In this document: one piece after another, positions 1 through 64,000 of the stretch
How positions within the stretch are numbered: the stretch's first letter is position 1
Layout: each line of letters opens with the position of its first letter
Assembly (NCBI RefSeq): GCF_021462415.1
Contig: NZ_JAKEDS010000001.1
Coordinates: 1,770,273 to 1,834,272, forward strand
Source of the DNA: Rhodohalobacter sp. 614A
Lineage (GTDB): Bacteria > Bacteroidota > Rhodothermia > Balneolales > Balneolaceae
Length of the DNA stretch: 64,000 nucleotides
Direction of reading: 5' to 3'
Notes under the pieces: generated by a model
What the model was told of the DNA's origin: nothing
Databases searched by the model: none
What the model saw: the letters and a program-made list of their open reading frames with translations, nothing else
Made by a program: the position numbers and the translations under genes

Positions 1-947
1 TGATTGTAGGATTTAATTATCGGTACAGCCCGCATCATACAAGATTAAAAGAGTTGCTGATGAACCAGCGGGTTGGGAAAATTACATCGGTGGATTTTCA
101 CTGGTATCTGAATGTTTATCACGGTGCTTCTTACTTCCGGCGCTGGCACGGCATTGAAGCAAGCAGTGGATCGCTTCTGGTTCACAAGGCCACTCATCAC
201 TTTGATCTGTTGAACTGGTGGCTGAATTCCGACCCGGTAGAAGTTTATGCTGAAGGAGCATTGGAGCATTATGGAAGTAATAACTCTTTCCGGGGGAATA
301 AATGCCGGGGCTGTCCTCACCAGGAAAACTGCGATTATTACTGGGACATTACTCAGGATAATTTTCTGATGGACTTGTATGTAGATCATGAACACCATGA
401 CGGATATCTGCGGGACGATTGTCTTTGGCGACACGAAATAGATATTTATGATAAGATGTCCGTTCAGATTAAGTATGCGAACGACGTTCAGGTTACGTAT
501 TCCCTTACAACCTATTCGCCCTACGAGGGAATGAAAATTGGCTTCAATGGTTTTGACGGGCGGATTGACGCCTGGCATGGAATTCCGTGGAGAGAGCAGG
601 AAAAAGTCGATCAAAGTGCTCTGCATTCCCAGGAGATGTCACAGGAAGAGATTGATGAAGCGACTGATTTCGAAGAGATTATGGTGATGGATAATTTTGC
701 ATCAGATTACGAGCACATTAAAGTACGCCAAAGCGGAGAAGGGCATGGCGGTGGAGATACCCGTCTTCAAAACCAGATTTTCAGAGATACAGAAGAGGAA
801 GATCCACTCAACCTGGCTGCCGGTAGTCGTGACGGCGCCATGTCAATTCTGATCGGAATTGCTGCACGAAACAGTATCAAATCCGGAAAACCGGTGCGTA
901 TAGAGGATTTGACTACATTAAAACCACATCCCACAAGAATGAAGTAG
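1..947 (+). CDS. Gfo/Idh/MocA family oxidoreductase, C-terminal part (5' end outside window)
   Basis: This is the C-terminal part of an NAD(P)-dependent sugar or cyclitol oxidoreductase. The open frame runs from base 3 with no start, and the first visible residues (VGFNYRYSPHH) belong inside the fold, so the gene begins upstream of the window. The N-terminal Rossmann half is missing; what remains is the alpha/beta substrate-binding half. It contains a Cys cluster (KCRGCPHQENC), the segment LRDDCLWRHEIDIYD and a charged tail, all seen in Bacteroidota members of this family. The substrate cannot be named. It is convergent with uxuA, and a second Gfo/Idh gene, a DUF1080 gene and a LacI regulator follow, so a role in sugar or sugar-acid oxidation is inferred. 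The family is clear; the precise function is not. Confidence 0.85.
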   Translation, partial: IVGFNYRYSPHHTRLKELLMNQRVGKITSVDFHWYLNVYHGASYFRRWHGIEASSGSLLVHKATHHFDLLNWWLNSDPVEVYAEGALEHYGSNNSFRGNKCRGCPHQENCDYYWDITQDNFLMDLYVDHEHHDGYLRDDCLWRHEIDIYDKMSVQIKYANDVQVTYSLTTYSPYEGMKIGFNGFDGRIDAWHGIPWREQEKVDQSALHSQEMSQEEIDEATDFEEIMVMDNFASDYEHIKVRQSGEGHGGGDTRLQNQIFRDTEEEDPLNLAAGSRDGAMSILIGIAARNSIKSGKPVRIEDLTTLKPHPTRMK

Positions 948-982
948 GATGTGAAAGTAGAGTTGTGCTGAAAAAGTAAAAC

Positions 983-1040
983 GAATGAAGAATCTCATGG
1001 TTCATAGAATGCGCTTTAACCTCGGGATTCTTCTTCATTA
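983..1040. repeat. Imperfect inverted repeat between convergent genes
   Basis: AATGAAGAATCTC (about 985-996) is answered by an imperfect inverted copy GGGATTCTTCTTCATT (1024-1039). The core TGAAGAATCTC also occurs in the longer palindrome at 18447-18572, so this looks like a shortened member of the same intergenic repeat family. It lies between two convergent genes and may also act in termination, although there is no clear T-tract. Confidence 0.5.
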
Positions 1041-1079
1041 ACTGGAAAGTTTCATAATCTGCAGTTGAGTGACCGTCGT

Positions 1080-2276
1080 TTATTCCAGTTCTAACGCAGT
1101 TCGAATCCCAATTTCCAATCCGCGCAATTCTGCCAGTCCCCGCATTCGGCCAATACAAGAGTATCCCGGGAATGTTTCTTTTTCAAGATCGTCCAGCATT
1201 TGATGTCCGTGATCGGGACGAAAAGGAATATTCAAATCTGTGTGCCCTTCATTCTTTCTGCGGTGTTGTTCCAGGATTAAGGCTTTCATGACTTGTGCTA
1301 AATTTCCATCGCCTTCCAAATGATTGGCTTCATGGAATGATCTTCCGGACTCACGCTTCACACTTCTCAGGTGAACAAAATTGATACGGTGTCCTAATGA
1401 TTCAACCATTTTTGGCAAGTCATTATCAGCTCTGGCACCATACGATCCGGTACAAAATGTCAGCCCGTTATTTGGAGAATCTACCGCCTCAATCAAAGTT
1501 CTGGCATGTTCTTCTGTACTTACAACCCGCGGCAAACCAAACAGTGGAAAGGGCGGGTCATCCGGATGAATGGCCATTCGAATTCCCGCTTCTTCAGCCA
1601 CCGGAATAATTTCCCTGAGAAAATAGATCAGGTTTGATTGAAGGTCCGTGGCTGTGATTCCGTCATAAGTCTTCAGCATTTCCCGAAACTCCTCATATGA
1701 ATAACCTTCTTCAGAACCCGGCAATCCGGCGAGAATAGTTTTAGTCAGCTTCTCTCTTTCACTTTCATCCAGTTTCTCTGCGAAATCTTGAGCGGGTTTG
1801 ATGACGTCCGGGTAATATTCGCTCTCGGCCCCTTCTCTTTTCAAAATGAACAGATCAAAAGCAGCAAGGGCAATTTCATCAAATCGTAAAGCCGTTGAAC
1901 CGTCTGGCAAGAGGTGTTGCAGATCCGTCCGGGTCCAGTCCAAAACAGGCATAAAATTATAGCAAACCGTATCAATTCCGCACGTTCCTAAATTTCTAAG
2001 AGTCTGTTTATAGTTTTCAATATACGTATTGAATTTTCCGGTGTGCCGTTTGATATCCTCATGAATCGGAACGCTCTCAACAACCGACCAGCGAAAGCCG
2101 GCATCTTCAATTTTCTTCTTGTGAGAATTGATTTCATCAACCGTCCAAACCGAACCGATTGGCAAATGATGAAGAGCTGTTACAATTCCCGTTGCTCCGG
2201 TTTGTTTAATGGCTTCAAGTGAGGTTGTGTCATATGGCCCAAACCACCGCCATGTGTGCTCAAATTGCATTTTCAT
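1080..2276 (-). CDS. uxuA: Mannonate dehydratase
   Basis: It dehydrates D-mannonate to 2-keto-3-deoxy-D-gluconate (EC 4.2.1.8), a cytoplasmic step of D-glucuronate catabolism. The 398 residues match the full UxuA length. The N-terminus (MKMQFEHTWRWFGPYD) is typical, and family motifs are visible: HPDDPP (residues 237-242), LTFCTGS with Cys275, and RPDHGH (353-358), which supply metal-binding and active-site residues. The stretch from about 140 to 205 is the helical insertion characteristic of the family. A start at Met3 is equally possible. The gene is divergent from the Tat-exported Gfo/Idh gene across a 119-bp gap holding a near-palindrome at 2355-2368. No uxaC or uxuB is visible, so the rest of the pathway must lie elsewhere. 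Confidence 0.95.
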   Translation of the reverse strand: MKMQFEHTWRWFGPYDTTSLEAIKQTGATGIVTALHHLPIGSVWTVDEINSHKKKIEDAGFRWSVVESVPIHEDIKRHTGKFNTYIENYKQTLRNLGTCGIDTVCYNFMPVLDWTRTDLQHLLPDGSTALRFDEIALAAFDLFILKREGAESEYYPDVIKPAQDFAEKLDESEREKLTKTILAGLPGSEEGYSYEEFREMLKTYDGITATDLQSNLIYFLREIIPVAEEAGIRMAIHPDDPPFPLFGLPRVVSTEEHARTLIEAVDSPNNGLTFCTGSYGARADNDLPKMVESLGHRINFVHLRSVKRESGRSFHEANHLEGDGNLAQVMKALILEQHRRKNEGHTDLNIPFRPDHGHQMLDDLEKETFPGYSCIGRMRGLAELRGLEIGIRTALELE

Positions 2277-2354
2277 TTTGTTATTGTGTTAAATTTTATT
2301 CCCTGGATATTTTCGTTGCTTGAACGTTAGATTATGGTTCATTAGATTACTCTT

Positions 2355-2368
2355 CTTAACCGGTAAAG
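2355..2368. promoter_or_regulatory. Near-palindrome, candidate LacI-family operator
   Basis: CTTAACCGGTAAAG has 6 of 7 positions symmetric around a central CG. It sits in the 119-bp divergent region between uxuA and the Tat-exported oxidoreductase, 28 bp before the latter's start. LacI regulators bind such CG-centred palindromes, and a LacI gene lies three genes downstream. The assignment rests on symmetry and position only. Confidence 0.3.
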
Positions 2369-2395
2369 TAAATACCATAATATAATTGAAAAAAT

Positions 2396-3727
2396 ATGAC
2401 TTCTCTTAATAGACGGGATTTTATTAAAACAACGGCACTGGCCACAGGAGGACTTGCTTTGGGATTATCAGCGAAGAGTTACGGTCGGGTAATCGGAGCG
2501 AATGATCGGTTGAATGTAGTATTCATGGGATGCGGACGACGTGTACCGGCTTATTACGATAGTATTGGAGAGACGTACAACTCGCAACTTGCCTATATTT
2601 GTGATGTGAAGAAAAGTCAGCGAGACAGAGTTTTTGCCGAACTTGGAAATCGCCTGGACTACAAACCTGAAGGCATTGAAGATATTCGGGTGGCCCTGGA
2701 TGACAGCAATGTAGATGCCGTATTTATTGCGACTCCTGATCACTGGCATGGCCCGGCCGCATGGATGGCAATGGAAGTGGGAAAACACGTGTATGTGGAA
2801 AAGCCGCTGACTCATAATGCGGCCGAGGGTGAGTACCTGATTCAGGCGCAGCAGAAATATAATCGTGTGCTGCAAATGGGGAACCAGCAACGTTCGTCTT
2901 CTCACACCAAAAAAATTATTGAAGAAATTCACAATGGAGTTATCGGTCGGCCATACAAGGCTGTGGCATTCTATACCAATCAGCGTGGCAGAGTGCCGAA
3001 TCAAAAGCAGCAGGCTCCACCGGCTGACCTGAACTGGGATCTGTTCCAGGGGCCGGCTCCAAGGCGTTCCTACACACATGATACCTGGAATTACAACTGG
3101 CATTGGTATGGCTGGGATTATGGAACGGCCGAAAGCGGCAACAACGCTCTTCACGAACTGGATGTAGCCCGATGGGCGCTTCAGGCCGATTATCCGGAGA
3201 AAGTGTCTGCAGAAGCATTTAAAAATCATTATCCGGATGATGGCTGGGAAATGTATGACACCATGTACGCCACTTATTATTTTCCGGATGATCGGGTGAT
3301 TAACTGGGATGGAAAAAGCCGAAACGGTTTTAATACGTACGACGGAGGCCGTGGCACCATTATTTACGGAACAGAAGGCACCGTTTGGGTAGACCGTTCT
3401 TTGTACAAGCTGTTTGACCGTGGTGGAAACCTGATACGCGCGGAAGCATCCGGAGGATCAGAGTCTGGGACGGCACTGGGTGGCGGTGGAGATATGTCAA
3501 CCGCACATGTTGGCAATTTCTTTGATGCAATTCGTGGCCAGGCAGATCCGGTTTCACCTGTGGAGCTGGGAGCAAAAAGTACGCATCTGTGTCACCTTGC
3601 AAACATTGCTTACCGCTCGGACAGCGATTTAAATATAGATCCCTCCACCGGAAGAATTCTGGACAACCCAAATGCTATGCAATACTGGGGCCGGGACTAC
3701 GAACCGGGCTGGGAACCGAAAATGTAA
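2396..3727 (+). CDS. Tat-exported Gfo/Idh/MocA family oxidoreductase
   Basis: A periplasm-directed, NAD(P)-family sugar oxidoreductase of 443 aa. A twin-arginine signal (RRDFIK, residues 6-11) precedes a hydrophobic stretch ending near residue 30. The Rossmann strand-turn LNVVFMGCGRR follows at 39-49, the family EKP motif at 135-137, GNQQR at 162-166, and the conserved helix HELDVARW at 253-260. Exported members of this family carry their nucleotide cofactor tightly bound and in Bacteroidota often oxidise sugars or glycosides at C3. The next gene, 54 bp downstream, encodes a DUF1080 protein, the family of 3-keto-disaccharide hydrolases, so 3-keto-glycoside chemistry is a reasonable inference. 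The donor sugar is unknown. Confidence 0.9.
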   Translation: MTSLNRRDFIKTTALATGGLALGLSAKSYGRVIGANDRLNVVFMGCGRRVPAYYDSIGETYNSQLAYICDVKKSQRDRVFAELGNRLDYKPEGIEDIRVALDDSNVDAVFIATPDHWHGPAAWMAMEVGKHVYVEKPLTHNAAEGEYLIQAQQKYNRVLQMGNQQRSSSHTKKIIEEIHNGVIGRPYKAVAFYTNQRGRVPNQKQQAPPADLNWDLFQGPAPRRSYTHDTWNYNWHWYGWDYGTAESGNNALHELDVARWALQADYPEKVSAEAFKNHYPDDGWEMYDTMYATYYFPDDRVINWDGKSRNGFNTYDGGRGTIIYGTEGTVWVDRSLYKLFDRGGNLIRAEASGGSESGTALGGGGDMSTAHVGNFFDAIRGQADPVSPVELGAKSTHLCHLANIAYRSDSDLNIDPSTGRILDNPNAMQYWGRDYEPGWEPKM

Positions 3728-3781
3728 TCTTCCTTTGAAGAGAGGCTTTTAATTTTTATTTCATTTTAGCTTAAAACAATC

Positions 3782-5173
3782 ATGAAAAAAACTACCATAA
3801 GTTTACTTACCCTTTCATTAATAGTGCTTTTACTACCCATTCAGGCCTGTTCTCAGGAAGATCAGGGTTGGCAGCCTATGTTCAACGGCGAAAATCTTGA
3901 CGGCTGGACAAAACTGAATGGAGATGCCGAGTATCAGGTTGACGGCAGTACGATTACCGGAATCGCCCAGATGGACACACCCAATACGTTTCTGACCACA
4001 GAGGAAACCTATGGGGATTTTATCCTGGAGTTTGACGTAAAAGTGGATCCCCGGCTAAACTCCGGCGTCCAGATCAGAAGTCTGAGTACTGATGATTATA
4101 TGAACGGCCGTGTTCACGGTTACCAGGTGGAGATTGACCCGTCTGATCGCGCGTGGAGTGGCGGGCTTTATGATGAAGCCCGAAGAGGATGGCTTTATCC
4201 TGTCACCGATAATAAAAGGTGTAGCAATGCCTTTAAGAATGGACTGTGGAATTCCTATCGCGTGGAAGCGGTCGGGAATGAGATCAAGACCTGGGTAAAC
4301 GGTGTTCAATGTACAAATTTGTACGACGATATGACTGCGGAAGGATTCATTGCACTGCAAGTTCACAGCATCAACGATGAGGAATTGGACGGCGCTACAG
4401 TACAATGGCGGGACGTGAAAATCATGACGGAAAACCTCGGGGAACACCGAATGAAGGATGATCCGGGCGCGGAAATAGTCAATTGGGTTGCCAATACACT
4501 CACTGAGACTGAAAAAAGGCACGGCTGGCGGCTTCTTTGGGATGGCGAAACCACAGATGGCTGGCGACAGGCAAATGGCGGGGAATTCCCGGACCGGGGC
4601 TGGGTTGTTGAAGATGGCACGCTTACGGTTATTGAATCGGATGGCACAGAGTCGCCTTTTGGAGATATTGTTACGGAACAGGAGTTCAGTGATTTTATTT
4701 TCGAGGTTGAATTTAAGATCACAGAAGGTGCAAACAGTGGTATCAAATATTTTGTGATGGAGGGTTTGAATCCCGGAAGCGGCTCGGAAATCGGTCCTGA
4801 ATTTCAAGTTCTTGATAACGATAATCACCCTGATGCGAAAATGGGCGTTGCCGGCAACCGAACGGTAGGTTCGTTATATGATATGATTACTGCTACGAAT
4901 TTATCCGAAGGAGACAGAGATGACATTCGATTTAAAGGAATTGGCCAATGGAATAAGGCAAGAATTGTAGCGAAGGGAAATCATGTGGAACACTGGCTGA
5001 ATAACATCAAAGTTGTGGAGTATGAACGCGGCTCTCAGATTTACCGCAATTTGGTTCAGAAAAGTAAATACAATGTTTATGAAAATTTTGGTGAAGCCAA
5101 AACAGGCCATATTCTTCTGCAGGATCATGGAAACCGGGTCTCATTCCGGAGCATCAAAATCAGGGAACTATAG
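3782..5173 (+). CDS. Double DUF1080 (3-keto-disaccharide hydrolase family) lipoprotein
   Basis: An exported protein of 463 aa with two tandem DUF1080 (PF06439) domains, about residues 30-215 and 240-460. Each opens with the family signature of a beta-jelly-roll: FNGENLDGWTKLNG, then WDGETTDGWRQANG. The N-terminus is a signal peptide with a probable lipobox at Cys23 (PIQAC), although Gln at -2 is unusual. DUF1080 enzymes cleave or beta-eliminate 3-keto-glycosides; many proteins have one domain, so the duplication may give two active sites or one catalytic and one binding module. It lies between a Tat-exported Gfo/Idh oxidoreductase and a LacI regulator, spaced 54 and 29 bp, so the three are probably one transcript. 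The enzymatic assignment comes from the family, not from identified catalytic residues. Confidence 0.88.
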   Translation: MKKTTISLLTLSLIVLLLPIQACSQEDQGWQPMFNGENLDGWTKLNGDAEYQVDGSTITGIAQMDTPNTFLTTEETYGDFILEFDVKVDPRLNSGVQIRSLSTDDYMNGRVHGYQVEIDPSDRAWSGGLYDEARRGWLYPVTDNKRCSNAFKNGLWNSYRVEAVGNEIKTWVNGVQCTNLYDDMTAEGFIALQVHSINDEELDGATVQWRDVKIMTENLGEHRMKDDPGAEIVNWVANTLTETEKRHGWRLLWDGETTDGWRQANGGEFPDRGWVVEDGTLTVIESDGTESPFGDIVTEQEFSDFIFEVEFKITEGANSGIKYFVMEGLNPGSGSEIGPEFQVLDNDNHPDAKMGVAGNRTVGSLYDMITATNLSEGDRDDIRFKGIGQWNKARIVAKGNHVEHWLNNIKVVEYERGSQIYRNLVQKSKYNVYENFGEAKTGHILLQDHGNRVSFRSIKIREL

Positions 5174-5202
5174 AATTTGATCACCATCAACAAAGTGATC
5201 GC

Positions 5203-6195
5203 ATGAAAAAAAACGTACGTCTGATCGATATCGCGGAGAAGCTGAACCTTACGAAAGTAAGTGTATCAAAAGCTCTTCGCGATCATCCTGATATCTCGGC
5301 AGAGACCCGTAAAAAAGTTAAACGCGTTGCCCGTGAAATGGGGTATCGTCCCAATCTGGTAGCGCGATCTCTTACCTCTCAAAAATCTCAGCTTATTGGT
5401 GTTATTATACCCAAAATGGCCAATTCCTTCTTCGCATCTATTGTGGAAGGGATTTATAGAATGGCCAACCAGAGTAGATATGAAGTAGTTTTGGGAATCT
5501 CACTTGAAAATGAAAAACTCGAAAAGAAGCACATCGAGTCGATGCTCAATATGCGTGTAGACGGGCTATTGGTCTCCATCACAGAACAGACAAGAACCCC
5601 GGATCGCTTTGAGATTGTTCGCCAAATGGGAATTGATTTGGTTTTCTTTGACAGGGGATTTGCCAATTCCGGATTTACATATCTTCGCGTTGATAATTAT
5701 GAGAGTACCAAAAAGGGCGTCCTTCATCTCATTAATAGTGGGGTTCAGAAAATCGCCCATCTTTCAGGGTATGAGCATGTTGAAATTGGGAGGGAGAGAA
5801 AGGCCGGATATTTGGAGGCTTTGAAAGAGTCAGGGATTCATATGCCGCCCCAAGCCATAGTGGAAGGCGGATTTAATGAAAAAGATGGATATGCAGGATT
5901 TGAACGTTTGTTAAAAGAATATGGTAAACCGGAGGCAATTTTTGCCGTTACTTATCCTGTGGCGCTCGGGGCTCTTGAGTACATGAAAGATCATGGAATA
6001 GATCCCGGGGAAATACCAATCCTGGCTTTCGGAAGTAGCGAGTTTAACAAACACCTGGCGAATCCCTTCATCTGTATTGAACAGCCAACCTATGAACTTG
6101 GACGAAGGGCGTTCGAGCAAATCATCAAAGAGATGAATGCCAAATCAAAACCATCTCCTGAAATTATCCAGTTAACTTCAGAAATAATCAGCTAA
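5203..6195 (+). CDS. LacI family transcriptional regulator
   Basis: A 330-aa LacI/GalR repressor-type regulator. The N-terminal helix-turn-helix spans about residues 6-28 (RLIDIAEKLNLTKVSVSKAL) and the hinge helix ends in NLVARSLTSQKS. The periplasmic-binding-protein-like sugar domain begins at LIGVIIPKMANSFF and runs to the end. It is 29 bp downstream of the DUF1080 gene and co-oriented, so it probably controls the preceding oxidoreductase-DUF1080 genes and perhaps divergent uxuA. The effector sugar is not readable. It is convergent with the DUF6580 gene, with 7 bp between the stops. Confidence 0.95.
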   Translation: MKKNVRLIDIAEKLNLTKVSVSKALRDHPDISAETRKKVKRVAREMGYRPNLVARSLTSQKSQLIGVIIPKMANSFFASIVEGIYRMANQSRYEVVLGISLENEKLEKKHIESMLNMRVDGLLVSITEQTRTPDRFEIVRQMGIDLVFFDRGFANSGFTYLRVDNYESTKKGVLHLINSGVQKIAHLSGYEHVEIGRERKAGYLEALKESGIHMPPQAIVEGGFNEKDGYAGFERLLKEYGKPEAIFAVTYPVALGALEYMKDHGIDPGEIPILAFGSSEFNKHLANPFICIEQPTYELGRRAFEQIIKEMNAKSKPSPEIIQLTSEIIS

Positions 6196-6202
6196 ATAGT
6201 AC

Positions 6203-6760
6203 TCAGGCTTCAACGGGTTGAAGAGCCGGATAAGCTGCTTTTATCCATTCGTAGGCGCCAAACAGTACAGCGGAATAAACTACATTACCGGCAATCGTAT
6301 AATGAAAGAATGGAATTGCTGCTGTGTAGCAGGCCATCAAGCCTTCAAAACTCATTGGGTACATTGACCCGCTGACCCAAACACCGAAGTTGCTGATAAT
6401 GAAAAAGATGACGGATGCTCCGAGTGCACCGCCAAGAACTCTTCCGAAGGTAATTTTTTTGAGGAGATAATATCCCAGAATTACAATCATCGCGATGCTT
6501 CCGTACAAGTAAAGAAATCCACCTGTAAACCAGGTAAAGCCATCATAATATTCAGCGTATGTGATATTATTGAGAAGCAAATCACTGATCCAAATTGCAA
6601 TAAGCGGAACAATCAGGGCCCACTTTTTCCTGGTAAAATAAGCTGCGCCAAAAAGGGCAATTGCACCGATTGGAGTGAAATTATATGCGTGTGGAAGCAG
6701 GCGGGTCAGTGCTGCAAAAATGATCAAACCCGTAACAATAAAAATCGTTTTTTTATTCAT
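6203..6760 (-). CDS. DUF6580-type putative transport protein
   Basis: A 185-aa integral membrane protein with five to six predicted hydrophobic helices: about residues 7-24, 32-42, 48-62, 78-100, 108-130 and 150-172. The pattern TRLLPHAYNFTPIGAIALFGAAYF, with later SNFGVWVSG and CYTAAIPFF, matches the DUF6580 family, which resembles small substrate-binding components of vitamin or metal transporters. No transporter ATPase or coupling subunit is adjacent, so substrate and mechanism stay open. It appears monocistronic: the next upstream gene in its orientation, yceI, ends in a terminator hairpin. Confidence 0.75.
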   Translation of the reverse strand: MNKKTIFIVTGLIIFAALTRLLPHAYNFTPIGAIALFGAAYFTRKKWALIVPLIAIWISDLLLNNITYAEYYDGFTWFTGGFLYLYGSIAMIVILGYYLLKKITFGRVLGGALGASVIFFIISNFGVWVSGSMYPMSFEGLMACYTAAIPFFHYTIAGNVVYSAVLFGAYEWIKAAYPALQPVEA

Positions 6761-6847
6761 TGACTCACTAATAGTCGTTCATATTAATTCCTTAAATATA
6801 ACAGAAGATTCGCAAAAGTGTGAGCTCGAAAATATATAATTGTGAAA

Positions 6848-6884
6848 TAAAAAAAGCCGCATTTCACAACTCAGAAATGCGGCT
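6848..6884 (-). terminator. Rho-independent terminator of the yceI-family gene
   Basis: An 11-bp perfect stem (arms 6855-6865 and 6874-6884) with an 8-base loop is followed on the minus strand by a T-rich run (6848-6854). It lies 28 bp beyond the YceI stop codon. Confidence 0.85.
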
Positions 6885-6912
6885 GATTTCTACCTTAAAT
6901 ATCGCTTGAAAA

Positions 6913-7536
6913 TTATTCGCTTTTTGGTGCGGTTAATTCCAGATTTAATTGAATATCAACCTCATCCCCAACAACAGCGGTGGCGGCCCAATCGCCAACT
7001 CCCACACCATAATCGGTTCGGTTGAGCTTGGCATTTGCGGTGATTCCCGCCACTTTTTGTCCTTCTCGCATCGGGTGGTCCATAACGCCAAGCAGTTCAA
7101 ATGGAAGTTCAAAATCGCGGGTAACGTCGCGGATGGTCAGTTCGCCATGAGCAACAAATTGATTTTCACCGGTTTGCTCAATGCTATTACTTACGAAATG
7201 AATGTTTGGCCATTCCTCAGCATTAAAGAAATCTTCAGATTTGAGGTGATTATCCCTTCTTTCGTTTTCTGTATTGATGCCGGATACCGGAATCGTTACA
7301 TCGATACTGCTGTTTTCAAGATCGTTTGGATCGAATTGAATATTTGCAGTGTACTCCTCAAAAGCTCCGTCAACCGGAGTGAAGAAGTGAGTGATGGTAA
7401 AATTGACATTACTGTGAGATTTGTCAATGCTCCACTCATCAATCAGAAGAATGTCTCCATCAGTAGCAAAGCTTTGAGAGAGTGTAATAAGTGTGATGGT
7501 AAATAATGTGACTAAGGTTTTTTTAAATACTTTCAT
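6913..7536 (-). CDS. YceI family periplasmic lipid-binding protein
   Basis: A 207-aa secreted protein with a signal peptide (residues 1 to about 24, ending QSFA) followed by the YceI lipocalin-like barrel. Family hallmarks are WSIDKSHSNVNFTITHF near the start, the central HLKSEDFFNAEEWPNIHF, and late TRDFELPFELLG and NRTDYGVG. YceI proteins bind polyisoprenoids or other amphiphiles in the periplasm and are often induced by stress; the biological ligand here is unknown. The gene has its own terminator and a long, gene-free upstream region, so it is probably expressed alone. Confidence 0.92.
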   Translation of the reverse strand: MKVFKKTLVTLFTITLITLSQSFATDGDILLIDEWSIDKSHSNVNFTITHFFTPVDGAFEEYTANIQFDPNDLENSSIDVTIPVSGINTENERRDNHLKSEDFFNAEEWPNIHFVSNSIEQTGENQFVAHGELTIRDVTRDFELPFELLGVMDHPMREGQKVAGITANAKLNRTDYGVGVGDWAATAVVGDEVDIQLNLELTAPKSE

Positions 7537-7696
7537 TTGTGGTTCAGTTTATTATTAATTTGTTTAATGTTGAACTAAATAATTATTTCAACCGTTTCGT
7601 TCCATTGCATTTTTCTGTCGGAAAGTAACAGTTGATTCTGGTCGAAATCTGAATGAAATCTGTAGGAATTTTGAAATTTATAGTGAGAAAAACAGT

Positions 7697-8284
7697 TTAC
7701 TCAATAACAAATCGCCACGGTTTGAGCGCGTCTTCTTCGGCATAGTCTACACCAATACGAGGTGTAATTTTGATCTCCTTCTCCTGGAATTCAATTCCGC
7801 GGTCTTCAATCCAGAGAGGAGGTTTGGATAGATTTACTGCATTCAGGCCGGTTGTAATTCCCAATGCCTGCGTGAGTTTTCCGGGGCCATTCGCCAGGTT
7901 TTTATGATTCGTAATATTTCGCCGCTCTATCATTATATCCACTCCTTCCAGTGGACGAACACCCCGAATCAAAACGGCGTCAGCCAATCCTTCCTGATTT
8001 GTAACCACATTTAAGAGATGGTGAATGCCATAACACAGATAAATATAGGCATGACCCGGTTCTCCATACATCACTTCGGTTCGGGCAGTTCGAAGGCCGT
8101 TATTTGCGTGGCAGGCTTTGTCGTTACGTCCGCAGTAAGCTTCGGTTTCTGTAATTATTCCGGCTGTAAACCCTGAATGAATATTTGTACAGATCACTTT
8201 GCCAAGGAGTTTTCTGCTGGCGTCAACCACGTCGGGGTTCTCATAGAAAGATTTCGGAAGTACTTTAGATGAATCAGGTTTCAC
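7697..8284 (-). CDS. DNA-3-methyladenine glycosylase (AAG/MPG family)
   Basis: A 195-aa base-excision repair glycosylase that removes alkylated purines. The sequence follows the AAG/MPG fold throughout: RKLLGKVICT, the catalytic segment GIITETEAYCGRNDKACHA, then YLCYGIHHLLNVVT, AVLIRGVRPLEG and NGPGKLTQALGI. The length is usual for bacterial members. Its start overlaps the end of the yihY gene by 4 bp, so the two are probably translationally coupled with this gene second. It acts in the cytoplasm on DNA; nothing is missing. Confidence 0.93.
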   Translation of the reverse strand: MKPDSSKVLPKSFYENPDVVDASRKLLGKVICTNIHSGFTAGIITETEAYCGRNDKACHANNGLRTARTEVMYGEPGHAYIYLCYGIHHLLNVVTNQEGLADAVLIRGVRPLEGVDIMIERRNITNHKNLANGPGKLTQALGITTGLNAVNLSKPPLWIEDRGIEFQEKEIKITPRIGVDYAEEDALKPWRFVIE

Positions 8285-9243
8285 GAAATGGCTGTGTATG
8301 GATTTTTCTCGATAGCAGGTGCCTGTTCAAGGTACACTTCCTGAAAGGCTCGCGCCATGATGGATGTAATTACAAAAAGAGCAGCTGTATAAAATGCCCA
8401 CAGACCAATAATCAGGAGAGCGGCATAGCCCTGATAGTAGAAACGGTAAGCTGTAAACGCATATTCCAGGTAAATACTTACCCCGCTTTTTGCCAGTTCA
8501 AATAAAAGGGTATAAAGCAGGGCCGCAACAAATGCTACTTTGGCATTCATACGGCGTTCACTGATGTACCTGTAAATCACATAAAAGAGTACAAATGTAA
8601 AGAGGATGGGGACGATTCCCGTCAGCCAATCTGAAATCCATCCAAACTCGATAACAATTTCTGTATAGGGGATAGCATAATCATCAAAAGAAAAGAGTGA
8701 GATAAACGAGACGGCCATTGTAAAAAAGATGAATACGCCTCCCACAACACCAAATGCAAAAAAGTTATAGACGAGCTCCATAACGGCACTTTTTCGGTCT
8801 TTGATATCAAAAACTTCGAACAGCACGTGTTTGAGCGTATGAAAGAGGCCCTGGGCAAAAAACATCAAAATAATGATCCCGGCAATCCCAAAAATTTGAC
8901 GTGCACCAACCAAAGGTTGAATGAGTGCCTCAATGGTCACGGCGCCTTCAAAAACATCTCCGCTTTGAGTTTCAAAACTGAATTGAGGTAGCAATTCCCT
9001 GCCGTATCGAACCAACTCACTGAAAGCCGCATCAATGGATAAAATATATCCCAGGATAGAGATGATAATCAGTGTGAATGGAACAGCACAGGTGAAAAGA
9101 TTGAAAGTAATAGCCGAAGCATTGAAAAAAACATCTTTCTTCATGCTCAGCTCTCCAACCAGCTTCCAGAAACGCTTAAATTTGTTTTTTTCGAATTCAA
9201 ACATAGCAAATTTGAAAATAAGCTGATCCCTCTTCAAACTCAA
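8281..9243 (-). CDS. YihY/BrkB family inner-membrane protein
   Basis: A 320-aa polytopic membrane protein of the YihY/virulence factor BrkB family, once misnamed ribonuclease BN. About six transmembrane helices are visible, at roughly 46-68, 105-128, 160-185, 205-225, 235-260 and 270-300. The motif FNLFTCAVPFTLIIISILGYIL near the first helix and YRYISERRMNAKVAFVAALL later are family features. Function is not established; transport or envelope roles have been suggested. It precedes and overlaps the DNA glycosylase gene by 4 bp. Confidence 0.88.
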   Translation of the reverse strand: MSLKRDQLIFKFAMFEFEKNKFKRFWKLVGELSMKKDVFFNASAITFNLFTCAVPFTLIIISILGYILSIDAAFSELVRYGRELLPQFSFETQSGDVFEGAVTIEALIQPLVGARQIFGIAGIIILMFFAQGLFHTLKHVLFEVFDIKDRKSAVMELVYNFFAFGVVGGVFIFFTMAVSFISLFSFDDYAIPYTEIVIEFGWISDWLTGIVPILFTFVLFYVIYRYISERRMNAKVAFVAALLYTLLFELAKSGVSIYLEYAFTAYRFYYQGYAALLIIGLWAFYTAALFVITSIMARAFQEVYLEQAPAIEKNPYTAIS

Positions 9244-9328
9244 AGGGATGGTTTTACAGATTGTGCGAAATATGAAAGGGGCAGAAATAAATAGCTCTTA
9301 TTTATAGTCGAAAAGTTCTATTTTATAA

Positions 9329-9355
9329 CCACTTGAAAGTGTAAATGTGTACGTT
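9329..9355 (+). promoter_or_regulatory. Operator-like motif upstream of the Nudix regulator
   Basis: The sequence from CCACTTG through GTGTACGTT, 38 to 64 bp before the regulator start, aligns with 10169-10194 upstream of mutS at about 20 positions with one gap. The shared parts are CCACTTG, AGT, TAAA and GTGTAC. It suggests autoregulation by the NrtR-like protein. The evidence is motif sharing only. Confidence 0.4.
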
Positions 9356-9392
9356 AAAATTTTGAACCTCTGGATAGTCAATTGTAGTAGGA

Positions 9393-10127
9393 ATGGGGCA
9401 ACAAGAGCTAAAAAAACCAACTGAAGATTTTTGGGACAAATACCAGCCGGGGTTGGCAATTGATTGCGTCATAGTGGGATACCATGAACGGGAGTTGAAG
9501 ATTTTGATCATGGAATACGAGAATACCGATTTGTATGCATTGCCTGCTGGATTTATCGAGAAAAATGAAGATTTAGATACGGCGGCTTCCCGGGCACTTT
9601 ACGAACGCACAGGATTAAAAGATATTTATCTCAGCCAGTTTCATACGTTTGGGAAAAGTGATCGAAACGATACTGAGGCGATGGAAATCATCATGAGAAG
9701 TAACGGATTGGATTTTGATAAAGACCATTGGTTGTTGAGAAGGTTTGTATCCGTTGGCTATGTGGCTTTGGTTGATTATAAAAAAGTTAAACCAACGGCC
9801 GGTTTTTTATCGAGTCAATGTTCATGGTGTGATTTGGATTCAATTCCGCCACTGATCCAGGATCATCAAAAAATTATAGATAAAGCTATTCTCTATCTGA
9901 GAGATCATGTGGATGATAAATTGCTCGGCGCCAATCTCCTGGTTGATACCTTTACAATGAAAGATCTGCAGAAACTTCACGAAACGATTTTGGGTGAGAA
10001 ATTACACCGCACAGGATTTCATCGCAAAATGATGGATTCCGGTCATCTTGAGCGTCTCGGGAAGAAGAAAACAGGCAAAGCACACCGTTCTCCCTATCTG
10101 TATAGATTCTCGAGTGATAAAGAGTAA
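9393..10127 (+). CDS. NrtR/AraR-like Nudix-domain transcriptional regulator
   Basis: A 244-aa protein with an N-terminal Nudix domain (about residues 20-150) and a C-terminal winged helix (about 165-240, with NLLVDTFTMKDLQKLHE and FHRKMMDSG). This is the architecture of NrtR-family regulators, which in Bacteroidota control sugar pathways. The Nudix box is degenerate: Gly53, Glu59 and Arg67 are kept, but the expected Glu after Arg67 is Ala68 and the second Glu of the EE pair is Arg72. Hydrolase activity is therefore probably lost and the domain is likely a ligand sensor. The gene stands alone before mutS, with related operator-like motifs upstream of both. The effector is unknown. Confidence 0.85.
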   Translation: MGQQELKKPTEDFWDKYQPGLAIDCVIVGYHERELKILIMEYENTDLYALPAGFIEKNEDLDTAASRALYERTGLKDIYLSQFHTFGKSDRNDTEAMEIIMRSNGLDFDKDHWLLRRFVSVGYVALVDYKKVKPTAGFLSSQCSWCDLDSIPPLIQDHQKIIDKAILYLRDHVDDKLLGANLLVDTFTMKDLQKLHETILGEKLHRTGFHRKMMDSGHLERLGKKKTGKAHRSPYLYRFSSDKE

Positions 10128-10179
10128 AGGCTTATCTTAAAAGTACCTGATTTAGTTTGACAATAATGCCCACTTGTTA

Positions 10180-10204
10180 GTATAAAGTGTACAACATTTT
10201 ATAC
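10180..10204. promoter_or_regulatory. 25-bp near-palindrome upstream of mutS
   Basis: Twelve-base half sites begin GTATAAA and end TTTATAC around a single central base, with 10 of 12 positions symmetric. It lies 36 bp before the mutS start and overlaps the motif shared with 9329-9355. It is a candidate operator for the adjacent Nudix-type regulator. Confidence 0.45.
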
Positions 10205-10240
10205 CTTGGAGTGAGCAAAAATTAGTGCACAAATCTCAGC

Positions 10241-12907
10241 ATGAGTAAGAAGAAACAGACGCCGTTGATGCGGCAGTATTTTGATATTAAAGAGAAGCAC
10301 CCCGGAACCATTTTACTATTTCGGGTCGGTGATTTTTATGAAACCTTTTCGGATGACGCCCAACTGATTAGCAAGGAACTGGGTATCACTCTTACAAAAC
10401 GAAATAACGGGGGCGATCAGACTCCTCTGGCCGGGTTTCCCTACCATGCCCTGGATACGTATTTGCCAAAGCTTGTTAAACGTGGCTATCGAGTGGCCAT
10501 TTGCGAACAGACCGAAGATCCCGATGAGGCGAAAAAAGCCGGACGCAAAATTGTTCAGCGCGAGGTTACCGAGATCACTACTCCAGGTGTTACGCTCTCA
10601 GAAAAATTGCTCGATCACAAGCGAAACAATTATATCGCGTCGATTCATTGGGTGGGCGGAACCGCAGGCATCGCATTTTCAGATATCTCAACCGGAGAGT
10701 TTGCCCTGAGCCAGGTTTCCAAAGGAGAATTGGATGCCCTGATGCAATCGCTTCAACCATCGGAAATTCTCCTTCAGAAAAAGTACAAGAATAATCTTCC
10801 TGATGAAGTTTCCCGATATAATGCCACTTTTATAGATGATTGGGTGTACCAGGGTGATTATGGTTACAATTTATTGACCGACCACTTCAATACCCACTCG
10901 CTTAAAGGTTTTGGGGTTGAAGAACTGGAAATTGCTCACCAGGCGGCCGGTTCACTTTTACACTATATGCAGGAGACGCAGAAGTCTTCGCTGGCTCATT
11001 TGCGAAGATTGTACGCCTACGAGAATACTGATTATATGTCGCTGGACGCTTCAACGAAACGGAATCTCGAACTGATTACCACCATGCAGGAAGGCGGAAC
11101 CGATGGCACTTTGGTTTCCATACTGGATGATACGGTTACGGCAATGGGAGGGAGGCTTCTCCGAAAATGGATCAATCGGCCTCTGAAGAAAGTGAAGTCC
11201 ATTGAGAAAAGACTGGTAGCGGTTGATTGGCTCTATAAAAAACATGAACGAAGACATGAACTTCGTGAAGAGCTTGGACAGGTTGGAGACTTGGAACGCC
11301 TGATTAGCCGAATCAGTGTTGGAAGAACCAATGCACGGGATTTAAAGCAACTTCAACTTTCTCTGGCTCAAATTCCGAGAGTAAAAGCCCAGATTTCCCA
11401 ATCCGATAATGAACTGTTGGATTCAATTAATGGCCGTTTGAAACTATTGGTGGATGTTCAGGAACGGATTGAAAATGCTATTGAAGAAGATCCGCCGGCC
11501 AGTATTCGTGATGGTGGAATTTTTGCTGACGGATTTGATAAAAACCTGGATGAACTTCGGGAAATTGCCCGGAACGGGAAACAATACATCGCCAAGATCA
11601 AAGATGGACTGGCGAAGGAAACCGGCATTTCATCCCTGAAAATCGGGTATAACAAAGTTTTTGGCTATTACATTGAAGTAACCAATACTCACAAAGACAA
11701 AGTGCCTGACCATTTCATCCGGAAGCAGACACTCGTTAATTCTGAAAGATACATCACACCTGAACTCAAAGATGTTGAGGAAAAAGTTCTCTCTGCCGAA
11801 GATAAGAGCAAAACACTGGAAAGTGAACTTTTTGAAGAGCTTCGGTTGTATGTTGCAGAATTTGCCGATGAGATTCAACAGGTTGCAGCAGCATTAGCTG
11901 AACTCGATTGTTTGGAATGTTTTGCGGAAGTGTCATTCAGAAATAATTACGTAAGACCCGATGTGAACGATGAGGATCTTATTGATGTGAAAAAAGGCCG
12001 TCATCCCGTGGTTGAAAAAACCCTGCCTGCGGGCGAGCCTTTTATTCCCAATGACATTTATCTGGACAATTCCGAATACCAGATTTTGATGATTACCGGT
12101 CCGAATATGGCTGGTAAGAGTATCATATTACGTCAGACTGGTTTGCTGGTACTGATGGCTCAGCTTGGTTGTTTTGTCCCGGCTGAAAAAGCAACCATCG
12201 GTTTGGTGGATAAAATCTTTACGCGTGTCGGTGCATCCGATAATCTTGCCGCCGGTGAAAGTACATTTTTGGTTGAGATGAATGAGGCAGCCAATATTCT
12301 CAACAATGCCACGCCAAAATCGCTTATTCTTCTGGATGAAGTAGGGCGGGGAACCAGCACGTTTGACGGCTTGAGTATCGCCTGGTCATTATCCGAATAT
12401 CTCCATAACAAACCTGAAGTGGCCGCAAAAACACTTTTTGCAACACACTATCATGAACTGAATGAACTGGAGAGCCGATACGAACGGATCAAAAATTTCA
12501 ATATCCAGGTGAAGGAGCACGACGGCAAAGTAATTTTTATGCGTAAGCTGGTGCGTGGCGGAACCGACCATAGTTACGGAATCCAGGTGGCAAATATGGC
12601 AGGATTGCCGCAGGCGGTGATCAATCGGGCAAAAGAGATTTTATCAAACCTGGAGAGTCACTCGCTTGATGTGAGCCATGAAGGAAATGGCGCCATCCAA
12701 AAAACAGCGGCCAAAAAGAAAGCGGCCAGGAAAACAACCCAAGAGGTTGAAAAACAGGAACAACTTCCCCAAATGACGTTGTTTGATACCCATGTTGATC
12801 CCAAGATAGAAACCGTCATCAATAAGCTGGAAGCCAGCGATCCGGAACGGATGACACCCATCGAAGCCCTGTTGCTGCTCAGTGAATTGAAAAGAATTGT
12901 AAAATAA
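10241..12907 (+). CDS. mutS: DNA mismatch repair ATPase MutS
   Basis: This mismatch-recognition protein of 888 aa is full length. The N-terminal mismatch-binding domain carries the Phe-X-Glu motif (Phe32, Glu34 in GDFYETF). The connector, lever and clamp domains follow, then the ABC-type ATPase with Walker A GPNMAGKS at residues 620-627, the Walker B region ILLDEVGRGTSTFDG, and ATHYHEL. A Lys/Ala-rich linker near 820-840 leads to the C-terminal dimerisation helix (PIEALLLLSELKRIV). The ATG start matches the family N-terminus. A 25-bp near-palindrome lies just upstream. No mutL is in the window. Confidence 0.98.
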   Translation: MSKKKQTPLMRQYFDIKEKHPGTILLFRVGDFYETFSDDAQLISKELGITLTKRNNGGDQTPLAGFPYHALDTYLPKLVKRGYRVAICEQTEDPDEAKKAGRKIVQREVTEITTPGVTLSEKLLDHKRNNYIASIHWVGGTAGIAFSDISTGEFALSQVSKGELDALMQSLQPSEILLQKKYKNNLPDEVSRYNATFIDDWVYQGDYGYNLLTDHFNTHSLKGFGVEELEIAHQAAGSLLHYMQETQKSSLAHLRRLYAYENTDYMSLDASTKRNLELITTMQEGGTDGTLVSILDDTVTAMGGRLLRKWINRPLKKVKSIEKRLVAVDWLYKKHERRHELREELGQVGDLERLISRISVGRTNARDLKQLQLSLAQIPRVKAQISQSDNELLDSINGRLKLLVDVQERIENAIEEDPPASIRDGGIFADGFDKNLDELREIARNGKQYIAKIKDGLAKETGISSLKIGYNKVFGYYIEVTNTHKDKVPDHFIRKQTLVNSERYITPELKDVEEKVLSAEDKSKTLESELFEELRLYVAEFADEIQQVAAALAELDCLECFAEVSFRNNYVRPDVNDEDLIDVKKGRHPVVEKTLPAGEPFIPNDIYLDNSEYQILMITGPNMAGKSIILRQTGLLVLMAQLGCFVPAEKATIGLVDKIFTRVGASDNLAAGESTFLVEMNEAANILNNATPKSLILLDEVGRGTSTFDGLSIAWSLSEYLHNKPEVAAKTLFATHYHELNELESRYERIKNFNIQVKEHDGKVIFMRKLVRGGTDHSYGIQVANMAGLPQAVINRAKEILSNLESHSLDVSHEGNGAIQKTAAKKKAARKTTQEVEKQEQLPQMTLFDTHVDPKIETVINKLEASDPERMTPIEALLLLSELKRIVK

Positions 12908-13085
12908 ATGGCCCGGTTTCTCAGGGGATCATAAATGCTTCCTTCTTACATCTTTTGAGTATATCTTAATTGAAGGTGTACATTTTCTTATGTATTCTAC
13001 TTATCTGATTGGGTTTAAAAAAGTTGCAGGGGTATTCGCTCAGCTCAATCAGTAATAAAAACAGGCAACCAAAATAAAAACAGAT

Positions 13086-13946
13086 ATGGAATTTACACGT
13101 CGTTCTTTTCTCAAAACATCAGGTCTTCTTGCCGGAGGAGCGGCATTAAGCAGTTTGCCCTTTTTGAAATCATGCGCTGCTGCCGAAATGGAGACAAATA
13201 CGTTTGGAATACAACTTTATACGTTGAGAGATATCATTGGAGATGATCCGCAGGGAGTGATTCAAAGTCTTGCCGAATTTGGCTACAAACAAATCGAGAG
13301 TTATGAAGGCCAGATGGGAATTTTCTGGGGCATGAGCAATACTGAATTCAAACAGTTTCTGGATGATAATGGTCTGACCATGATTTCCACCCATGCAAAT
13401 GTATTTCAGGATTTTGAACAAAAAGTAGAGCAGCTTTCGGAAATTGGCGTTCCTTACATCACCTGTCCGTACGTAGGACCACAGGAATCAATTGATGATT
13501 TTTACTCACTTGCAGAGCAGTTCAACGAAATGGGACAAATTGCCAGCGATGCGGGAATGAAGTTTGCTTATCACAATCATGCCTACTCATTTGAAGAGCA
13601 GGATGGAGAAATTCCACAAGTGGTCATGATGGAAAATACCGATCCGGATTTGGTCAAGTTCCAGATGGACATCTATTGGGTGGTTGCAGCCGGAGAAGAT
13701 CCTGCCGAATGGATGAGAAGATATAGCGGAAGATTTACCAGCGGTCACGTAAAAGACTCTTCAGGCGGTGACGATCCTGAGTCCGTTATTTTGGGTACAG
13801 GTACGATTGATTATCCGGCTATCGTGGATGTGGCTCAACAAAATGGAATGGAGTATTTCATTGTAGAGCAGGAAGCTTACACCGATACAACTCCGCTGGA
13901 TGCTGCCCGCGAAGATGCTGCATACATGAAAAACCTGGATATTTAA
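13086..13946 (+). CDS. Exported sugar phosphate isomerase/epimerase-like TIM barrel protein
   Basis: A 286-aa AP-endonuclease-2-like TIM barrel of the xylose-isomerase superfamily. The N-terminus has a twin-arginine motif (RRSFLK, residues 5-10) and a possible lipobox Cys30 (LKSC), so a Tat-exported lipoprotein is likely. The barrel starts at FGIQLYTLRDII. Candidate metal ligands are in ISTHANVF, YHNHAYSFE, QMDIYWV and GHVKDSSGG. Bacteroidota members often accompany Gfo/Idh and DUF1080 proteins in keto-sugar processing. It precedes an alcohol dehydrogenase by 43 bp. Its substrate is unknown. Confidence 0.85.
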   Translation: MEFTRRSFLKTSGLLAGGAALSSLPFLKSCAAAEMETNTFGIQLYTLRDIIGDDPQGVIQSLAEFGYKQIESYEGQMGIFWGMSNTEFKQFLDDNGLTMISTHANVFQDFEQKVEQLSEIGVPYITCPYVGPQESIDDFYSLAEQFNEMGQIASDAGMKFAYHNHAYSFEEQDGEIPQVVMMENTDPDLVKFQMDIYWVVAAGEDPAEWMRRYSGRFTSGHVKDSSGGDDPESVILGTGTIDYPAIVDVAQQNGMEYFIVEQEAYTDTTPLDAAREDAAYMKNLDI

Positions 13947-13989
13947 TCAGCAGCATTTCAAGTTAATTTGATAAAAATGATTCCGGTTT

Positions 13990-15018
13990 ATGAAAGCAAT
14001 GCTTTTACATGGTGTTGAGGACTTAAACCGGAATCACTCTCCTTTAAAGCTTGCCGATATTCCAAAGCCAAAACCGGGAAAAGGCGAGATTCTCATCAAA
14101 GTATCGGTGTGCGGTGTTTGCCACACAGAACTGGATGAAATTGAAGGCAGAACTCCGCCCGAAATTTATCCCGTTGTTCCGGGGCATCAGGTTGTTGGAA
14201 CTGTGGAAGAGTATGGGGAAGGTGTTGGAAATTTCAAGAAAGGCGAACGCGTCGGTGTCGCGTGGATCTATTCTGCTTGTGGTGAGTGCTATCATTGCAA
14301 GGAGGGAGAAGAAAATCTTTGCAAAGATTTTACAGCCACCGGCCGCGATAAAAACGGTGGTTATGCAGAATACATGACCGCTCCCACCGATTTTGCCTAT
14401 AAAATTCCGAATGAACTGAATGATGAAGAAGCCGCTCCGTTGTTGTGTGCCGGCGCGATTGGGTATCGATCTTTATCACTGACAAACTTATCGGATGGAA
14501 AACGGCTTGGCCTGACCGGATTTGGGGCTTCAGGCCATTTGGTTCTTCGAATGGTCCATTATTTGTATCCAAAAAGCGACGTATTTGTATTTGCAAGAAA
14601 CCCGGATGAGCGGAAGTTTGCACTCGAGCTGGGTGCTGTTTGGGCCGGGGGAACGGAAGAGACAGCCCCCGAACCATTACATGCGATTATCGATACAACC
14701 CCGGTTTGGAAACCGGATGTGGAAGCCCTCAGAAATCTTGCTCCCGGTGGACGTCTTGTCATCAATGCCATTCGCAAACAGGATTCAGATATCGATTATC
14801 TTCAGAAGATTGATTATTCCACGCATTTATGGATGGAGAAAGAAATTAAATCGGTGGCGAATGTCACCCGAAACGATGTAAAAATGATGCTCAAAATCGC
14901 CGCCGAAGCCGGCATCAAACCAGATGTTCAGTTATTCCCGTTGGAGAAAGCCAATGACGCCATCATGGAAATCAAACAGGGAAAAATTAAAGGCGGTAAA
15001 GTTTTGCAAATATGTTAG
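13990..15018 (+). CDS. Zinc-dependent alcohol dehydrogenase
   Basis: A 342-aa medium-chain, cytoplasmic NAD(P)-dependent dehydrogenase. Catalytic zinc ligands fit Cys44 (GVCHTELDE) and His66 (PGHQVVG); the structural zinc lobe has Cys97, Cys100, Cys103 and Cys111. The Rossmann fold starts at KRLGLTGFGASGHLVL, with Gly-X-Gly-X-X-Gly slightly altered. It resembles AdhP/YjgB-type enzymes acting on primary alcohols or aldehydes. Co-orientation with the upstream isomerase suggests shared transcription, but the link could be accidental. The specific substrate is not predictable. Confidence 0.9.
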   Translation: MKAMLLHGVEDLNRNHSPLKLADIPKPKPGKGEILIKVSVCGVCHTELDEIEGRTPPEIYPVVPGHQVVGTVEEYGEGVGNFKKGERVGVAWIYSACGECYHCKEGEENLCKDFTATGRDKNGGYAEYMTAPTDFAYKIPNELNDEEAAPLLCAGAIGYRSLSLTNLSDGKRLGLTGFGASGHLVLRMVHYLYPKSDVFVFARNPDERKFALELGAVWAGGTEETAPEPLHAIIDTTPVWKPDVEALRNLAPGGRLVINAIRKQDSDIDYLQKIDYSTHLWMEKEIKSVANVTRNDVKMMLKIAAEAGIKPDVQLFPLEKANDAIMEIKQGKIKGGKVLQIC

Positions 15019-15042
15019 TATTGTAAACTCCGAAGAATCGCG

Positions 15043-15065
15043 AGCACAAGCGGGATGCTTGCGCT
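15043..15065. repeat. Short intergenic hairpin
   Basis: AGCACAAGC and GCTTGCGCT form a 9-bp stem with one mismatch around a 5-base loop. It lies 24 bp after the alcohol dehydrogenase and just before the heptamer array. It could be a repeat-family hairpin or a weak terminator; there is no T-tract. Confidence 0.5.
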
Positions 15066-15073
15066 ATCTTGTT

Positions 15074-15110
15074 CCCTGAATCCTGAATCCTGAATCCTGA
15101 ATCCTGAATC
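15074..15110 (+). repeat. 7-bp tandem repeat abutting the GntR start codon
   Basis: Four exact copies of TCCTGAA (15081-15108), one variant copy before them (CCCTGAA, 15074-15080) and two extra bases end directly at the TTG start of the GntR gene. Every 21 bases of the array puts a TGA in each forward frame, so it cannot be a coding extension. Copy-number change would alter spacing between promoter and start codon. Confidence 0.9.
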
Positions 15111-16004
15111 TTGCAACACTCTGCCAAACATATTGCCGATCGAATCCGGTTGATGATTTCCACCAAACAGTTCCAGGTTGGAGAAATGCTGCCTTCCACA
15201 CGTGAATTGGGAAAACAGTTGGGAGCAAGTTTTCACACGGTTCGGAAGGCTTACCAGCAGTTGGCTGATGAAGGATTGATTGAAAGCGAGCAGGGGCGAG
15301 GGTTTATTGTTACCCATCAAAGCACCCAGCTTGATAAATCGGAGCGATTAGAGTTGGGGGCGGAAAAAATCCAGATTTTGCTGGAAGAGCTCATTGGGTA
15401 CGGTTTGGATGAATCTGAAGTGGAGGCAATTTTCGAGGAGCAGATGAGCTTTATGGAGTGGCCGGACCGAATTCAGAGCATTGCCACAGTTGGGGAAACG
15501 ATTGAACTGGCCAAGTTGCTTTCGGATTCGATCAAAAATCAGATTGGAGTGAAAAGTTCCGTTATTAAATCAGCAGATTATGATGACCTGATCAGGTACG
15601 ACGCCCTTTTTGTGCCGATCTATTTGGTCAATGAATTCCGAAATTTAAGTGAATCGATCCGTGTGTTGCCGGTTGTTTTTCATTACGACGCGGATGTTCT
15701 TCTTTCTATCATCGATCGATCCGGAATTGAGGCAATTGGTTTGGTTACAGCCGAGGAAGAAACCATTCCAAAAATCATTGATGAGCTTAAAACATTAATC
15801 AAGTTTGAAGGGGCATTTGTAGCCGGCGCAACGTATGGAAAATCGTTGCCGCTTTTTGTCCGAAATACGGATTTGATCGTCTACACGCCTGCCAGCGCCC
15901 GTTTGGTAGAGGCAAAAATCCCCGAGAAAAATCGCATTAAACTGGAATATATCATTTCAGAAAAAAGTGCCGAGACGATTCGGGCTGAGTTGTGGGATCA
16001 GTAG
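15111..16004 (+). CDS. GntR family transcriptional regulator (YtrA/YhcF-like N-terminus)
   Basis: A 297-aa regulator. The N-terminal winged helix covers residues 1-70, with AKHIADRIRLMI, LPSTRELGKQLGASFHTVRKAYQQL and a wing GLIESEQGRGFIVT. The C-terminal 220 residues form a domain I do not recognise, with a periplasmic-binding-protein-like feel. A stop at 15105-15107 closes the frame upstream and the first helix needs the earliest residues, so TTG at 15111 is the only sensible start. The gene is bracketed by repeats: the heptamer array touches its start and an inverted-repeat element begins in its stop codon. Targets are unknown; the preceding isomerase-dehydrogenase pair is a possibility. 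Confidence 0.8.
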   Translation: MQHSAKHIADRIRLMISTKQFQVGEMLPSTRELGKQLGASFHTVRKAYQQLADEGLIESEQGRGFIVTHQSTQLDKSERLELGAEKIQILLEELIGYGLDESEVEAIFEEQMSFMEWPDRIQSIATVGETIELAKLLSDSIKNQIGVKSSVIKSADYDDLIRYDALFVPIYLVNEFRNLSESIRVLPVVFHYDADVLLSIIDRSGIEAIGLVTAEEETIPKIIDELKTLIKFEGAFVAGATYGKSLPLFVRNTDLIVYTPASARLVEAKIPEKNRIKLEYIISEKSAETIRAELWDQ

Positions 16005-16506
16005 TGAAAAGTGAGAAGTCAAAAAGTGAAAAGTGGGCTTTTACTTCATACATTTTCAACTCTTATTTTGTGAGTGATGATAACATGGCGAATGTTTCAT
16101 TGGTTAGTTTATTTAAAGAACTGACCTGATCTTTTGATAAGTAATTAAGAACTAAAGCGATTTCAATTTGAGTATCTATTTCAACTAAAGATGATCTTGA
16201 AATTTCAAAGAACCTCTTTCTTTCAAGTTTAGATTTTCTCGCCGCTCCTTCAGATATATTTGATGAGATGGAGACAGCCGCTCTTCTAAGCTGGCTGACC
16301 AGGCCAAATTTCTCATGGTCTGGTAGTAATTTTGTGACTTCATAAAGTTCTGTGACAAGCTCAATACTTCTTTTCCAGACATTTAATTTTTTGTGATTGA
16401 GATTTAACATTTTTTGAAAATTTATTTGGGTTCATCTGTAAGAACCAAGAACTTTAAAACCCTTACAAAACCAAACTTTTCACTTTTTGACTTCTCACTT
16501 TTCACT
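16003..16506. mobile_element. Inverted-repeat-bounded element carrying a four-helix-bundle gene
   Basis: The arms at 16003-16034 and 16475-16506 are perfect 32-bp inverted copies. Each arm is itself iterated, reading as AGTGAAA / AGTGAGA / AGTCAAAA / AGTGAAA / AGT. The left arm starts inside the GntR stop codon (16002-16004); the right arm ends 6 bp before the helicase ATG. The only gene inside is the four-helix-bundle ORF. No transposase is present and no target duplication is evident. It is called a mobile element by architecture; movement is inferred. Confidence 0.7.
16063..16410 (-). CDS. Four-helix-bundle protein (23S rRNA intervening-sequence protein family)
   Basis: A 115-aa protein matching the small four-helix-bundle family (TIGR02436/S23-like). 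Hallmarks are KLNVWKRSIELVTELYEVT, the central LVSQLRRAAVSISSNISEGAARKS, and FFEISRSSLVEIDTQIEIAL. Relatives are encoded within 23S rRNA intervening sequences, as free-standing genes in many Bacteroidota, and as Avd accessory proteins of diversity-generating retroelements. They are small, basic and form oligomeric barrels that may bind nucleic acid. Here no rRNA or reverse transcriptase is nearby; the gene is the sole cargo of a perfect inverted-repeat element. Its actual job is unknown. Confidence 0.9.
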   Translation of the reverse strand: MLNLNHKKLNVWKRSIELVTELYEVTKLLPDHEKFGLVSQLRRAAVSISSNISEGAARKSKLERKRFFEISRSSLVEIDTQIEIALVLNYLSKDQVSSLNKLTNETFAMLSSLTK

Positions 16507-16512
16507 TAAAGA

Positions 16513-18432
16513 ATGAACATCAAGGAACTGATCCGCCAAGCGAAGTCTGCTCTGGAATCGGAGATTGAAACCGTCCGGGAAAAACCATCCACCGAAATTT
16601 TGTTTAATGGAGAGCTTGTGAATAGCGGCGTGGGTGATTACGCGGATTATAGTTTTGAATGTCATCAGCCCTCAATACGATTTGCAGAAGAGATTAAAGC
16701 TACCATTGATGAAAAGGACTGGTCGATTCATCCGGTTTCGTTTGAAGAAAAAACTGTCGTGCTGAGATTCCCCGAAAAAATCGGGACAGCCATCGAAAAG
16801 GTGGATTTGGAATGGGAGAATGATTTTGTACTGAAACGGACACTTTCTGAGCTTGACAAACTGCACGATAAAAAAGAGGACGCGTCAAAACGGCTGGAGA
16901 GACTTTTTAATCCGGCAGAGGAAATTATTCCGTCGAATGGTGAAATCATTCATGACGAGAAGAGGAATGAAGCTCAGGCAGATGCCATTGAAAAGGCGAT
17001 GAAATGCAGGTCGCTTTTTATCTGGGGCCCGCCCGGTACGGGTAAAACCGATACACTTGGATATATCATAGCCAATTATTTGGCTCAGGGTAAAAAAGTA
17101 CTGTTTGCATCCAATACCAATCGCGCGGTAGATGTGGGATTGTTGAGTGCTCTCCATGCATTGGACCAAATTGAAGCGCATATCAACCAAAATAGGATTA
17201 CACGGTTTGGTGATGCAGTGCTGGATCATGATAGGCTTGATTCCTACCAGTTTTCAGTTCAAATCGAAGAAACCCATCAGAAGAAAAAAGAAGAAGCTGG
17301 TGAATGGATTGACCTGTTGAGCCGAAGAGAGGCGGCATTAAGATCTGTTGAGAAACGACTTCAAAACGGGAAACAACCAACATCGAACCAGGAACTGGAA
17401 TTGAAGTTGATTGACCAGAAGCTGGAAGATGCCGGTGGGAGAGATCAGCTTGAGACAAAGATTGAAGAACTGACTCAAATCAGTGACCGAAAAGAGCTTT
17501 GGAAAAAGCAGTTGGTTGCTACGACTCTTGCCAAAGTTTGTACGTCCGACCTCTTTCACGATCTTGAATTTGATGCCGTGGTGGTAGACGAAGGCTCGAT
17601 GGCAAATTTACCTTATTTGATGGTGCTGGCGTCGCACGCCAAATGGCATATGGTGGTGGTGGGTGACCCCATGCAGTTGCCGCCGATTGCATTGACATCG
17701 GACCAGGAATCCCGCGATTTTCTTGAGAAGGATATTTTTACAACCGTTGCTAATGCAGGTAGCAGCGAAGATCTTTTTGCATGGCATGACAATCACCCGG
17801 AATTCACTTCATTTTTTGATACGCAGTATCGGTTGGAGTCGTCACTCGCAGATATCATCAGTACGGTTTTTTATGAAGGGCGGCTCAAAACAGGAAAACT
17901 GAAAAAAGCTTCGCTGAGTGAGCTTTCCGACCGGGCCTTTCACTTGGTGGATACCTCAAAATACAGACCGGTTTTAGAACAGAAATCGGGTGAGAGAGGA
18001 TTTAAACCGGTGAATTTGATTCATCAAAGTGTGATAGAACGGCTCGCTAAAAACATGCAAGGGCGTGGCATTTTTATGGAGCAGGTTGGGATTATCGTGC
18101 CGTTTCGAAGTGTGGTTTATGATTTGAGAAATCGACTTTATGATGCCGGAATACGAAATGTAGAAGTCGGCACGATCCACACTTTCCAGGGACGTGAAAA
18201 GGATTACATCATTTTTGATACGGTAATGAGCGGAGAAGAACAGAGAGGCCGGACAAGACATTATTCAGTGCGCCCGTTTGATGAAGAGAAAAATGGTATG
18301 AGCGTACCACGTCTTTTAAATGTTGCCTTCTCCCGAAGCCGGAAAGAGTTGGTTGTGATTGCCGATATGAATCACATCAACAAAATGTATGGGAATAAGT
18401 TTTTGGGGCGGTTGTTAGGGAGGATGGTTTAA
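16513..18432 (+). CDS. Superfamily 1 DNA/RNA helicase (Upf1-like, AAA_11/AAA_12)
   Basis: A 639-aa SF1 helicase. Walker A GPPGTGKT is at residues 172-179, followed by the Ia-like FASNTNRAVDVG. A charged coiled-coil insertion covers about 255-330. Motif II is VVVDEGSMAN, then GDPMQLPPI (motif III), DTQYRLESSLADIIS (motif IV region), VEVGTIHTFQGREKDYIIFD (motif V) and LNVAFSRSRKELVVIAD (motif VI). The N-terminal 150 residues, with FNGELVNSGVGDYADYSFE, are not assigned and may be a substrate-binding beta domain. The Upf1/IGHMBP2-like class unwinds RNA or DNA in repair or translation quality control. The gene starts 6 bp after an inverted-repeat element, whose arm may supply or separate its promoter. 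Confidence 0.88.
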   Translation: MNIKELIRQAKSALESEIETVREKPSTEILFNGELVNSGVGDYADYSFECHQPSIRFAEEIKATIDEKDWSIHPVSFEEKTVVLRFPEKIGTAIEKVDLEWENDFVLKRTLSELDKLHDKKEDASKRLERLFNPAEEIIPSNGEIIHDEKRNEAQADAIEKAMKCRSLFIWGPPGTGKTDTLGYIIANYLAQGKKVLFASNTNRAVDVGLLSALHALDQIEAHINQNRITRFGDAVLDHDRLDSYQFSVQIEETHQKKKEEAGEWIDLLSRREAALRSVEKRLQNGKQPTSNQELELKLIDQKLEDAGGRDQLETKIEELTQISDRKELWKKQLVATTLAKVCTSDLFHDLEFDAVVVDEGSMANLPYLMVLASHAKWHMVVVGDPMQLPPIALTSDQESRDFLEKDIFTTVANAGSSEDLFAWHDNHPEFTSFFDTQYRLESSLADIISTVFYEGRLKTGKLKKASLSELSDRAFHLVDTSKYRPVLEQKSGERGFKPVNLIHQSVIERLAKNMQGRGIFMEQVGIIVPFRSVVYDLRNRLYDAGIRNVEVGTIHTFQGREKDYIIFDTVMSGEEQRGRTRHYSVRPFDEEKNGMSVPRLLNVAFSRSRKELVVIADMNHINKMYGNKFLGRLLGRMV

Positions 18433-18446
18433 AACGAGATAGGATA

Positions 18447-18580
18447 TGTCATTCAGAACGAAAGCGAACGGAGAGAGCTGAAGTGAAGAATCTCATTGTA
18501 ATGGGACATAAACCTACACAACGAGATTCTTCAGTCGTCCAGAAAAAAGCACTGGCCTCGTTCTGAATGACAGCTTTTTT
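18447..18580. repeat. Nested intergenic palindrome that can act as a terminator
   Basis: An outer 14-bp perfect inverted repeat (TGTCATTCAGAACG at 18447-18460, its complement at 18559-18572) encloses an inner 11-bp pair (TGAAGAATCTC at 18484-18494, GAGATTCTTCA at 18523-18533). A T-run (18575-18581) follows. It separates the convergent helicase and hemF genes. The same GAAGAATCTC core occurs at 985-996, so it belongs to a dispersed repeat family and probably doubles as a helicase terminator. Confidence 0.75.
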
Positions 18581-19497
18581 TAAACCCATTCCTTCGGATT
18601 TTTCAAAACCTCAATCAATTCTTCCTCACGACTTCCTTCTTGAGGATTGTAATCATAATCCCATCGAACTTCCGGTGGTAAACTCATCAAAATGGATTCT
18701 ATTCGTCCACGGGTTTTTAAACCGAAAAGCGTTCCGCGGTCGTGAATAAGATTAAACTCGACATATCGGCCGCGACGAATTTCCTGCCAGTATCGTTCTT
18801 CTTCACCATACTTCTTGTCCATTCTCTTTTTTACGATTGGAATGTATGAATCGAGAAAAACTTTACCTGTGTCTTCAACAAAAGCGTGCCAATCTTGAAG
18901 ACTTCGTTTGTCATCAGCACGAAGATAATCGAAGAAGAGTCCGCCAATTCCCCTGGCTTCACCACGATGTGTATTGAAGAAATACTCGTCACACTGTTGC
19001 TTAAAATTTGGATACAGATCCTCGCCATGCTTATCACAAACACTTTTGTACGTTTGATGAAAGTACCGGGCATCTTCTTCAAACAAATAGTATGGCGTTA
19101 AATCCGCACCGCCGCCAAACCATCCATCCACCTGGTTTGTCATATCTTCATCATCATACAATTCGAAATAACGGAAATTGGCGTGTACAGTTGGAATCAT
19201 TGGGCTTTTGGGATGAATCACCAGTGAAATTCCCCCGGCCCAGAACCAACCGCCATCTACATTGAAATGCTTTTTGATGGGATCGGGAAGCTCACCATAA
19301 ACGGTAGAAATATTCACACCGCCTTTTTCAAATACGGTTCCTTTTTCGATGACACGGGTTTTACCGCCACCGCCGCCCTCGCGGTCCCAGTTATCCTCAC
19401 GGAACGTTGATTGTCCATCAATTTCCTCAAAAGAAGAACAGATCTCGTTCTGCAGGTTTTGGATGTAGGTTATGAATTGTGTTTTTATGGATGACAT
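18580..19497 (-). CDS. hemF: Oxygen-dependent coproporphyrinogen III oxidase
   Basis: It converts coproporphyrinogen III to protoporphyrinogen IX using O2 (EC 1.3.3.3) in the cytoplasm. The 305 residues match HemF. Signatures include NWDREGGGGGKTRVIEKGTVFEKGGVN at the N-terminal third (split here as NWDREGGGGGKT and EKGTVFEKGGVN), WFGGGADLTPYYLFEEDARYFH, HRGEARGIGGLFFDYL, RRGRYVEFNLIHDRGT and SLPPEVRWDY. It is last in the minus-strand hem block, 155 bp after hemE, so it may have its own promoter. The presence of HemF indicates an aerobic route; no hemN is seen. Confidence 0.97.
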   Translation of the reverse strand: MSSIKTQFITYIQNLQNEICSSFEEIDGQSTFREDNWDREGGGGGKTRVIEKGTVFEKGGVNISTVYGELPDPIKKHFNVDGGWFWAGGISLVIHPKSPMIPTVHANFRYFELYDDEDMTNQVDGWFGGGADLTPYYLFEEDARYFHQTYKSVCDKHGEDLYPNFKQQCDEYFFNTHRGEARGIGGLFFDYLRADDKRSLQDWHAFVEDTGKVFLDSYIPIVKKRMDKKYGEEERYWQEIRRGRYVEFNLIHDRGTLFGLKTRGRIESILMSLPPEVRWDYDYNPQEGSREEELIEVLKNPKEWV

Positions 19498-19652
19498 GTA
19501 ATTGGTTTGATTCTAGCGAAGGGTGTGTTTGCTGTGCGTGAGATTCGATACAAATTTGATGCTTACTCAACGTTCAACACACCCCAGAGATTCATCGCTG
19601 AACACTCTTGAATTCGTCCCTTCTAAAGAGGGGAGGTTTTTCGTTTGCCTTT

Positions 19653-20702
19653 TCACGGTTCACTTTTGTAATTCTTCACCGTTTCAACAAAAGCCCTTGC
19701 GTGATCAACCGGCACATTCGGTAGTATTCCATGACCCAAATTGGTGATGTATCGTTGAGTTCCAAACCGGTCAATCATGCGCTTGGTTTTCAACTCAATG
19801 TCTTTGATGGGTCCCAGCAAATGCGTTGGATCAAAATTCCCTTGCAGGGTTACGTTGTTTCTTGTTTTTTCGCGTGCAAATTCAGGAGAGATGGTCCAGT
19901 CGAGGCCCAGTGCAGAAGCGCCGCTTTTGAAAGCAAGCCGTTCCAGCGCATACCAAGCTCCTTTGGCAAACACAATGACAGGCACTTCCTTAATGGCATT
20001 TGAAATTTCCATGAGGTAGGGAAGAGACCACTCGTTAAAATCGTCAGGGCTCAAGATCCCCGCCCAGGAATCAAAGACCTGTATAGCTTGTGCGCCAGCG
20101 GTTATTTGTGCTTTTAAATAGTCAATGGTGGCTTTTGTGAGTTCTTTCATCACATGGCGGGAAGCATCCGGTTGTTGAGTCAGGAAAGCTTTTGCTTTGT
20201 CAAAATTCCGTGAGCCTTCACCCTGAACCATATAACAAAATAGCGTCCACGGAGCGCCGCCAAAACCGATTAAAGGAACTCGTCCATTGAGTTCTTTTCG
20301 GGTAAGTGTGATGGCATCCATCACATGCTGCAACTTCTTTGGAACGTCTTCGGCAAGAATAGAAAAAGCGTCATCTACGGTTTTGATGGGATTTCCCATT
20401 ACCGGCCCTTTACCGGGGACCAGATCAACATCAATTCCCAGTGCTTGTGGGATCGTCAAAATATCCGAAAAGATGATCGCTGCATCCGGTTCCAGCTCAT
20501 CAATGGGTTGAATGGTGATTTCACAAGCGAGTTCGGGAGTCTCAACACGCTCAAAAAAGGAGTATTTCTCCCGCAGTTTCATATACTGAGGTAGATAACG
20601 CCCTGCCTGGCGCATCATCCAAACGGGAGGACGTTCAACATCTTTACCCTTTAAAGCCCGAAGAAACAGATCATTTTTAAGTGGGGGAAATGTCTGGCTC
20701 AT
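19653..20702 (-). CDS. hemE: Uroporphyrinogen decarboxylase
   Basis: It removes four acetate carboxyls from uroporphyrinogen III to give coproporphyrinogen III (EC 4.1.1.37). The 349-aa protein has the diagnostic RPPVWMMRQAGRYLPQY near the N-terminus, AIIFSDILTIPQALGI, FGGAPWTLFCYMVQG, and YITNLGHGILPNVPVDHA near the end. It begins 11 bp after hemD and is clearly in the same operon. Nothing is missing. Confidence 0.98.
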   Translation of the reverse strand: MSQTFPPLKNDLFLRALKGKDVERPPVWMMRQAGRYLPQYMKLREKYSFFERVETPELACEITIQPIDELEPDAAIIFSDILTIPQALGIDVDLVPGKGPVMGNPIKTVDDAFSILAEDVPKKLQHVMDAITLTRKELNGRVPLIGFGGAPWTLFCYMVQGEGSRNFDKAKAFLTQQPDASRHVMKELTKATIDYLKAQITAGAQAIQVFDSWAGILSPDDFNEWSLPYLMEISNAIKEVPVIVFAKGAWYALERLAFKSGASALGLDWTISPEFAREKTRNNVTLQGNFDPTHLLGPIKDIELKTKRMIDRFGTQRYITNLGHGILPNVPVDHARAFVETVKNYKSEP

Positions 20703-20713
20703 TCAATAAATCC

Positions 20714-21484
20714 TCAAGAGAGAACTTCAGTCTTCTCTTTATTCAGCACGTCTGCAACATGTTGCAGGAGATCCTTCGTGTTTGGTTCCGGCGATACATG
20801 AACATGCTTGCCTGTTTCGATGCTAAGCTCTTCGGCTGTTGTTTCCCCAATGGCAAAAAGTTCAGGAAGGTTCTTGTTCCAAAAGCCACCACTGTCGCGA
20901 AAGGCCTGCACGGCGCTTGGGCTGTAAAAAAGAATTCCATCAGTTTTATGATTCGGAAGCCGCATGTTTTTCAAAATGGTATTGTAAACCACCATGTCTC
21001 TTACATGAACGTCAGAATCGCTTAAAAACTGGCGGAATTCATCACGCCGTTTGTCTCCGCAGAAGTGGAGAACGGTCGGTTTTTCTGAATCCTTCATTTT
21101 AGAGAAATCTTCAGCAATTTTTTCGGCCAAGCCTACTCCATTTTGTTGCTCGGGCACAATGGCTTTAAATCCAAGCTTTTCGATTGTTTCTGCTGTTTTT
21201 TTGCCAACGGCATAAAAGGTGGCGTCTTTGGGGATTTTACCACCCGTACTTTGGAAAAATTCTATTGCTTTTACTGCATTCTGGCTGGTTAAAGCGATAA
21301 CCGGTTTCTTTGTTGATTTAAATGTCATTTCAATTGCGAACCAATCTTCCCGGAATTCAATCTCAATAGCGGGTTCAATGACAACATTAAGGCCGAGTTT
21401 TTCAGCATATTCAATTTGTTCGTCTGTCAGTTCGCGGGTTGCAAAAATATCAAGTGGTTGATTCATGTGTATTTTATTATTCAA
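20714..21484 (-). CDS. hemD: Uroporphyrinogen-III synthase
   Basis: It closes and inverts ring D of hydroxymethylbilane to form uroporphyrinogen III (EC 4.2.1.75). HemD sequences are poorly conserved. Support comes from the 256-aa length, the two-lobed alpha/beta pattern, ALTSQNAVKAIEFFQ and FYAVGKKTAETIEKLGF in the first lobe, GILFYSPSAVQAF and LFAIGETTAEELSIETG in the second, and the position between hemC and hemE. It starts 28 bp after hemC. Confidence 0.93.
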   Translation of the reverse strand: MNNKIHMNQPLDIFATRELTDEQIEYAEKLGLNVVIEPAIEIEFREDWFAIEMTFKSTKKPVIALTSQNAVKAIEFFQSTGGKIPKDATFYAVGKKTAETIEKLGFKAIVPEQQNGVGLAEKIAEDFSKMKDSEKPTVLHFCGDKRRDEFRQFLSDSDVHVRDMVVYNTILKNMRLPNHKTDGILFYSPSAVQAFRDSGGFWNKNLPELFAIGETTAEELSIETGKHVHVSPEPNTKDLLQHVADVLNKEKTEVLS

Positions 21485-21512
21485 TAATAGTATTCAAAAG
21501 ACTGGTACACAG

Positions 21513-22427
21513 CTACTCCTTCATTTCTTGTACCAGTTTGTCTGCGCCCTGTTCCAATAGTTCTCGGGCGGCTTTTCGTCCCAGGCCCTCAGCCTGGTCT
21601 GAAGGAATTTTAAGTTCAATATCGTACTGTAAAGTTCCATCTGTCTTCAATGCAACAGCATGGAGGATAAGATCATTTCCATCAATCCAGGCAAATGCTC
21701 CGACAGGTGCACTGCATCCGGCTTCCATTTCGTTGAGCAATTCCCGTTCAATACTGGTACAAAGAGCTGTTTCGGTATGATTGAGTTCTGAGACCACGGA
21801 ATACGCTTCAGCATCGTCTTCTCTGATCATGACGGCCATAGCGCCTTGTGCAGGTGCAGGAACCATCCAGTCCAGGTATTCGGATATATGATGGTCTAAA
21901 TTGATTCGCTTTAAACCGGCTGCGGCAAAAATAGCACCCTGCCACTCGTTTTCTTCAACTTTCCGAAGGCGGGTATTCACATTTCCGCGGATATTTGTGA
22001 TGGTATGATTCGGATAGCGATGAAGCCATTGCGCTTTCCGTCGGTTACTGCTTGTGGCAATCACGGCTTCGATGGAATCATCATCCAAAAAATCTGTTCC
22101 TTTTGGAGATACAAGTGAATCCCGCGGATCTTCCCGTTCTAATACAGCCGCAATTTTTAACGGGAGCGGATTTTCTGTGGGTAAATCTTTGTAGGAATGA
22201 ACGGCCAAATCAATTTTATTGGCGAGAAGAGCATCATCTAAAGCTTTGGTGAAGACTCCTTTTCCGCCCATTTCCGGTAGAGGAGTAGTCAGATCCAGAT
22301 CTCCTTCGCTCTTCACAAAAATAATTTCTGTAGAATGTCCGGCTTCTTGTAATTTGTTGGAAACGGTTTGTGCCTGCCAGGTGGCGAGTTGACTGTCCCG
22401 TGTTCCAATTCGGATGGGATTATTCAT
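21513..22427 (-). CDS. hemC: Porphobilinogen deaminase (hydroxymethylbilane synthase)
   Basis: It polymerises four porphobilinogens into hydroxymethylbilane (EC 2.5.1.61). The 304 residues include IRIGTRDSQLATWQAQ, GKGVFTKALDDALL, AVHSYKDLPTE, NIRGNVNTRLRK and APAQGAMAV. Cys238 in NEMEAGCSAPVGAF is the expected dipyrromethane-cofactor attachment residue. The start overlaps the hemA end by 8 bp, indicating tight coupling. Confidence 0.98.
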   Translation of the reverse strand: MNNPIRIGTRDSQLATWQAQTVSNKLQEAGHSTEIIFVKSEGDLDLTTPLPEMGGKGVFTKALDDALLANKIDLAVHSYKDLPTENPLPLKIAAVLEREDPRDSLVSPKGTDFLDDDSIEAVIATSSNRRKAQWLHRYPNHTITNIRGNVNTRLRKVEENEWQGAIFAAAGLKRINLDHHISEYLDWMVPAPAQGAMAVMIREDDAEAYSVVSELNHTETALCTSIERELLNEMEAGCSAPVGAFAWIDGNDLILHAVALKTDGTLQYDIELKIPSDQAEGLGRKAARELLEQGADKLVQEMKE

Positions 22428-23679
22428 GACCGTTTTTCGACTCGAGTTTGAACATTTGTTTTACCATATCGGCAACATCATCTGATTGATAATGGTTTCT
22501 TAAATGTTCAATGCTATATGCAGCCAATTTGTTCACGATTCGGCGAGTCAAATTGTCAATTTTATCAAAATCGTCGGTTTCAATTTTATTTCGGAAGAAC
22601 TCCAGTTCATCTTCGCGAATATTTTCGAATTTTTGGGTAAGCGCCTTAATCGTGGGTACAACCCGTTGCTCATCGAGCCAGAGTTTATAATTTGCAAACT
22701 CGTCTTCAATAATCTTCTTCACCAGTGGAATTTCTTCCTGCCTTTTTTTGTATGCTTCGTCCGTTACATCACTGAGCATATCCATATTGGCCACATCTAC
22801 AAATTCAAGCGAGGAAACTTCCGGATCAATATTTCGGGGTACGGACAAATCCAGCATAATTTTGAATCTCGGCTGGCCGATGGAAGGTTTCATATGCTCC
22901 AGCTTAATAATTGGTGTCTCTGCGCCTGTAGCCACAATCACAAGATCGGCCTCTGCAATTTGTTCGGGAAGATCGTCAATGTCGGCTACTTCAAGGTTAA
23001 ATTTCTCAGCTACAAATTCGGCGCGGTCACGCGTACGGTTGATCAACGTGAGTTTGCCCGCACCAAGGTTAACCAGGTTCTTACAGGTAACTTTACCAAT
23101 TTTTCCCGTGCCTACGAGAAGAATATTTTTGTCTGTAAGATTATCAAACGTTCGGGTGGCAAACTTAACGGCGGCATAAGCAACGGTTGCGGCTCCGTGC
23201 CCCAGGGAAGTTTCGTTTCGGGAGCGTTTGTGAGCGCGGAATACGTGCTGAATGAGCCTGTGCAATTCTCCTGAAATCATTTCCTGGGTGGCGGAATATT
23301 CATAGCCTTCCTTCACTTGTTTTACGATCTGCAGATCGCCCAGGATTTGAGAATCGAGCCCGGTGGCTACTTTAAAAAGGTGCCGGATGGCCCGCTCGCC
23401 TTCCAATTCAAATCCGTACCTGTGAAATTCATTGAGAGTGCCGTGGCTGTAGGTTGTTAATAAACGAATGACCTCATTGGCCGTAGCGTTTTGGGCAAAA
23501 ACTTCAGTGCGGTTACATGTCGAGACGATAAACATGCTTTCAATACCTTCGCGTCTCGAGCCCTGAAGCATCAACTCTTTTCGTTCTGTGTCAAGGCTGA
23601 ATTTCTCTCGTATTTCTACAGGAGCATCCCAGTGATTGATCCCAATAGCTATAAAATCCTGAACGGTTGGATGAACCAT
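22420..23679 (-). CDS. hemA: Glutamyl-tRNA reductase
   Basis: First committed step of C5-pathway tetrapyrrole synthesis: NADPH-dependent reduction of glutamyl-tRNA(Glu) to glutamate-1-semialdehyde (EC 1.2.1.70). The 419 aa include the catalytic Cys55 in VSTCNRTEVF, HLFKVATGLDSQILGDLQIVKQVK, SLGHGAATVAYAAVKFA, the NADPH-binding ILLVGTGKIGK, and the C-terminal dimerisation helix. It begins 3 bp after hemH ends. The C5 route replaces ALA synthase. hemL and hemB are not in this window. Confidence 0.98.
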   Translation of the reverse strand: MVHPTVQDFIAIGINHWDAPVEIREKFSLDTERKELMLQGSRREGIESMFIVSTCNRTEVFAQNATANEVIRLLTTYSHGTLNEFHRYGFELEGERAIRHLFKVATGLDSQILGDLQIVKQVKEGYEYSATQEMISGELHRLIQHVFRAHKRSRNETSLGHGAATVAYAAVKFATRTFDNLTDKNILLVGTGKIGKVTCKNLVNLGAGKLTLINRTRDRAEFVAEKFNLEVADIDDLPEQIAEADLVIVATGAETPIIKLEHMKPSIGQPRFKIMLDLSVPRNIDPEVSSLEFVDVANMDMLSDVTDEAYKKRQEEIPLVKKIIEDEFANYKLWLDEQRVVPTIKALTQKFENIREDELEFFRNKIETDDFDKIDNLTRRIVNKLAAYSIEHLRNHYQSDDVADMVKQMFKLESKNGHE

Positions 23680-23682
23680 TTG

Positions 23683-24798
23683 CTAAACGTTAACAACTTT
23701 TTGTGATTCCTTACTGTCTGAAAAAACGTCTGTTTTGATCTCGTGTTTTAAGCAATTTACGGTTTCTTCAGCTAATGCTTTAATAAAATCGGGATGATCG
23801 TTGAGGCCATCCATCACTTTCATATTTTCAAATATAAATCCCTCTCCTTCCAGATTTTCGACGAGCTCCACACCCAGTTCATATAACGTTTCAATGTGAT
23901 CGGTTACAAAGGCAATCGGAATCATCAAAAAGTTTTTGATTCCATATTCCAAATGTCGTCGCACGAGATTTTCAGTATTTGGTTGAGTCCATTTTTGGGG
24001 GCCGACTTTCGATTGAAAACTGAGCCAGTAAGAATTTTTATCATCCCGCCGATCCATAACAGCTTCCACCGTTTCCTTGATTTCAACGGTGTACGGATCT
24101 CCGCTGCGAACTTCAAGAAGCGGGGTTCCGTGAGCGCTGAAAATGAAGTGCGTTTTTTGACGGGTCTCTTCATCCATCTCGGAAAGAGCCTGATCAATCC
24201 GGTCATTGATCGCTTTTAAATAGTTCTCATTCCGGTGGTAATTCTTTACATGAAATTCCTGCCATGGTTTTTTCCCGTTCGGGAACTTTTCTTTAGCCAC
24301 GGTTTCCCAGTCGCGGAAACTGCTTCCGGTGGTTGTCCAGGAAAATTGGGGATAGAGAGGCATAAGAACAGCGTGTGTAATTCCATCTTCAACCATTTCA
24401 TCCATGATTGTATCGGCAAAAGGCAGCCAATATCTCATACAGGTGTACACTTTTACATCAACATCCGGCACATTTTTTTTGAAATATTTTCTGAGAGAAC
24501 GCCGCTGTCTTTCCGTCAATCCGTTGATTGGAGAACAACACTCTGATACAACTTTGTTTTGTTTGTTGAAGCAATATTTGCTGCCTGTACAACCTTTCGG
24601 GCAGCCGTTAATTTCTTTGTAATCTTCGGCCACGTTCGGGGCACGGAATTTTGAGATCAGGTTGGCAAAAATATTTTGTGCAGTGCCACCACCCAGCTTG
24701 ATGATATCTTCATCGCTGAACAGATTTTTCAGGAAGATTCTCACATTATCTTCATTTGTGGGACCTCCCAGATTCATCAAGACAACACCAATTTTCAT
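23683..24798 (-). CDS. hemH: Ferrochelatase with a Cys-rich insertion
   Basis: It inserts Fe2+ into a porphyrin to complete heme synthesis (EC 4.98.1.1). The 371 residues begin with GVVLMNLGGPTNEDNVRIFL. FSAHGTPLLEVRSGDPY contains the catalytic His, and the second half has WLSFQSKVGPQKWTQPNT and MIPIAFVTDHIETLYELGVE. Residues 65-88 form an insertion rich in cysteine (Cys66, 70, 76, 87, 88) between EDYKEI and SPINGLTERQ, a place where shorter ferrochelatases go straight through. Fe-S or metal binding there is plausible but not shown. It is the first gene of the tight hem run, 161 bp after the histidine kinase gene. Confidence 0.96.
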   Translation of the reverse strand: MKIGVVLMNLGGPTNEDNVRIFLKNLFSDEDIIKLGGGTAQNIFANLISKFRAPNVAEDYKEINGCPKGCTGSKYCFNKQNKVVSECCSPINGLTERQRRSLRKYFKKNVPDVDVKVYTCMRYWLPFADTIMDEMVEDGITHAVLMPLYPQFSWTTTGSSFRDWETVAKEKFPNGKKPWQEFHVKNYHRNENYLKAINDRIDQALSEMDEETRQKTHFIFSAHGTPLLEVRSGDPYTVEIKETVEAVMDRRDDKNSYWLSFQSKVGPQKWTQPNTENLVRRHLEYGIKNFLMIPIAFVTDHIETLYELGVELVENLEGEGFIFENMKVMDGLNDHPDFIKALAEETVNCLKHEIKTDVFSDSKESQKVVNV

Positions 24799-24959
24799 AC
24801 AATTCTCAGATTTAAGACAGACGGTTCCTTTACAGTCGTGTAAACAACCAATTTATTATGAAGGAATCGTGAAGAGTGGCTTACTTAGATTTGGTCTACT
24901 CAAGTTGAGATCGAGATCCGAAAATGCTTTCATTGAGATGAAATGGCCGATTTTTAAAA

Positions 24960-26357
24960 TCATGCGTTCACCCGTTCAAGCCGGAACCAGAACTTCGATC
25001 CCATACCGGGTTCACTCTCTACATGAATTTCCGTGCCGTGTGCGTTTAAGATGCCCTTCACAACAGCCAACCCCAAACCGGTGCCGCCCTTATCTCTTGA
25101 TCGTGCTTTGTCGGTGCGGTAGAAACGGTCGAATAACCGATCGAGATGTTCTTTTGAGATTCCGATCCCGGTATCTTCCACTTCAACAATCACAGAGTTT
25201 CCTTCAGTTCGGGTGTTGATCTGAACCGACCCTTCCGAAGTGAATTTGATTGCGTTTGATACCAGATTTTCCAGAACCTGCTCAATTTTATCGGGGTCGC
25301 CAAACACACGATTCGGTTCGTTGTCGCATTTTAAAGAAAGTCCTTTTTCCTGGGCTTCCGGCTCCAGCATCTCCTTCATCATGCTGACCATGAGCTGCAG
25401 ATCAAATGGCTTTTTCTCGATGAAATGGTCATCAGAATCATATCTTTGAAGTGTGACCAAATCTTTAAACAGCCGGTTGATGCGGTGTGTTTGACGCGAT
25501 GCCGTTTTGATATACTTTTTCTTCATATCCTCATCAAGTTCATGCATCTCCAGCATTTCAAGTGCACCGGAGATTGTATGAAGTGGATTTCGGATTTCAT
25601 GCGCGATATCTGCAAAAAACTGGCTCTGTTTTTGGTACATACGTTTCAGTTCCAGGTTGTCAGCGCGAAGGCGGTCGGCCATCCGGTTCAGGGAATCGGC
25701 CAACGTTCCAAATTCGTCTTTTCGGTCCAGGTTCAGTGTTTGATTTGTATTGCCTTCTGCTATATCCCGGGCGGTGGATTCGAGCTCAAGAATGGGTTGG
25801 GAAATGTATCTGGAAAACAAAATGCTAACAACGATGACCAGCCCGATCGAGATAAACATGCCGGTATAAATAATCCACCGAATGGTTTTGATGGGGGCAT
25901 AAACCTGGTCTTTAAAAATGCTTACCCTCAAATATTCGGCAGGATTCTCAGTTCCCTCCAGATGGGTAAATGTGATAAATTGTTCCGACTCGGGATTATC
26001 ATTCAGAAGAACATCGTCAGTTTGCCGAAGCCTTTGAGTCAGCGAATCTGGCAATGACTCCTCGGCCCTCATTTCTGCATTGTAAGGTACCTCAGCATAA
26101 ATTCTTCCATCAGAATCATAAATGGCAAGATGATATCCCGACGTGCGTGCGGCTTCATTCAGATTGGTTTCGAAATTCCCGTCAACTTGTAAATTTTGGA
26201 TGGTTATAGCCAGCCATTCCGAATCGTTAAGGAGCTGGCGTTCACCCTGATCCAACAGATAATTGCGGATAAAAAGAATAGAGTAACTGCTGATGGCTGT
26301 AATCCCAAAAATGAGCAGAAGAATAAACGTCCAGGCAAGTTTCGAGCGGATACTCAT
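24960..26357 (-). CDS. Two-component sensor histidine kinase
   Basis: A 465-aa membrane sensor kinase. Transmembrane helices lie at about 10-31 and 159-182 and enclose a periplasmic sensing region of roughly 125 residues with no domain I recognise. HAMP covers about 183-235. The H-box has His253 in FFADIAHEIRNPLHT. The ATPase has an N-box (DKIEQVLENLVSNAIKFT), VEVEDTGIGIS (G1) and GGTGLGLAVVKGILNAHG (G2). It follows the response regulator by 121 bp in the same direction and precedes hemH, so it may join the hem transcript or merely neighbour it. Confidence 0.93.
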   Translation of the reverse strand: MSIRSKLAWTFILLLIFGITAISSYSILFIRNYLLDQGERQLLNDSEWLAITIQNLQVDGNFETNLNEAARTSGYHLAIYDSDGRIYAEVPYNAEMRAEESLPDSLTQRLRQTDDVLLNDNPESEQFITFTHLEGTENPAEYLRVSIFKDQVYAPIKTIRWIIYTGMFISIGLVIVVSILFSRYISQPILELESTARDIAEGNTNQTLNLDRKDEFGTLADSLNRMADRLRADNLELKRMYQKQSQFFADIAHEIRNPLHTISGALEMLEMHELDEDMKKKYIKTASRQTHRINRLFKDLVTLQRYDSDDHFIEKKPFDLQLMVSMMKEMLEPEAQEKGLSLKCDNEPNRVFGDPDKIEQVLENLVSNAIKFTSEGSVQINTRTEGNSVIVEVEDTGIGISKEHLDRLFDRFYRTDKARSRDKGGTGLGLAVVKGILNAHGTEIHVESEPGMGSKFWFRLERVNA

Positions 26358-26365
26358 TTGTTTCT

Positions 26366-26478
26366 GTTGGTTAGTTGTTTTTTCGTTGTGAGTGGTCAGT
26401 TATTAGGTGTCAATTTTTTTCTATTGATTTTAGGCATATTCAACGGCTACACACAACTAACCACAAGCCACTAACAAA
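26366..26478. repeat. Imperfect inverted repeat between response regulator and kinase
   Basis: GTTGGTTAGTTG and GTGAGTGGTCAGTTA words (26366-26403) are answered in inverted form by CAACTAACCACAAGCCACTAAC (26453-26474, two joined pieces). Arms made of short related words resemble those of the two gene-carrying elements at 16003 and 56840, but no ORF lies between them. It could be a decayed or empty relative, or a stem-loop that sets kinase expression. Confidence 0.4.
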
Positions 26479-27180
26479 TTAAACAGTCAGCAGGTCCCGG
26501 TTCAGCCCATAACCAATTCCCCGGTAGGTTTTTATCATATCGGCAGCATCGCCCAATTTAAGCCGCAGATTTTTGATATGAACGTCCACTGTACGGTCGA
26601 AAACAAACTTGTCATCACCACCAATATGCTCCAGGATTTCCTGGCGGCTGTAAACACGTTTAGGGTTTTGGAAAAAGAGTTCAATCAGCGAGTATTCGGT
26701 AGACGTCAGGTCAATACGTTGATCTTTATGGTAGAGATCTTTGCCATTAGTGTCCAGAAGAAGGTCTCCGTGATGAATCCATTTGCTGGTTTGAGGCTGT
26801 TGGCGCCTCAACAGAGATTCAATATGTGCCTTCACGAGTTTCAGGCTGGCCGGTTTGGAGATGTAGTCATCGGCCCCGAGTTCTAATCCCTCAATTTCAT
26901 CTTTTTCTTTATCCTTGGCCGTAAGGAAAATTACGGGAATATCACCCAGCACGGGATGTTTGCGAATGACACTACAAATTTCTTTTCCGTTGACGTATGG
27001 AACCATAATGTCGAGCACGGCAATATGAATATCGCTGGCATGTTTATCGATCAAATCGAGTGCTTTTCTCCCATCATGTGCAAGCAATACATTGTAGTCA
27101 TCCATTTCAAGATAGTTGGCCAACATTTCTGCAGGTTCTACCTCATCTTCTACCAATAATATGGTGTGTTTCAGAATCAT
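26479..27180 (-). CDS. OmpR/PhoB-family response regulator
   Basis: A 233-aa two-component regulator. The receiver domain (residues 1-120) has acidic pocket residues Glu11 and Asp12, phospho-acceptor Asp57 (AVLDIMVPYVNG), a Thr in IFLTAKDKEKDE and Lys in DYISKPASLKL. The C-terminal winged helix (about 135-230) has LTSTEYSLIELFFQNPKRVYSRQEILEHI and DRTVDVHIKNLRLKLG. It is followed by its kinase and then the heme operon. The signal is unknown; control of heme genes is possible from the layout only. Confidence 0.95.
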   Translation of the reverse strand: MILKHTILLVEDEVEPAEMLANYLEMDDYNVLLAHDGRKALDLIDKHASDIHIAVLDIMVPYVNGKEICSVIRKHPVLGDIPVIFLTAKDKEKDEIEGLELGADDYISKPASLKLVKAHIESLLRRQQPQTSKWIHHGDLLLDTNGKDLYHKDQRIDLTSTEYSLIELFFQNPKRVYSRQEILEHIGGDDKFVFDRTVDVHIKNLRLKLGDAADMIKTYRGIGYGLNRDLLTV

Positions 27181-27334
27181 AAATTGGAACGTTCATTTAA
27201 AATAATTAAGCTAATGCCCAAGGGTATAAAATAATCATTTGAATGGAAGATTCTTTACGAACCTTTCAATCGAATCTGCCTGTCGTAAACTTTATATTTG
27301 AGCAAAGAATAAACAATTATAAAAAAAATACTCA

Positions 27335-28129
27335 ATGGATTTACCAAAAAAAGTCGTTTGGATTACCGGAGCATCTTCAGGAATTGGTGAAGCGTTGGCT
27401 TATGAGTTTAATAAAAAGGGCGCGAAAGTGATTCTTTCCGCACGGCGTATTGAAGAATTACAGCGGGTAAAAGACAATTGTGAGAATAGTGAAGAAATGG
27501 TAAAAATTATTCCCCTGGATTTATCGGAAAGCGAATCTTTTCCGGACAAAGTGGAAGAAGCAAAAGCTCAATTCGGATCCATAGATATGCTTATCAATAA
27601 TGGCGGGATGAGTCAGCGGGCATTTGCTGTAAACTCTACCATGGAATCCATTCGCCGGTTGATGGAAGTGAACTTTTTTGGCACCGTAGGCCTGACGAAA
27701 GAGCTTTTGCCGACATTTATTGAGCAGAAATCAGGCCATATTGTGGTGATTAGCAGTGTGATGGGCAAATTGGGAACACGATATCGTTCGGCATACGCAG
27801 CAGCTAAGCACGCTTTACACGGTTGGTTCGATTGCCTTCGCCAGGAAGTGTATGAATATGACATTGATGTGACACTCGTCTGTCCCGGATTCATTCAAAC
27901 ACATATATCTGAGAATGCATTAACCGCCGATGGAAGTAAGTACAACAAAGTAGATGATGCAATGGAGAAGGGAATGCCGCCGAAAGAATTTGTGCGTAAA
28001 CTTCTGCCCAAGCTGGCAAAGAAAAAAATGGAAGTGTATATAGGCGGTCGGGAAATTCTGGCAATTTACGTGAGGCGTTTATCCCTGCGTTTGCTCAATA
28101 AAATCCTGAGGAGAGTAAACGTAACGTAA
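27335..28129 (+). CDS. Short-chain dehydrogenase/reductase (SDR)
   Basis: A 264-aa NAD(P)H-dependent classical SDR. The cofactor motif GASSGIGEAL is at residues 13-22, the NNG motif at LINNGGMSQRAF, the catalytic Ser in VVISSVMGKLG, and the Tyr-X-X-X-Lys in SAYAAAKHALHG. The tail has a hydrophobic basic stretch (IYVRRLSLRLLNKIL) that may associate with membrane, as in DHRS7-like members. It is divergent from the response regulator. The substrate is not predictable. Confidence 0.93.
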   Translation: MDLPKKVVWITGASSGIGEALAYEFNKKGAKVILSARRIEELQRVKDNCENSEEMVKIIPLDLSESESFPDKVEEAKAQFGSIDMLINNGGMSQRAFAVNSTMESIRRLMEVNFFGTVGLTKELLPTFIEQKSGHIVVISSVMGKLGTRYRSAYAAAKHALHGWFDCLRQEVYEYDIDVTLVCPGFIQTHISENALTADGSKYNKVDDAMEKGMPPKEFVRKLLPKLAKKKMEVYIGGREILAIYVRRLSLRLLNKILRRVNVT

Positions 28130-28136
28130 AAAAAGT

Positions 28137-28235
28137 TTATGCCAGTCGTTTTCGTTTGTTGAGATAAGCAAGAAGTGCGAGATCAAATGGGCTCTGGGTG
28201 TCAATCTCTTCGAAATCCACACCGGCTTCACTGCA
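28137..28235 (-). pseudogene. Decayed 3' end of a DUF58 gene
   Basis: The 32 codons and stop encode a near copy of the last 32 residues of the intact DUF58 protein at 28965-29885, from CSEAGVDFEEIDTQ to LNKRKRLA. My hand alignment finds 16 mismatches in 99 bases. Similarity stops abruptly upstream. Most differences are silent or conservative, so both copies evolved under coding constraint before this one was truncated. It is a remnant of a tandem paralogue or of recombination around the intervening lipoprotein gene. Confidence 0.8.
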
Positions 28236-28379
28236 GGTTATGAACTTCTCTTGAGTTATTTTTTTCCGTGTGACAAGCTTGACAGGTTTAATTTTGCAGT
28301 ATAGTTCAAATCTTGTAAGCTTTTGTGAACTGATATTTATCAACGAGAACAAAATCATTTCAACCCAATTCGCAGAATA

Positions 28380-28922
28380 ATGGGCTATAAAAGCAATTCA
28401 TCATCAAAGATCATCAGTTTATTAATCATAGCATTCTTTGTTGGATGTAATAATAATAATAATGGAGATACAAGACCCGAATTCGTTAAGTCGCTTTATC
28501 AACGAGACCAGCTTCCCGACAGTGTGAGACTTGAAGCACGTATTGAAATAAGTAAAGCTCAAAATGACAGTATCCATTTTGTGTTTTTTATAACGAATGA
28601 AAAGGAGGCGGATCAGGTGATTATCCATTCAGGAGATTTTGCACACATAGCCATCTATAAAGATTCCAAGCTTATCTTTCCCAATTTTGATCCGAGTAAG
28701 ATGGTGTATCATTCTGACTACAATGAGTCTGTTATTCCCTCACAGGATCAAATTCAGGTCGGCACAATAAAGTTACGTTTGCCTGAATTCACAGGCGCAA
28801 AGGCTGTGGGGTTTGCGCCTTTGAAAATTAAACCGAAGCACCTTAAAGATGTAGACCCACACAACAGCACAGTAAATCCTAAGGAATACTGGCTTATGAC
28901 TCCGCCTATAACGATTGAGTGA
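28380..28922 (+). CDS. Small lipoprotein of unknown function
   Basis: A 180-aa protein with a lipoprotein signal (IISLLIIAFFVGC, Cys23). The mature part begins with five Asn encoded by an AAT triplet run, then about 150 residues with beta-rich character (VRLEARIEISKAQNDSIHFVFFITNEKEA). The pattern of an Ig-like or BsuPI-like inhibitor fold is possible but I cannot confirm a family. It is inserted between a truncated DUF58 fragment and the intact DUF58 gene, on the opposite strand, and may be part of the rearrangement that made the fragment. Confidence 0.7.
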   Translation: MGYKSNSSSKIISLLIIAFFVGCNNNNNGDTRPEFVKSLYQRDQLPDSVRLEARIEISKAQNDSIHFVFFITNEKEADQVIIHSGDFAHIAIYKDSKLIFPNFDPSKMVYHSDYNESVIPSQDQIQVGTIKLRLPEFTGAKAVGFAPLKIKPKHLKDVDPHNSTVNPKEYWLMTPPITIE

Positions 28923-28964
28923 GAGCTTGGAAAGAAGTGATGAGTTTTACAAAGATTTGGAATT

Positions 28965-29885
28965 TTAAACCAACCGTTTCCTCTTATTAAGATAAGCAAG
29001 AAGAGCCAAATCAAACGGGCTTTGGGTATCAATCTCTTCGAAATCCACACCGGCTTCGCTGCAGGCCACTTTAAATTGTTGGGTATACTCGGCTACTTTT
29101 TTCTGGTAATCTTCTTTTACCTGGGCCGGAATTACTTCCAGTTCTGACCCGGTTTCCATATCCTCAAACAGGAATTTTCCATCCGGGAAATCGAGCTCGC
29201 GTTCACTTTTCTTTTCAAGAATATTGAATAGAAGAACTTCATGTTTTTGATGTTTGAGATGTCTCAGTGAAGAGATCAGGTCACTATGGCCCTGAACGTT
29301 TTCAAACAAATCACTAACAATTACCACGAGGCTTCTGCGCTTCAGGGTTTCAGCGAGTTTGTGGAGTGCTTTGGCCGAAGCAGACGCCCGTTTTTCGGTA
29401 GCTTTTTTGGGCTCTCCATCCAGAATTTTTTCCAGCTCGTTAAACAGCATACGGATATGGCTGTAGGATGATTTCGCGGGGAAATTATGAATAATATCCT
29501 CATCAAAAGTTACCAGCCCGCAGGCATCGCGCTGCCGATGCATCATATGAATGAGAGCCGCAACATAGTGAATGGAATATCGAAGTTTGCTCCATTCAGC
29601 AAAATGCTTGAAATACATGGAACTGCTCACATCAAGTACAATATGGGCTCTGAGGTTTGTTTCTGCCTCATACCGTTTCACATAAAAACGTTCGGTTTTT
29701 CCATACACTTTCCAGTCGATGTGTTTGAAATCATCTCCCTGGTTGTAGGGGCGGTGCTCGGCAAACTCCACGCTAAATCCGTGATACGGACTTCGGTGTA
29801 ATCCCGCAATAAAGCCCTCTACAATAGTGCGGGCTTTCAGGTCGAGCGGGGCAAGTTGTGTAAGCAAATTTGGATCTAACAGCAT
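28965..29885 (-). CDS. DUF58 domain protein
   Basis: A 306-aa protein with the DUF58 signature HRSPYHGFSVEFAEHRPYNQGDDFKHIDWKVYGKTER (read as HRSPYHGFSVEF and PYNQGDDFKHIDWKVYGKT) and a von Willebrand A-like half beginning VLDVSSSMYFK, a MIDAS-like DxSxS motif. I place the start at the ATG at 29885 (MLLDPNLLTQLAPLDL); a TTG 12 codons earlier is open but unlikely. DUF58 proteins usually accompany MoxR ATPases and other VWA proteins in chaperone-like complexes. None is adjacent here. Its 3' end is duplicated at 28137-28235. Confidence 0.9.
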   Translation of the reverse strand: MLLDPNLLTQLAPLDLKARTIVEGFIAGLHRSPYHGFSVEFAEHRPYNQGDDFKHIDWKVYGKTERFYVKRYEAETNLRAHIVLDVSSSMYFKHFAEWSKLRYSIHYVAALIHMMHRQRDACGLVTFDEDIIHNFPAKSSYSHIRMLFNELEKILDGEPKKATEKRASASAKALHKLAETLKRRSLVVIVSDLFENVQGHSDLISSLRHLKHQKHEVLLFNILEKKSERELDFPDGKFLFEDMETGSELEVIPAQVKEDYQKKVAEYTQQFKVACSEAGVDFEEIDTQSPFDLALLAYLNKRKRLV

Positions 29886-30086
29886 GGAGTTTAAGCTAAC
29901 AGTTTCGCGGAGATTCGCCAAGTGCTATAGAAACGTTTTGAAGTTGGAGAGATTGCAAAGTTTCTGTCAATGCCTCTGCTGGAAAGATCTTCCACCATAT
30001 TTATTTGGCTTGAATAAACCGTATATTTATTCGACAATTCTATTGTGGCTAAAAAGCAGTCAAGCACCTCTAAAAAGTATTGAAGC

Positions 30087-30983
30087 ATGAGTCGTATTTA
30101 TACATCAGTTGATGAAATTGATTTTAAACTTTCCAATTTACCAGCCATGCCGGCACCTGACCGTGTGCTCATGGTCAAGCCCACCTATTTTGATGTGGAA
30201 TATGTTATAAATCCACATATGAAAGGCCAAATTGGAGATGTAGATAAAATACAGGCCCAGAATGAGTGGGAGCGTCTGATGGATGGTTTTCAGGAATTAT
30301 CTCTGGATGTTCAGGTTATTGAAGGGGAAAAAGGCCTGCCGGATATGGTTTTCTGTGCGAACCAAAGTCTGCCATATGTAGATAAAGCCGGCAATAAGAA
30401 AATTGTAATGGGCCTCATGCGAACCCCGCAACGTAAACCCGAAGTGGAGGCCATTGAAAAGTGGTTTCGAAAACAGGATTACGAAATTCTGCATCTTGAT
30501 ACAGAACGGACTCAGTATTTTGAAGGAATGGGTGATGCTCTCTGGCATTTTAAAAGGCAATTATTATGGGGCGGATTCGGATTCCGGTCTTCCATAACGG
30601 CGCTGGAACAGGTTTCTGATTCGTTGGATGTACCCGTCCTCGCCCTTGAATTGACGGAAGAGGCATTTTATCATTTGGATACATGCATGTGCATTTTGAA
30701 TGAGTCGACGGTTTTGATCTATCCGGATGCCTTTACAGAAGAGGGACTCAAGCTCATCCATAAACTCTTTGATAATGTCATTGTCGCAACCAGATATGAG
30801 GCTGAAAAATTACTTGCTGTAAACGCTACCTGCCCGGATGGAAAAAACGTATTCATCCAACAAGGTTGTACAGATGTAAATAAAAACCTGAGAGATGCCG
30901 GGTTTGCCGTTCATGAATTCAGTACATATGAATTTCTGAAAAGTGGTGGCAGCGTGTTTTGTATGAAGCTGCTGTTTTGGTGA
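30087..30983 (+). CDS. DDAH-like/arginine deiminase superfamily protein
   Basis: A 298-aa pentein-fold enzyme of the dimethylarginine dimethylaminohydrolase/amidinotransferase group. The catalytic triad candidates are Glu146 (YFEGMGD), His196 (FYHLDTCM) and Cys292 (GGSVFCMK). PDMVFCANQS at 85-94 is the typical substrate-lid region. Such enzymes hydrolyse or transfer guanidino groups of arginine derivatives. Bacteroidota relatives are often annotated only as arginine deiminase-related. It is monocistronic and divergent from DUF58. Substrate assignment is tentative. Confidence 0.85.
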   Translation: MSRIYTSVDEIDFKLSNLPAMPAPDRVLMVKPTYFDVEYVINPHMKGQIGDVDKIQAQNEWERLMDGFQELSLDVQVIEGEKGLPDMVFCANQSLPYVDKAGNKKIVMGLMRTPQRKPEVEAIEKWFRKQDYEILHLDTERTQYFEGMGDALWHFKRQLLWGGFGFRSSITALEQVSDSLDVPVLALELTEEAFYHLDTCMCILNESTVLIYPDAFTEEGLKLIHKLFDNVIVATRYEAEKLLAVNATCPDGKNVFIQQGCTDVNKNLRDAGFAVHEFSTYEFLKSGGSVFCMKLLFW

Positions 30984-31332
30984 GTTTGGCTCAGAATTGG
31001 CGTAGAGTCATTGCGAGCGAAGCGCGGCAATCTTACCGTTTATTTACACCAGGAATTGCGTCACTTTATCCGCAATAAAAATCACAAAACAAAAGGCCGG
31101 GCTTTTACACCCGACCCCTGTGTGTTGGGAAAGAAACAAAACTCATGGACCGATTTTCAAATCGTGACCTGAGTCACTTATTTATGATCGGGATTAATGG
31201 ATCTAAAACCATCACAAAAGAATCAAATAATCATTTTTACACATGGATTGAATTCTTTAAAAACCGATTTTGAATCACCTTTTTTAGTTAAATCTTTTTA
31301 TGTTCTTTCGTCCCTTACTCAAATAAAATTCT
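30984..31332. other. 349-bp intergenic region with one repeat element
   Basis: No gene is supported here. It holds the palindromic repeat at 31007-31033, a weak hairpin at about 31096-31116 (GCCGGG against CCCGAC), and AT-rich sequence leading to the penicillin acylase gene. A TTG/ATG frame near 31197 is only a shadow that runs into the next gene. Confidence 0.6.
31007..31033. repeat. Palindromic intergenic repeat (GTCATTGCGAG family)
   Basis: GTCATTGCGAGCGAAGCGCGGCAATCT is an imperfect palindrome centred on GCGAAGCGC with ATTGC/GCAAT ends. Related copies are at 35587-35690 and, inverted, at 49371-49405. Confidence 0.6.
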
Positions 31333-33756
31333 ATGTTGCAGAAAATTTCTCTGTTTATCTCCACAGCCATTCTTGCAGTTCTTCTTTTTGCACTTTCAAC
31401 ACGATTTGGTTCTGTGCCGCCTCTTGGGTCTTTTCTTTCACCAATCCAGGGGTTTTGGGGAAATGCTGAAACAGGTGAGTTAACCGGCACCATCACATTG
31501 AATATGAATGATCTGCAGGAAGCCGTTGAGATCTATTTTGATGAAAGGGGAGTGCCGCACATCTTCGCACAAAATGAGCATGATCTTTATTATGCCCAGG
31601 GATACATTACTGCGCGGGATCGCCTTTTTCAGATGGAGCTACAGACATACGATGCCGCAGGTCGGCTATCTGAAATTATCGGTCCTTCTATTTTGGACAG
31701 AGACAGACGCAACCGCCGATGGGGCATGGCCTACGGTGCCGAAAAAGCCATCGAAGAAATTCAAAAAAATCCTCAGATCTGGGAAGTGGTTACTGCTTAT
31801 TCTGATGGTGTAAATGCATATATCGAAAGCCTGACTCAAAAAAAATATCCTCTCGAGTATAAAATTCTTGATATAGCTCCCGAAAAATGGGAGCCGCTTA
31901 AAACAGCACTATTGCTTAAAAACATGTCGCTGACGCTGGCAGGGCGAAGCAATGACGACCGTACCAGCAACACCATGAAGTATTTTGGTCAGGATTTTAT
32001 TGAAAAATGGTTTACGGTTAAACCCGAACTGACCGATCCGATTATCCCGCCTTCCAGAGAATGGGATTTTGAAGCTGAACTTCCACCAGCTCCCGATTCG
32101 ATTTACGTACCGGCTTCTGCACGGGAAATCAGTCCGTACGAACCGCCGGAAGGTGTTGGCAGCAATAATTGGGCGGTAGACGGTACCAAAACGCAATCAG
32201 GTTACCCGATTTTGGCGAATGACCCGCATCTCAGCTTAACCCTTCCTTCGATTTGGTACGAAATTCAACTCAATGCTCCGGGCATCAATTCGTATGGGGT
32301 TACACTGCAGGGTGCTCCGGGAATTGTTATTGGATTTAATGAAAATATAGCCTGGGGCGTGACCAATGTCGGGGCGGATGTTCTGGACTGGTACGAAATT
32401 CAGTTCAGAGATGAATCCAAAGAAGAATACTGGCACGACAATCAATGGAAACCCACAACTTTCAGAATTGAAGAATATGCCGTTCGAGGTGGAGAGACAG
32501 TAATTGATACCGTCGTTTATACTCATCACGGGCCGGTGACCGAAGTCACTTCACAAATGGATGAAAATCGTGAACCCGCTTACCATGCTATGCGCTGGAT
32601 TGCCCACGAAGGCTCCAACGATTTAATGACCTTTTATGGTTTGAACCGTGCGGAAAATTATGATGATTATGTAGAGGCATTAAAGAATTTTACAGCACCG
32701 GCACAAAATTTTGTGTTCGCAAGTAACCAGGGGGATATCGCCCTTTGGGTGAATGGAAAATTCCCTAAAAAGTGGAAGTACCAGGGGCGAACAGTCAGTG
32801 ATGGAACCGATCCTGCTTACGACTGGCAGGGATGGGTTCCGCGAGATCAGGTGCCGCATATCAAAAATCCGGTACGCGGATTTGTAAGTTCGGCAAACCA
32901 GGAATCGACCGCGCCAGATTATCCCTATTACCTGGACGATGATTTTGCTCCATTCGAAAGAGGCCGGCGCATTAACGATTTATTGGGCCAGATGGAAAAT
33001 ATCACAATCGACGATATTCAATTCATGCAGATGGATTCCTACAGTTATTATGCCGAAACTTTGCTTCCGTCGCTGTTGGATTGGGTTCAGACAGAAGATC
33101 TGGACGAAGGGGAGATGGAGATTTATAATACTTTGATTGAATGGGATTGGTACATGGAAGCGGAGGAGAGTGCTCCATCCGTGTTTCGAAGTTGGGCTTC
33201 AAATTTTTACGAATCGATATTTTATGATGAGTATGAGACAACGGAAGCCATCCTGCGTTACCCGGACCGGGATCGATTTGTGGAAGTGATTAAAGATGAG
33301 CCGGACTTATCATTCATCGATGATATTACCACCGAAGAAGTTGAAACGCGTTCTGAACGGGCTACCACATCCTTTATAGAAACCATCGCAGAACTCACAG
33401 AGGAATTTGGTGAATACGGTGATAGCTGGAAATGGGGGCATGTCATTAATAATGATATTCATCATCTTGCCTACTTGCCGGGGATGGGCATTCAGGATGT
33501 GTTTAGCAGCGGGGCATCAGATGCAATCAATGCTACAAACGGTACTCACGGACCTTCATGGAGAATGGTAGTGGAAGTGGGACCTGAAGTCCGTGGCTAT
33601 GGTGTTTATCCGGGCGGCCAAAGTGGAAATCCGGGATCTAAAAATTACGATGAATTTATTGAGCCATGGAGAACCGGACAGCTTTTTGAACTTCGTTTCT
33701 TAAAAAATAAACCTGAAACAGGAGAAAGTTTCCCCCTTCTCATCTCAATGGAATAA
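31333..33756 (+). CDS. Penicillin acylase family (Ntn-hydrolase) protein
   Basis: An 807-aa periplasmic Ntn-hydrolase. A single hydrophobic N-terminal segment (about 4-22) serves as signal or anchor. The alpha-chain part has IYFDERGVPHIFAQNEHDLYYAQGY and ARDRLFQMELQTYDAAGRLSEI (partial reading). Ser277 in VGSNNWAVDG is the expected nucleophile and new N-terminus after autocleavage. The beta-chain has ANDPHLSLTLPSIWYE, GFNENIAWGVTNVGADVLDWY, VFASNQGDIALWVNGKFP and a late PGGQSGNPGSKNYDEF. Family members cleave amides such as N-acyl homoserine lactones, penicillins or acyl amino acids. The amidoligase and C26 peptidase genes follow directly, possibly as one operon with related amide chemistry. 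Confidence 0.93.
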   Translation: MLQKISLFISTAILAVLLFALSTRFGSVPPLGSFLSPIQGFWGNAETGELTGTITLNMNDLQEAVEIYFDERGVPHIFAQNEHDLYYAQGYITARDRLFQMELQTYDAAGRLSEIIGPSILDRDRRNRRWGMAYGAEKAIEEIQKNPQIWEVVTAYSDGVNAYIESLTQKKYPLEYKILDIAPEKWEPLKTALLLKNMSLTLAGRSNDDRTSNTMKYFGQDFIEKWFTVKPELTDPIIPPSREWDFEAELPPAPDSIYVPASAREISPYEPPEGVGSNNWAVDGTKTQSGYPILANDPHLSLTLPSIWYEIQLNAPGINSYGVTLQGAPGIVIGFNENIAWGVTNVGADVLDWYEIQFRDESKEEYWHDNQWKPTTFRIEEYAVRGGETVIDTVVYTHHGPVTEVTSQMDENREPAYHAMRWIAHEGSNDLMTFYGLNRAENYDDYVEALKNFTAPAQNFVFASNQGDIALWVNGKFPKKWKYQGRTVSDGTDPAYDWQGWVPRDQVPHIKNPVRGFVSSANQESTAPDYPYYLDDDFAPFERGRRINDLLGQMENITIDDIQFMQMDSYSYYAETLLPSLLDWVQTEDLDEGEMEIYNTLIEWDWYMEAEESAPSVFRSWASNFYESIFYDEYETTEAILRYPDRDRFVEVIKDEPDLSFIDDITTEEVETRSERATTSFIETIAELTEEFGEYGDSWKWGHVINNDIHHLAYLPGMGIQDVFSSGASDAINATNGTHGPSWRMVVEVGPEVRGYGVYPGGQSGNPGSKNYDEFIEPWRTGQLFELRFLKNKPETGESFPLLISME

Positions 33757-33802
33757 TTTTTCTTTTCAGGATGTTCAGTTAAGAAATGAACCTTATCACA
33801 AT

Positions 33803-34807
33803 ATGAAACAGGAGTTTTTAAAACCTCCAAAAACTACAAATTCCGAAGGAAAAGAACGCTCTGCCGGATTTGAGTTTGAGTTTACCGGCGTTGAAATGGA
33901 TGATGTTGCAGCCATGATTTCGGAGCTGTATGGAGGGGAAGTCAAGCAACTTTCTACGTATGAATTCAGCATCGAAAGAACCCGTTTTGGCGATTTCGGA
34001 CTGGAATTAGATGCACAGCTTATCCGCGAAAAGAAATACGAAAAGTTTCTTGAAACGATTGGTATTGACATTTCAACCGCCAAAAATCAGGAGACATTTG
34101 AGGATTCGTTAATGGAACTCGCTTCTTCCATTGTTCCTTATGAAATTATCACACCTCCGGTTCCACTTTCTCAGATTATGGAATTGACCAGGATGGTTGA
34201 CGAACTGAGAAATCGGAAAGCAAAAGGAACCGGCAGTTCATTTGTGTATGCTTTTGGCCTGCATATCAATCCGGAAATTCCGGATAACTCAACCCAAAGT
34301 ATTTTAAATCATTTACGGGCATTTGTTTTGTTTGAACCGTGGATTCGAAAACAGGCAAATATCGACGTAAGCCGGCGCCTGACACCATTTATCAATCGTT
34401 ATGAGAACGATTATATACAACATATTTTGAATCCCGGTTATCAGCCTGATCAAGCACAATTCATCAAAGACTATTTTGATTATGGAAATAACCGAAACAG
34501 GCCGCTGGACATGCAGCCGCTATTTATGTTTTTGGATGAAGAACTAACGGCTGGTTTTCTTGAGGATACACTGACATCAGCAAGACCGACCTTTCATTAT
34601 CGGTTGCCGAATTGTTCGCTGGAAGATGAAACGTGGACAATGGCAGCAGAATGGAATCGCTGGGTTCTTGCTGAAAGACTGGCTGCAGATGAGGATAAAC
34701 TGCATCAATTGAGCAGCGAATATCTGAAAATGTGGAGCGAAACGATGATTCGGTTTGAAGCAAAATGGCTTGAAAGAATAGGTGAATGGGCTGAGGATGT
34801 TTGGTAA
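33803..34807 (+). CDS. Amidoligase family protein (Amidoligase_2)
   Basis: A 334-aa carboxylate-amine ligase-like enzyme with the glutamine-synthetase/gamma-glutamylcysteine-synthetase fold. Visible family pieces are SAGFEFEFTGVEMDD near the N-terminus (metal-binding Glu in the FEFEFTG strand), TYEFSIERTRFGDFGLELDA, YEIITPPVPLSQ, and FVYAFGLHINPEIP, followed by helices. These enzymes are expected to join amino groups to carboxylates using ATP; the products are largely uncharacterised. It follows the penicillin acylase gene by 46 bp, and the peptidase C26 gene starts inside its last codons. That pairing is a recognised context for the family. Confidence 0.88.
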   Translation: MKQEFLKPPKTTNSEGKERSAGFEFEFTGVEMDDVAAMISELYGGEVKQLSTYEFSIERTRFGDFGLELDAQLIREKKYEKFLETIGIDISTAKNQETFEDSLMELASSIVPYEIITPPVPLSQIMELTRMVDELRNRKAKGTGSSFVYAFGLHINPEIPDNSTQSILNHLRAFVLFEPWIRKQANIDVSRRLTPFINRYENDYIQHILNPGYQPDQAQFIKDYFDYGNNRNRPLDMQPLFMFLDEELTAGFLEDTLTSARPTFHYRLPNCSLEDETWTMAAEWNRWVLAERLAADEDKLHQLSSEYLKMWSETMIRFEAKWLERIGEWAEDVW

Positions 34808-35582
34808 AGAGAGAGCTGTTATTGGTGTTTGCGGACCGGATGACGGCGGCCGGTTTGCCTGGATGTGCACTGCTTTTTGTGTCTGGATTGCAGGTGGAAA
34901 GGCGAAGAGAATCCGGCCTAAAGAACCAGCTTCCATCGGTCAGATTGATGGGTTGATATTAGGAGGCGGCGCTGATATTGAACCCGATAAATACGGCCAG
35001 GAACGCGAGGTAAAAGGGACGCTTAAAAAAAGTGAGAGAACCATTTTCGAATGGATATTGACCATACTTTTCTTTCCCGTTTATTGGGTTGCGAGATATT
35101 TTCAGCACACAAAAAAACATCCGGTAGATCCCGCCCGCGATAAACTTGAATTTGATCTTTTAAAAAAAGCCCTTGACCTGGAAAAACCCGTACTGGGAAT
35201 CTGCCGGGGAATGCAGTTGATTAATGTACATTTCGGCGGTTCCCTTCACCAGGATATCAGTGGATTTTATGCTGAACAACCGCAGGTATCGACGATTTTT
35301 CCCAAGAAAAGAATCACGATTAAAGCCGGCTCGAAATTGGAAAAATTGCTTCAAACGGAGACCTGTGATGTGAATGGGCTTCATAACCAGGCTATCGACA
35401 AATTAGGAGAGGGATTGCAGAAAACGGCAAAAGAACTTTATTCAGGTGTCTGGCAGGCCATTGAACATACTGGTTATTCCTTTGTGATCGGTGTTCAATG
35501 GCACCCCGAATATTTAATGCAGATCTCCCGCCAGCGAAATATTTTCAAAGAATTGGTTGTGGAAGCGGGAAGAATAGTGTGA
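34797..35582 (+). CDS. Peptidase C26/gamma-glutamyl-GABA hydrolase family protein
   Basis: A class I glutamine amidotransferase-like hydrolase of 261 aa. The catalytic Cys lies in PVLGICRGMQLINV, the substrate loop in NGLHNQAIDKLGEGL, and the His-Glu pair in IGVQWHPEYLM. The start could be GTG 34782 or ATG 34797; I prefer the ATG, which overlaps the amidoligase end by 11 bp. An unusual insert of about 25 residues with a hydrophobic stretch (WILTILFFPVYWVARYF) sits in the first third and may bring the enzyme to the membrane. Family members cleave gamma-glutamyl amide bonds, fitting the opposite reaction of the adjoining amidoligase. Confidence 0.9.
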   Translation: MFGKERAVIGVCGPDDGGRFAWMCTAFCVWIAGGKAKRIRPKEPASIGQIDGLILGGGADIEPDKYGQEREVKGTLKKSERTIFEWILTILFFPVYWVARYFQHTKKHPVDPARDKLEFDLLKKALDLEKPVLGICRGMQLINVHFGGSLHQDISGFYAEQPQVSTIFPKKRITIKAGSKLEKLLQTETCDVNGLHNQAIDKLGEGLQKTAKELYSGVWQAIEHTGYSFVIGVQWHPEYLMQISRQRNIFKELVVEAGRIV

Positions 35583-35586
35583 AACC

Positions 35587-35690
35587 GTCATTGCGAGTAA
35601 CGCGAAGCCCCGAGGTGATTCCTATGGGGCAATCTCTTCTATAAAAAAACAGGAATCGCCACACGATGAAAACATTGGGCCCGCGATGAC
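35587..35690. repeat. Palindromic intergenic repeat (GTCATTGCGAG family)
   Basis: It begins GTCATTGCGAG and ends CGCGATGAC, giving about nine paired bases with one mismatch at the ends, with a further pair GGCAATCTC/GGAATCG inside. It lies between convergent peptidase C26 and tryptophan dioxygenase genes. Confidence 0.55.
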
Positions 35691-35720
35691 AGGAGAGATA
35701 TTTTTTTCATTGACATTGAA

Positions 35721-36515
35721 TTAAAACTTCGCACGGATCGCCCATAAATCCGGGAAGATTGGGTTGTTCAGTGTTTGGCGCAGATATTTTGAGCCATCGG
35801 ATCCGCCGGTTCCCCGTTTAGTGCCGATCGTTCGTTCCACCATTTTTACATGGCGATATCTCCATTCCATCAAGCCTTCATCATAATCTACAAGCAGTTC
35901 ACAGAGAAGAGCTGCTTCGGGATCATCTTTCATAATCTCAACCAATTTTGTTTGATTATATTCGGATGGATTATGAACCAAACCCTGTTCGTTGGCTCTT
36001 TCTGGTATTTTAATATTATATCCGCGTTTTTGCAGATAGGCACAGAAGCTTTCCCAAAGAGTAGATTCTTTCTCCCGATCCAGAAGGTTTTGCTGAAGAT
36101 CAGGTTGAGATTCGTGTACGTTGATGACATGAGGCGACCGCATTCCACAGATGATTTCCATTTCGCGAAATTGAACCGATTGAAATCCGCTGGCATTCTG
36201 TAAAAATCCCCGAAAACTGTTGAATTCAAGCGGAGTCATCGTTTCCAAAACATCGATTTGTGAAACCATCGTTTTTAGAATGGTGAGAACCCGCCGCAAA
36301 GTTTTGGCCGATGACCACGTTTTGCCGGCCTCAAGATCAACTCTCAACTTGTCGAACTCATGCAGAATCTGTTTGAACCAAAGTTCATAAACCTGGTGGA
36401 TAATGATAAACAGCATTTCATCATGTTCCTCCGGTTCCGATTCAGGCTGTTGCAGTTCCAGCAGCTCTTTGACTTTCAGATAAGAAGTATATGTTAAACT
36501 CTTGGATGGATCCAT
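35721..36515 (-). CDS. kynA: Tryptophan 2,3-dioxygenase
   Basis: A heme enzyme that opens L-tryptophan to N-formylkynurenine (EC 1.13.11.11), first step of kynurenine catabolism or NAD synthesis. Signatures are LTYTSYLKVKELL, EHDEMLFIIIHQVYELWFKQILHE (as EMLFIIIHQVYELWFKQ), TPLEFNSFRGFLQNASGFQS, and the C-terminal WRYRHVKMVERTIGTKRGTGGS, where the proximal heme His lies. I choose the ATG at 36515 (MDPSKSLTY), 264 aa; the open frame continues 14 codons to another ATG with an unlikely Cys-rich lead. No other kynurenine gene is adjacent. Confidence 0.95.
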   Translation of the reverse strand: MDPSKSLTYTSYLKVKELLELQQPESEPEEHDEMLFIIIHQVYELWFKQILHEFDKLRVDLEAGKTWSSAKTLRRVLTILKTMVSQIDVLETMTPLEFNSFRGFLQNASGFQSVQFREMEIICGMRSPHVINVHESQPDLQQNLLDREKESTLWESFCAYLQKRGYNIKIPERANEQGLVHNPSEYNQTKLVEIMKDDPEAALLCELLVDYDEGLMEWRYRHVKMVERTIGTKRGTGGSDGSKYLRQTLNNPIFPDLWAIRAKF

Positions 36516-36580
36516 GTTATTTCGTTTAATTGAAGCTTGAATACATGTTTGGCACAATCTCCATACTTATGACCCGATAC

Positions 36581-38338
36581 TCAATACTCGCCTTTTATCC
36601 ATTTCCCAAACTCTTCCGCACTCCAGGTATTTAGAACGCGATCTGGGCCAAACTTTGCTTTTCGTGCGATCATCACGCCATAGCGAATATCATCAATTCC
36701 GTCCGTGCTGTGTGCATCCGGGTTGATGGACGTCATCAAACCAACCTCTTTTGCCTTATTTCCAAACCGCCAGTCAAGATCCAGCCGCCAGGGATTTGCG
36801 TTAATTTCAATCGCCGTGTTTTCCTGAACAGCAAGTTCAATCAATTTATTGAGATCGAGTTTGCTTCCTTCCCGTCTTAACAAGAGACGGCCCGTGGGAT
36901 GTCCTACAATCCGCGTATAGGGATTTTTGATGGCGCTTTCGAAACGCATCATCATTTTATCAAGAGGTAATTCCAGAGCGCTGTGAACACTGGCAATTAC
37001 AAAATCAAACCCGGCCAGGATTTCTTCGGGATAATCCAGTGATCCGTCTCCCAGGATATCCGACTCAATTCCTTTGAAGATTTTGAAATTCTTCCCGTCA
37101 TTTTTAAAGGTTTCGTTGAGTTCATCAATTTCATCCCATTGTTGTTTAACCTCATCAATGGAAAGTCCGCCGGCGTAAGCGGCTGTTTTAGAATGATCGG
37201 AAATGGCAAGATACTCATAGCCTCGCTCCATGCTGGCTTCCGCCATTTGCTGGATGGTATATTTGCCGTCGCTCCAGGTGCTGTGGGCATGTACAACTCC
37301 TTTGATGTCGGATTCCTGAAGGAGATCCATCTCATCATTTTCCTCGTAATACTCAAATTCACCACGATCTTCGCGATGTTCCGGCAGGATAAAGTTCAAC
37401 CCAAGTTTCTGATAAATATCCGATTCCGATTCGGTTTCCACCGGTTGATCAAAATCGGTCTCTTTATCTTCTGTGAGCTTGAAAAGCCCATATTCGTTAA
37501 GTGCCATTCCCCGTTCGCGGGCACGCTGTCTTAAAACAATGTTATGCTCCTTGCTTCCTGTGAAATACATCAGTGCCGCCGGGTACTCTTTGGGTTTTAC
37601 GATTCGAAGATCCACTTGCCGTCCGGTTTGCGAGCGAACCGAACTCTTGGTTTCACCGCGTCCTAAAACTTCTACCACCAATTCATGAGTGACGAATGCA
37701 TCAAAAACAGCCTCGGTATTTTCCTGTTCTGCAGATGCAAGAATGTCAATATCGCCAATGGTTTCGCGCGAACGGCGGAGCGAACCTGCGATATCCGCCT
37801 GAATCACACCATCGAGGTTTTTCACAAACTCAAAAATAGGCTCGGCAATCGCCAATGCATCATTCAGGTGGCAACGCTCGCCATACTCTTCGAGATAGGC
37901 GATGGACTTCAGAATTTTATCGGCGGACTTTTGTCCAAGTCCTGAAAGAGCAGCAACCTCACCGTTTTTGCAAGATTCTTTGAGTTCTGCAATAGTAGTA
38001 ATTCCGAGTTCCTTATGGATTTTGAGGATATTTTTTGGGCCGAGTCCTGAGATGTTCGTCCATTCAATCAGCCCGGCCGGAACCCGCTCTTTCAAATCTT
38101 CAAGTACCGGCATGGTGCCGGTTGCATGATACGCTTTGACATCATCCGCGATTGATTTTCCAATTCCCTTAATATCCGTCAGCGTGTCTTCTTCAATATG
38201 TTTGAGGATTTCATCATTTAGTCCTTCGATGGTTTGTGCTGCCCGGTCGAAGGCAATGGCCCGGAACCGGTTTTCACCCGCCAGCTGCATCAGGGTATAT
38301 ACTTCGCGAAGTTTATCGGCTACTTCCTGGTTGGTCAT
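36581..38338 (-). CDS. polX: DNA polymerase X with PHP domain
   Basis: A 585-aa bacterial family X polymerase. The N-terminal 8-kDa region and helix-hairpin-helix motifs (DIKGIGKSIADDVKAY; ISGLGPKNILKIH; LSGLGQKSADKIL) lead to the nucleotidyltransferase signature GSLRRSRETIGDIDILAS and a later Asp in QVDLRIVKP. A linker precedes the C-terminal PHP phosphoesterase: HAHSTWSDGKYTIQQMAEA, AISDHSKTAAY, ESDILGDGSLDYP, VIASVHSALELP, GHPTGRLL and NPDAHSTDG. The PHP domain gives 3'-5' exonuclease and AP-site processing, so the protein acts in base-excision repair. It is monocistronic. Confidence 0.97.
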   Translation of the reverse strand: MTNQEVADKLREVYTLMQLAGENRFRAIAFDRAAQTIEGLNDEILKHIEEDTLTDIKGIGKSIADDVKAYHATGTMPVLEDLKERVPAGLIEWTNISGLGPKNILKIHKELGITTIAELKESCKNGEVAALSGLGQKSADKILKSIAYLEEYGERCHLNDALAIAEPIFEFVKNLDGVIQADIAGSLRRSRETIGDIDILASAEQENTEAVFDAFVTHELVVEVLGRGETKSSVRSQTGRQVDLRIVKPKEYPAALMYFTGSKEHNIVLRQRARERGMALNEYGLFKLTEDKETDFDQPVETESESDIYQKLGLNFILPEHREDRGEFEYYEENDEMDLLQESDIKGVVHAHSTWSDGKYTIQQMAEASMERGYEYLAISDHSKTAAYAGGLSIDEVKQQWDEIDELNETFKNDGKNFKIFKGIESDILGDGSLDYPEEILAGFDFVIASVHSALELPLDKMMMRFESAIKNPYTRIVGHPTGRLLLRREGSKLDLNKLIELAVQENTAIEINANPWRLDLDWRFGNKAKEVGLMTSINPDAHSTDGIDDIRYGVMIARKAKFGPDRVLNTWSAEEFGKWIKGEY

Positions 38339-38593
38339 GTTTGGTAAATTTTTTGGTTTGATGATAAACTACGAAAATTCGGTTCGTTCATCATGGAGAA
38401 ATTTCAATTTCGGGAATCAAGAACGTTGAACAGGGAAGTCAGAACTTTGAACAAAGCGTTTGAAGATCGTCATTCCTTGTTTCGTCTTCAATATTCAAAT
38501 TTCCTTTCTATAAAACTTTCCATTTAAAGGGAAAAACCCTTACCTTTTAAAGCTCTGAAAGGAGCATTTTAATTTATTGATTTTAGATACCAA

Positions 38594-38677
38594 GCCCTCG
38601 TGGTGGAATTGGTAGACACGCTGTCTTGAGGGGGCAGTGCTGGAAACGGCGTGCTGGTTCGAATCCAGTCGAGGGCA
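38594..38677 (+). tRNA. tRNA-Leu (anticodon GAG)
   Basis: A cloverleaf with an extended variable arm can be folded by eye. The acceptor GCCCTCG pairs with CGAGGGC, followed by discriminator A. The D-arm contains GGTGGAATTGGTAGACAC. The anticodon stem CTGTC/GGCAG holds the loop TTGAGGG (anticodon GAG, reading CUC/CUU). The long variable arm is TGCTGGAAACGGCGT, and the T-arm GCTGG-TTCGAAT-CCAGT. CCA is not encoded. Confidence 0.97.
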
Positions 38678-38683
38678 CTCAAA

Positions 38684-38717
38684 AGCCCGCAATTTATAAA
38701 TTGCGGGCTTTTTTTAT
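38684..38717 (+). terminator. Rho-independent terminator after tRNA-Leu
   Basis: A 12-base stem (AGCCCGCAATTT with AAATTGCGGGCT) around a two-base turn is followed by seven Ts. It starts 6 bp after the tRNA. Confidence 0.93.
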
Positions 38718-38824
38718 TGGCTATGAATCCGATCAGTTTTTAACTAGAACTAGCAATTTATCTCCCGGGTGGAATAGCAAATCCCCAGAGTGGAAATCAT
38801 CTGAATATCAATCCCATCAAATAA

Positions 38825-38862
38825 AAAAGCCGAACTGGAATAAACCAATTCGGCTTTTTTTT
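38825..38862. terminator. Bidirectional terminator hairpin
   Basis: AAAAAAGCCGAA pairs with TTCGGCTTTTTT, with a further CTGG/CCAA partial pair and an AATAAA loop. A-run and T-run flank the stem, so it works on either strand. It follows the minus-strand lipoprotein gene by about 20 bp. Confidence 0.85.
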
Positions 38863-38881
38863 GGGCTTTTAAATCGCCATA

Positions 38882-39676
38882 TCAACAAGGAGTGTCTTGT
38901 AAATTACCATCCCAGCATTTACGCTCGGAGTCTGTTTCATAATAACCTTCCTGGGTATCTGTATTCCAGTGGACAGCAGAACCACTTCCACTTTCAAGCC
39001 CTGAGACCGTCATCATAAAGTCACTTGCATCCTGGGTATAAGTGTAGGAACCTTCAATAGCGCCTCCATCTCCGTAAAAGTTAGTTTCAATATTAATCTG
39101 AGAGTCTCCTTGTTTTTCCCACTCAGAAACCAACAATGGAACCTCGTTAGATCCATTCGAAGACAGTGCATTTAGTGTCCAGCTGCCACTTGATCCGTCT
39201 TTTGTGGTTCTTCCGGATATAAGGGTATAATTCTCAAAACTTCCTTCCGGGCCATTATAAGACATCGTCAAATCCCACAAGAGTTCGTTACCGGTTTCTC
39301 TTGATGTTAAAACAACCGAAGCAACTTCTCCTCCATAGGAGTAGTCATAGTCCCATACCCATGCACCATTTTCCATTTCGGCTTGAGATTGTGAAGCACC
39401 CTGGAAGAATCCGGTGTAAATCTGGCCGAAAGAAGAAAAATAGCTTAATGATAATGCAAGGTTTTTAGCTACACTAAAATTAGCTGACGTCTGTGTCGCT
39501 TTTTGCGGATTATTATTGAGGAAAAAAGACAAGTCTGGTTGAATGTTTTCGAGAGAAGGAAGAGTTGGAGCGCTTCCGTCATCGGAACCAGATGGAGAGT
39601 CATCACCACAGGAAACAAGAAGTAGTGCTAAAACAGCAATCATGGCTATCTTTTTAAAAAACATATATGATCTCAT
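38882..39676 (-). CDS. Lipoprotein of unknown function
   Basis: A 264-aa lipoprotein: hydrophobic signal then lipobox LLVSC with Cys23, followed by an acidic Ser/Gly spacer (GDDSPSGSDDGS), as in surface-exposed lipoproteins of Bacteroidota. The remainder is beta-rich with many Gly, Ser, Trp and Tyr residues (NGAWVWDYDYSYGGE), suggesting a barrel or sandwich. Two cysteines near the C-terminus (KCWDGNLQDTPC) could form a disulfide. I do not recognise a family. It is monocistronic, with a strong hairpin terminator. Confidence 0.8.
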   Translation of the reverse strand: MRSYMFFKKIAMIAVLALLLVSCGDDSPSGSDDGSAPTLPSLENIQPDLSFFLNNNPQKATQTSANFSVAKNLALSLSYFSSFGQIYTGFFQGASQSQAEMENGAWVWDYDYSYGGEVASVVLTSRETGNELLWDLTMSYNGPEGSFENYTLISGRTTKDGSSGSWTLNALSSNGSNEVPLLVSEWEKQGDSQINIETNFYGDGGAIEGSYTYTQDASDFMMTVSGLESGSGSAVHWNTDTQEGYYETDSERKCWDGNLQDTPC

Positions 39677-40020
39677 TTTTAAGTAAAATTTGGGGTTATT
39701 TATTTTTTTCTTGATTGGTTGCCATATACAGAGGTGCTGTGTTGGCTATTGGTATATGCGAAGTAAAAAGGGAAATTGTGTCAAAAAAAGAGAACTATTT
39801 TAAAAATCAGGAGACAGGTTCAGTATTGTACACTAAATCATTGAAAAATATTGATTTGAAGGGATTTGAATGTTTGGTGTCTGAGAAATTACTTTTTATA
39901 CAGGAAAGAATGGGCATGCAAATAGAGTGAACCGGTGAATTCTGTCTCCAGCATATTGCCTCCAATTCCGAAAAGTTGTAAAGTAAACAACAGCTTACCA
40001 CTAACTAACACGAGACAATT
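39677..40020. other. 344-bp region without a supported gene
   Basis: It contains promoter space for the lipoprotein (minus strand) and for mscL (plus strand). A 71-codon frame with a TTG start (39715-39930) is the only sizeable ORF; it has no recognisable features, and I see no other signal. Confidence 0.5.
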
Positions 40021-40425
40021 ATGAGCATGATCAGTGATTTTAAAAAATTTGCAATGCGGGGGAATGTACTGGATCTCGCCGTTGCCGTTGTGATTGGAGC
40101 CGCATTTGGCAGAATTGTCACTTCTTTTGTGAATGATGTTTTGATGCCGCCGATAGGCCTGCTTTTGGGCGGGGTGGATTTTACTTCTTTTATGATCACA
40201 CTGCAAGAAGCCACCGAAGAAGCTGCAGCCGTTACCATTAATTATGGAATGTTTATCCAGCAGGTTGTGGATTTTATCATTGTTGCGTGGGCTATTTTTA
40301 TGGTGATTAAATTGTTTGAAAGAACGGCCAGGAAAGAACCGGATGCTCCTCCAGCACCCACCGAACCGCCGGCAGATGTACAACTTCTGACGGAAATTCG
40401 GGACCTCTTGAAAACGCAGAAATAG
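40021..40425 (+). CDS. mscL: Large-conductance mechanosensitive channel
   Basis: A 134-aa inner-membrane tension-gated channel that releases solutes on osmotic downshock. Typical features are the N-terminal amphipathic helix [22 protein letters not shown] leading into TM1 ([27 protein letters not shown] read in parts), a periplasmic loop, TM2 ([18 protein letters not shown]) and a C-terminal helix ([18 protein letters not shown]). A terminator follows at 40434-40467. Confidence 0.97.
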
Positions 40426-40433
40426 AATGCTTT

Positions 40434-40467
40434 AAATCCGCGAGGCTGCTAAACCTTCGCGGATTTT
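40434..40467. terminator. Bidirectional terminator between mscL and the TonB receptor
   Basis: AAATCCGCGAGG pairs with CCTTCGCGGATTT with one bulge around CTGCTAAA, flanked by short T-runs on both strands. It is positioned 9 bp after mscL and 14 bp after the receptor stop. Confidence 0.75.
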
Positions 40468-40480
40468 GATCCCCTTTTGA

Positions 40481-42706
40481 TTAAAAGCCGTAAGAAACGG
40501 TAATCATCACCCGCCGCCCGGCTTCAGGAATATTGCCGATGCTTGTGTGGGTGTGATAATAGTTGTCCGTAAGGTTGCTGACCAGAATGGACGTGTTGAG
40601 TGTATTCTTCATCCACGAGCGTTCAAAAGCGATGTTCGCAATGGCATACGCATCGGTTTTATCCTCTGAAGAAGTTGATTCTGCTATCCGGTTTTGTTCG
40701 GCCGACCATTCCAGTTCAGCAGTCAGTGTATTTTGATTTTTTGTGATGCTGAGCGTGCTGATTCCTTTAAGCGGAGGAATTAACGGCAACGGTTCGTCCA
40801 GCGTCAGGTTTTGGGCGAACAGATATGAGATGCGGTTTTCCAATCTCAGGAATTGTCCCACATTGTTGATGGACCTCAACTCTCCACCCAGGATCATGGC
40901 ATCGCCGACATTGTCATACCGCTTAAACTGGAAATCAAAATTGCTGATATTATCCGCATCAGACATCACTCCGTCGATATAGTGATAGTATCGTTTGTGA
41001 AACAGAGAAAGTGAAATCGATTGGTCGTTCATTTCCCAGGTTGTATTAAGATCACTATTCAGGGAATGTTCGGTTTTAAGCCACGGATTTCCATCATAAA
41101 AATAACCGTCCGTATAGTTGTAGATATAGTGTCCGAAAAGCTCGATATGATTCCCCATCCGCTGTGAATAAACCAGGTTTCCTGAAAAGCTCCATCGGTC
41201 ATTCAGCATCCATAATACGCTTCCCGAAGCGGAGACGAGTGGTTTTGTTTGTGTACTCAGTTCCCGGTCGTATAATCCTTCAAAGAATGAAGCGTGAGTC
41301 TCGCTGTTGGTGCCCAGGCTGTTTACCCGAATATTTTCCTCGAATTTCAACATGACGGTTTCAGACAGATCCAGCCGGTGGCGCAAACCAAGGCTTACAG
41401 AACGGGTGATCACCTCGTCCATATTGTAAATCATCATATCTTCAATTTCCGGGTCCAGCGGTTCCATCAACATATCTCCGTAAGCTTCAGAATAGAAAGC
41501 ATTAAAAAACCAGTTTACATTGTGATTTTTCAACATAGCATGTCCGTTGACCCTCGTTCCGAACGTTTTTGTAGTTCCATACATGGGCATGTACATTCCG
41601 CGCATGACGGAGCGATTGGCAACATCGCGGTCGTAATCGTCCATCGTGTGGCGGATCGCATTCGCGTAAAACTGAACCGTTTCAACATGAACGTTTTTTT
41701 GATTCGGGGCGAATTGGAATTGAATCTGGCCAATATCCGCCAGCGCTTTCGTGGCATCCATCAGCAGGGCAGGATAACCCACATCATACGCTTTATCTGT
41801 AATGTAATTGGCTTCAACTGAATGGCCGGATGAAAACGTATGCTTGTAACTGAGGTTCAGGTTCATTTTTTCAAACTGGGTGTTTGCAATGTCCCGGTCA
41901 CCACCGGCCACAAAATCATCCGCTTTTTTGTATGTGCCTGATAACCGAAATGCATGTTTTCCGGATGAATCTGATCCATTGGCTGTTGCACTCAGCGTTC
42001 GATAATTGTCCGGCGCCCGGTAGGACGAACTCAGGTTCATGGAAAATGGAGTTGACTTTGCCTTTTGTGTGATCAGGTTCACTGTGCTGTTTCCGTTTCC
42101 ATTTTGGGCGATGCCCGATCCGCTTTTATCGATGCTGAGTTTTTCAAGGTTATTGGTTTCCACGTACGATGTAATCGGATCCATTTTATCCACACAGGCT
42201 TTAAACACCTGCATGCCGTCGATCATCAGGTTCATGCGCTGATCACTTTGTCCACGAACGACCGGTTCCCAGCCAAAAGCTCCCCGTTTTGTAGCGGTGA
42301 TTCCATCGATGTTATCTAAAAATTCATCCATGCTGTGGGCTTCATGCCGGTTCTGATAGGAATGAATATTATTCTCCTGACCTTTTGAGCCAACCACAAT
42401 CAGTTCGGATGTATGCCGGAAAATAACCGGATCGAGAAAAATTAAATTACCAATGCCATCAAGGCTGATTTCTTTGTCTGAAAATCCCAAAGCAGAAATT
42501 GTGATTTCGGCATATTCATCGGAATTGATTCTGAACAATCCATTTTCATCCGTGATTGTAATAACCCCCCCGTGGTGATCTTTGATATGTGCACCCATAA
42601 CGGGTGTTTTTGTACGGTTGTCCTGAACTTCAATGGATCGGGTTTGGGCAAAAAGGTTCGCGGTACTGATGATGATCAGTGTGGTGAAAAAGAATATTTT
42701 TTTCAT
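40481..42706 (-). CDS. OprC/NosA-like copper TonB-dependent receptor
   Basis: A 741-aa outer-membrane receptor that probably imports copper. I start it at the ATG at 42706, where a clean signal peptide begins (MKKIFFFTTL, cleavage after about residue 20, ANLFA); the frame is open 38 codons further but reads non-signal sequence. A short carboxypeptidase-like domain (about 22-95) precedes the plug (about 100-215) and a 22-strand-type barrel ending in ISYGF-like VMITVSYGF. In the plug, Cys171 and Met175 form CxxxM (ACVDKMDPITSY); His353 and Met355 form HxM in the barrel (IRHTMDDYDR). These match, in order and spacing, the Cu ligands I recall for OprC. The upstream Met-rich and His/Cys-rich genes fit copper handling. 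Confidence 0.85.
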   Translation of the reverse strand: MKKIFFFTTLIIISTANLFAQTRSIEVQDNRTKTPVMGAHIKDHHGGVITITDENGLFRINSDEYAEITISALGFSDKEISLDGIGNLIFLDPVIFRHTSELIVVGSKGQENNIHSYQNRHEAHSMDEFLDNIDGITATKRGAFGWEPVVRGQSDQRMNLMIDGMQVFKACVDKMDPITSYVETNNLEKLSIDKSGSGIAQNGNGNSTVNLITQKAKSTPFSMNLSSSYRAPDNYRTLSATANGSDSSGKHAFRLSGTYKKADDFVAGGDRDIANTQFEKMNLNLSYKHTFSSGHSVEANYITDKAYDVGYPALLMDATKALADIGQIQFQFAPNQKNVHVETVQFYANAIRHTMDDYDRDVANRSVMRGMYMPMYGTTKTFGTRVNGHAMLKNHNVNWFFNAFYSEAYGDMLMEPLDPEIEDMMIYNMDEVITRSVSLGLRHRLDLSETVMLKFEENIRVNSLGTNSETHASFFEGLYDRELSTQTKPLVSASGSVLWMLNDRWSFSGNLVYSQRMGNHIELFGHYIYNYTDGYFYDGNPWLKTEHSLNSDLNTTWEMNDQSISLSLFHKRYYHYIDGVMSDADNISNFDFQFKRYDNVGDAMILGGELRSINNVGQFLRLENRISYLFAQNLTLDEPLPLIPPLKGISTLSITKNQNTLTAELEWSAEQNRIAESTSSEDKTDAYAIANIAFERSWMKNTLNTSILVSNLTDNYYHTHTSIGNIPEAGRRVMITVSYGF

Positions 42707-42816
42707 GGCTGTGACCGGAAATCTCAGATTCTCTTTTATCGGGTAGTCTTTGTGATTCGAATATTCTCCCCTCCAAAACAGGAGGGAAGGTTTCCGGATA
42801 TTCGTTTGGTTTTCCA

Positions 42817-43626
42817 TCACTTCGCCTGAACACTGTATTCAAAGACAACTTCAGGCAGCGTTTCTTCACCAATCGTAAGTTCAACCGAGGTGGTCCAGAC
42901 TCCACTCATGCTATAGTTGATATCTCCCTCATAAAAACCATTTCCGGTGGCGACTGGAGGCGTGAAATCAGTGGAATGCCCCGATCCGCCTCCCATATCC
43001 ATATAGGGGTAAACAACCATTTCTGCGTCCGAAACGGAAGGAAAATCCATCATGGTGTTTCGGGTGTGGACCAAGAATGTGAGATCGTTATTTCCGCTGA
43101 CCGGTTTTTCCGGTGCATACCACGTGATAAAATAGATGCGATCCTGGCTGTCTCTAACACTTGTGAGCCTCCATGAAGAAGCCACATCAATAGGGATATT
43201 TCCGGATATGGTTTCACCGGTTTGAGTCTCAAGTTCAAACTCAACAAACCAGCTTCCCATTTCTCCGCCCGGCATAATGAAGACAGCCATATTTTGCATG
43301 TACTGGTCATCTTCCTGCGAAGTGGTGGGCTGATCAAAAGGGGTAGAGTGCATCATTTCGCCCATATCCATCATTGGGGAAATGCTGAAAGATTGCGGAT
43401 GAACAACCTCGCCATCTTGCTCAATTTTCCAATAAAGATCATTTGCCCCGGTTTCGAGTGCTTTTTCTGCGAATAGCGAAATTTTATAACCATCCACAGT
43501 AACGGAGTTGACAGGAAGTAAATTCAGGTCGGAATCAGAATCATTTGAAGTGGTGTTACAAGAAACGGCGGCAAACACCAAAGCCGCCACGGCCGCAATA
43601 CGGCCAAAGCTTTTAAGCGTAATCAT
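42817..43626 (-). CDS. Met-rich lipoprotein of the copper-type locus
   Basis: A 269-aa lipoprotein (lipobox AVSC, Cys23). The mature protein seems to hold two beta-sandwich repeats resembling FixH/YtkA-like domains, about 36-140 and 150-265. A Met/His patch, MMDMGEMMH at 85-93, and a second, YPYMDMGGGSGH later, sit at similar places in each repeat; such patches bind Cu(I) in periplasmic copper carriers. It is 110 bp upstream of the TonB receptor and co-directional, so it may accept metal after import. The family name is uncertain; the repeat and metal patch are visible. Confidence 0.75.
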   Translation of the reverse strand: MITLKSFGRIAAVAALVFAAVSCNTTSNDSDSDLNLLPVNSVTVDGYKISLFAEKALETGANDLYWKIEQDGEVVHPQSFSISPMMDMGEMMHSTPFDQPTTSQEDDQYMQNMAVFIMPGGEMGSWFVEFELETQTGETISGNIPIDVASSWRLTSVRDSQDRIYFITWYAPEKPVSGNNDLTFLVHTRNTMMDFPSVSDAEMVVYPYMDMGGGSGHSTDFTPPVATGNGFYEGDINYSMSGVWTTSVELTIGEETLPEVVFEYSVQAK

Positions 43627-43718
43627 AGTTAAATACCTTTTTAAGTTTTTTGAAATAGAACAGAATCATCCTGTAAAAACAGGTTATTCTGAATACATAT
43701 GAAGAGACGGGTATTTGC

Positions 43719-44195
43719 CTATGCGCGGGGAGGTTTCAACAATTCATCCGCAATACCGGAAGGAAGAGAGGGTTCGCGAAGAATTTCAAGCCGGTCGGTT
43801 TTGTAGGAATAGATCAACGGAGTATCCGTCATATAAACGGCGTTCAATTTGTTGAATTCAATCAGAACGGTCGGGATGCTTTGTGCCTGGTTATGATTGG
43901 CTGAGAAATAACAAAAACCGGCTTCTTCGTGAGGAGAAGGTTCATGATGGGACTCAGCCATATTGTTGTCATGGCTGTGATTCATATGCTGCAATTCCGG
44001 GTGATGGCAGGTACAGATTTTTTGACCTTTCTCCACGTTGCATGAACAAAAAGTGATTTCACAAAAATGGCCGTCTTTTTGCGTGTGGAGATGATTCACC
44101 ACCAAACCTGAAACCAGTGTGCCGGCAAAGTTCCAGCAAAGCAACACGATCGTGAGGATGCTGATAATTCTTTGATATGTTGAGGGGGAATGCAA
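43719..44195 (-). CDS. His/Cys-rich small membrane-anchored protein
   Basis: A 158-aa protein with one N-terminal hydrophobic segment (about 10-33) followed by a metal-ligand-rich stretch: Cys45, 50, 52, 61 and 63, the histidines 64, 65, 70, 73, 75, 83, 84 and 89, and Cys95. The C-terminal third is ordinary and ends LLKPPRA. It may be a periplasmic metal-binding or sensing protein. It begins the minus-strand run that continues into the Met-rich lipoprotein (92 bp) and the receptor. No known family is recognised. Confidence 0.7.
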   Translation of the reverse strand: MHSPSTYQRIISILTIVLLCWNFAGTLVSGLVVNHLHTQKDGHFCEITFCSCNVEKGQKICTCHHPELQHMNHSHDNNMAESHHEPSPHEEAGFCYFSANHNQAQSIPTVLIEFNKLNAVYMTDTPLIYSYKTDRLEILREPSLPSGIADELLKPPRA

Positions 44196-44379
44196 TTCCT
44201 CGGGGACGCTGATAAACGGGGTTATTATTTAGACGGAGTAAAAATAACACATTTTAAACTCTGTTGTTGAGGAAAATAACAGATGTAACCCGGTTTGAAT
44301 GGGAAATATTGGTTAAAGAAAGTAAAAGCTTTTTATGTGAATATATTTCAGGCAGTTGAATGCTGTTTATTCTATATCG

Positions 44380-45018
44380 TCAGGAACGAGGCGAGAGTAA
44401 TTTATGGATCAGTTCACTGGTGGCAGCCTCATAAAACTCCCGGTCGCTTTGGCGAATAACCGTATATTCTTCTTCCTCAACCAAAGCTGTTGATGCTCCT
44501 TCCCAAACTACATTTCCGTTGGTGGCATCCCACAGCAGGCCGTAAATCCGCACATTTTTCTCCCTGGTGGTGTATACATCTCCGTCATAATCACTTTCTG
44601 TATCTGTTGCGCTGTTCAGAGAACCAATCTGGATTTTTAATAAATACCGCGCTTCGATCGCCTCACCGATTTTCTTCATTTGAGAATTGTCAATCATCCC
44701 GCTGCTGTGATAATTATTGATCATTTCCTGGTAATCGCGAACCAGTCCCCGGTTGTTTAGTTGATTGGAAACCTGGCGACTCCCCGCATACCTGCTGAAT
44801 TGATAACTTCGCAAAACGCTATCTGCCGCCATCGAAACCACGCTGTTAAAAGTTTGATTGGCCCCGGTAATGGGCAACAGTGCGATGCCATCCGTGCTGA
44901 TGGATTCTGTTGTGAGTGATCTTTCACGGTATTGCTCTTCGGATGCTGTGTACATCGTAGCCGTACAACCGGACAGAAAAAGAAGCAACAGGGCGAAAGA
45001 GCAGAACATTTTTTTCAT
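44380..45018 (-). CDS. Lipoprotein of unknown function (GNA1162/CsgG-like features)
   Basis: A 212-aa lipoprotein with lipobox FLSGC (Cys18). The mature protein has an alpha/beta pattern reminiscent of the CsgG/GNA1162-type fold: GIALLPITGANQTFNSVV, then DNSQMKKIGEAIEARYLLKIQIGSL, and a late VRIYGLLWDATNGNVVWEGAST. Such proteins associate with outer-membrane assemblies. The assignment is by pattern only. It lies at the left edge of the AT-rich island. Confidence 0.65.
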   Translation of the reverse strand: MKKMFCSFALLLLFLSGCTATMYTASEEQYRERSLTTESISTDGIALLPITGANQTFNSVVSMAADSVLRSYQFSRYAGSRQVSNQLNNRGLVRDYQEMINNYHSSGMIDNSQMKKIGEAIEARYLLKIQIGSLNSATDTESDYDGDVYTTREKNVRIYGLLWDATNGNVVWEGASTALVEEEEYTVIRQSDREFYEAATSELIHKLLSPRS

Positions 45019-45231
45019 GATGATTAATCTGGTTTATGATTGAATCCATTCAATCTAATTTCTCTGGAAAGGAGTGGATTATCAATCACATTTTCGTGTG
45101 AGGGTTGTATATAACTTCAAGAATTACTGAACTCTTAATTCTATTATTATCATCTTTAGTTAAAGAATTATAATATTCAAAACTATTTTCTGATGAGTAA
45201 ATTGATATATAATATTACTCAAAAGATATAG

Positions 45232-46437
45232 ATGGTATTCTACCTACGACACTTACAAGTAAATTTTAAAATTATTTGGCGGAATTTTTTAAAGACCCTA
45301 AAGAGAATAGTTAATTGGTCTATTTACCATAAAGGTTACAAAAAACTATTATTGGTAGTTTTTCTTGTGTTAATTATAGCTCTTTATAACTCTTTCATAG
45401 AGGATATACAAAGTGCGATAGTGAATGATCTATCTTTTCTATTTTGGGATATCAAGAATTTAGAAATATTTCATGTCCTACTTTTATACCTCTTTCTTTT
45501 CCTTTTCTTTTTAATATTCGGTAATCGGTGCCATTCATATATAAAAAGACTTTTCAAATCATTCAGGATTTTCGGTACTATTTTTCAACACTATTTAGTA
45601 TTTGGATCGCTAGTTATTTTCATTTCAAGTTTATTATTAAGTACAGATACGTACCAATCTTATTATTTTTTTAGAAGTGACGTGGTACTAGCAACAATTC
45701 TGATAGTGCTTTTAGCCACTCCAATTTCGGTCTATTTATCAAGAAAAGAAGAAAAATTAAGAAGGGATAAATTCTATTCTGAGAAAAATTATATTGAAAA
45801 ATTTCCTATTCAAAAATCCATTCAAGATAAGATTGGGTTTGAAGGACAGGTGTCAATAATTTTTTCTGATATAATTTCTTATGATCATCGATTTAAAGCA
45901 CAATCATATTTATTGCTAGGAGAATGGGGGAGCGGTAAAACTTCTTTGTTAAATTTACTGAGAGAAAAAATTATAAACTCGGAGAAAGATCGAGAGGGAA
46001 GAAATTTTAATACACTTGAGACTATATATTTTGACGTTTCCCAATTTGAGGATACCAATATTTTATACTTACACTTTTATAATAATATAATCGAAGAGTT
46101 AAGTGAGCGATTTATTATACCAGTTTTTGATCGGTATAAGATCATGCAAAGTATCGTGGGAGCATTTGGAAAAAATAATTACTTGAATTCACTCATCAGT
46201 TATTTTCTGAGTAAGCAAAGTCCAGGAAAAAATTTAAAGAAAATCTCAAGGTGGTTATATAGCCTAAACCTAACCTTCGTTGTTCAGATAGATGAAATAG
46301 ATAGATTAAAGGAACAGGAGATTAATGGAGTTTTTAAATTGATAAGGCTTGTAAAAAGCAATATGAGTAATATTGTTTTAGTCAGTGCAACTACTAATAA
46401 GGTTTTATATGATCAGTTATCAGAATTAAATAAATAG
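45232..46437 (+). CDS. KAP-family P-loop NTPase, N-terminal piece
   Basis: A 401-aa N-terminal part of a KAP NTPase. Four transmembrane segments (about 38-56, 81-98, 121-138, 150-170) precede Walker A GEWGSGKT (230-237) and Walker B VVQIDEIDRL (350-359), then a sensor-like LVSATTNKVLYDQLSE. The frame stops at TAG 46435-46437 just where the next part of the KAP domain (FDKVYQVPSI) should follow; that part is in the next ORF. KAP proteins include PifA of F plasmid, which blocks phage T7, so a defence role is possible. The DNA is extremely AT-rich compared with flanks (13 of 60 G+C in 46621-46680, against 29 of 60 in 48481-48540), a sign of transfer. Confidence 0.8.
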   Translation: MVFYLRHLQVNFKIIWRNFLKTLKRIVNWSIYHKGYKKLLLVVFLVLIIALYNSFIEDIQSAIVNDLSFLFWDIKNLEIFHVLLLYLFLFLFFLIFGNRCHSYIKRLFKSFRIFGTIFQHYLVFGSLVIFISSLLLSTDTYQSYYFFRSDVVLATILIVLLATPISVYLSRKEEKLRRDKFYSEKNYIEKFPIQKSIQDKIGFEGQVSIIFSDIISYDHRFKAQSYLLLGEWGSGKTSLLNLLREKIINSEKDREGRNFNTLETIYFDVSQFEDTNILYLHFYNNIIEELSERFIIPVFDRYKIMQSIVGAFGKNNYLNSLISYFLSKQSPGKNLKKISRWLYSLNLTFVVQIDEIDRLKEQEINGVFKLIRLVKSNMSNIVLVSATTNKVLYDQLSELNK

Positions 46438-46445
46438 AGTGAATA

Positions 46446-47954
46446 ATGGATCAGTTTAATAGTTTTATTGGAAAGTATTTTGACAAGGTTTATCAGGTTC
46501 CATCTATATCAAATGAAAAATTAAAAGAACTTTTTTGGGATTTGATTAATGAAGTAATAGAAGAATTTCAGAGTAGTTATGATCAAAAAAGTATTAAAGA
46601 AGAACTAAATCAAGATATCAAAACCATATTTAAACACTATCAAACTTATGTAACAAATTTTCGAAATTTTAAAAGCTTTGCACAAATATTAAAATCAAAT
46701 TTTAAAAAACTGAAGAGAGATCTATACACCCCTGATTTAATACTTATGTCATTGATTGAAGCTATGGATTTTAAATTGTTTAGTTTAATCAAAAACAATG
46801 GCAGCTTTTTTATTTGTGATGGATTGATATCAACAAGAGAACATCTTTATTTAAAAGGAATTTATCATGAAAAGCGCATTTTTTTAGAGGGGGTAAATAA
46901 AACCTACGGTAGTAAAAGGCTTGTAATACTCTATGATCTCTTTCCACTCCTTAAGCTCGTGATGGAATCCAGTTTTGACGAAAACTATAATGAAGAATCT
47001 TTTAGACGAAATAGATTACCAATATTAGAGGAGATTGAACAAAAGCAAAAAATTTCTCATCCGCTAATTTTTCCTTTGTATTTCTATTCAGCTTCTAGTG
47101 ATAAAGTTATTCAACAATTAGCGAGTAAAAATTTTAAAGAGGATATTTTAAAAGCAGCGAAGGATGCTAAATCAATAAAGGATATATGTGATAAATTAAA
47201 GGAACTTTTTCCAAAAGAAGACTCTTTTGAAGGATATCGTAGACTTTCATTGAATTGGGTTCACAGAATAATAAGAAATGAGGGGTTATTAATTGCTAAA
47301 AATATTTTAATAGCCATATCTTGGTTGGCTAAGGATCTTAAAAATGATGCTGGAGCATTTTATTTATCTGAAAAAAGAGAAGCTGCTTATTTAATTGCGA
47401 CATATTTAAGTCGGAAAAAAGATGATTATGAACTTTTAATAGAGTTACAGGGGGATAAATCATCGGATGAATTTGCTACAACAGTTATTTATCAGATTAT
47501 GGATGAAGACAATGCACAAGAATATTTTCATTTCGATGAAAATATTAAAGGTACCATATGTTTTCATTATCTATTGAGAATTAAGCGCAGGCTGGAAAAG
47601 AAGGATAGCATATTTAATCAAGATATATTTGACGACTACAAACAATCAATCTGGAGGTGGATGGATGCTGAGGCATTTCTTTTAAAAAATGAGGAGAAGA
47701 ATCCATTGGATTTCAGTCTAAGAGATTATTTAACAAGGGAACTAAAAGAATCAATCAACTACCTGGACTTATTTTTAGATATGGTGGTTACCACCGACTA
47801 TGGTCGAAAATTACAAGTACATCTCGACACTTTAAAACAGTTAATGACTGAAGATGAGTTTAAAAAGGTGTTATTTTATTTTAGAAGAAAAAATGAGTTG
47901 AAAAATCTAAGCCAAAAAAACTATTTAGCCATCCATAATTCATTATTTTCATAA
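46446..47954 (+). CDS. KAP-family P-loop NTPase, C-terminal piece
   Basis: A 502-aa ORF, 8 bp after the preceding stop and in a different frame, that continues the KAP fold. IGKYFDKVYQVPSISNEKLKELF corresponds to the segment after the sensor helix in intact KAP proteins (shown here as FDKVYQVPSI), and YVTNFRNFKSFAQILKS to the arginine-finger-like 'LRN-K-F' region. The rest, about 380 residues, is helical, charged and unrecognised. It has no N-terminal signal or P-loop of its own. Either a frameshift plus stop killed one gene, or the two are translated separately with reinitiation at ATG 46446. A single-base indel alone does not join them, because TGA at 46440-46442 blocks this frame too. Confidence 0.75.
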   Translation: MDQFNSFIGKYFDKVYQVPSISNEKLKELFWDLINEVIEEFQSSYDQKSIKEELNQDIKTIFKHYQTYVTNFRNFKSFAQILKSNFKKLKRDLYTPDLILMSLIEAMDFKLFSLIKNNGSFFICDGLISTREHLYLKGIYHEKRIFLEGVNKTYGSKRLVILYDLFPLLKLVMESSFDENYNEESFRRNRLPILEEIEQKQKISHPLIFPLYFYSASSDKVIQQLASKNFKEDILKAAKDAKSIKDICDKLKELFPKEDSFEGYRRLSLNWVHRIIRNEGLLIAKNILIAISWLAKDLKNDAGAFYLSEKREAAYLIATYLSRKKDDYELLIELQGDKSSDEFATTVIYQIMDEDNAQEYFHFDENIKGTICFHYLLRIKRRLEKKDSIFNQDIFDDYKQSIWRWMDAEAFLLKNEEKNPLDFSLRDYLTRELKESINYLDLFLDMVVTTDYGRKLQVHLDTLKQLMTEDEFKKVLFYFRRKNELKNLSQKNYLAIHNSLFS

Positions 47955-48184
47955 ACATTTTTTTCTAACCAATCACCTCTCTACAAAATCAAACAATCCC
48001 TGAACTAAAGATGCAACCAGAGCTTAGGGAACCATATCTTATAAATAGATAAACAGGAAAGAACTGTTTGCCCCATTTCAACAAAATTGAAACGTTGCCG
48101 GATACGGTTGTTCTTTTTATTTCAAAAAAATGATTTTCTATCTTGAACCTCCCTGCTGAATAATATTAAGAATAAATATCCGGA

Positions 48185-49363
48185 ATGAGGACGCTACTGT
48201 TTTGTGCGCTTTTTTATGCATTGTTGCTATGCGGGTGCCGGAATACGAACTCAGGAGATATCCCCAAACATGTCCGGGAACTGCCAAACGTGACGATTTT
48301 TCCGAAAAACACCGCAGCGAAGAGCTCAATAAAGTTGAACCGGGAGATGGTGTTTAGCGACTCACTTTTGCTGGATGAAATTCCCTCTGTAGCTGTTGAT
48401 GATTCCGGCAATGTCTTTTTCGCGGGGAAATCGTGGGAGAGAAGAGTGATACATCTTTTCGGGCCGGATGGTATCTATCGCCGATCCATCGGGAATTATG
48501 GCGAAGGTGAAGGAGAATTCCTGGAAATCAGCGGTATTCAGTTGCGCAATGATAGTCTGTATGTTTTTGATGACGAACTTGAGCGAGCTACCGTTTTTTC
48601 ATCTGAAGATGGTACGCTTTTAGAAGCCTTCAATCTTAGGCCCGGGAAAATCAACGCGGCAGAAGAGTCAGGTGAAATAAGGTGGAAGCCGGTGTGGGCA
48701 CGAGAAGACGGAACTTTTCTTGTGCAACGAAAAGAGGAGAAGAATCCTGCATATTATCCCAACCGCTTTCTAAGATATTTCACTATCAACCGGGCCGGCG
48801 ACATCATTTCAGAAAAGCTTCTTGAGCAGAAGGATACAAAATTTCTTGTGGGAAACTACGCCGGGCGTCCTGCTCCGTTTACGCTCGATATACCGGAACG
48901 CTCCCTGTTGGCGATGTCCAATGATCATGAGCTCTATTCAGCATGGACCGGTGAATTTTTGATAAAAGTGTTTGATGCCGATGGAAATTATCTGCGGGCG
49001 TATTATCATCCCTTCAATCGGACTAAACTGAATCCTGAAGAGGTTATTCACCCGCGTTACAGCCATAACGTACAGCTCAGACGCATCAGAGAAACAACGG
49101 AATATCCGGAGGAGTGGCCGGCACTTTATTCCCTGCGGGTTGATGACAAAAGCAGGATTTGGGTTTCAACGGTTATTGATGACGACGATCACTTTGAATG
49201 GTGGGTAATTGACTCAAATTCCGTTTTTGCAAGATTCAAATGGCCGAAAGAGAAGCCTGTTCAGTTCATCAAAGATGATTTTGTTTATACCGTTGAAACA
49301 AATTCCGGAGGTTTTAAAGAGGTGGTTCGTTACCGGATTGAAGGAATTTCCGATTTGTATTAA
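48185..49363 (+). CDS. 6-bladed beta-propeller lipoprotein
   Basis: A 392-aa lipoprotein (lipobox LLCGC, Cys18) with NHL/6-bladed beta-propeller repeats common in Bacteroidota: DEIPSVAVDDSGNVFFAG, VIHLFGPDGIYRRSIGNYGEGEGEF (read in parts), LRNDSLYVFDDELERATVFS, IKVFDADGNYLRAYYHPF and LRVDDKSRIWVST. Such proteins are often surface or periplasmic binding proteins of unknown ligand. Its GC is like the rest of the window, so it marks the right edge of the AT-rich island. Confidence 0.85.
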   Translation: MRTLLFCALFYALLLCGCRNTNSGDIPKHVRELPNVTIFPKNTAAKSSIKLNREMVFSDSLLLDEIPSVAVDDSGNVFFAGKSWERRVIHLFGPDGIYRRSIGNYGEGEGEFLEISGIQLRNDSLYVFDDELERATVFSSEDGTLLEAFNLRPGKINAAEESGEIRWKPVWAREDGTFLVQRKEEKNPAYYPNRFLRYFTINRAGDIISEKLLEQKDTKFLVGNYAGRPAPFTLDIPERSLLAMSNDHELYSAWTGEFLIKVFDADGNYLRAYYHPFNRTKLNPEEVIHPRYSHNVQLRRIRETTEYPEEWPALYSLRVDDKSRIWVSTVIDDDDHFEWWVIDSNSVFARFKWPKEKPVQFIKDDFVYTVETNSGGFKEVVRYRIEGISDLY

Positions 49364-49370
49364 TGTTCGG

Positions 49371-49405
49371 AGATTGCCGCGCTCGTTTTACTCGTTCTCA
49401 ATGAC
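49371..49405. repeat. Palindromic intergenic repeat (GTCATTGCGAG family, inverted)
   Basis: Read on the minus strand, it runs from GTCATTGAGAACGAG to GCGCGGCAATCT, matching the copy at 31007-31033 with an insertion. It lies just after the beta-propeller gene. Confidence 0.55.
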
Positions 49406-49636
49406 AGAGGAAGATCTCTTTAGAAGCAGAACGGTAAGCCAGAAATTTGTTGATGTTGTATCAACTATTTTTACAATTTTCCTCACATTTTCTAAAACCG
49501 ACAGTTGTAAATCCGGCTTATTTTTCAACTGAATAAGAATTCGGATTATTTTATCTTTTTTTATAAATAACTACCCACTTTTTCTTCAATTCCATATCTT
49601 TATTTAGATTTATTTCAAATAGAAAAAAGACACTCA

Positions 49637-49855
49637 ATGCTTCCGCTAACCATTACAAAACCCGGCGAAAACGTAAATATTTGCAGTCTTACCTGTAGTT
49701 TTGACGAAGCAAAAAGATTGCGTGAAATGGGTTGCGTAGAGGGATCCAGTGCAGTTATCATCTCCAATCAATCCAATGTAATTTTGCAGGTGGGAGATAC
49801 GCGTCTTGCGATAAACGGAAATTTGGCACGAACAATTTTGGTGAGTCCGGAATAA
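49637..49855 (+). CDS. feoA: FeoA domain protein (first copy)
   Basis: A 72-aa SH3-like FeoA protein, a small cytoplasmic accessory of the ferrous iron transporter. Typical features are AKRLREMGCVEGSSAVIISN and VGDTRLAINGNLARTILVSP. Start ATG 49637 is preceded by an A-rich leader. It begins the feoA-feoA-feoB run, with 8 bp before the second copy. Confidence 0.9.
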   Translation: MLPLTITKPGENVNICSLTCSFDEAKRLREMGCVEGSSAVIISNQSNVILQVGDTRLAINGNLARTILVSPE

Positions 49856-49863
49856 GTGAAGTG

Positions 49864-50079
49864 ATGAAAAAATTATCTGATCTTAAGAACGCAGGTGTAA
49901 CAACCATCAGAAATGTGAAGGGTCCTGAAATGCTGCGATTACTTGAAATGGGGTTAACCCCGGGCTCAAAAGTAGAAGTTGTTCGGGCAGCACCGCTGGG
50001 CTTTCCAATCGAAGTAAAAATTCGCGGGTATCTGCTTTCTCTTCGAAAATCGGAAGCGGAGTGCATAGAAATTGAATAG
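49864..50079 (+). CDS. feoA: FeoA domain protein (second copy)
   Basis: A 71-aa second FeoA-type SH3 protein: SDLKNAGVTTIRNVKG, LLEMGLTPGSKVEVVRAAPLGFPIEVKIRGY (parts) and LSLRKSEAECIEIE. It is closer to the canonical FeoA than the first copy (PLGFPIEVKIRG matches the usual PLGDP-like segment). I choose ATG 49864; GTG 49861 is one codon earlier. It overlaps neither neighbour and is 11 bp before feoB, so translation is probably coupled. Confidence 0.92.
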   Translation: MKKLSDLKNAGVTTIRNVKGPEMLRLLEMGLTPGSKVEVVRAAPLGFPIEVKIRGYLLSLRKSEAECIEIE

Positions 50080-50090
50080 GAGTTTTAGAA

Positions 50091-52241
50091 GTGCAGAGAG
50101 AAACCACGATTGCGTTAGTTGGCAATCCAAATACGGGAAAATCTACTCTTTTTAACGCTTTAACGGGATTGAAACAGAAGATTGCCAACTATCCCGGTGT
50201 GACGGTTGAAAAGAAAGTGGGCCATGCCATTCTTAATGGAGAGAAGTACAGGATTATCGATCTCCCCGGAACCTACAGCCTGAACCCTAAACAAATTGAT
50301 GAACGCATTACCTACCAGGTTATAGCCGGAAAATATGAGCATGAGCCGGAGCCCGATCTTGTCGTAGTGATGGTGGATGCCAGCAATCTCGACCGGAATC
50401 TTTACCTGGCGACACAAGTAATGGATTTGGGGCTCCCGGTAATCGTGGCCTTGAGTATGATTGATGTGGCTGAAGACCGCGGAATCAAAGTAGATGCGAA
50501 CAGAATTTCGAAAGGGCTTGGAGTTCCTGTCATTCCAATGGTGGCGAAGGAGGAAAACGATGTACAACAGCTTCGAGAATATATCTCCTCCCATACGTTG
50601 GAATCGCCCGGAGTACTCCAATGGGAACCCGGTGAACCGTTGCGAAATGCAATTGAGATCATTATCGAAAAATGGATCAAACCTCATATGGACGTACCCG
50701 AACGGGCATGGACGATTGAAGCCCTCCGGTTTATAGGCGATGACCAGGCGATCAATTTAATTCCCGATATCGAGAGGCAGCATCAACTGCGCGAAATTGT
50801 TCAGGAAGCGCGAAAAATTCTTGAGGATGCCGGAAAAAATTATGCCGCTGAAGAAGTTTTGAAACGGTATGATTTTATCGAAAAATGCACGGCAGGTTCT
50901 GTGCATAAATCGTCCGAAGAGAAAACCACGCTTTCAGACAAAATTGATGAATATGTAACCCATAAAGTGTTTGGGCCCGTCATTTTTGTGATGGTTCTGC
51001 TTTTGATGTTCCAGTCCATTTTTTCATGGGCTGAACCGTTTATGAACCTGATTGACCTGTTTTTTATTGAAATGGGAAACTGGATGGCGTCAAATCTTCC
51101 GGAGGGAATTTTGAATGATCTTTTGGTTGAAGGTGTAATTGCCGGGTTAGGGGGTGTTGTAATCTTTCTGCCCCAAATCATGTTTCTGTTCTTCTTTATT
51201 TCCATTCTTGAAGGAACCGGCTATATGGCACGTGCGGCTTTTGTGATGGACGGATTTATGACACGAATTGGTTTACACGGCCGATCAGTGGTTCCGCTGA
51301 TGTCGGGCTTTGCCTGTGCAATTCCGGGAATTATGGCCGCCCGAACCATTGAAAACTGGCGGGACCGGATGATCACAATTATGGTGCTGCCATTTATGGC
51401 TTGTTCGGCAAGATTGCCTGTTTATGCATTGATGATTGCGGCATTCATACCGGCCACCAAATTCCTGGGAATTTTCACGCTCCAGGGAATTACGTTTTTT
51501 GGCCTTTATATTTTTGGAATCGTGATGGCCATTTTCGCCGCGCTCGTGATGAAACAATTCATCAAAACAGATACTCCTTCTCCTTTTATCATGGAACTGC
51601 CGAGCTATAAAATCCCAAAATGGTCAGGCGTTTTTCAGAATGTGTTCGATCGCGGAAAAGTGTTTGTTATGGAGGCAGGAAAAATTATTCTGGGGATTTC
51701 CATTGTTCTCTGGTTCCTTGCGTCGTTTCCCAAAACGGAACTTCCTGATTCGTTTACTGCAGAAAATTCTGTTGAAAATGTTGAGGACAATCCCGATCAA
51801 AGCGCACAAATGGAAGCTTCATACCGGCTGCAACAGAGTTATGCCGGTCAGTTCGGCCAGTTTATCGAGCCGGTGATTAAACCACTGGGTTTTGATTGGA
51901 AAATTGGCATTGGTTTGATTACATCATTTGCCGCCCGTGAGGTTATGGTAGGAACACTGAATACCATTTACAGTGTGCAGGATCAGGAGGATGCGGTCTC
52001 CCTGCAAAAGAAACTCCAGCGGGATGTGGATAGTGAAACCGGCGAGCCAATATACAATGTATGGACGGCCTTGTCTCTCATGGTTTTCTTTGCTCTGGCC
52101 ATGCAATGCATGAGTACGATAGCCATCGTAAGAAGAGAGACAAATTCCTGGAAATGGCCCGCCATAATGTTTACTTATATGACTGCCCTGGCATATATCT
52201 GTTCATTCGTTGTGTACCAAGCTGGAACAGCTTTTAGTTAA
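50091..52241 (+). CDS. feoB: Ferrous iron transporter FeoB
   Basis: A 716-aa Fe2+ importer. The N-terminal G-domain has G1 GNPNTGKST, the G2 region YPGVTVEKK and G3 DLPGTYSL; the G4 motif is SMIDVAE rather than NxxD, a notable variation. A helical GDI-like region follows, then the membrane domain with Gate motifs (VPLMSGFACAIPGIMAART; RAAFVMDGFMTRIGLHGRS read in part; GLITSFAAREVMVGTLNTIYS) and about 8-10 helices. It starts with GTG at 50091, the only in-frame start giving the G1 N-terminus. The last 8 bp overlap the convergent coiled-coil gene. Confidence 0.97.
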   Translation: MQRETTIALVGNPNTGKSTLFNALTGLKQKIANYPGVTVEKKVGHAILNGEKYRIIDLPGTYSLNPKQIDERITYQVIAGKYEHEPEPDLVVVMVDASNLDRNLYLATQVMDLGLPVIVALSMIDVAEDRGIKVDANRISKGLGVPVIPMVAKEENDVQQLREYISSHTLESPGVLQWEPGEPLRNAIEIIIEKWIKPHMDVPERAWTIEALRFIGDDQAINLIPDIERQHQLREIVQEARKILEDAGKNYAAEEVLKRYDFIEKCTAGSVHKSSEEKTTLSDKIDEYVTHKVFGPVIFVMVLLLMFQSIFSWAEPFMNLIDLFFIEMGNWMASNLPEGILNDLLVEGVIAGLGGVVIFLPQIMFLFFFISILEGTGYMARAAFVMDGFMTRIGLHGRSVVPLMSGFACAIPGIMAARTIENWRDRMITIMVLPFMACSARLPVYALMIAAFIPATKFLGIFTLQGITFFGLYIFGIVMAIFAALVMKQFIKTDTPSPFIMELPSYKIPKWSGVFQNVFDRGKVFVMEAGKIILGISIVLWFLASFPKTELPDSFTAENSVENVEDNPDQSAQMEASYRLQQSYAGQFGQFIEPVIKPLGFDWKIGIGLITSFAAREVMVGTLNTIYSVQDQEDAVSLQKKLQRDVDSETGEPIYNVWTALSLMVFFALAMQCMSTIAIVRRETNSWKWPAIMFTYMTALAYICSFVVYQAGTAFS

Positions 52242-52521
52242 ATTTAGATTTTGCTTTGGCGTACGATTGTTTTAATTCATCGGTAGCTTTATCCAGCCCA
52301 CTTTTAATATCGTCCCACGCATCTTCGCCGGCGTCTTCGAGTTCTTCCAATTTAGCCCGTACACGTTTTTGATTCTTCCTGATCTCATCCATGTATTTGG
52401 ATGTGTCAATTTTTCTGTCGGCCTGTTTTTGTTTTATTTGGGCCCGCAGCTTATCAACATCTGCTTTCCATTCGTCTAATTGTGCTCTTACTTTTTGTTT
52501 ATATGCTTCTCTGTTAGCCAT
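52234..52521 (-). CDS. Small coiled-coil protein
   Basis: A 95-aa, highly charged, helical protein with no hydrophobic segment: heptad-like repeats (YKQKVRAQLDEWKADVDKLRAQIKQ) and an AEDAWDDIKSGLDKATDELKQSYAKAKS-like end, as in Sll1863-type stress proteins and apolipoprotein-like helices. Its function is unknown. Its stop overlaps the feoB stop tail to tail by 8 bp. Confidence 0.75.
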   Translation of the reverse strand: MANREAYKQKVRAQLDEWKADVDKLRAQIKQKQADRKIDTSKYMDEIRKNQKRVRAKLEELEDAGEDAWDDIKSGLDKATDELKQSYAKAKSKFN

Positions 52522-52659
52522 AGATAAATGTGATTTTATTCTTGATTTGTTATAAAAACAGAAGACATAACCTATGCGTTCATCTGATTGTTATACAAGC
52601 AGTTAGTCTTTCAGGAGAGTGAATATTTTGGAAAAAAGATCAGCCGGATGCGGATAAGT

Positions 52660-52692
52660 AAAAAAAGAGGATATGAAATAACTCATATCCTC
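52660..52692 (-). terminator. Rho-independent terminator of the LolA-like gene
   Basis: A perfect 10-bp stem (GAGGATATGA with TCATATCCTC) around AATAAC is followed, on the minus strand, by a run of Ts (52660-52666). It is 22 bp beyond the stop. Confidence 0.93.
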
Positions 52693-52714
52693 AGAAATAA
52701 CAACGTAGTAAAAA

Positions 52715-53545
52715 CTATTCAGGGATCGTTACATTGGTCTGAACATCCATCACAATAGTTCTCATGGTCATGGATCCCTCCTCAAGAATTTTTTGAAGCC
52801 TTTCCATTTGCGGCTTTAGCGTTTGTTCCATGATTCGTTTTTGCAGGCCGGATGCATTCTTCATTTGTTCTTCGAACTGTGCCATACTTTCTTTGGCCTG
52901 GGCCATATCTTCGGCAGACATGGAACTTGAAATGCCGTCAATTTGCATTTCCATCTGGAAAGGAATCATCATGCCGTCAACATTTCTGATATCAGACATT
53001 ACGATATCCGCCGTCCCGGTATACTCTTCATCATAGTTGATATCAAAGCTCATTCGAAGTGGAATGTAATCCTCAGCATCAATGTACATTCGGCCACTTT
53101 GCGGTTCCGCTTGCTGCTGCTGTTCCTGGCCTTCCGGTGTGGTCACCATATCATTATAGAGAGCAGAAACATCTTCAATAAACAGTACATGAGCCCTTCG
53201 TCCGTTGACTGTTTCGGTGCCCTCATAAGTGGCATTTTCAACCAGGGCATCATAATTTTCCTGAATGTTGTAGTAGTTTGTTGCCGGTGCTTCTGATCCC
53301 GAACTAACCGCCTGCATATTTGGAAATCCATCGGTAACCACTTTTCGGTAATAGGTGGTATCCGGCTCGCTTTCCATAAATCCTTCCATGCGTGTAATCA
53401 TCATCATGGTTTCTACATCTGCGATAGAACTGGTGTATTGTTCAATCATTTCGTCTAGAATCTCTTCGGGACTTTGAGCAATTAATGAGCTTGAACAAAC
53501 AAACAGCAATATTGCAGTAATAATTAGGGACTTGATCTTATACAT
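52715..53545 (-). CDS. LolA-like exported protein of unknown function
   Basis: A 276-aa protein with a signal peptide (residues 1-23, ending SLIAQ) and a beta-rich core resembling outer-membrane lipoprotein-sorting (LolA/LolB-like) proteins: a paired-strand region after MTRMEGFMESEP, then VNGRRAHVLFIEDVSALYND, GRMYIDAEDYIPLRMSFDINYDEE (in parts) and DIVMSDIRNVDGMMIPFQMEMQIDG (in parts). A long helix (about 206-250) rich in Met, Gln and Glu follows, and a final strand. Role unknown. Confidence 0.75.
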   Translation of the reverse strand: MYKIKSLIITAILLFVCSSSLIAQSPEEILDEMIEQYTSSIADVETMMMITRMEGFMESEPDTTYYRKVVTDGFPNMQAVSSGSEAPATNYYNIQENYDALVENATYEGTETVNGRRAHVLFIEDVSALYNDMVTTPEGQEQQQQAEPQSGRMYIDAEDYIPLRMSFDINYDEEYTGTADIVMSDIRNVDGMMIPFQMEMQIDGISSSMSAEDMAQAKESMAQFEEQMKNASGLQKRIMEQTLKPQMERLQKILEEGSMTMRTIVMDVQTNVTIPE

Positions 53546-54033
53546 TTTCTTGAAAGTTTAATTGATGAGAATGTGACAAAATGTTATTTCTTTTGATTTG
53601 AAACAACACTGGTTTCTTTCTAAGGCGTATTTTTTTTCAGAACTGATTCATATTGTTGATAAATAAATGGTTGTCTGAATGAACCGTAATTTCTGTAAGA
53701 ATTAGTGGCTGAAAGTATGAACGAATGGAGTTAAAATTTAAGTATTGCTCTCAAACCCGGACTTTTTGGGGCATTCATTTTTGAGTTCGGTTTAAATGTT
53801 CATCCTTTATTCAACTCCATCTTAACAATGAAATCGCTTTTCTGAATAGATTAAATTAATAAGTGAACAAGCGTTGTTTTACTTATAAAAAATTGCATTA
53901 AATAAATTGTACTATGATATTTACAGAACCAGGTAGATTTAATGAAATTATTATTGATTTAAATCAAAAAACCGAGGCATCTTATATTAAGGAGCACCAA
54001 ATAATGAGGTCAGGTGCTCCTTACTTTCTATTC
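53546..54033. other. 488-bp gene-free region
   Basis: No ORF of merit is present on either strand. It is AT-rich, and a promoter for the LolA-like gene (minus strand) must lie at its left edge. At its right edge a perfect 10-bp hairpin (AAGGAGCACC at 53989-53998, GGTGCTCCTT at 54013-54022, 14-base loop) sits 12 bp beyond the Nudix gene stop and probably ends its transcript, although the T-tract is weak. Confidence 0.6.
53989..54022 (-). terminator. Hairpin after the Nudix gene
   Basis: A perfect 10-bp stem with a 14-base loop, 12 bp beyond the Nudix stop codon. The following minus-strand sequence has only a short T/A-rich stretch, so termination strength is uncertain. Confidence 0.5.
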
Positions 54034-54681
54034 TTAGAAATTATCCGCCTTTCTGAATTCATTGTACAACACTAACAACTCACTCATCATCATGGCAGTA
54101 GCGCCCCAGAGTGGAACATGATGAATATTCCAATAGGGAACATGGAAGGTGGTATAGGAAAGCTCCCAATCTTCCTCAACAAAATTCTCATCAGAAAGAA
54201 GTTCATTCAACGATACCGTAAAAGCTTCTTTTACCTCAGCAGGATTTGGAATCAGTTTTGGTTTCTCTTCCAGGAATCCTACAAAAGGGGTGATTTGATT
54301 ATCCGTTCGATGCAGATAGAGCGGCGTTATACTGGATGCAAGTTTAACATTGCTTCGCTGAATTCCGATTTCTTCCTCCGTTTCTCTCAAGGCGGTTTCT
54401 TCGGGGGATTCAGTTCCTTCCCGGCGGCCTCCGGGAAAACTGATCTGCCCGGCATGACGAATGCTTTCTGTGCGGAGAGTTAAAATAACATGAAGGTCAT
54501 TATTGGAATCAGGGAATAGAGGTATCAAAACACTGCTGGGATGCGCGGTATCCGATTCTGTACGTGGCAATACAAAATCAGGATCGAGTGGTACGGGCGA
54601 CATCTTTTTTTGAGCCTCAAAACCGGGGAGTTCTTTTTTTGAGCGCTCTTTTAAAAACTTATGAAAGGAATGCAATCCCAT
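54034..54681 (-). CDS. Nudix CoA pyrophosphatase
   Basis: A 215-aa Nudix hydrolase of the CoA diphosphatase type. The Nudix box GRREGTESPEETALRETEEEIG is complete (shown as GRREGTESPEE and LRETEEEIG), with Glu residues in the REUXEEXGU segment. It is preceded by the CoA-specific motif VILTLRTESIRHAGQISFPGG. It hydrolyses CoA or its derivatives. It follows the guanine deaminase gene by 5 bp, in the same direction. Confidence 0.93.
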   Translation of the reverse strand: MGLHSFHKFLKERSKKELPGFEAQKKMSPVPLDPDFVLPRTESDTAHPSSVLIPLFPDSNNDLHVILTLRTESIRHAGQISFPGGRREGTESPEETALRETEEEIGIQRSNVKLASSITPLYLHRTDNQITPFVGFLEEKPKLIPNPAEVKEAFTVSLNELLSDENFVEEDWELSYTTFHVPYWNIHHVPLWGATAMMMSELLVLYNEFRKADNF

Positions 54682-54686
54682 TTAGT

Positions 54687-55154
54687 TTAGTACTGTGTTT
54701 TGTCTTCTTTCAGATCCCATTCTTTAAAAAGGTCAATAGCTTTTTTTCGTTCAGTCTGAATCATCGGGATTCTTCTTTCTTCAGGCGAAAGGTCCAGCTC
54801 TTTGTAAATAAAGTCATCATCGAAACCGGCTTTGGCTGCATCTTCTCTATTGGCAGCGTAATAAACACGTTTTGGACGGGCCCAGTAGATGGCACCAAGA
54901 CACATGGGGCAGGGTTCGCAGGATGTGTAGATTTCACAATCATTGAGCTGAAAACTGTTAAGAATTCGACACGCATTGCGGATGGCAATAATTTCGGCAT
55001 GAGCTGTTGGGTCATGATCAGAAGTCACACGGTTGTTCCCTTCGGCAATGATTGATCCATTTTTTACGATCACACACCCAAACGGTCCGCCTTGGTTCTT
55101 CTTCATTCCCGCACGAGCTAATTCTAAGGCACGATTCATAAACTTCTTTTCCAT
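54687..55154 (-). CDS. guaD: Guanine deaminase (cytidine deaminase fold)
   Basis: A 155-aa zinc-dependent deaminase of the GuaD type that converts guanine to xanthine (EC 3.5.4.3). The zinc site is His52-Ala-Glu54 (TAHAEIIAIRNAC) with Cys82 and Cys85 (PCPMC). The stretch CLGAIYWARPKRVYYAANREDAAKAGFDDDFIYKE (in parts) is close to the Bacillus guanine deaminase rather than to TadA, which lacks the FDDxFIYKE segment. It is the first gene of a two-gene unit with the Nudix pyrophosphatase. Confidence 0.92.
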   Translation of the reverse strand: MEKKFMNRALELARAGMKKNQGGPFGCVIVKNGSIIAEGNNRVTSDHDPTAHAEIIAIRNACRILNSFQLNDCEIYTSCEPCPMCLGAIYWARPKRVYYAANREDAAKAGFDDDFIYKELDLSPEERRIPMIQTERKKAIDLFKEWDLKEDKTQY

Positions 55155-55327
55155 AAATCATAAAACTTTGATTCGGGCAATAACCTATGAAAAATAAGAT
55201 TTAAATCGGCAGGAAAAGAATCAAAACTTTGGGTATGCTTTCCTGAAAATTGAATACTACAAAACAGTTGTAAAAGCTGTATTTTTTGCCCTGCATTACA
55301 ATTACTGAAATAAATTGATCAGATTTT

Positions 55328-56248
55328 ATGTCTCTATTAGTTGTTGGATCTGTGGCTTACGACGGAATTGAAACTCCTTTCGGAAAAGTTGACAAGATTC
55401 TGGGCGGTTCCGCTACTTATATTTCTCTCACCTCATCTTATTTTCAAAAAAATGTGAATCTCGTTGGCGTTGTCGGGAAAGACTTCAAGCAGGAGGATAT
55501 CGATCTCTTCAAAAGTAAAGAGATTGACTTACAGGGCCTACAGATGGATGAAAGTGGAAATACATTCTTTTGGAAAGGAAAGTACCACTATGATTTGAAC
55601 AACCGGGATACCCTGGATACGCAACTGAATGTGTTTGAGCATTTTGATCCTGTGATTCCTGAATCGTACAGAGATGCCAAATTTATCGCGCTTGGAAATA
55701 TTGAACCGAGTTTACAGCGTAAAGTTTTGGATCAGGTGGACAATCCCGATCTGGTTGTGATGGATACCATGAACTTCTGGATTGAGGGCACGCCCGAAGC
55801 GTTGAAGGAAACACTGAAAGCAGTGGATTTATTGGTGATCAATGATTCTGAAGCCAGGGAACTCGCCGATGAACCCAATCTCATTAAGGCGGCAGAAATG
55901 GTTCGTGAAATGGGGCCTGACTTTCTGATCATCAAAAAAGGAGAACACGGAGCGTTGTTATTTACGGAAGACGAAATTTTTTCAGCCCCGGCATATCCCG
56001 TTATCGATATTTTTGATCCAACCGGCGCCGGCGATTCTTTCATGGGCGGCCTTTTGGGATGGCTTTCTTATACGAATGATTTGTCGTCCCAGAACTTTAG
56101 AAGAGCCGTTATTTTCGGGTCTGTAATGGCCAGTTTTTGTGTGGAGGAATTTGGTCCTGAACGCATCAAAAATCTGACGGAAAAAGAGATTTATGATCGG
56201 TACAGGGAATTCCGTCGGTTGAGTGAAATTCCTGAAGTAAGCTCCTGA
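55328..56248 (+). CDS. PfkB family sugar kinase
   Basis: A 306-aa ribokinase-like kinase that phosphorylates a sugar or nucleoside using ATP. The GG-type N-terminal motif is GGSATYISLTSSYF; the C-terminal signature is DPTGAGDSFMGG, with catalytic Asp236 and the anion-hole GAG. Lid strands in LQMDESGNTFFWKGKYHYDLNNRD (in parts) are visible. The Asn/Asp repertoire is closest to ribokinase/adenosine-kinase-like enzymes of unknown substrate in Bacteroidota. It precedes rdgB by 4 bp, so both may limit aberrant nucleotides or simply be adjacent. Confidence 0.9.
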   Translation: MSLLVVGSVAYDGIETPFGKVDKILGGSATYISLTSSYFQKNVNLVGVVGKDFKQEDIDLFKSKEIDLQGLQMDESGNTFFWKGKYHYDLNNRDTLDTQLNVFEHFDPVIPESYRDAKFIALGNIEPSLQRKVLDQVDNPDLVVMDTMNFWIEGTPEALKETLKAVDLLVINDSEARELADEPNLIKAAEMVREMGPDFLIIKKGEHGALLFTEDEIFSAPAYPVIDIFDPTGAGDSFMGGLLGWLSYTNDLSSQNFRRAVIFGSVMASFCVEEFGPERIKNLTEKEIYDRYREFRRLSEIPEVSS

Positions 56249-56252
56249 TTGT

Positions 56253-56843
56253 ATGTCGAAACCCACAGAACTGTTTCTCGCTTCCGGGAATCCACACAAA
56301 ATTGAGGAACTTCAGCAGATTCTGAAGCCGCTTGGTATCCATTTAAAATCAACATTGGATTTTCCGGATGCTCCCGAGGTAGAAGAAGATCAACCCGATT
56401 TGCAAGGAAATGCATTAAAAAAGGCTCGGTTTTGGTTTGAGAAAACCGGCTTGCCATCCATCGCCGATGATACTGGTTTGGAAGTAGAAGCTTTGGGCGG
56501 TGCTCCCGGAGTCTATTCAGCAAGATATGCCGGAGAGAATGTAACCTACCAGCAAAATGTAGATAAGTTGTTGCGGGAGTTGGGAAACGAAGAAAATAGA
56601 AAGGCACAATTCCGAACAGTCATTGCCTATCTGACAGATGACGATGAATACGTTTTTGAAGGTGTATGCAAGGGACAGATCCTTACCGAACAACGAGGGG
56701 AGAAAGGATTTGGTTACGATCCTGTATTTCAGCCAACAGGTTATGACAAAACCTTTGCCGAGCTGGATTCTGAAGAAAAAAACAAAATTAGCCACCGGGG
56801 AAAAGCCCTGGAAAAATTTCTGCAATTTTTAAAAACAGATTAA
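56253..56843 (+). CDS. rdgB: XTP/dITP diphosphatase (RdgB/HAM1)
   Basis: A 196-aa house-cleaning enzyme that hydrolyses XTP, ITP and dITP to monophosphates (EC 3.6.1.66). Features are LFLASGNPHKIEEL, LDFPDAPEVEED, FEKTGLPSIADDTGLEVEALGGAPGVYSARYAG (in parts), KGFGYDPVFQP and KNKISHRGKALEKF. The stop codon TAA (56841-56843) is also the start of the left arm of the GxxExxY element, so the element sits flush against the gene. Confidence 0.96.
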   Translation: MSKPTELFLASGNPHKIEELQQILKPLGIHLKSTLDFPDAPEVEEDQPDLQGNALKKARFWFEKTGLPSIADDTGLEVEALGGAPGVYSARYAGENVTYQQNVDKLLRELGNEENRKAQFRTVIAYLTDDDEYVFEGVCKGQILTEQRGEKGFGYDPVFQPTGYDKTFAELDSEEKNKISHRGKALEKFLQFLKTD

Positions 56844-57352
56844 CCGCAGAGACTCAGAGAAGCATTATTTTAATCGTTCATATAAATTATTGGCTACTCT
56901 TTTTATTCCATATTTAATTTTTGGGGTTTGAAAGTTTAATAAGTAGCCGAGACGACAATGTGTTAATTTTAGATAGGTAAGTAACTGGGCAGTATGGATA
57001 TCAAGTAGATTTTCTACTGTTTTGATTTCTATGACAATTTTTTCATTTACCCATATATCTATTCTATAACCACAATCTAGTTTGACATCTTTGTACCTTA
57101 GAGGTAAATGAACCTCCGATCGAACATCCAAATTTTCATTTTTCAATTCATAGATTAAGCATTTTTGATAAGCAGACTCCAGAAGCCCCGGACCCAGTCT
57201 TGTGTGAACTTCATAAGCAGCATTAACTACAAGAGTTCCAATTTCATTTTCAGTCATTTCTTAAAATATTTAAATAGTAACTTAACCGTATGAACCGCCT
57301 TAAAGTAAATCCTTACAAATTTTCTCTGTGACTTTGTGACTCTGCGGTTAAA
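56840..57352. mobile_element. Inverted-repeat-bounded element carrying a GxxExxY gene
   Basis: The left arm (56840-56861) and right arm (57321-57352) share a 12-bp end, TTAACCGCAGAG. After it the right arm has an extra eight-base iteration (TCACAAAG) before the shared C(T/A)CAGAGAA. The right arm reads as iterated 'GTCAC/CAGAG' words. The left arm begins at the rdgB stop codon; the right arm ends 59 bp before the symporter start. The only gene is the GxxExxY ORF. It has the same plan as 16003-16506, with unrelated arms and cargo. Mobility is inferred from architecture. Confidence 0.65.
56865..57257 (-). CDS. GxxExxY protein (PD-(D/E)XK nuclease-like)
   Basis: A 130-aa protein of the GxxExxY family (TIGR04256). 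The name-giving motif is Gly24-Leu-Leu-Glu27-Ser-Ala-Tyr30. Candidate nuclease-fold active-site residues are Asp67 (YRIDIWV), Glu77 and Lys79 (IVIEIKT), and Gln91 (AQLLTYL), the pattern of PD-(D/E)XK enzymes. The molecular role is not established. It is the sole cargo of an inverted-repeat element between rdgB and a symporter. Its gene is on the strand opposite to both neighbours. Confidence 0.9.
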   Translation of the reverse strand: MTENEIGTLVVNAAYEVHTRLGPGLLESAYQKCLIYELKNENLDVRSEVHLPLRYKDVKLDCGYRIDIWVNEKIVIEIKTVENLLDIHTAQLLTYLKLTHCRLGYLLNFQTPKIKYGIKRVANNLYERLK

Positions 57353-57411
57353 TCCCTTTTGATTCAATGTCGGAATTCTTTTTCTTTCCAAGGCAATTAA
57401 TGAGATGATAA

Positions 57412-58971
57412 ATGGTATTTGGAATGGGATTTACTCTGATTGACGGCCTTGTTATTGTTCTGTATTTGATTGTTGTGGCCGTATTTGGAATTTGGTCGGC
57501 GGGGACGCAAAAAACGACTACCGATTATTTTTTAGGAGGACGCGAAATGCCTTGGTGGGCTATTCTGTTCTCCGTTGTGGCTACCGAAACCAGCACGCTT
57601 ACATTCATCAGCATTCCGGCTGTTGCCTATGGCGGAAACCTGATGTTTCTGCAACTGACCTTTGGTTATATCATCGGGCGAATTATTGTAGCTTTTTGGC
57701 TCCTGCCGGGATATGTTCATGGTGAGTTGACTACCGCGTATCAATATCTGGAAAAGCGATTTGGTTCCGGAATGCGGAAAGCCGCCAGCTCTACGTTTAT
57801 AATCACTCGCTTGTTAGCTGATGGTGTTCGTCTCTTTGCGACAGCCATTCCTCTCGCCATTATTTTTCGTTTTGCAGGCGCTTTCAGCGATTGGGGAGAC
57901 ATGGGAATTTATCTCCTCGCCATCTCTGTGATCGCAGCCATTACATTGATTTATACATTTTTAGGCGGTATCAAGGCCGTAATCTGGATGGATGTTGTTC
58001 AGATGGTTATTTATATCGGCGGAGCTCTTTTTGCACTGGCACTTCTTTTTGGGAAACTTACTATTCCGGTTTCCGAAGCTTTTGCCGTGCTCAGTGAAGC
58101 TGGTAAATTCCAGATGTTTAATTTTGGATTTGATTTGAGCTGGAGTGAATTCCTGGCAGATCCCTATGTGTTTTGGATTGCCATCATCGGAGGGGCTATT
58201 TTCTCCATTGCATCTCACGGTACAGATCAGTTGATTGTACAACGATTGCTGGCAACCGGGTCGCTAAAATCAAGCCAGAAAGCATTGGTATGGAGCGGAA
58301 TTGTAGCCAGTCTCCAGTTCGGGCTTTTCCTCTTTATCGGTTTGATCCTGTTTGTATTCTATGGCGGACAAAGTGCTGCCGATATCGGGCTATCCACAAC
58401 GGATGAAGTCTTTGCCCGTTTTATTGTCGATCACATGCCGGTTGGTGTTGCAGGCCTGATTGTGGCGTCTCTTTTTGCGGCTGCTATGAGTAGTTTGAGT
58501 TCATCACTCAATGCATTGGCTTCATCAACTACATACGATATTATTAAACCGCTGTCCGGTTCAACCTGGGATGATGCCAGGGAACTCTGGGTCTCCAGGA
58601 TGGTGACAATTTTCTGGGGAGTTGTTTTAACAGGTTCAGCCTTTCTGTTTACATGGCTTCAACTAAGTGGTGATGACCGCCCGGCAATTGTCGAATTGGG
58701 GTTGGGAATTGCATCATACACCTACGGCGGACTTTTGGGAATCTTTGTTCTTGGCAAGATTTTTCCAAAGCCGGATAAGACCGATGCCATGATTGGATTT
58801 TTCACAGGATTGATTTCCCTTTTGTTTATGGTTGAAGGCGCACTTCAGCAATTTCTTCCGGGGGATGGACTGACCATCGCCTGGCCGCTTTACACAGCTG
58901 TTGGCGGAATTATCGTTGTAACCGTGGCTAATCTGAGCTACTTTCTGAGATCAAAATTCGGGAATTCATAA
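57412..58971 (+). CDS. Sodium:solute symporter (SSS family)
   Basis: A 519-aa membrane transporter with about 13 transmembrane helices, of the Na+-coupled SSS family. Landmarks are LIDGLVIVLYLIVVAVFGIW, DYFLGGREMPWWAILFSVVATETSTLTFISIPA (in parts), GRIIVAFWLLPGY, YLEKRFGSGMRKAASSTFI (in parts) and ASLFAAAMSSLSSSLNALAS, which holds the Na2-type Ser/Ala segment of TM8. It resembles Bacteroidota members for sugars or small acids. ATG 57412 is used; an in-frame ATG four codons later is equally possible. It is 12 bp before the GT14 gene. Confidence 0.93.
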   Translation: MVFGMGFTLIDGLVIVLYLIVVAVFGIWSAGTQKTTTDYFLGGREMPWWAILFSVVATETSTLTFISIPAVAYGGNLMFLQLTFGYIIGRIIVAFWLLPGYVHGELTTAYQYLEKRFGSGMRKAASSTFIITRLLADGVRLFATAIPLAIIFRFAGAFSDWGDMGIYLLAISVIAAITLIYTFLGGIKAVIWMDVVQMVIYIGGALFALALLFGKLTIPVSEAFAVLSEAGKFQMFNFGFDLSWSEFLADPYVFWIAIIGGAIFSIASHGTDQLIVQRLLATGSLKSSQKALVWSGIVASLQFGLFLFIGLILFVFYGGQSAADIGLSTTDEVFARFIVDHMPVGVAGLIVASLFAAAMSSLSSSLNALASSTTYDIIKPLSGSTWDDARELWVSRMVTIFWGVVLTGSAFLFTWLQLSGDDRPAIVELGLGIASYTYGGLLGIFVLGKIFPKPDKTDAMIGFFTGLISLLFMVEGALQQFLPGDGLTIAWPLYTAVGGIIVVTVANLSYFLRSKFGNS

Positions 58972-58983
58972 GAGAAACTCGGG

Positions 58984-59916
58984 ATGAGTAAAAAACCATT
59001 TCTGGGATTTGTGTTGTTGACACACGAAAAACCCGCTCAAATCTTACGGCTGATAGAACGCCTCAATTTTATGTTTGATGACCCTCCAATCGCCTGTCAT
59101 CACGATTTTTCAAAATGTGAACTGCCACTTGATGAAATTCCACAAAACGTATCGTTTGTAAAACAATATGTAGAAACCGCGTGGGGAGATTGGTCACTTG
59201 TAGATGCAACTCTGAAAGGCATTGATATTCTTTATAGCCGGGATGACGCTCCCGAGTGGTTCATTCTTTTGAGTGGGAGGGACTATCCCATTAAACCGGC
59301 GGATCAAATCATTAAAGATATTAAAGATTCTGATTGTGATGCCCACATGTCAGTATTGAAGCTTGTAGAATCCGAACTGGAAAGTGAGATTGAAAAGAGA
59401 GCTTTCAAAAAGTATCATAAACTTGAGTTTCGATATCCATCACTCATTCACTTATTACAGTCGATTCGATTCCTCAAGTGGTGGCGGAAAGATATTTACC
59501 TGAAACGGTCGATGTTTACAGAATGGGTGATTCCATTTTCAAATGAGTTTAACTGTTTTTATGGAAGCCAATGGTTTTATGCGAATCAAAAAGCAGCGAG
59601 TGAGATTTTAAAATTTTATAAGTCTGATTTCAGAGTTCAGTTTTATTACAAAAGAGTTCATGCTCCGGATGAATCTTACTTTCACACTGTTTTGGGAAAT
59701 TGTAAAGAGTTGAAAGTATGCAATAAGAACTGGCGGCATGTTAATTGGGCTCCGGGTAGTTCACATCCAATAGAGCTTTCTATGGATGATTTGGAAACTC
59801 TGATACAATCGGATGACCATTTTGCCCGGAAATTTAATATGGATAAATACCCGGAGATTTTAGACCGGCTGGATGAGCATATTGGTTATGTTGATAAAAC
59901 CAGAGCAAGAAATTGA
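58984..59916 (+). CDS. GT14 family (core-2/I-branching) glycosyltransferase
   Basis: A 310-aa cytoplasmic GT14-type glycosyltransferase, relatives of which add beta-1,6-GlcNAc or xylose. Family features are PFLGFVLLTHEKPAQILRLIERL, VKQYVETAWGDWSLVDATL, WFILLSGRDYPIKPAD, FYGSQWFYANQKAASEIL and VHAPDESYFHTVLGN. Acceptor and donor are unknown; it may contribute to surface polysaccharide. It lies directly after the symporter gene, converging on coaBC with 12 bp between. Confidence 0.88.
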   Translation: MSKKPFLGFVLLTHEKPAQILRLIERLNFMFDDPPIACHHDFSKCELPLDEIPQNVSFVKQYVETAWGDWSLVDATLKGIDILYSRDDAPEWFILLSGRDYPIKPADQIIKDIKDSDCDAHMSVLKLVESELESEIEKRAFKKYHKLEFRYPSLIHLLQSIRFLKWWRKDIYLKRSMFTEWVIPFSNEFNCFYGSQWFYANQKAASEILKFYKSDFRVQFYYKRVHAPDESYFHTVLGNCKELKVCNKNWRHVNWAPGSSHPIELSMDDLETLIQSDDHFARKFNMDKYPEILDRLDEHIGYVDKTRARN

Positions 59917-59928
59917 AATGCGGGTTTT

Positions 59929-61128
59929 CTACCCTTTGCCAAATATTCTTTCCAAAATTTCTTTTGCAATCTGATTTTTGCTGCCGGAGAATGTTTGTTC
60001 ACTATCTGTTCCCAAGAGAAGAATGGTATTCTTATCAGACTCAAATCCTGAATCTTCACCGGACAGATCATTTGCACAGATCCAGTCAAGATTCTTCTTT
60101 TTGATTTTTTTCTGGGCATTCTCTTTCAGGTTTTCTGTTTCCATAGCAAAGCCAATCAGAATCTGTCCCTCTTTTTTTTGATTTCCCAGCCATTCAAGAA
60201 TGTCCGGGTTTCGGGTGAGTTTTAGTTCATTGCTGCCATTCTCCTTTTTTATTTTCTGCTTTTCGACAGATGCTGCTTTAAAATCCGATACAGCCGCAGC
60301 CATAATAATCACATCTGCATCAGAATTTTCTTTAATCAGGTTGAAAAGATCATCCGCCGACACAAACGATTTTCTCGGAATTCGATCCGGAATTTCAAGA
60401 GAGATGGGGCCGTGGAGTAAAGTGACATCTGCACCTGAAAGTCTTGCAGCTTCCGCCATTGCAAGTCCCATTTTACCACTGCTGGGATTTGAGATATATC
60501 GAACGGGATCAAAAAACTCACGTGTTGGCCCGGCACTGACTACTACTTTCTTACCTGTTAGTGGACCTTTGATCCTATGTTTTTTAATAATGTCCTGAGC
60601 TTTTTTTAGGATCTCTTCGGGCTCTGGAAGTCTGCCTTTCGCTTCCAGTCCGCTTGCAAGGTAACCTTCCGTAGGTTCCAAAATATAATGTCCCTGAGCT
60701 TTTGCCCGCTGCAGGTTTTCTGTAACAGAACTGCTTTCGTACATTTCGCCGTCCATTGTCGGGCAAATCAAAAGGGGACAGCGAGCGGCGAGAACTGTGG
60801 AGGTCAGCATATTGTCAGACTGGCCCTGAACAATTTTGGAAAGAGTATTAGCCGTACAGGGAGCAATTACAAAAAGGTCAGCCCAATCACCCCATTGAAT
60901 GTGTTTGGTCCAGTTTTTACCGGGATTCTCGTTGTTAAAAACTTCAACGGCAACTTCATTCCGGCTGAGGGCAGCAAATGTTTCTGTTCCAACAAAGCGG
61001 GTTGCTGAAGGAGTCATGGTTACCCGCACCTCGGCACCCGCTTTTTGAAATTCACGAAGAAGGTACGCTGCTTTATATGCAGCTATACCACCGGTAACGC
61101 CCAGTATAATGCGTTTACCGGCAAACAT
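59929..61128 (-). CDS. coaBC: Bifunctional phosphopantothenoylcysteine decarboxylase/ligase
   Basis: A 399-aa bifunctional coenzyme A synthesis enzyme. The N-terminal CoaC flavodoxin-like half includes LGVTGGIAAYKAAYLLREF, WGDWADLFVIAPCTANTLSKI and CPTMDGEMY with the active-site Cys. The CoaB half includes VSAGPTREFFDPVRYISNPSSGKMG (in parts) and IGFAMETENLKENAQKK. Both halves look complete. It is 2 bp after rpoZ and last in the yicC-gmk-rpoZ-coaBC run. Confidence 0.97.
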   Translation of the reverse strand: MFAGKRIILGVTGGIAAYKAAYLLREFQKAGAEVRVTMTPSATRFVGTETFAALSRNEVAVEVFNNENPGKNWTKHIQWGDWADLFVIAPCTANTLSKIVQGQSDNMLTSTVLAARCPLLICPTMDGEMYESSSVTENLQRAKAQGHYILEPTEGYLASGLEAKGRLPEPEEILKKAQDIIKKHRIKGPLTGKKVVVSAGPTREFFDPVRYISNPSSGKMGLAMAEAARLSGADVTLLHGPISLEIPDRIPRKSFVSADDLFNLIKENSDADVIIMAAAVSDFKAASVEKQKIKKENGSNELKLTRNPDILEWLGNQKKEGQILIGFAMETENLKENAQKKIKKKNLDWICANDLSGEDSGFESDKNTILLLGTDSEQTFSGSKNQIAKEILERIFGKG

Positions 61129-61130
61129 GG

Positions 61131-61424
61131 TTATCGATCTTCGTTAGGGTATCGGTAGGTTACTTTTCCGTCCAGCATTTCATTTACAGACCGCTGGGTA
61201 GCGTGCGGAAGCTGTTCAAATGCTTTGGAAATTCGTTCTTGTTCTTCGTTGAACGTAAACTCGTCTTCATCTTCAAAACCTTCGAAGTACTTCAGTTTTT
61301 CGTCGAGTTCGAGTTTTTCCTGGGCGGCAATTTGTCGGGCGCGTTTCGACATAACTACGATTTTCTCGTATTTATTTCCTTCCTTTTCGCCCAGAGATTC
61401 AAGATCCAGTGTCTTTATCGGCAT
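61131..61424 (-). CDS. rpoZ: RNA polymerase omega subunit
   Basis: A 97-aa omega subunit of RNA polymerase in the Bacteroidota form: KYEKIVVMSKRARQIAAQEK carries the conserved Arg-Ala-Arg-Gln-Ile/Ala helix, followed by an acidic insertion (FEGFEDEDEFTFNEEQE) and FEQLPHATQRSVNEMLDGKVTYR (in parts). Identification rests on the helix and on position between gmk and coaBC. It is 5 bp after gmk. Confidence 0.93.
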   Translation of the reverse strand: MPIKTLDLESLGEKEGNKYEKIVVMSKRARQIAAQEKLELDEKLKYFEGFEDEDEFTFNEEQERISKAFEQLPHATQRSVNEMLDGKVTYRYPNEDR

Positions 61425-61429
61425 AATGC

Positions 61430-62002
61430 TTATTGAGTTATAAAATTGGTAACAAGTTCTTTGATCTGACTATACGCCTCTTCCAAATCATCGTTGATAA
61501 CAACATTGTCGAAGCGATTGGCATAAGCCATCTCTTTTTTTGCACGATCGATTCGCGTCTCGAGGGTTTGTACATCCTCGGTTCCGCGTTTAAGCAACCG
61601 CTCTTTCAGGACATCAAGCGAGGGCGGCTGAATGAAAATGGCAAGCGCTTCATCGCCAAAAATCTTCTTCACATTCAGTGCACCAAGTACTTCGATGTCA
61701 AGCAGAATAAAATATCCTTTTTCAAGCTCTTTTTCAACGTTTGAACGAAGCGTTCCGTATAGAGTGCCATTGTAAAATTCTTCCCATTCAAGAAAGTCGC
61801 CGTCATCAATTCGTTCCTGGAATTCTTCTTTTGAGAGAAAATGATAGTGAACGCCATCTTCTTCGCCCGTTCGCGGCTTTCGGGTGGTAGCGCTCACGGA
61901 AAAACGAATGTTATCAAAATCGTTGAGCAGACGTTTGGTCATGGTCGATTTTCCACCGCCGCTGGGAGATACCAATACCAGGATCTTGCCTTTTTTACTC
62001 AA
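61430..62002 (-). CDS. gmk: Guanylate kinase
   Basis: A 190-aa GMP kinase (ATP + GMP to ADP + GDP, EC 2.7.4.8). Features are LVSPSGGGKSTMTKRL (P-loop at about 12-20), SATTRKPRTGEEDGVHYHFLS, FLEWEEFYNGTLYGTL and ILLDIEVLGALNVKK. It overlaps the yicC end by 8 bp. Confidence 0.97.
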   Translation of the reverse strand: MSKKGKILVLVSPSGGGKSTMTKRLLNDFDNIRFSVSATTRKPRTGEEDGVHYHFLSKEEFQERIDDGDFLEWEEFYNGTLYGTLRSNVEKELEKGYFILLDIEVLGALNVKKIFGDEALAIFIQPPSLDVLKERLLKRGTEDVQTLETRIDRAKKEMAYANRFDNVVINDDLEEAYSQIKELVTNFITQ

Positions 62003-62876
62003 TGTTCTGGACCTGTTCCCGAATTTTCTCGAGTTTCTCTTTTCCTAATACGATATGGTGTGCAATCGTAGAATCGTTCGATTTGGCGCCGATGGTATTC
62101 AACTCACGGTTAATTTCCTGTGAAAGAAAGTTCAGTCTGCGGCCAACGGGTTCATCATTATCCAGCGCTTCAAGGAAAAACTTGAGGTGCGATTGGAGGC
62201 GAATGATTTCTTCGTTGATGTCCATCTTGTCCACCAAAAGTGCCACTTCCATTTCAAGCCGGTCGGGATCGATATTTTCTTCGTTGATCATACTGCTGAT
62301 TCGGTTTTGAAGTTTTTCCCGAACTTCCGGCGCACGTTTTTCAGATAGGCCTTTCACAGTTTCTACAATTTCAGCAATTCCTTCAATGAGCTCCGAGAGG
62401 TCGTTTCTCAACTCTTCACCCTCTTTTTGGCGCATTTCATTCAACAGAACAATGGACTTTCCAAGAGCGTATTGAGTACATCGCCATATAACTTCAATAT
62501 CTTCTTCATCTTCTTCCTGGCTTTCAAAAATATTGTCGAACCGAAGAAGATCTTTCATCTGAATGGGTTCTTCAATACCGGCCAGGTTTTTTACTTTGGT
62601 CAGCATTTCTGTGTAGGCTTTGATCAACTCTTCGTTGTAAGTGATGTCCGGCGATAGCTGTTCCGTTTTGTCCACATTCACATTTACATGAACTTTTCCG
62701 CGGGAAAGTTTTTTTTGAATTTCTTCTTTGATGTCGAACTCGTATTCCTGGATGCTTTGTGGAACCCGAATGGAAACATCGAGATAGCGGCTGTTGAGAG
62801 TTTTAATCTCAACGGTAACCTGGAAGCCGTCGGATGAAGATTCCCCGCGGCCAAATCCTGTCATTGATTTGATCAT
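61995..62876 (-). CDS. yicC: YicC family endoribonuclease
   Basis: A 293-aa YicC-family protein, an RNase acting in stationary-phase regulation in enterobacteria. The N-terminus MIKSMTGFGRGESS and ETKTLNSRYLDVSIRVP-like strand are diagnostic, as is the C-terminal YLDNDEPVGRRLNFLSQEINRELNTIGAKS (read as DEPVGRRLNFLSQEINRE). It begins the YicC-Gmk-RpoZ-CoaBC run, overlapping gmk by 8 bp. Confidence 0.95.
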   Translation of the reverse strand: MIKSMTGFGRGESSSDGFQVTVEIKTLNSRYLDVSIRVPQSIQEYEFDIKEEIQKKLSRGKVHVNVNVDKTEQLSPDITYNEELIKAYTEMLTKVKNLAGIEEPIQMKDLLRFDNIFESQEEDEEDIEVIWRCTQYALGKSIVLLNEMRQKEGEELRNDLSELIEGIAEIVETVKGLSEKRAPEVREKLQNRISSMINEENIDPDRLEMEVALLVDKMDINEEIIRLQSHLKFFLEALDNDEPVGRRLNFLSQEINRELNTIGAKSNDSTIAHHIVLGKEKLEKIREQVQNIE

Positions 62877-62962
62877 ACCGGATGGTTAAATGAAAATTTT
62901 TGTTAAAATAATAAAGCTTGGTGACGAAAGCTTGTAATTATAGACCCCGGAAGTGCGCAAGT

Positions 62963-64000
62963 TTACCGGATGATTGAAAGTACGCTTGCGGCAAGTTTTT
63001 CAGCTTCGGCTTTTGTTTTTGCTTCGCTGTACACTCTTACTATAGGTTCCGTATTCGATTTCCGAAAATGAACCCAGCCCTCGTCGAAGTCTATTTTTAC
63101 TCCGTCTGTTCGATTGATTTTTTCGTTTTGATAGATATCGGCTACTTTATCGAGCAATTCGTCGGCATTCACGCCAAGAGAGTTTAGCTCAATTTTTTGT
63201 TTACTCATTTCGTAGTCAGGTAATTCACTTCGGTATTCTGAAGCACTGATTTCCCGTTCAGCCAAAAGCTGTAAGATCATGGTGGCGCCCACTAACGAAT
63301 CCCGCCCGGGATGCAGATCCGGGTTAATGACACCGCCATTCCCTTCGCCACTGATAACGGCGCCTTCTGCCTGCATTACTTTCACCACGTTGATTTCTCC
63401 CACGGCAGATCGATGACAGGTTTGGTCGTATTTTTTTGTGATGTCATCGGCAGCCCTTGAAGAAGAGAGATTGGTGGCCGTATCGCCTTTGTTTTTACTG
63501 AGCATAAAATCGAAGGCGGCTACTTGTGTGTATTCCTCACCGAAAAAATTTCCGTTTTCATCTACAAGTGCGAGGCGGTCACCATCAGGATCCGTCACAA
63601 TTCCCAAATCGCAATCATTTTGTTTCACATAGTCACAAATATCGCCAAGATTCTCGGGAAGAGGTTCGGGATTATGGGGAAATATTCCATTGGGTTCACA
63701 ATAAAGCTTATGAACATCACAACCGATGGCTTCCAGCATTTCGGGTAGTGCCAGTGAAGCTCCACCGTTCACAGCATCTACAGCTACTTTAAATGATTTC
63801 TTCCGGATCAGGTCGGCATCAATATAAGGTAATTCCAGAATTTTTTGGATGTGATAATCAACCGCTTCGTGATCTTCACTGATCGTTCCGATTTTATCAT
63901 ATTTTTGATATGTAAACGTTCCTTTTTCAGCCAGATCCAAAACTTCTCTTCCCTGGTCTGCATCTAAAAATTCACTTTTATTGTTGAGCAATTTTAGTGC
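62963..64000 (-). CDS. glmM: Phosphoglucosamine mutase/phosphomannomutase, C-terminal part
   Basis: A phosphohexomutase whose first domain lies beyond the window edge. The frame is open to 64000. The first residues ALKLLNNKSEFLDADQ correspond to the end of the SHNPxxWNALK active-site strand, so the phospho-Ser region is just outside. The metal-binding loop is DPDGDRLALVDENG, the sugar-binding loop GEGNGGVI, and the phosphate-binding loop RKSNTEPIVRVYSEAKT. GlmM supplies glucosamine-1-phosphate for cell-wall precursors; phosphomannomutase is the alternative. The gap to yicC is 86 bp. Confidence 0.9.
   Translation of the reverse strand, partial: ALKLLNNKSEFLDADQGREVLDLAEKGTFTYQKYDKIGTISEDHEAVDYHIQKILELPYIDADLIRKKSFKVAVDAVNGGASLALPEMLEAIGCDVHKLYCEPNGIFPHNPEPLPENLGDICDYVKQNDCDLGIVTDPDGDRLALVDENGNFFGEEYTQVAAFDFMLSKNKGDTATNLSSSRAADDITKKYDQTCHRSAVGEINVVKVMQAEGAVISGEGNGGVINPDLHPGRDSLVGATMILQLLAEREISASEYRSELPDYEMSKQKIELNSLGVNADELLDKVADIYQNEKINRTDGVKIDFDEGWVHFRKSNTEPIVRVYSEAKTKAEAEKLAASVLSIIR

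Follow-up and report, generated by a model that had tools for sequence, protein, structure and literature searches.

A GxxExxY gene of Rhodohalobacter sp. 614A lies between inverted arms of iterated short units and behind a promoter-like site that also precedes genes of DNA uptake and recombination. The reading that we favour, and judge to be probable, is that this locus is a nuclease-palindrome element similar to REP/RAYT systems, with a Cas4/RecB-like enzyme, and that it is transcribed with the competence regulon of its host. The regulatory link suggested by the common promoter-like site is the best supported part of this account.

The locus and its predicted nuclease

Within the window (the whole stretch of 64,000 nucleotides that was analysed), a single gene on the minus strand (56865–57257) is placed between rdgB (56253–56843, plus strand) and a sodium/solute symporter gene (57412–58971, plus strand), and it is bounded by imperfect inverted repeats with common ends. 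The left arm, 3′ to the gene (56840–56859, 20 nt), reads TTAACCGCAGAG-ACTCAGAG and contains one 8-nt unit; the right arm, 5′ to the gene and approximately 37 nt long, reads TTAACCGCAGAG-TCACAAAG-TCACAGAG as the reverse complement of about 57316–57352, and thus contains one extra 8-nt unit. The original prediction had described both the common ends and the unit missing from the left arm, and the sequence confirmed them. It had also placed the start of the left arm at the rdgB stop codon: the arm does include this TAA (56841–56843), but it begins one base ahead of it. Taken alone the window arms are barely significant, as shuffling the left flank 5,000 times under a first-order Markov model equalled their score in 213 cases (p about 0.04), and a single case of this kind would not convince; they are taken as real here because the loci of relatives also have arms.

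The cargo had been proposed to be one 130-amino-acid GxxExxY open reading frame, and the protein indeed matched TIGR04256 (GxxExxY) with 145 bits (cut-off 35) and PF13366 (PDDEXK_3) with 143 bits (cut-off 22), the latter being its sole Pfam match. Residues H18, D67, E77, K79, Q91 and Y95 were invariant among 36 aligned sequences, including the D67, E77, K79 and Q91 singled out beforehand, and they form an H-D-ExK-QxxxY pattern that we take to be linked to RecB/Cas4 nucleases. An AlphaFold2 model of the protein (pLDDT 94.1, pTM 0.87) found its best match among solved structures in the Cas4-type nuclease SSO0001 (Z 10.1, rmsd 3.4 over 98 residues, 26% identity), with further matches at Z 7.6 and below, and a Cas4 also ranked first in Foldseek (E 3.3e-4). 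A search of the PDB by sequence with a GxxExxY profile (A1) gave no match at E≤10. In the same 36 aligned sequences C33 was the only invariant cysteine and the Cas4 iron-sulphur cysteine set was absent, and for this reason the protein was not classed as a Cas4. The model thus looks like a small RecB/Cas4-like PD-(D/E)XK nuclease without the Cas4 cysteine cluster. RecB/Cas4-like enzymes often act on single strands, and the window protein may share this preference.

The genome contains four GxxExxY genes, one of them broken by two stops, and inspection by eye found inverted iterated arms of differing sequence at all four. Element genes are also clustered within about 23 kb at about 45–69 kb of contig G000:C4 (L002, L003, L053 and L054), where two GxxExxY genes (one broken) accompany one four-helix gene and one DUF559 gene.

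A promoter-like site common to element and competence genes

The promoter-like site TGTAAGG-N16-TTCATAC is located on the minus strand at 57288–57317, inside the 5′ arm region between arm and gene, with its −35 half adjoining the right arm. A stricter first version of the pattern had no match in the window; the final version has two matches only, the second (16438–16467, minus strand) occupying the equivalent place in another element (16003–16506) whose gene (16063–16410) encodes a four-helix PF05635 protein. The original prediction held that the two elements have the same plan but are independent in sequence. The plan is the same and the arms are unrelated, but the elements are not independent, because both carry the same 30-nt site, which is found before competence genes as well.

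The site was matched 23 times in this genome, against two matches of the reversed pattern, and although spacers of 14–22 nt were allowed the spacer was 16 nt in 23/23. Across the genus there were 340 matches, in 28/28 genomes, against five reversed, whereas 30 other genomes of the same search gave three matches against three reversed. Eighteen of the 23 sites were assigned to genes. Seven precede host-type genes, encoding RecA, SSB, ComEC, ComM and RadC, all identified with Pfam, together with a non-specific-endonuclease-like protein and a TPR protein; eleven precede element-type genes, namely two GxxExxY, three four-helix, three RAYT/Y1, one GIY-YIG, one DUF559 and one short integrase-like gene. 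In relatives (20/24 site loci examined in G003, with three more covered by other loci, and 60/76 in sister genera), the genes behind the site included those for RecN, RecF, RecJ and an integron integrase, all above NCBIfam cut-offs, and for ComEA and ComF, with scores below them.

Several other genes were found behind the site. A full-length integron integrase was identified at L137 (G020) by TIGR02249 (426 bits) and at L225 (G003) by BLAST to a short open reading frame and by eye, and L049, in this genome, has a short Phage_int_SAM_4 open reading frame. L258, L277, L294 (177 nt) and L239 (137 nt) have large open reading frames whose products are secreted and lamin-tail-like by eye only, with an equal distance in three sister genera, and L227 and L140 have small open reading frames that are AraC-like HTH by eye only.

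Site occurrence was then expressed per gene family, allowing ≤2 mismatches throughout. Of 79 GxxExxY matches in the genus, 63 copies were used (three with a stop in the matched stretch), three full-length copies were added late and 13 that were fragmentary or partial were excluded. The site was located upstream of 34/63 GxxExxY copies (reversed control 0/63) and 17/20 four-helix PF05635 genes (reversed control 0/20), and at 0/24 rdgB genes. By GxxExxY subfamily, in a clustering that left out one locus (L160), it was present in 9/9 copies with GCCACGGA arms, in 21/36 and 3/4 of two others, and in 1/13 of the subfamily with GGATT/CTGTGATT arms. The site was thus lacking at 29/63 copies, and also at the three further full-length copies, one of which has little upstream DNA. 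Outside the genus it was found at 2/10 GxxExxY and 3/10 PF05635 loci. We had ourselves predicted dprA to be a member of the regulon, and this failed, with 0/26 dprA genes having the site directly upstream.

These genes bear on the nature of the regulon, which might respond to DNA damage rather than belong to competence. We consider this doubtful: recA, recN, ssb, recJ and recF are damage or repair response genes in many bacteria, and dprA has no site, but the site is present at comEC and comM here and at comEA and comF in relatives. For a competence regulon, carriage of one site by the element and by uptake and recombination genes suggests a family of repeat-spreading elements that would be switched on during uptake of foreign DNA.

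Among sister genera the site keeps its −35 half and varies in its −10 half, with GCTCTTAC in G030 and TGTCTTAC/T in G029 as examples. When matrices were built from core genes only, for three sister genera, 16/18 element sites were placed with their own genome (permutation mean 6.1; 0/20,000 permutations reached 16), where L242 (RecQ), L292 (RecN) and L293 (ComEA) had been classed by eye and the other additions by NCBIfam. By this 16/18 result, the −10 halves of the elements follow their own genus.

An ECF-sigma-like gene of this genome is located between radC and the TPR/membrane protein gene, both of which have the site. Its product gave only sub-cut-off NCBIfam matches (TIGR02989, 36.3 bits, cut-off 124.55; TIGR02937, 30.7 bits, cut-off 42.9); Pfam at 0.001 assigned it to no family, and no match in the PDB made sense. 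A relative of this gene (29–73% identical) was found directly before the site in 7/8 further regions, the eighth (G003 L387) having been mischosen, and BLAST recognized the TPR gene behind the site in the five of these seven regions checked. Position and parallel drift together suggest that the site is probably read by the ECF-sigma-like factor. Elsewhere, alternative sigma factors for competence are known, such as sigma-H of Lactobacillus sakei (PMC3364868). Among the open-access papers listed in searches on sigma factors and competence, made by subject and not by family name, none concerned a competence sigma factor of Balneolaceae.

Arms, their copies and the rdgB-symporter junction

The original prediction proposed a class of elements in which one small protein lies between iterated inverted arms, and suggested checking GxxExxY and four-helix genes in large number for arms in their flanks; arms proved enriched, and the class stands. 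For GxxExxY the set was drawn from the best 80 of 588 relatives (79 usable) with one subfamily as query. Arms exceeded the 99% level of mononucleotide shuffles of the flanks at 56/79 loci from several phyla, where about one was expected. By record title the set is mostly Bacteroidota and also includes Cyanobacteria, Planctomycetota and acidobacterial, chloroflexi and proteobacterial records; the nearest protein relative among the matches listed for the genome collection is a Balneolaceae MAG. Many of these arms are variants of TTAACCGCAAAG-NN-CGCAAAG, much the same heptamer recurring across phyla. One GxxExxY gene with matching arms (L310) is on a contig labelled Rhizobium sp. Q54 MAG; its relatives are mostly Bacteroidota, and it is perhaps mis-binned.

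Arms also exceeded the 99% shuffle level at 22/30 four-helix PF05635 loci (one per genome, of more than 150 among the matches listed), with 7-nt units of other sequence. As a negative control, core regulon genes with the same promoter-like site had arms at 0/22. In small samples arms were found at 5/7 GIY-YIG, 3/4 RAYT and 3/5 Y1 loci, at 0/4 loci with an integrase-like gene, and were missing from 2/3 DUF559 loci. Site-bearing GIY-YIG genes (L296, L298, L299, L269 and L301) are flanked by palindromes such as TCCTGAACTTGTTTCAGGA, a type that is common elsewhere.

Arms were also scored against mispaired flanks. At 71 GxxExxY loci of this order (73 placed, two, L160 among them, left out for too little flank), the flank compared with the reverse complement of the opposite flank gave a median score of 15, against 9.5 for mispaired flanks; several flanks in this set are full hairpins. 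However, only 13/71 of these loci and 17/79 of the genome collection exceeded the 99% level of mispaired flanks, as did 0/30 PF05635 loci in a first set and 10/16 in a second. Since the heptamer is common to arms of different loci, mispairing makes a poor control, and the arm claims therefore rest on mononucleotide shuffles and the core-gene control.

Arm type follows the protein. Among 151 loci, with the upstream flank of one locus compared to the downstream flank of another so that the promoter was excluded, arm similarity rose with protein identity for pairs <65% identical (Spearman 0.225; best of 300 permutations 0.072; species tree not taken into account). The subfamilies have arms of CGCAGAG/CACAGAG, of GCCACGGA (type C) and of GGATT/CTGTGATT/ATCCTG. 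Copies of type C arms were counted in 18 of the 28 genus genomes, where the reversed pattern had no matches: six genomes with an intact matching gene had 49, 15, 17, 22, 21 and 16 copies, three with a broken matching gene had 5, 3 and 9, and nine without one had 0–4. The difference between intact and none gave p = 0.0007 (one-sided Mann-Whitney, species tree not considered). The 49 copies of G003 are at 30 separate places, in a genome with four GxxExxY genes of which one is type C. For this subfamily the repeats thus occur in many copies, and their number goes with presence of the gene. Type A arms, the kind found in the window, had one exact pattern match in this genome and at most 10 in the genus, with none in six genus genomes that lack GxxExxY and none in 10/22 that have it.

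The rdgB-symporter junction, whose comparison in relatives had also been proposed, is not invariant. The symporter gene adjoins rdgB in 17/24 genus genomes with rdgB in view. A GxxExxY gene lies between them in 8/17, and another lies next to rdgB at a contig end in G002; of these nine genes three are broken (G002, G008 and G015). The other nine of the 17 junctions have no GxxExxY gene, and several of them retain arm hairpins. The G004 junction (L023) retains the promoter-like site and an arm remnant with the gene absent, an orphan element promoter, and in G032, from another genus, the rdgB stop overlaps the symporter start, so that the place is empty. Where the junction is occupied it is held in different species by two subfamilies that are 31–37% identical, and in G023 arms of one type are nested inside those of the other, the outer pair resembling the arms of G018, where the other gene is found. 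The 63 genus copies occupy 43 flank contexts, ten of them common to two or more species. This pattern suggests turnover and nesting at old sites. When junctions were compared by eye, no clean target-site duplication was seen and no insertion was caught inside the genus, its intergenic DNA being too diverged.

These observations were weighed against other explanations of the locus. The nuclease could be a host tool, a part of the competence machinery by which single-stranded DNA is trimmed or filtered on entry, the arms serving as recognition or self-marking sites. The site that it has in common with uptake and recombination genes, the multicopy arms and GIY-YIG site-specific single-strand nucleases of Neisseria that reportedly affect transformation would all fit such a role, but 63 genus copies in 43 flank contexts, many genomes with several copies, the occurrence at a single junction of two unrelated subfamilies and of remnants that lack a gene, and genes broken in G002, G008, G015 and in one of the four cases in this genome make it unlikely. 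We regard as very improbable that the locus is a minimal cut-and-paste transposon, in which the 130-amino-acid protein would be the transposase and the arms would be terminal inverted repeats containing iterated binding sites. The presence of an arm on either side, a repeat period close to one helical turn and an arm type that follows the protein agree with such a transposon, whereas against it no target duplication was seen, unit number differs between the arms of one element, the flank is a full hairpin at several loci and many copies of the arms are found elsewhere than at GxxExxY genes (as with those at 30 places in G003). That the arms, as inverted repeats at a gene end, are ordinary transcription terminators or RNA-level gene-end structures unrelated to the nuclease is scarcely credible, since core genes with the same promoter-like site are armless and arm type follows the nuclease subfamily, also between phyla.

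Known systems and a proposed mechanism

The nuclease-palindrome element most resembles REP/RAYT systems, which passages of one published account describe as a small nuclease-type gene flanked by its own palindromes, multicopy and with the repeat class tied to the gene (PMC3686654). The GxxExxY gene is likewise flanked by palindromic repeats whose class is matched to the protein, and RAYT-like genes here have the same promoter-like site. In contrast, GxxExxY has a predicted Cas4/RecB-like PD-(D/E)XK fold and is no Y1 HUH transposase (PDDEXK_3 being its only Pfam family), its arms are iterated 8–10-nt units and its putative promoter is of the competence type. By this analogy the element may work like a RAYT/REP system, but it is not one. 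The Ssn proteins of Neisseria are reportedly GIY-YIG site-specific single-strand nucleases associated with transformation-sequence repeats and with an effect on natural transformation; the likeness lies in a small nuclease, repeats and a link to natural transformation, whereas GxxExxY is of another fold and the GIY-YIG genes here are separate members of the same regulon. Cas4/RecB enzymes share the predicted fold and the H-D-ExK-QxxxY pattern, but GxxExxY has 130 residues and no apparent iron-sulphur cluster, and its neighbours are rdgB and the symporter gene, not cas genes. Finally, the PF05635 proteins of 23S rRNA intervening sequences (IVP) likewise have arms and the promoter-like site, both in this genome and in its genus, whereas the protein is unrelated to GxxExxY and the arm units are 7 nt long and of other sequence; the window copy lies between protein-coding genes. 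In the open-access literature searched, two papers named GxxExxY, both in passing, and one named PF13366; among the papers listed, none showed a competence link for GxxExxY, for GIY-YIG or RAYT genes and palindromes, or for four-helix proteins and intervening sequences.

For the nuclease-palindrome element the following mechanism is proposed. The inverted arms of iterated 8–10-nt units would most likely be recognised by the GxxExxY nuclease. Transcription of its gene would start at a competence-type promoter, one belonging to the regulon of DNA uptake and recombination and probably read by an ECF-type sigma factor. Because the gene uses this putative competence-regulon promoter, the nuclease would be made during transformation, when single-stranded transforming DNA is present in the cell. 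It may then cut or process the arms and arm-like hairpins, and such processing could promote the copying or gain of arms, either alone or together with the gene, at further intergenic sites through transformation, comparable to the role proposed for RAYT transposases in the spread of REP palindromes. Counted against this account are the lack of the site at dprA and at many GxxExxY copies, the small number of type A arms and the absence of a caught insertion.

A wider reading, which we put forward tentatively, is that five or more mutually unrelated families of small proteins (GxxExxY, four-helix PF05635, GIY-YIG, DUF559 and RAYT/Y1, of which four have palindromic or iterated repeats of a kind of their own) came independently under one host DNA-uptake sigma factor, forming a guild of selfish elements for which natural transformation is the 'mating season'. 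Single-stranded DNA that enters the cell or recombines would be both the substrate of such elements and the route by which their repeats spread, and the element promoters would have to track a sigma specificity that drifts from genus to genus.

If the proposed account is true, it would predict an ECF-type competence sigma factor in the Balneolaceae group, would assign both a timing and a target to several families of small proteins whose annotation names no function, and would account for the short repeats found beside these families in several phyla. Extragenic palindromes would be tied to natural competence through a common promoter, and the spread of such repeats would become a testable question.
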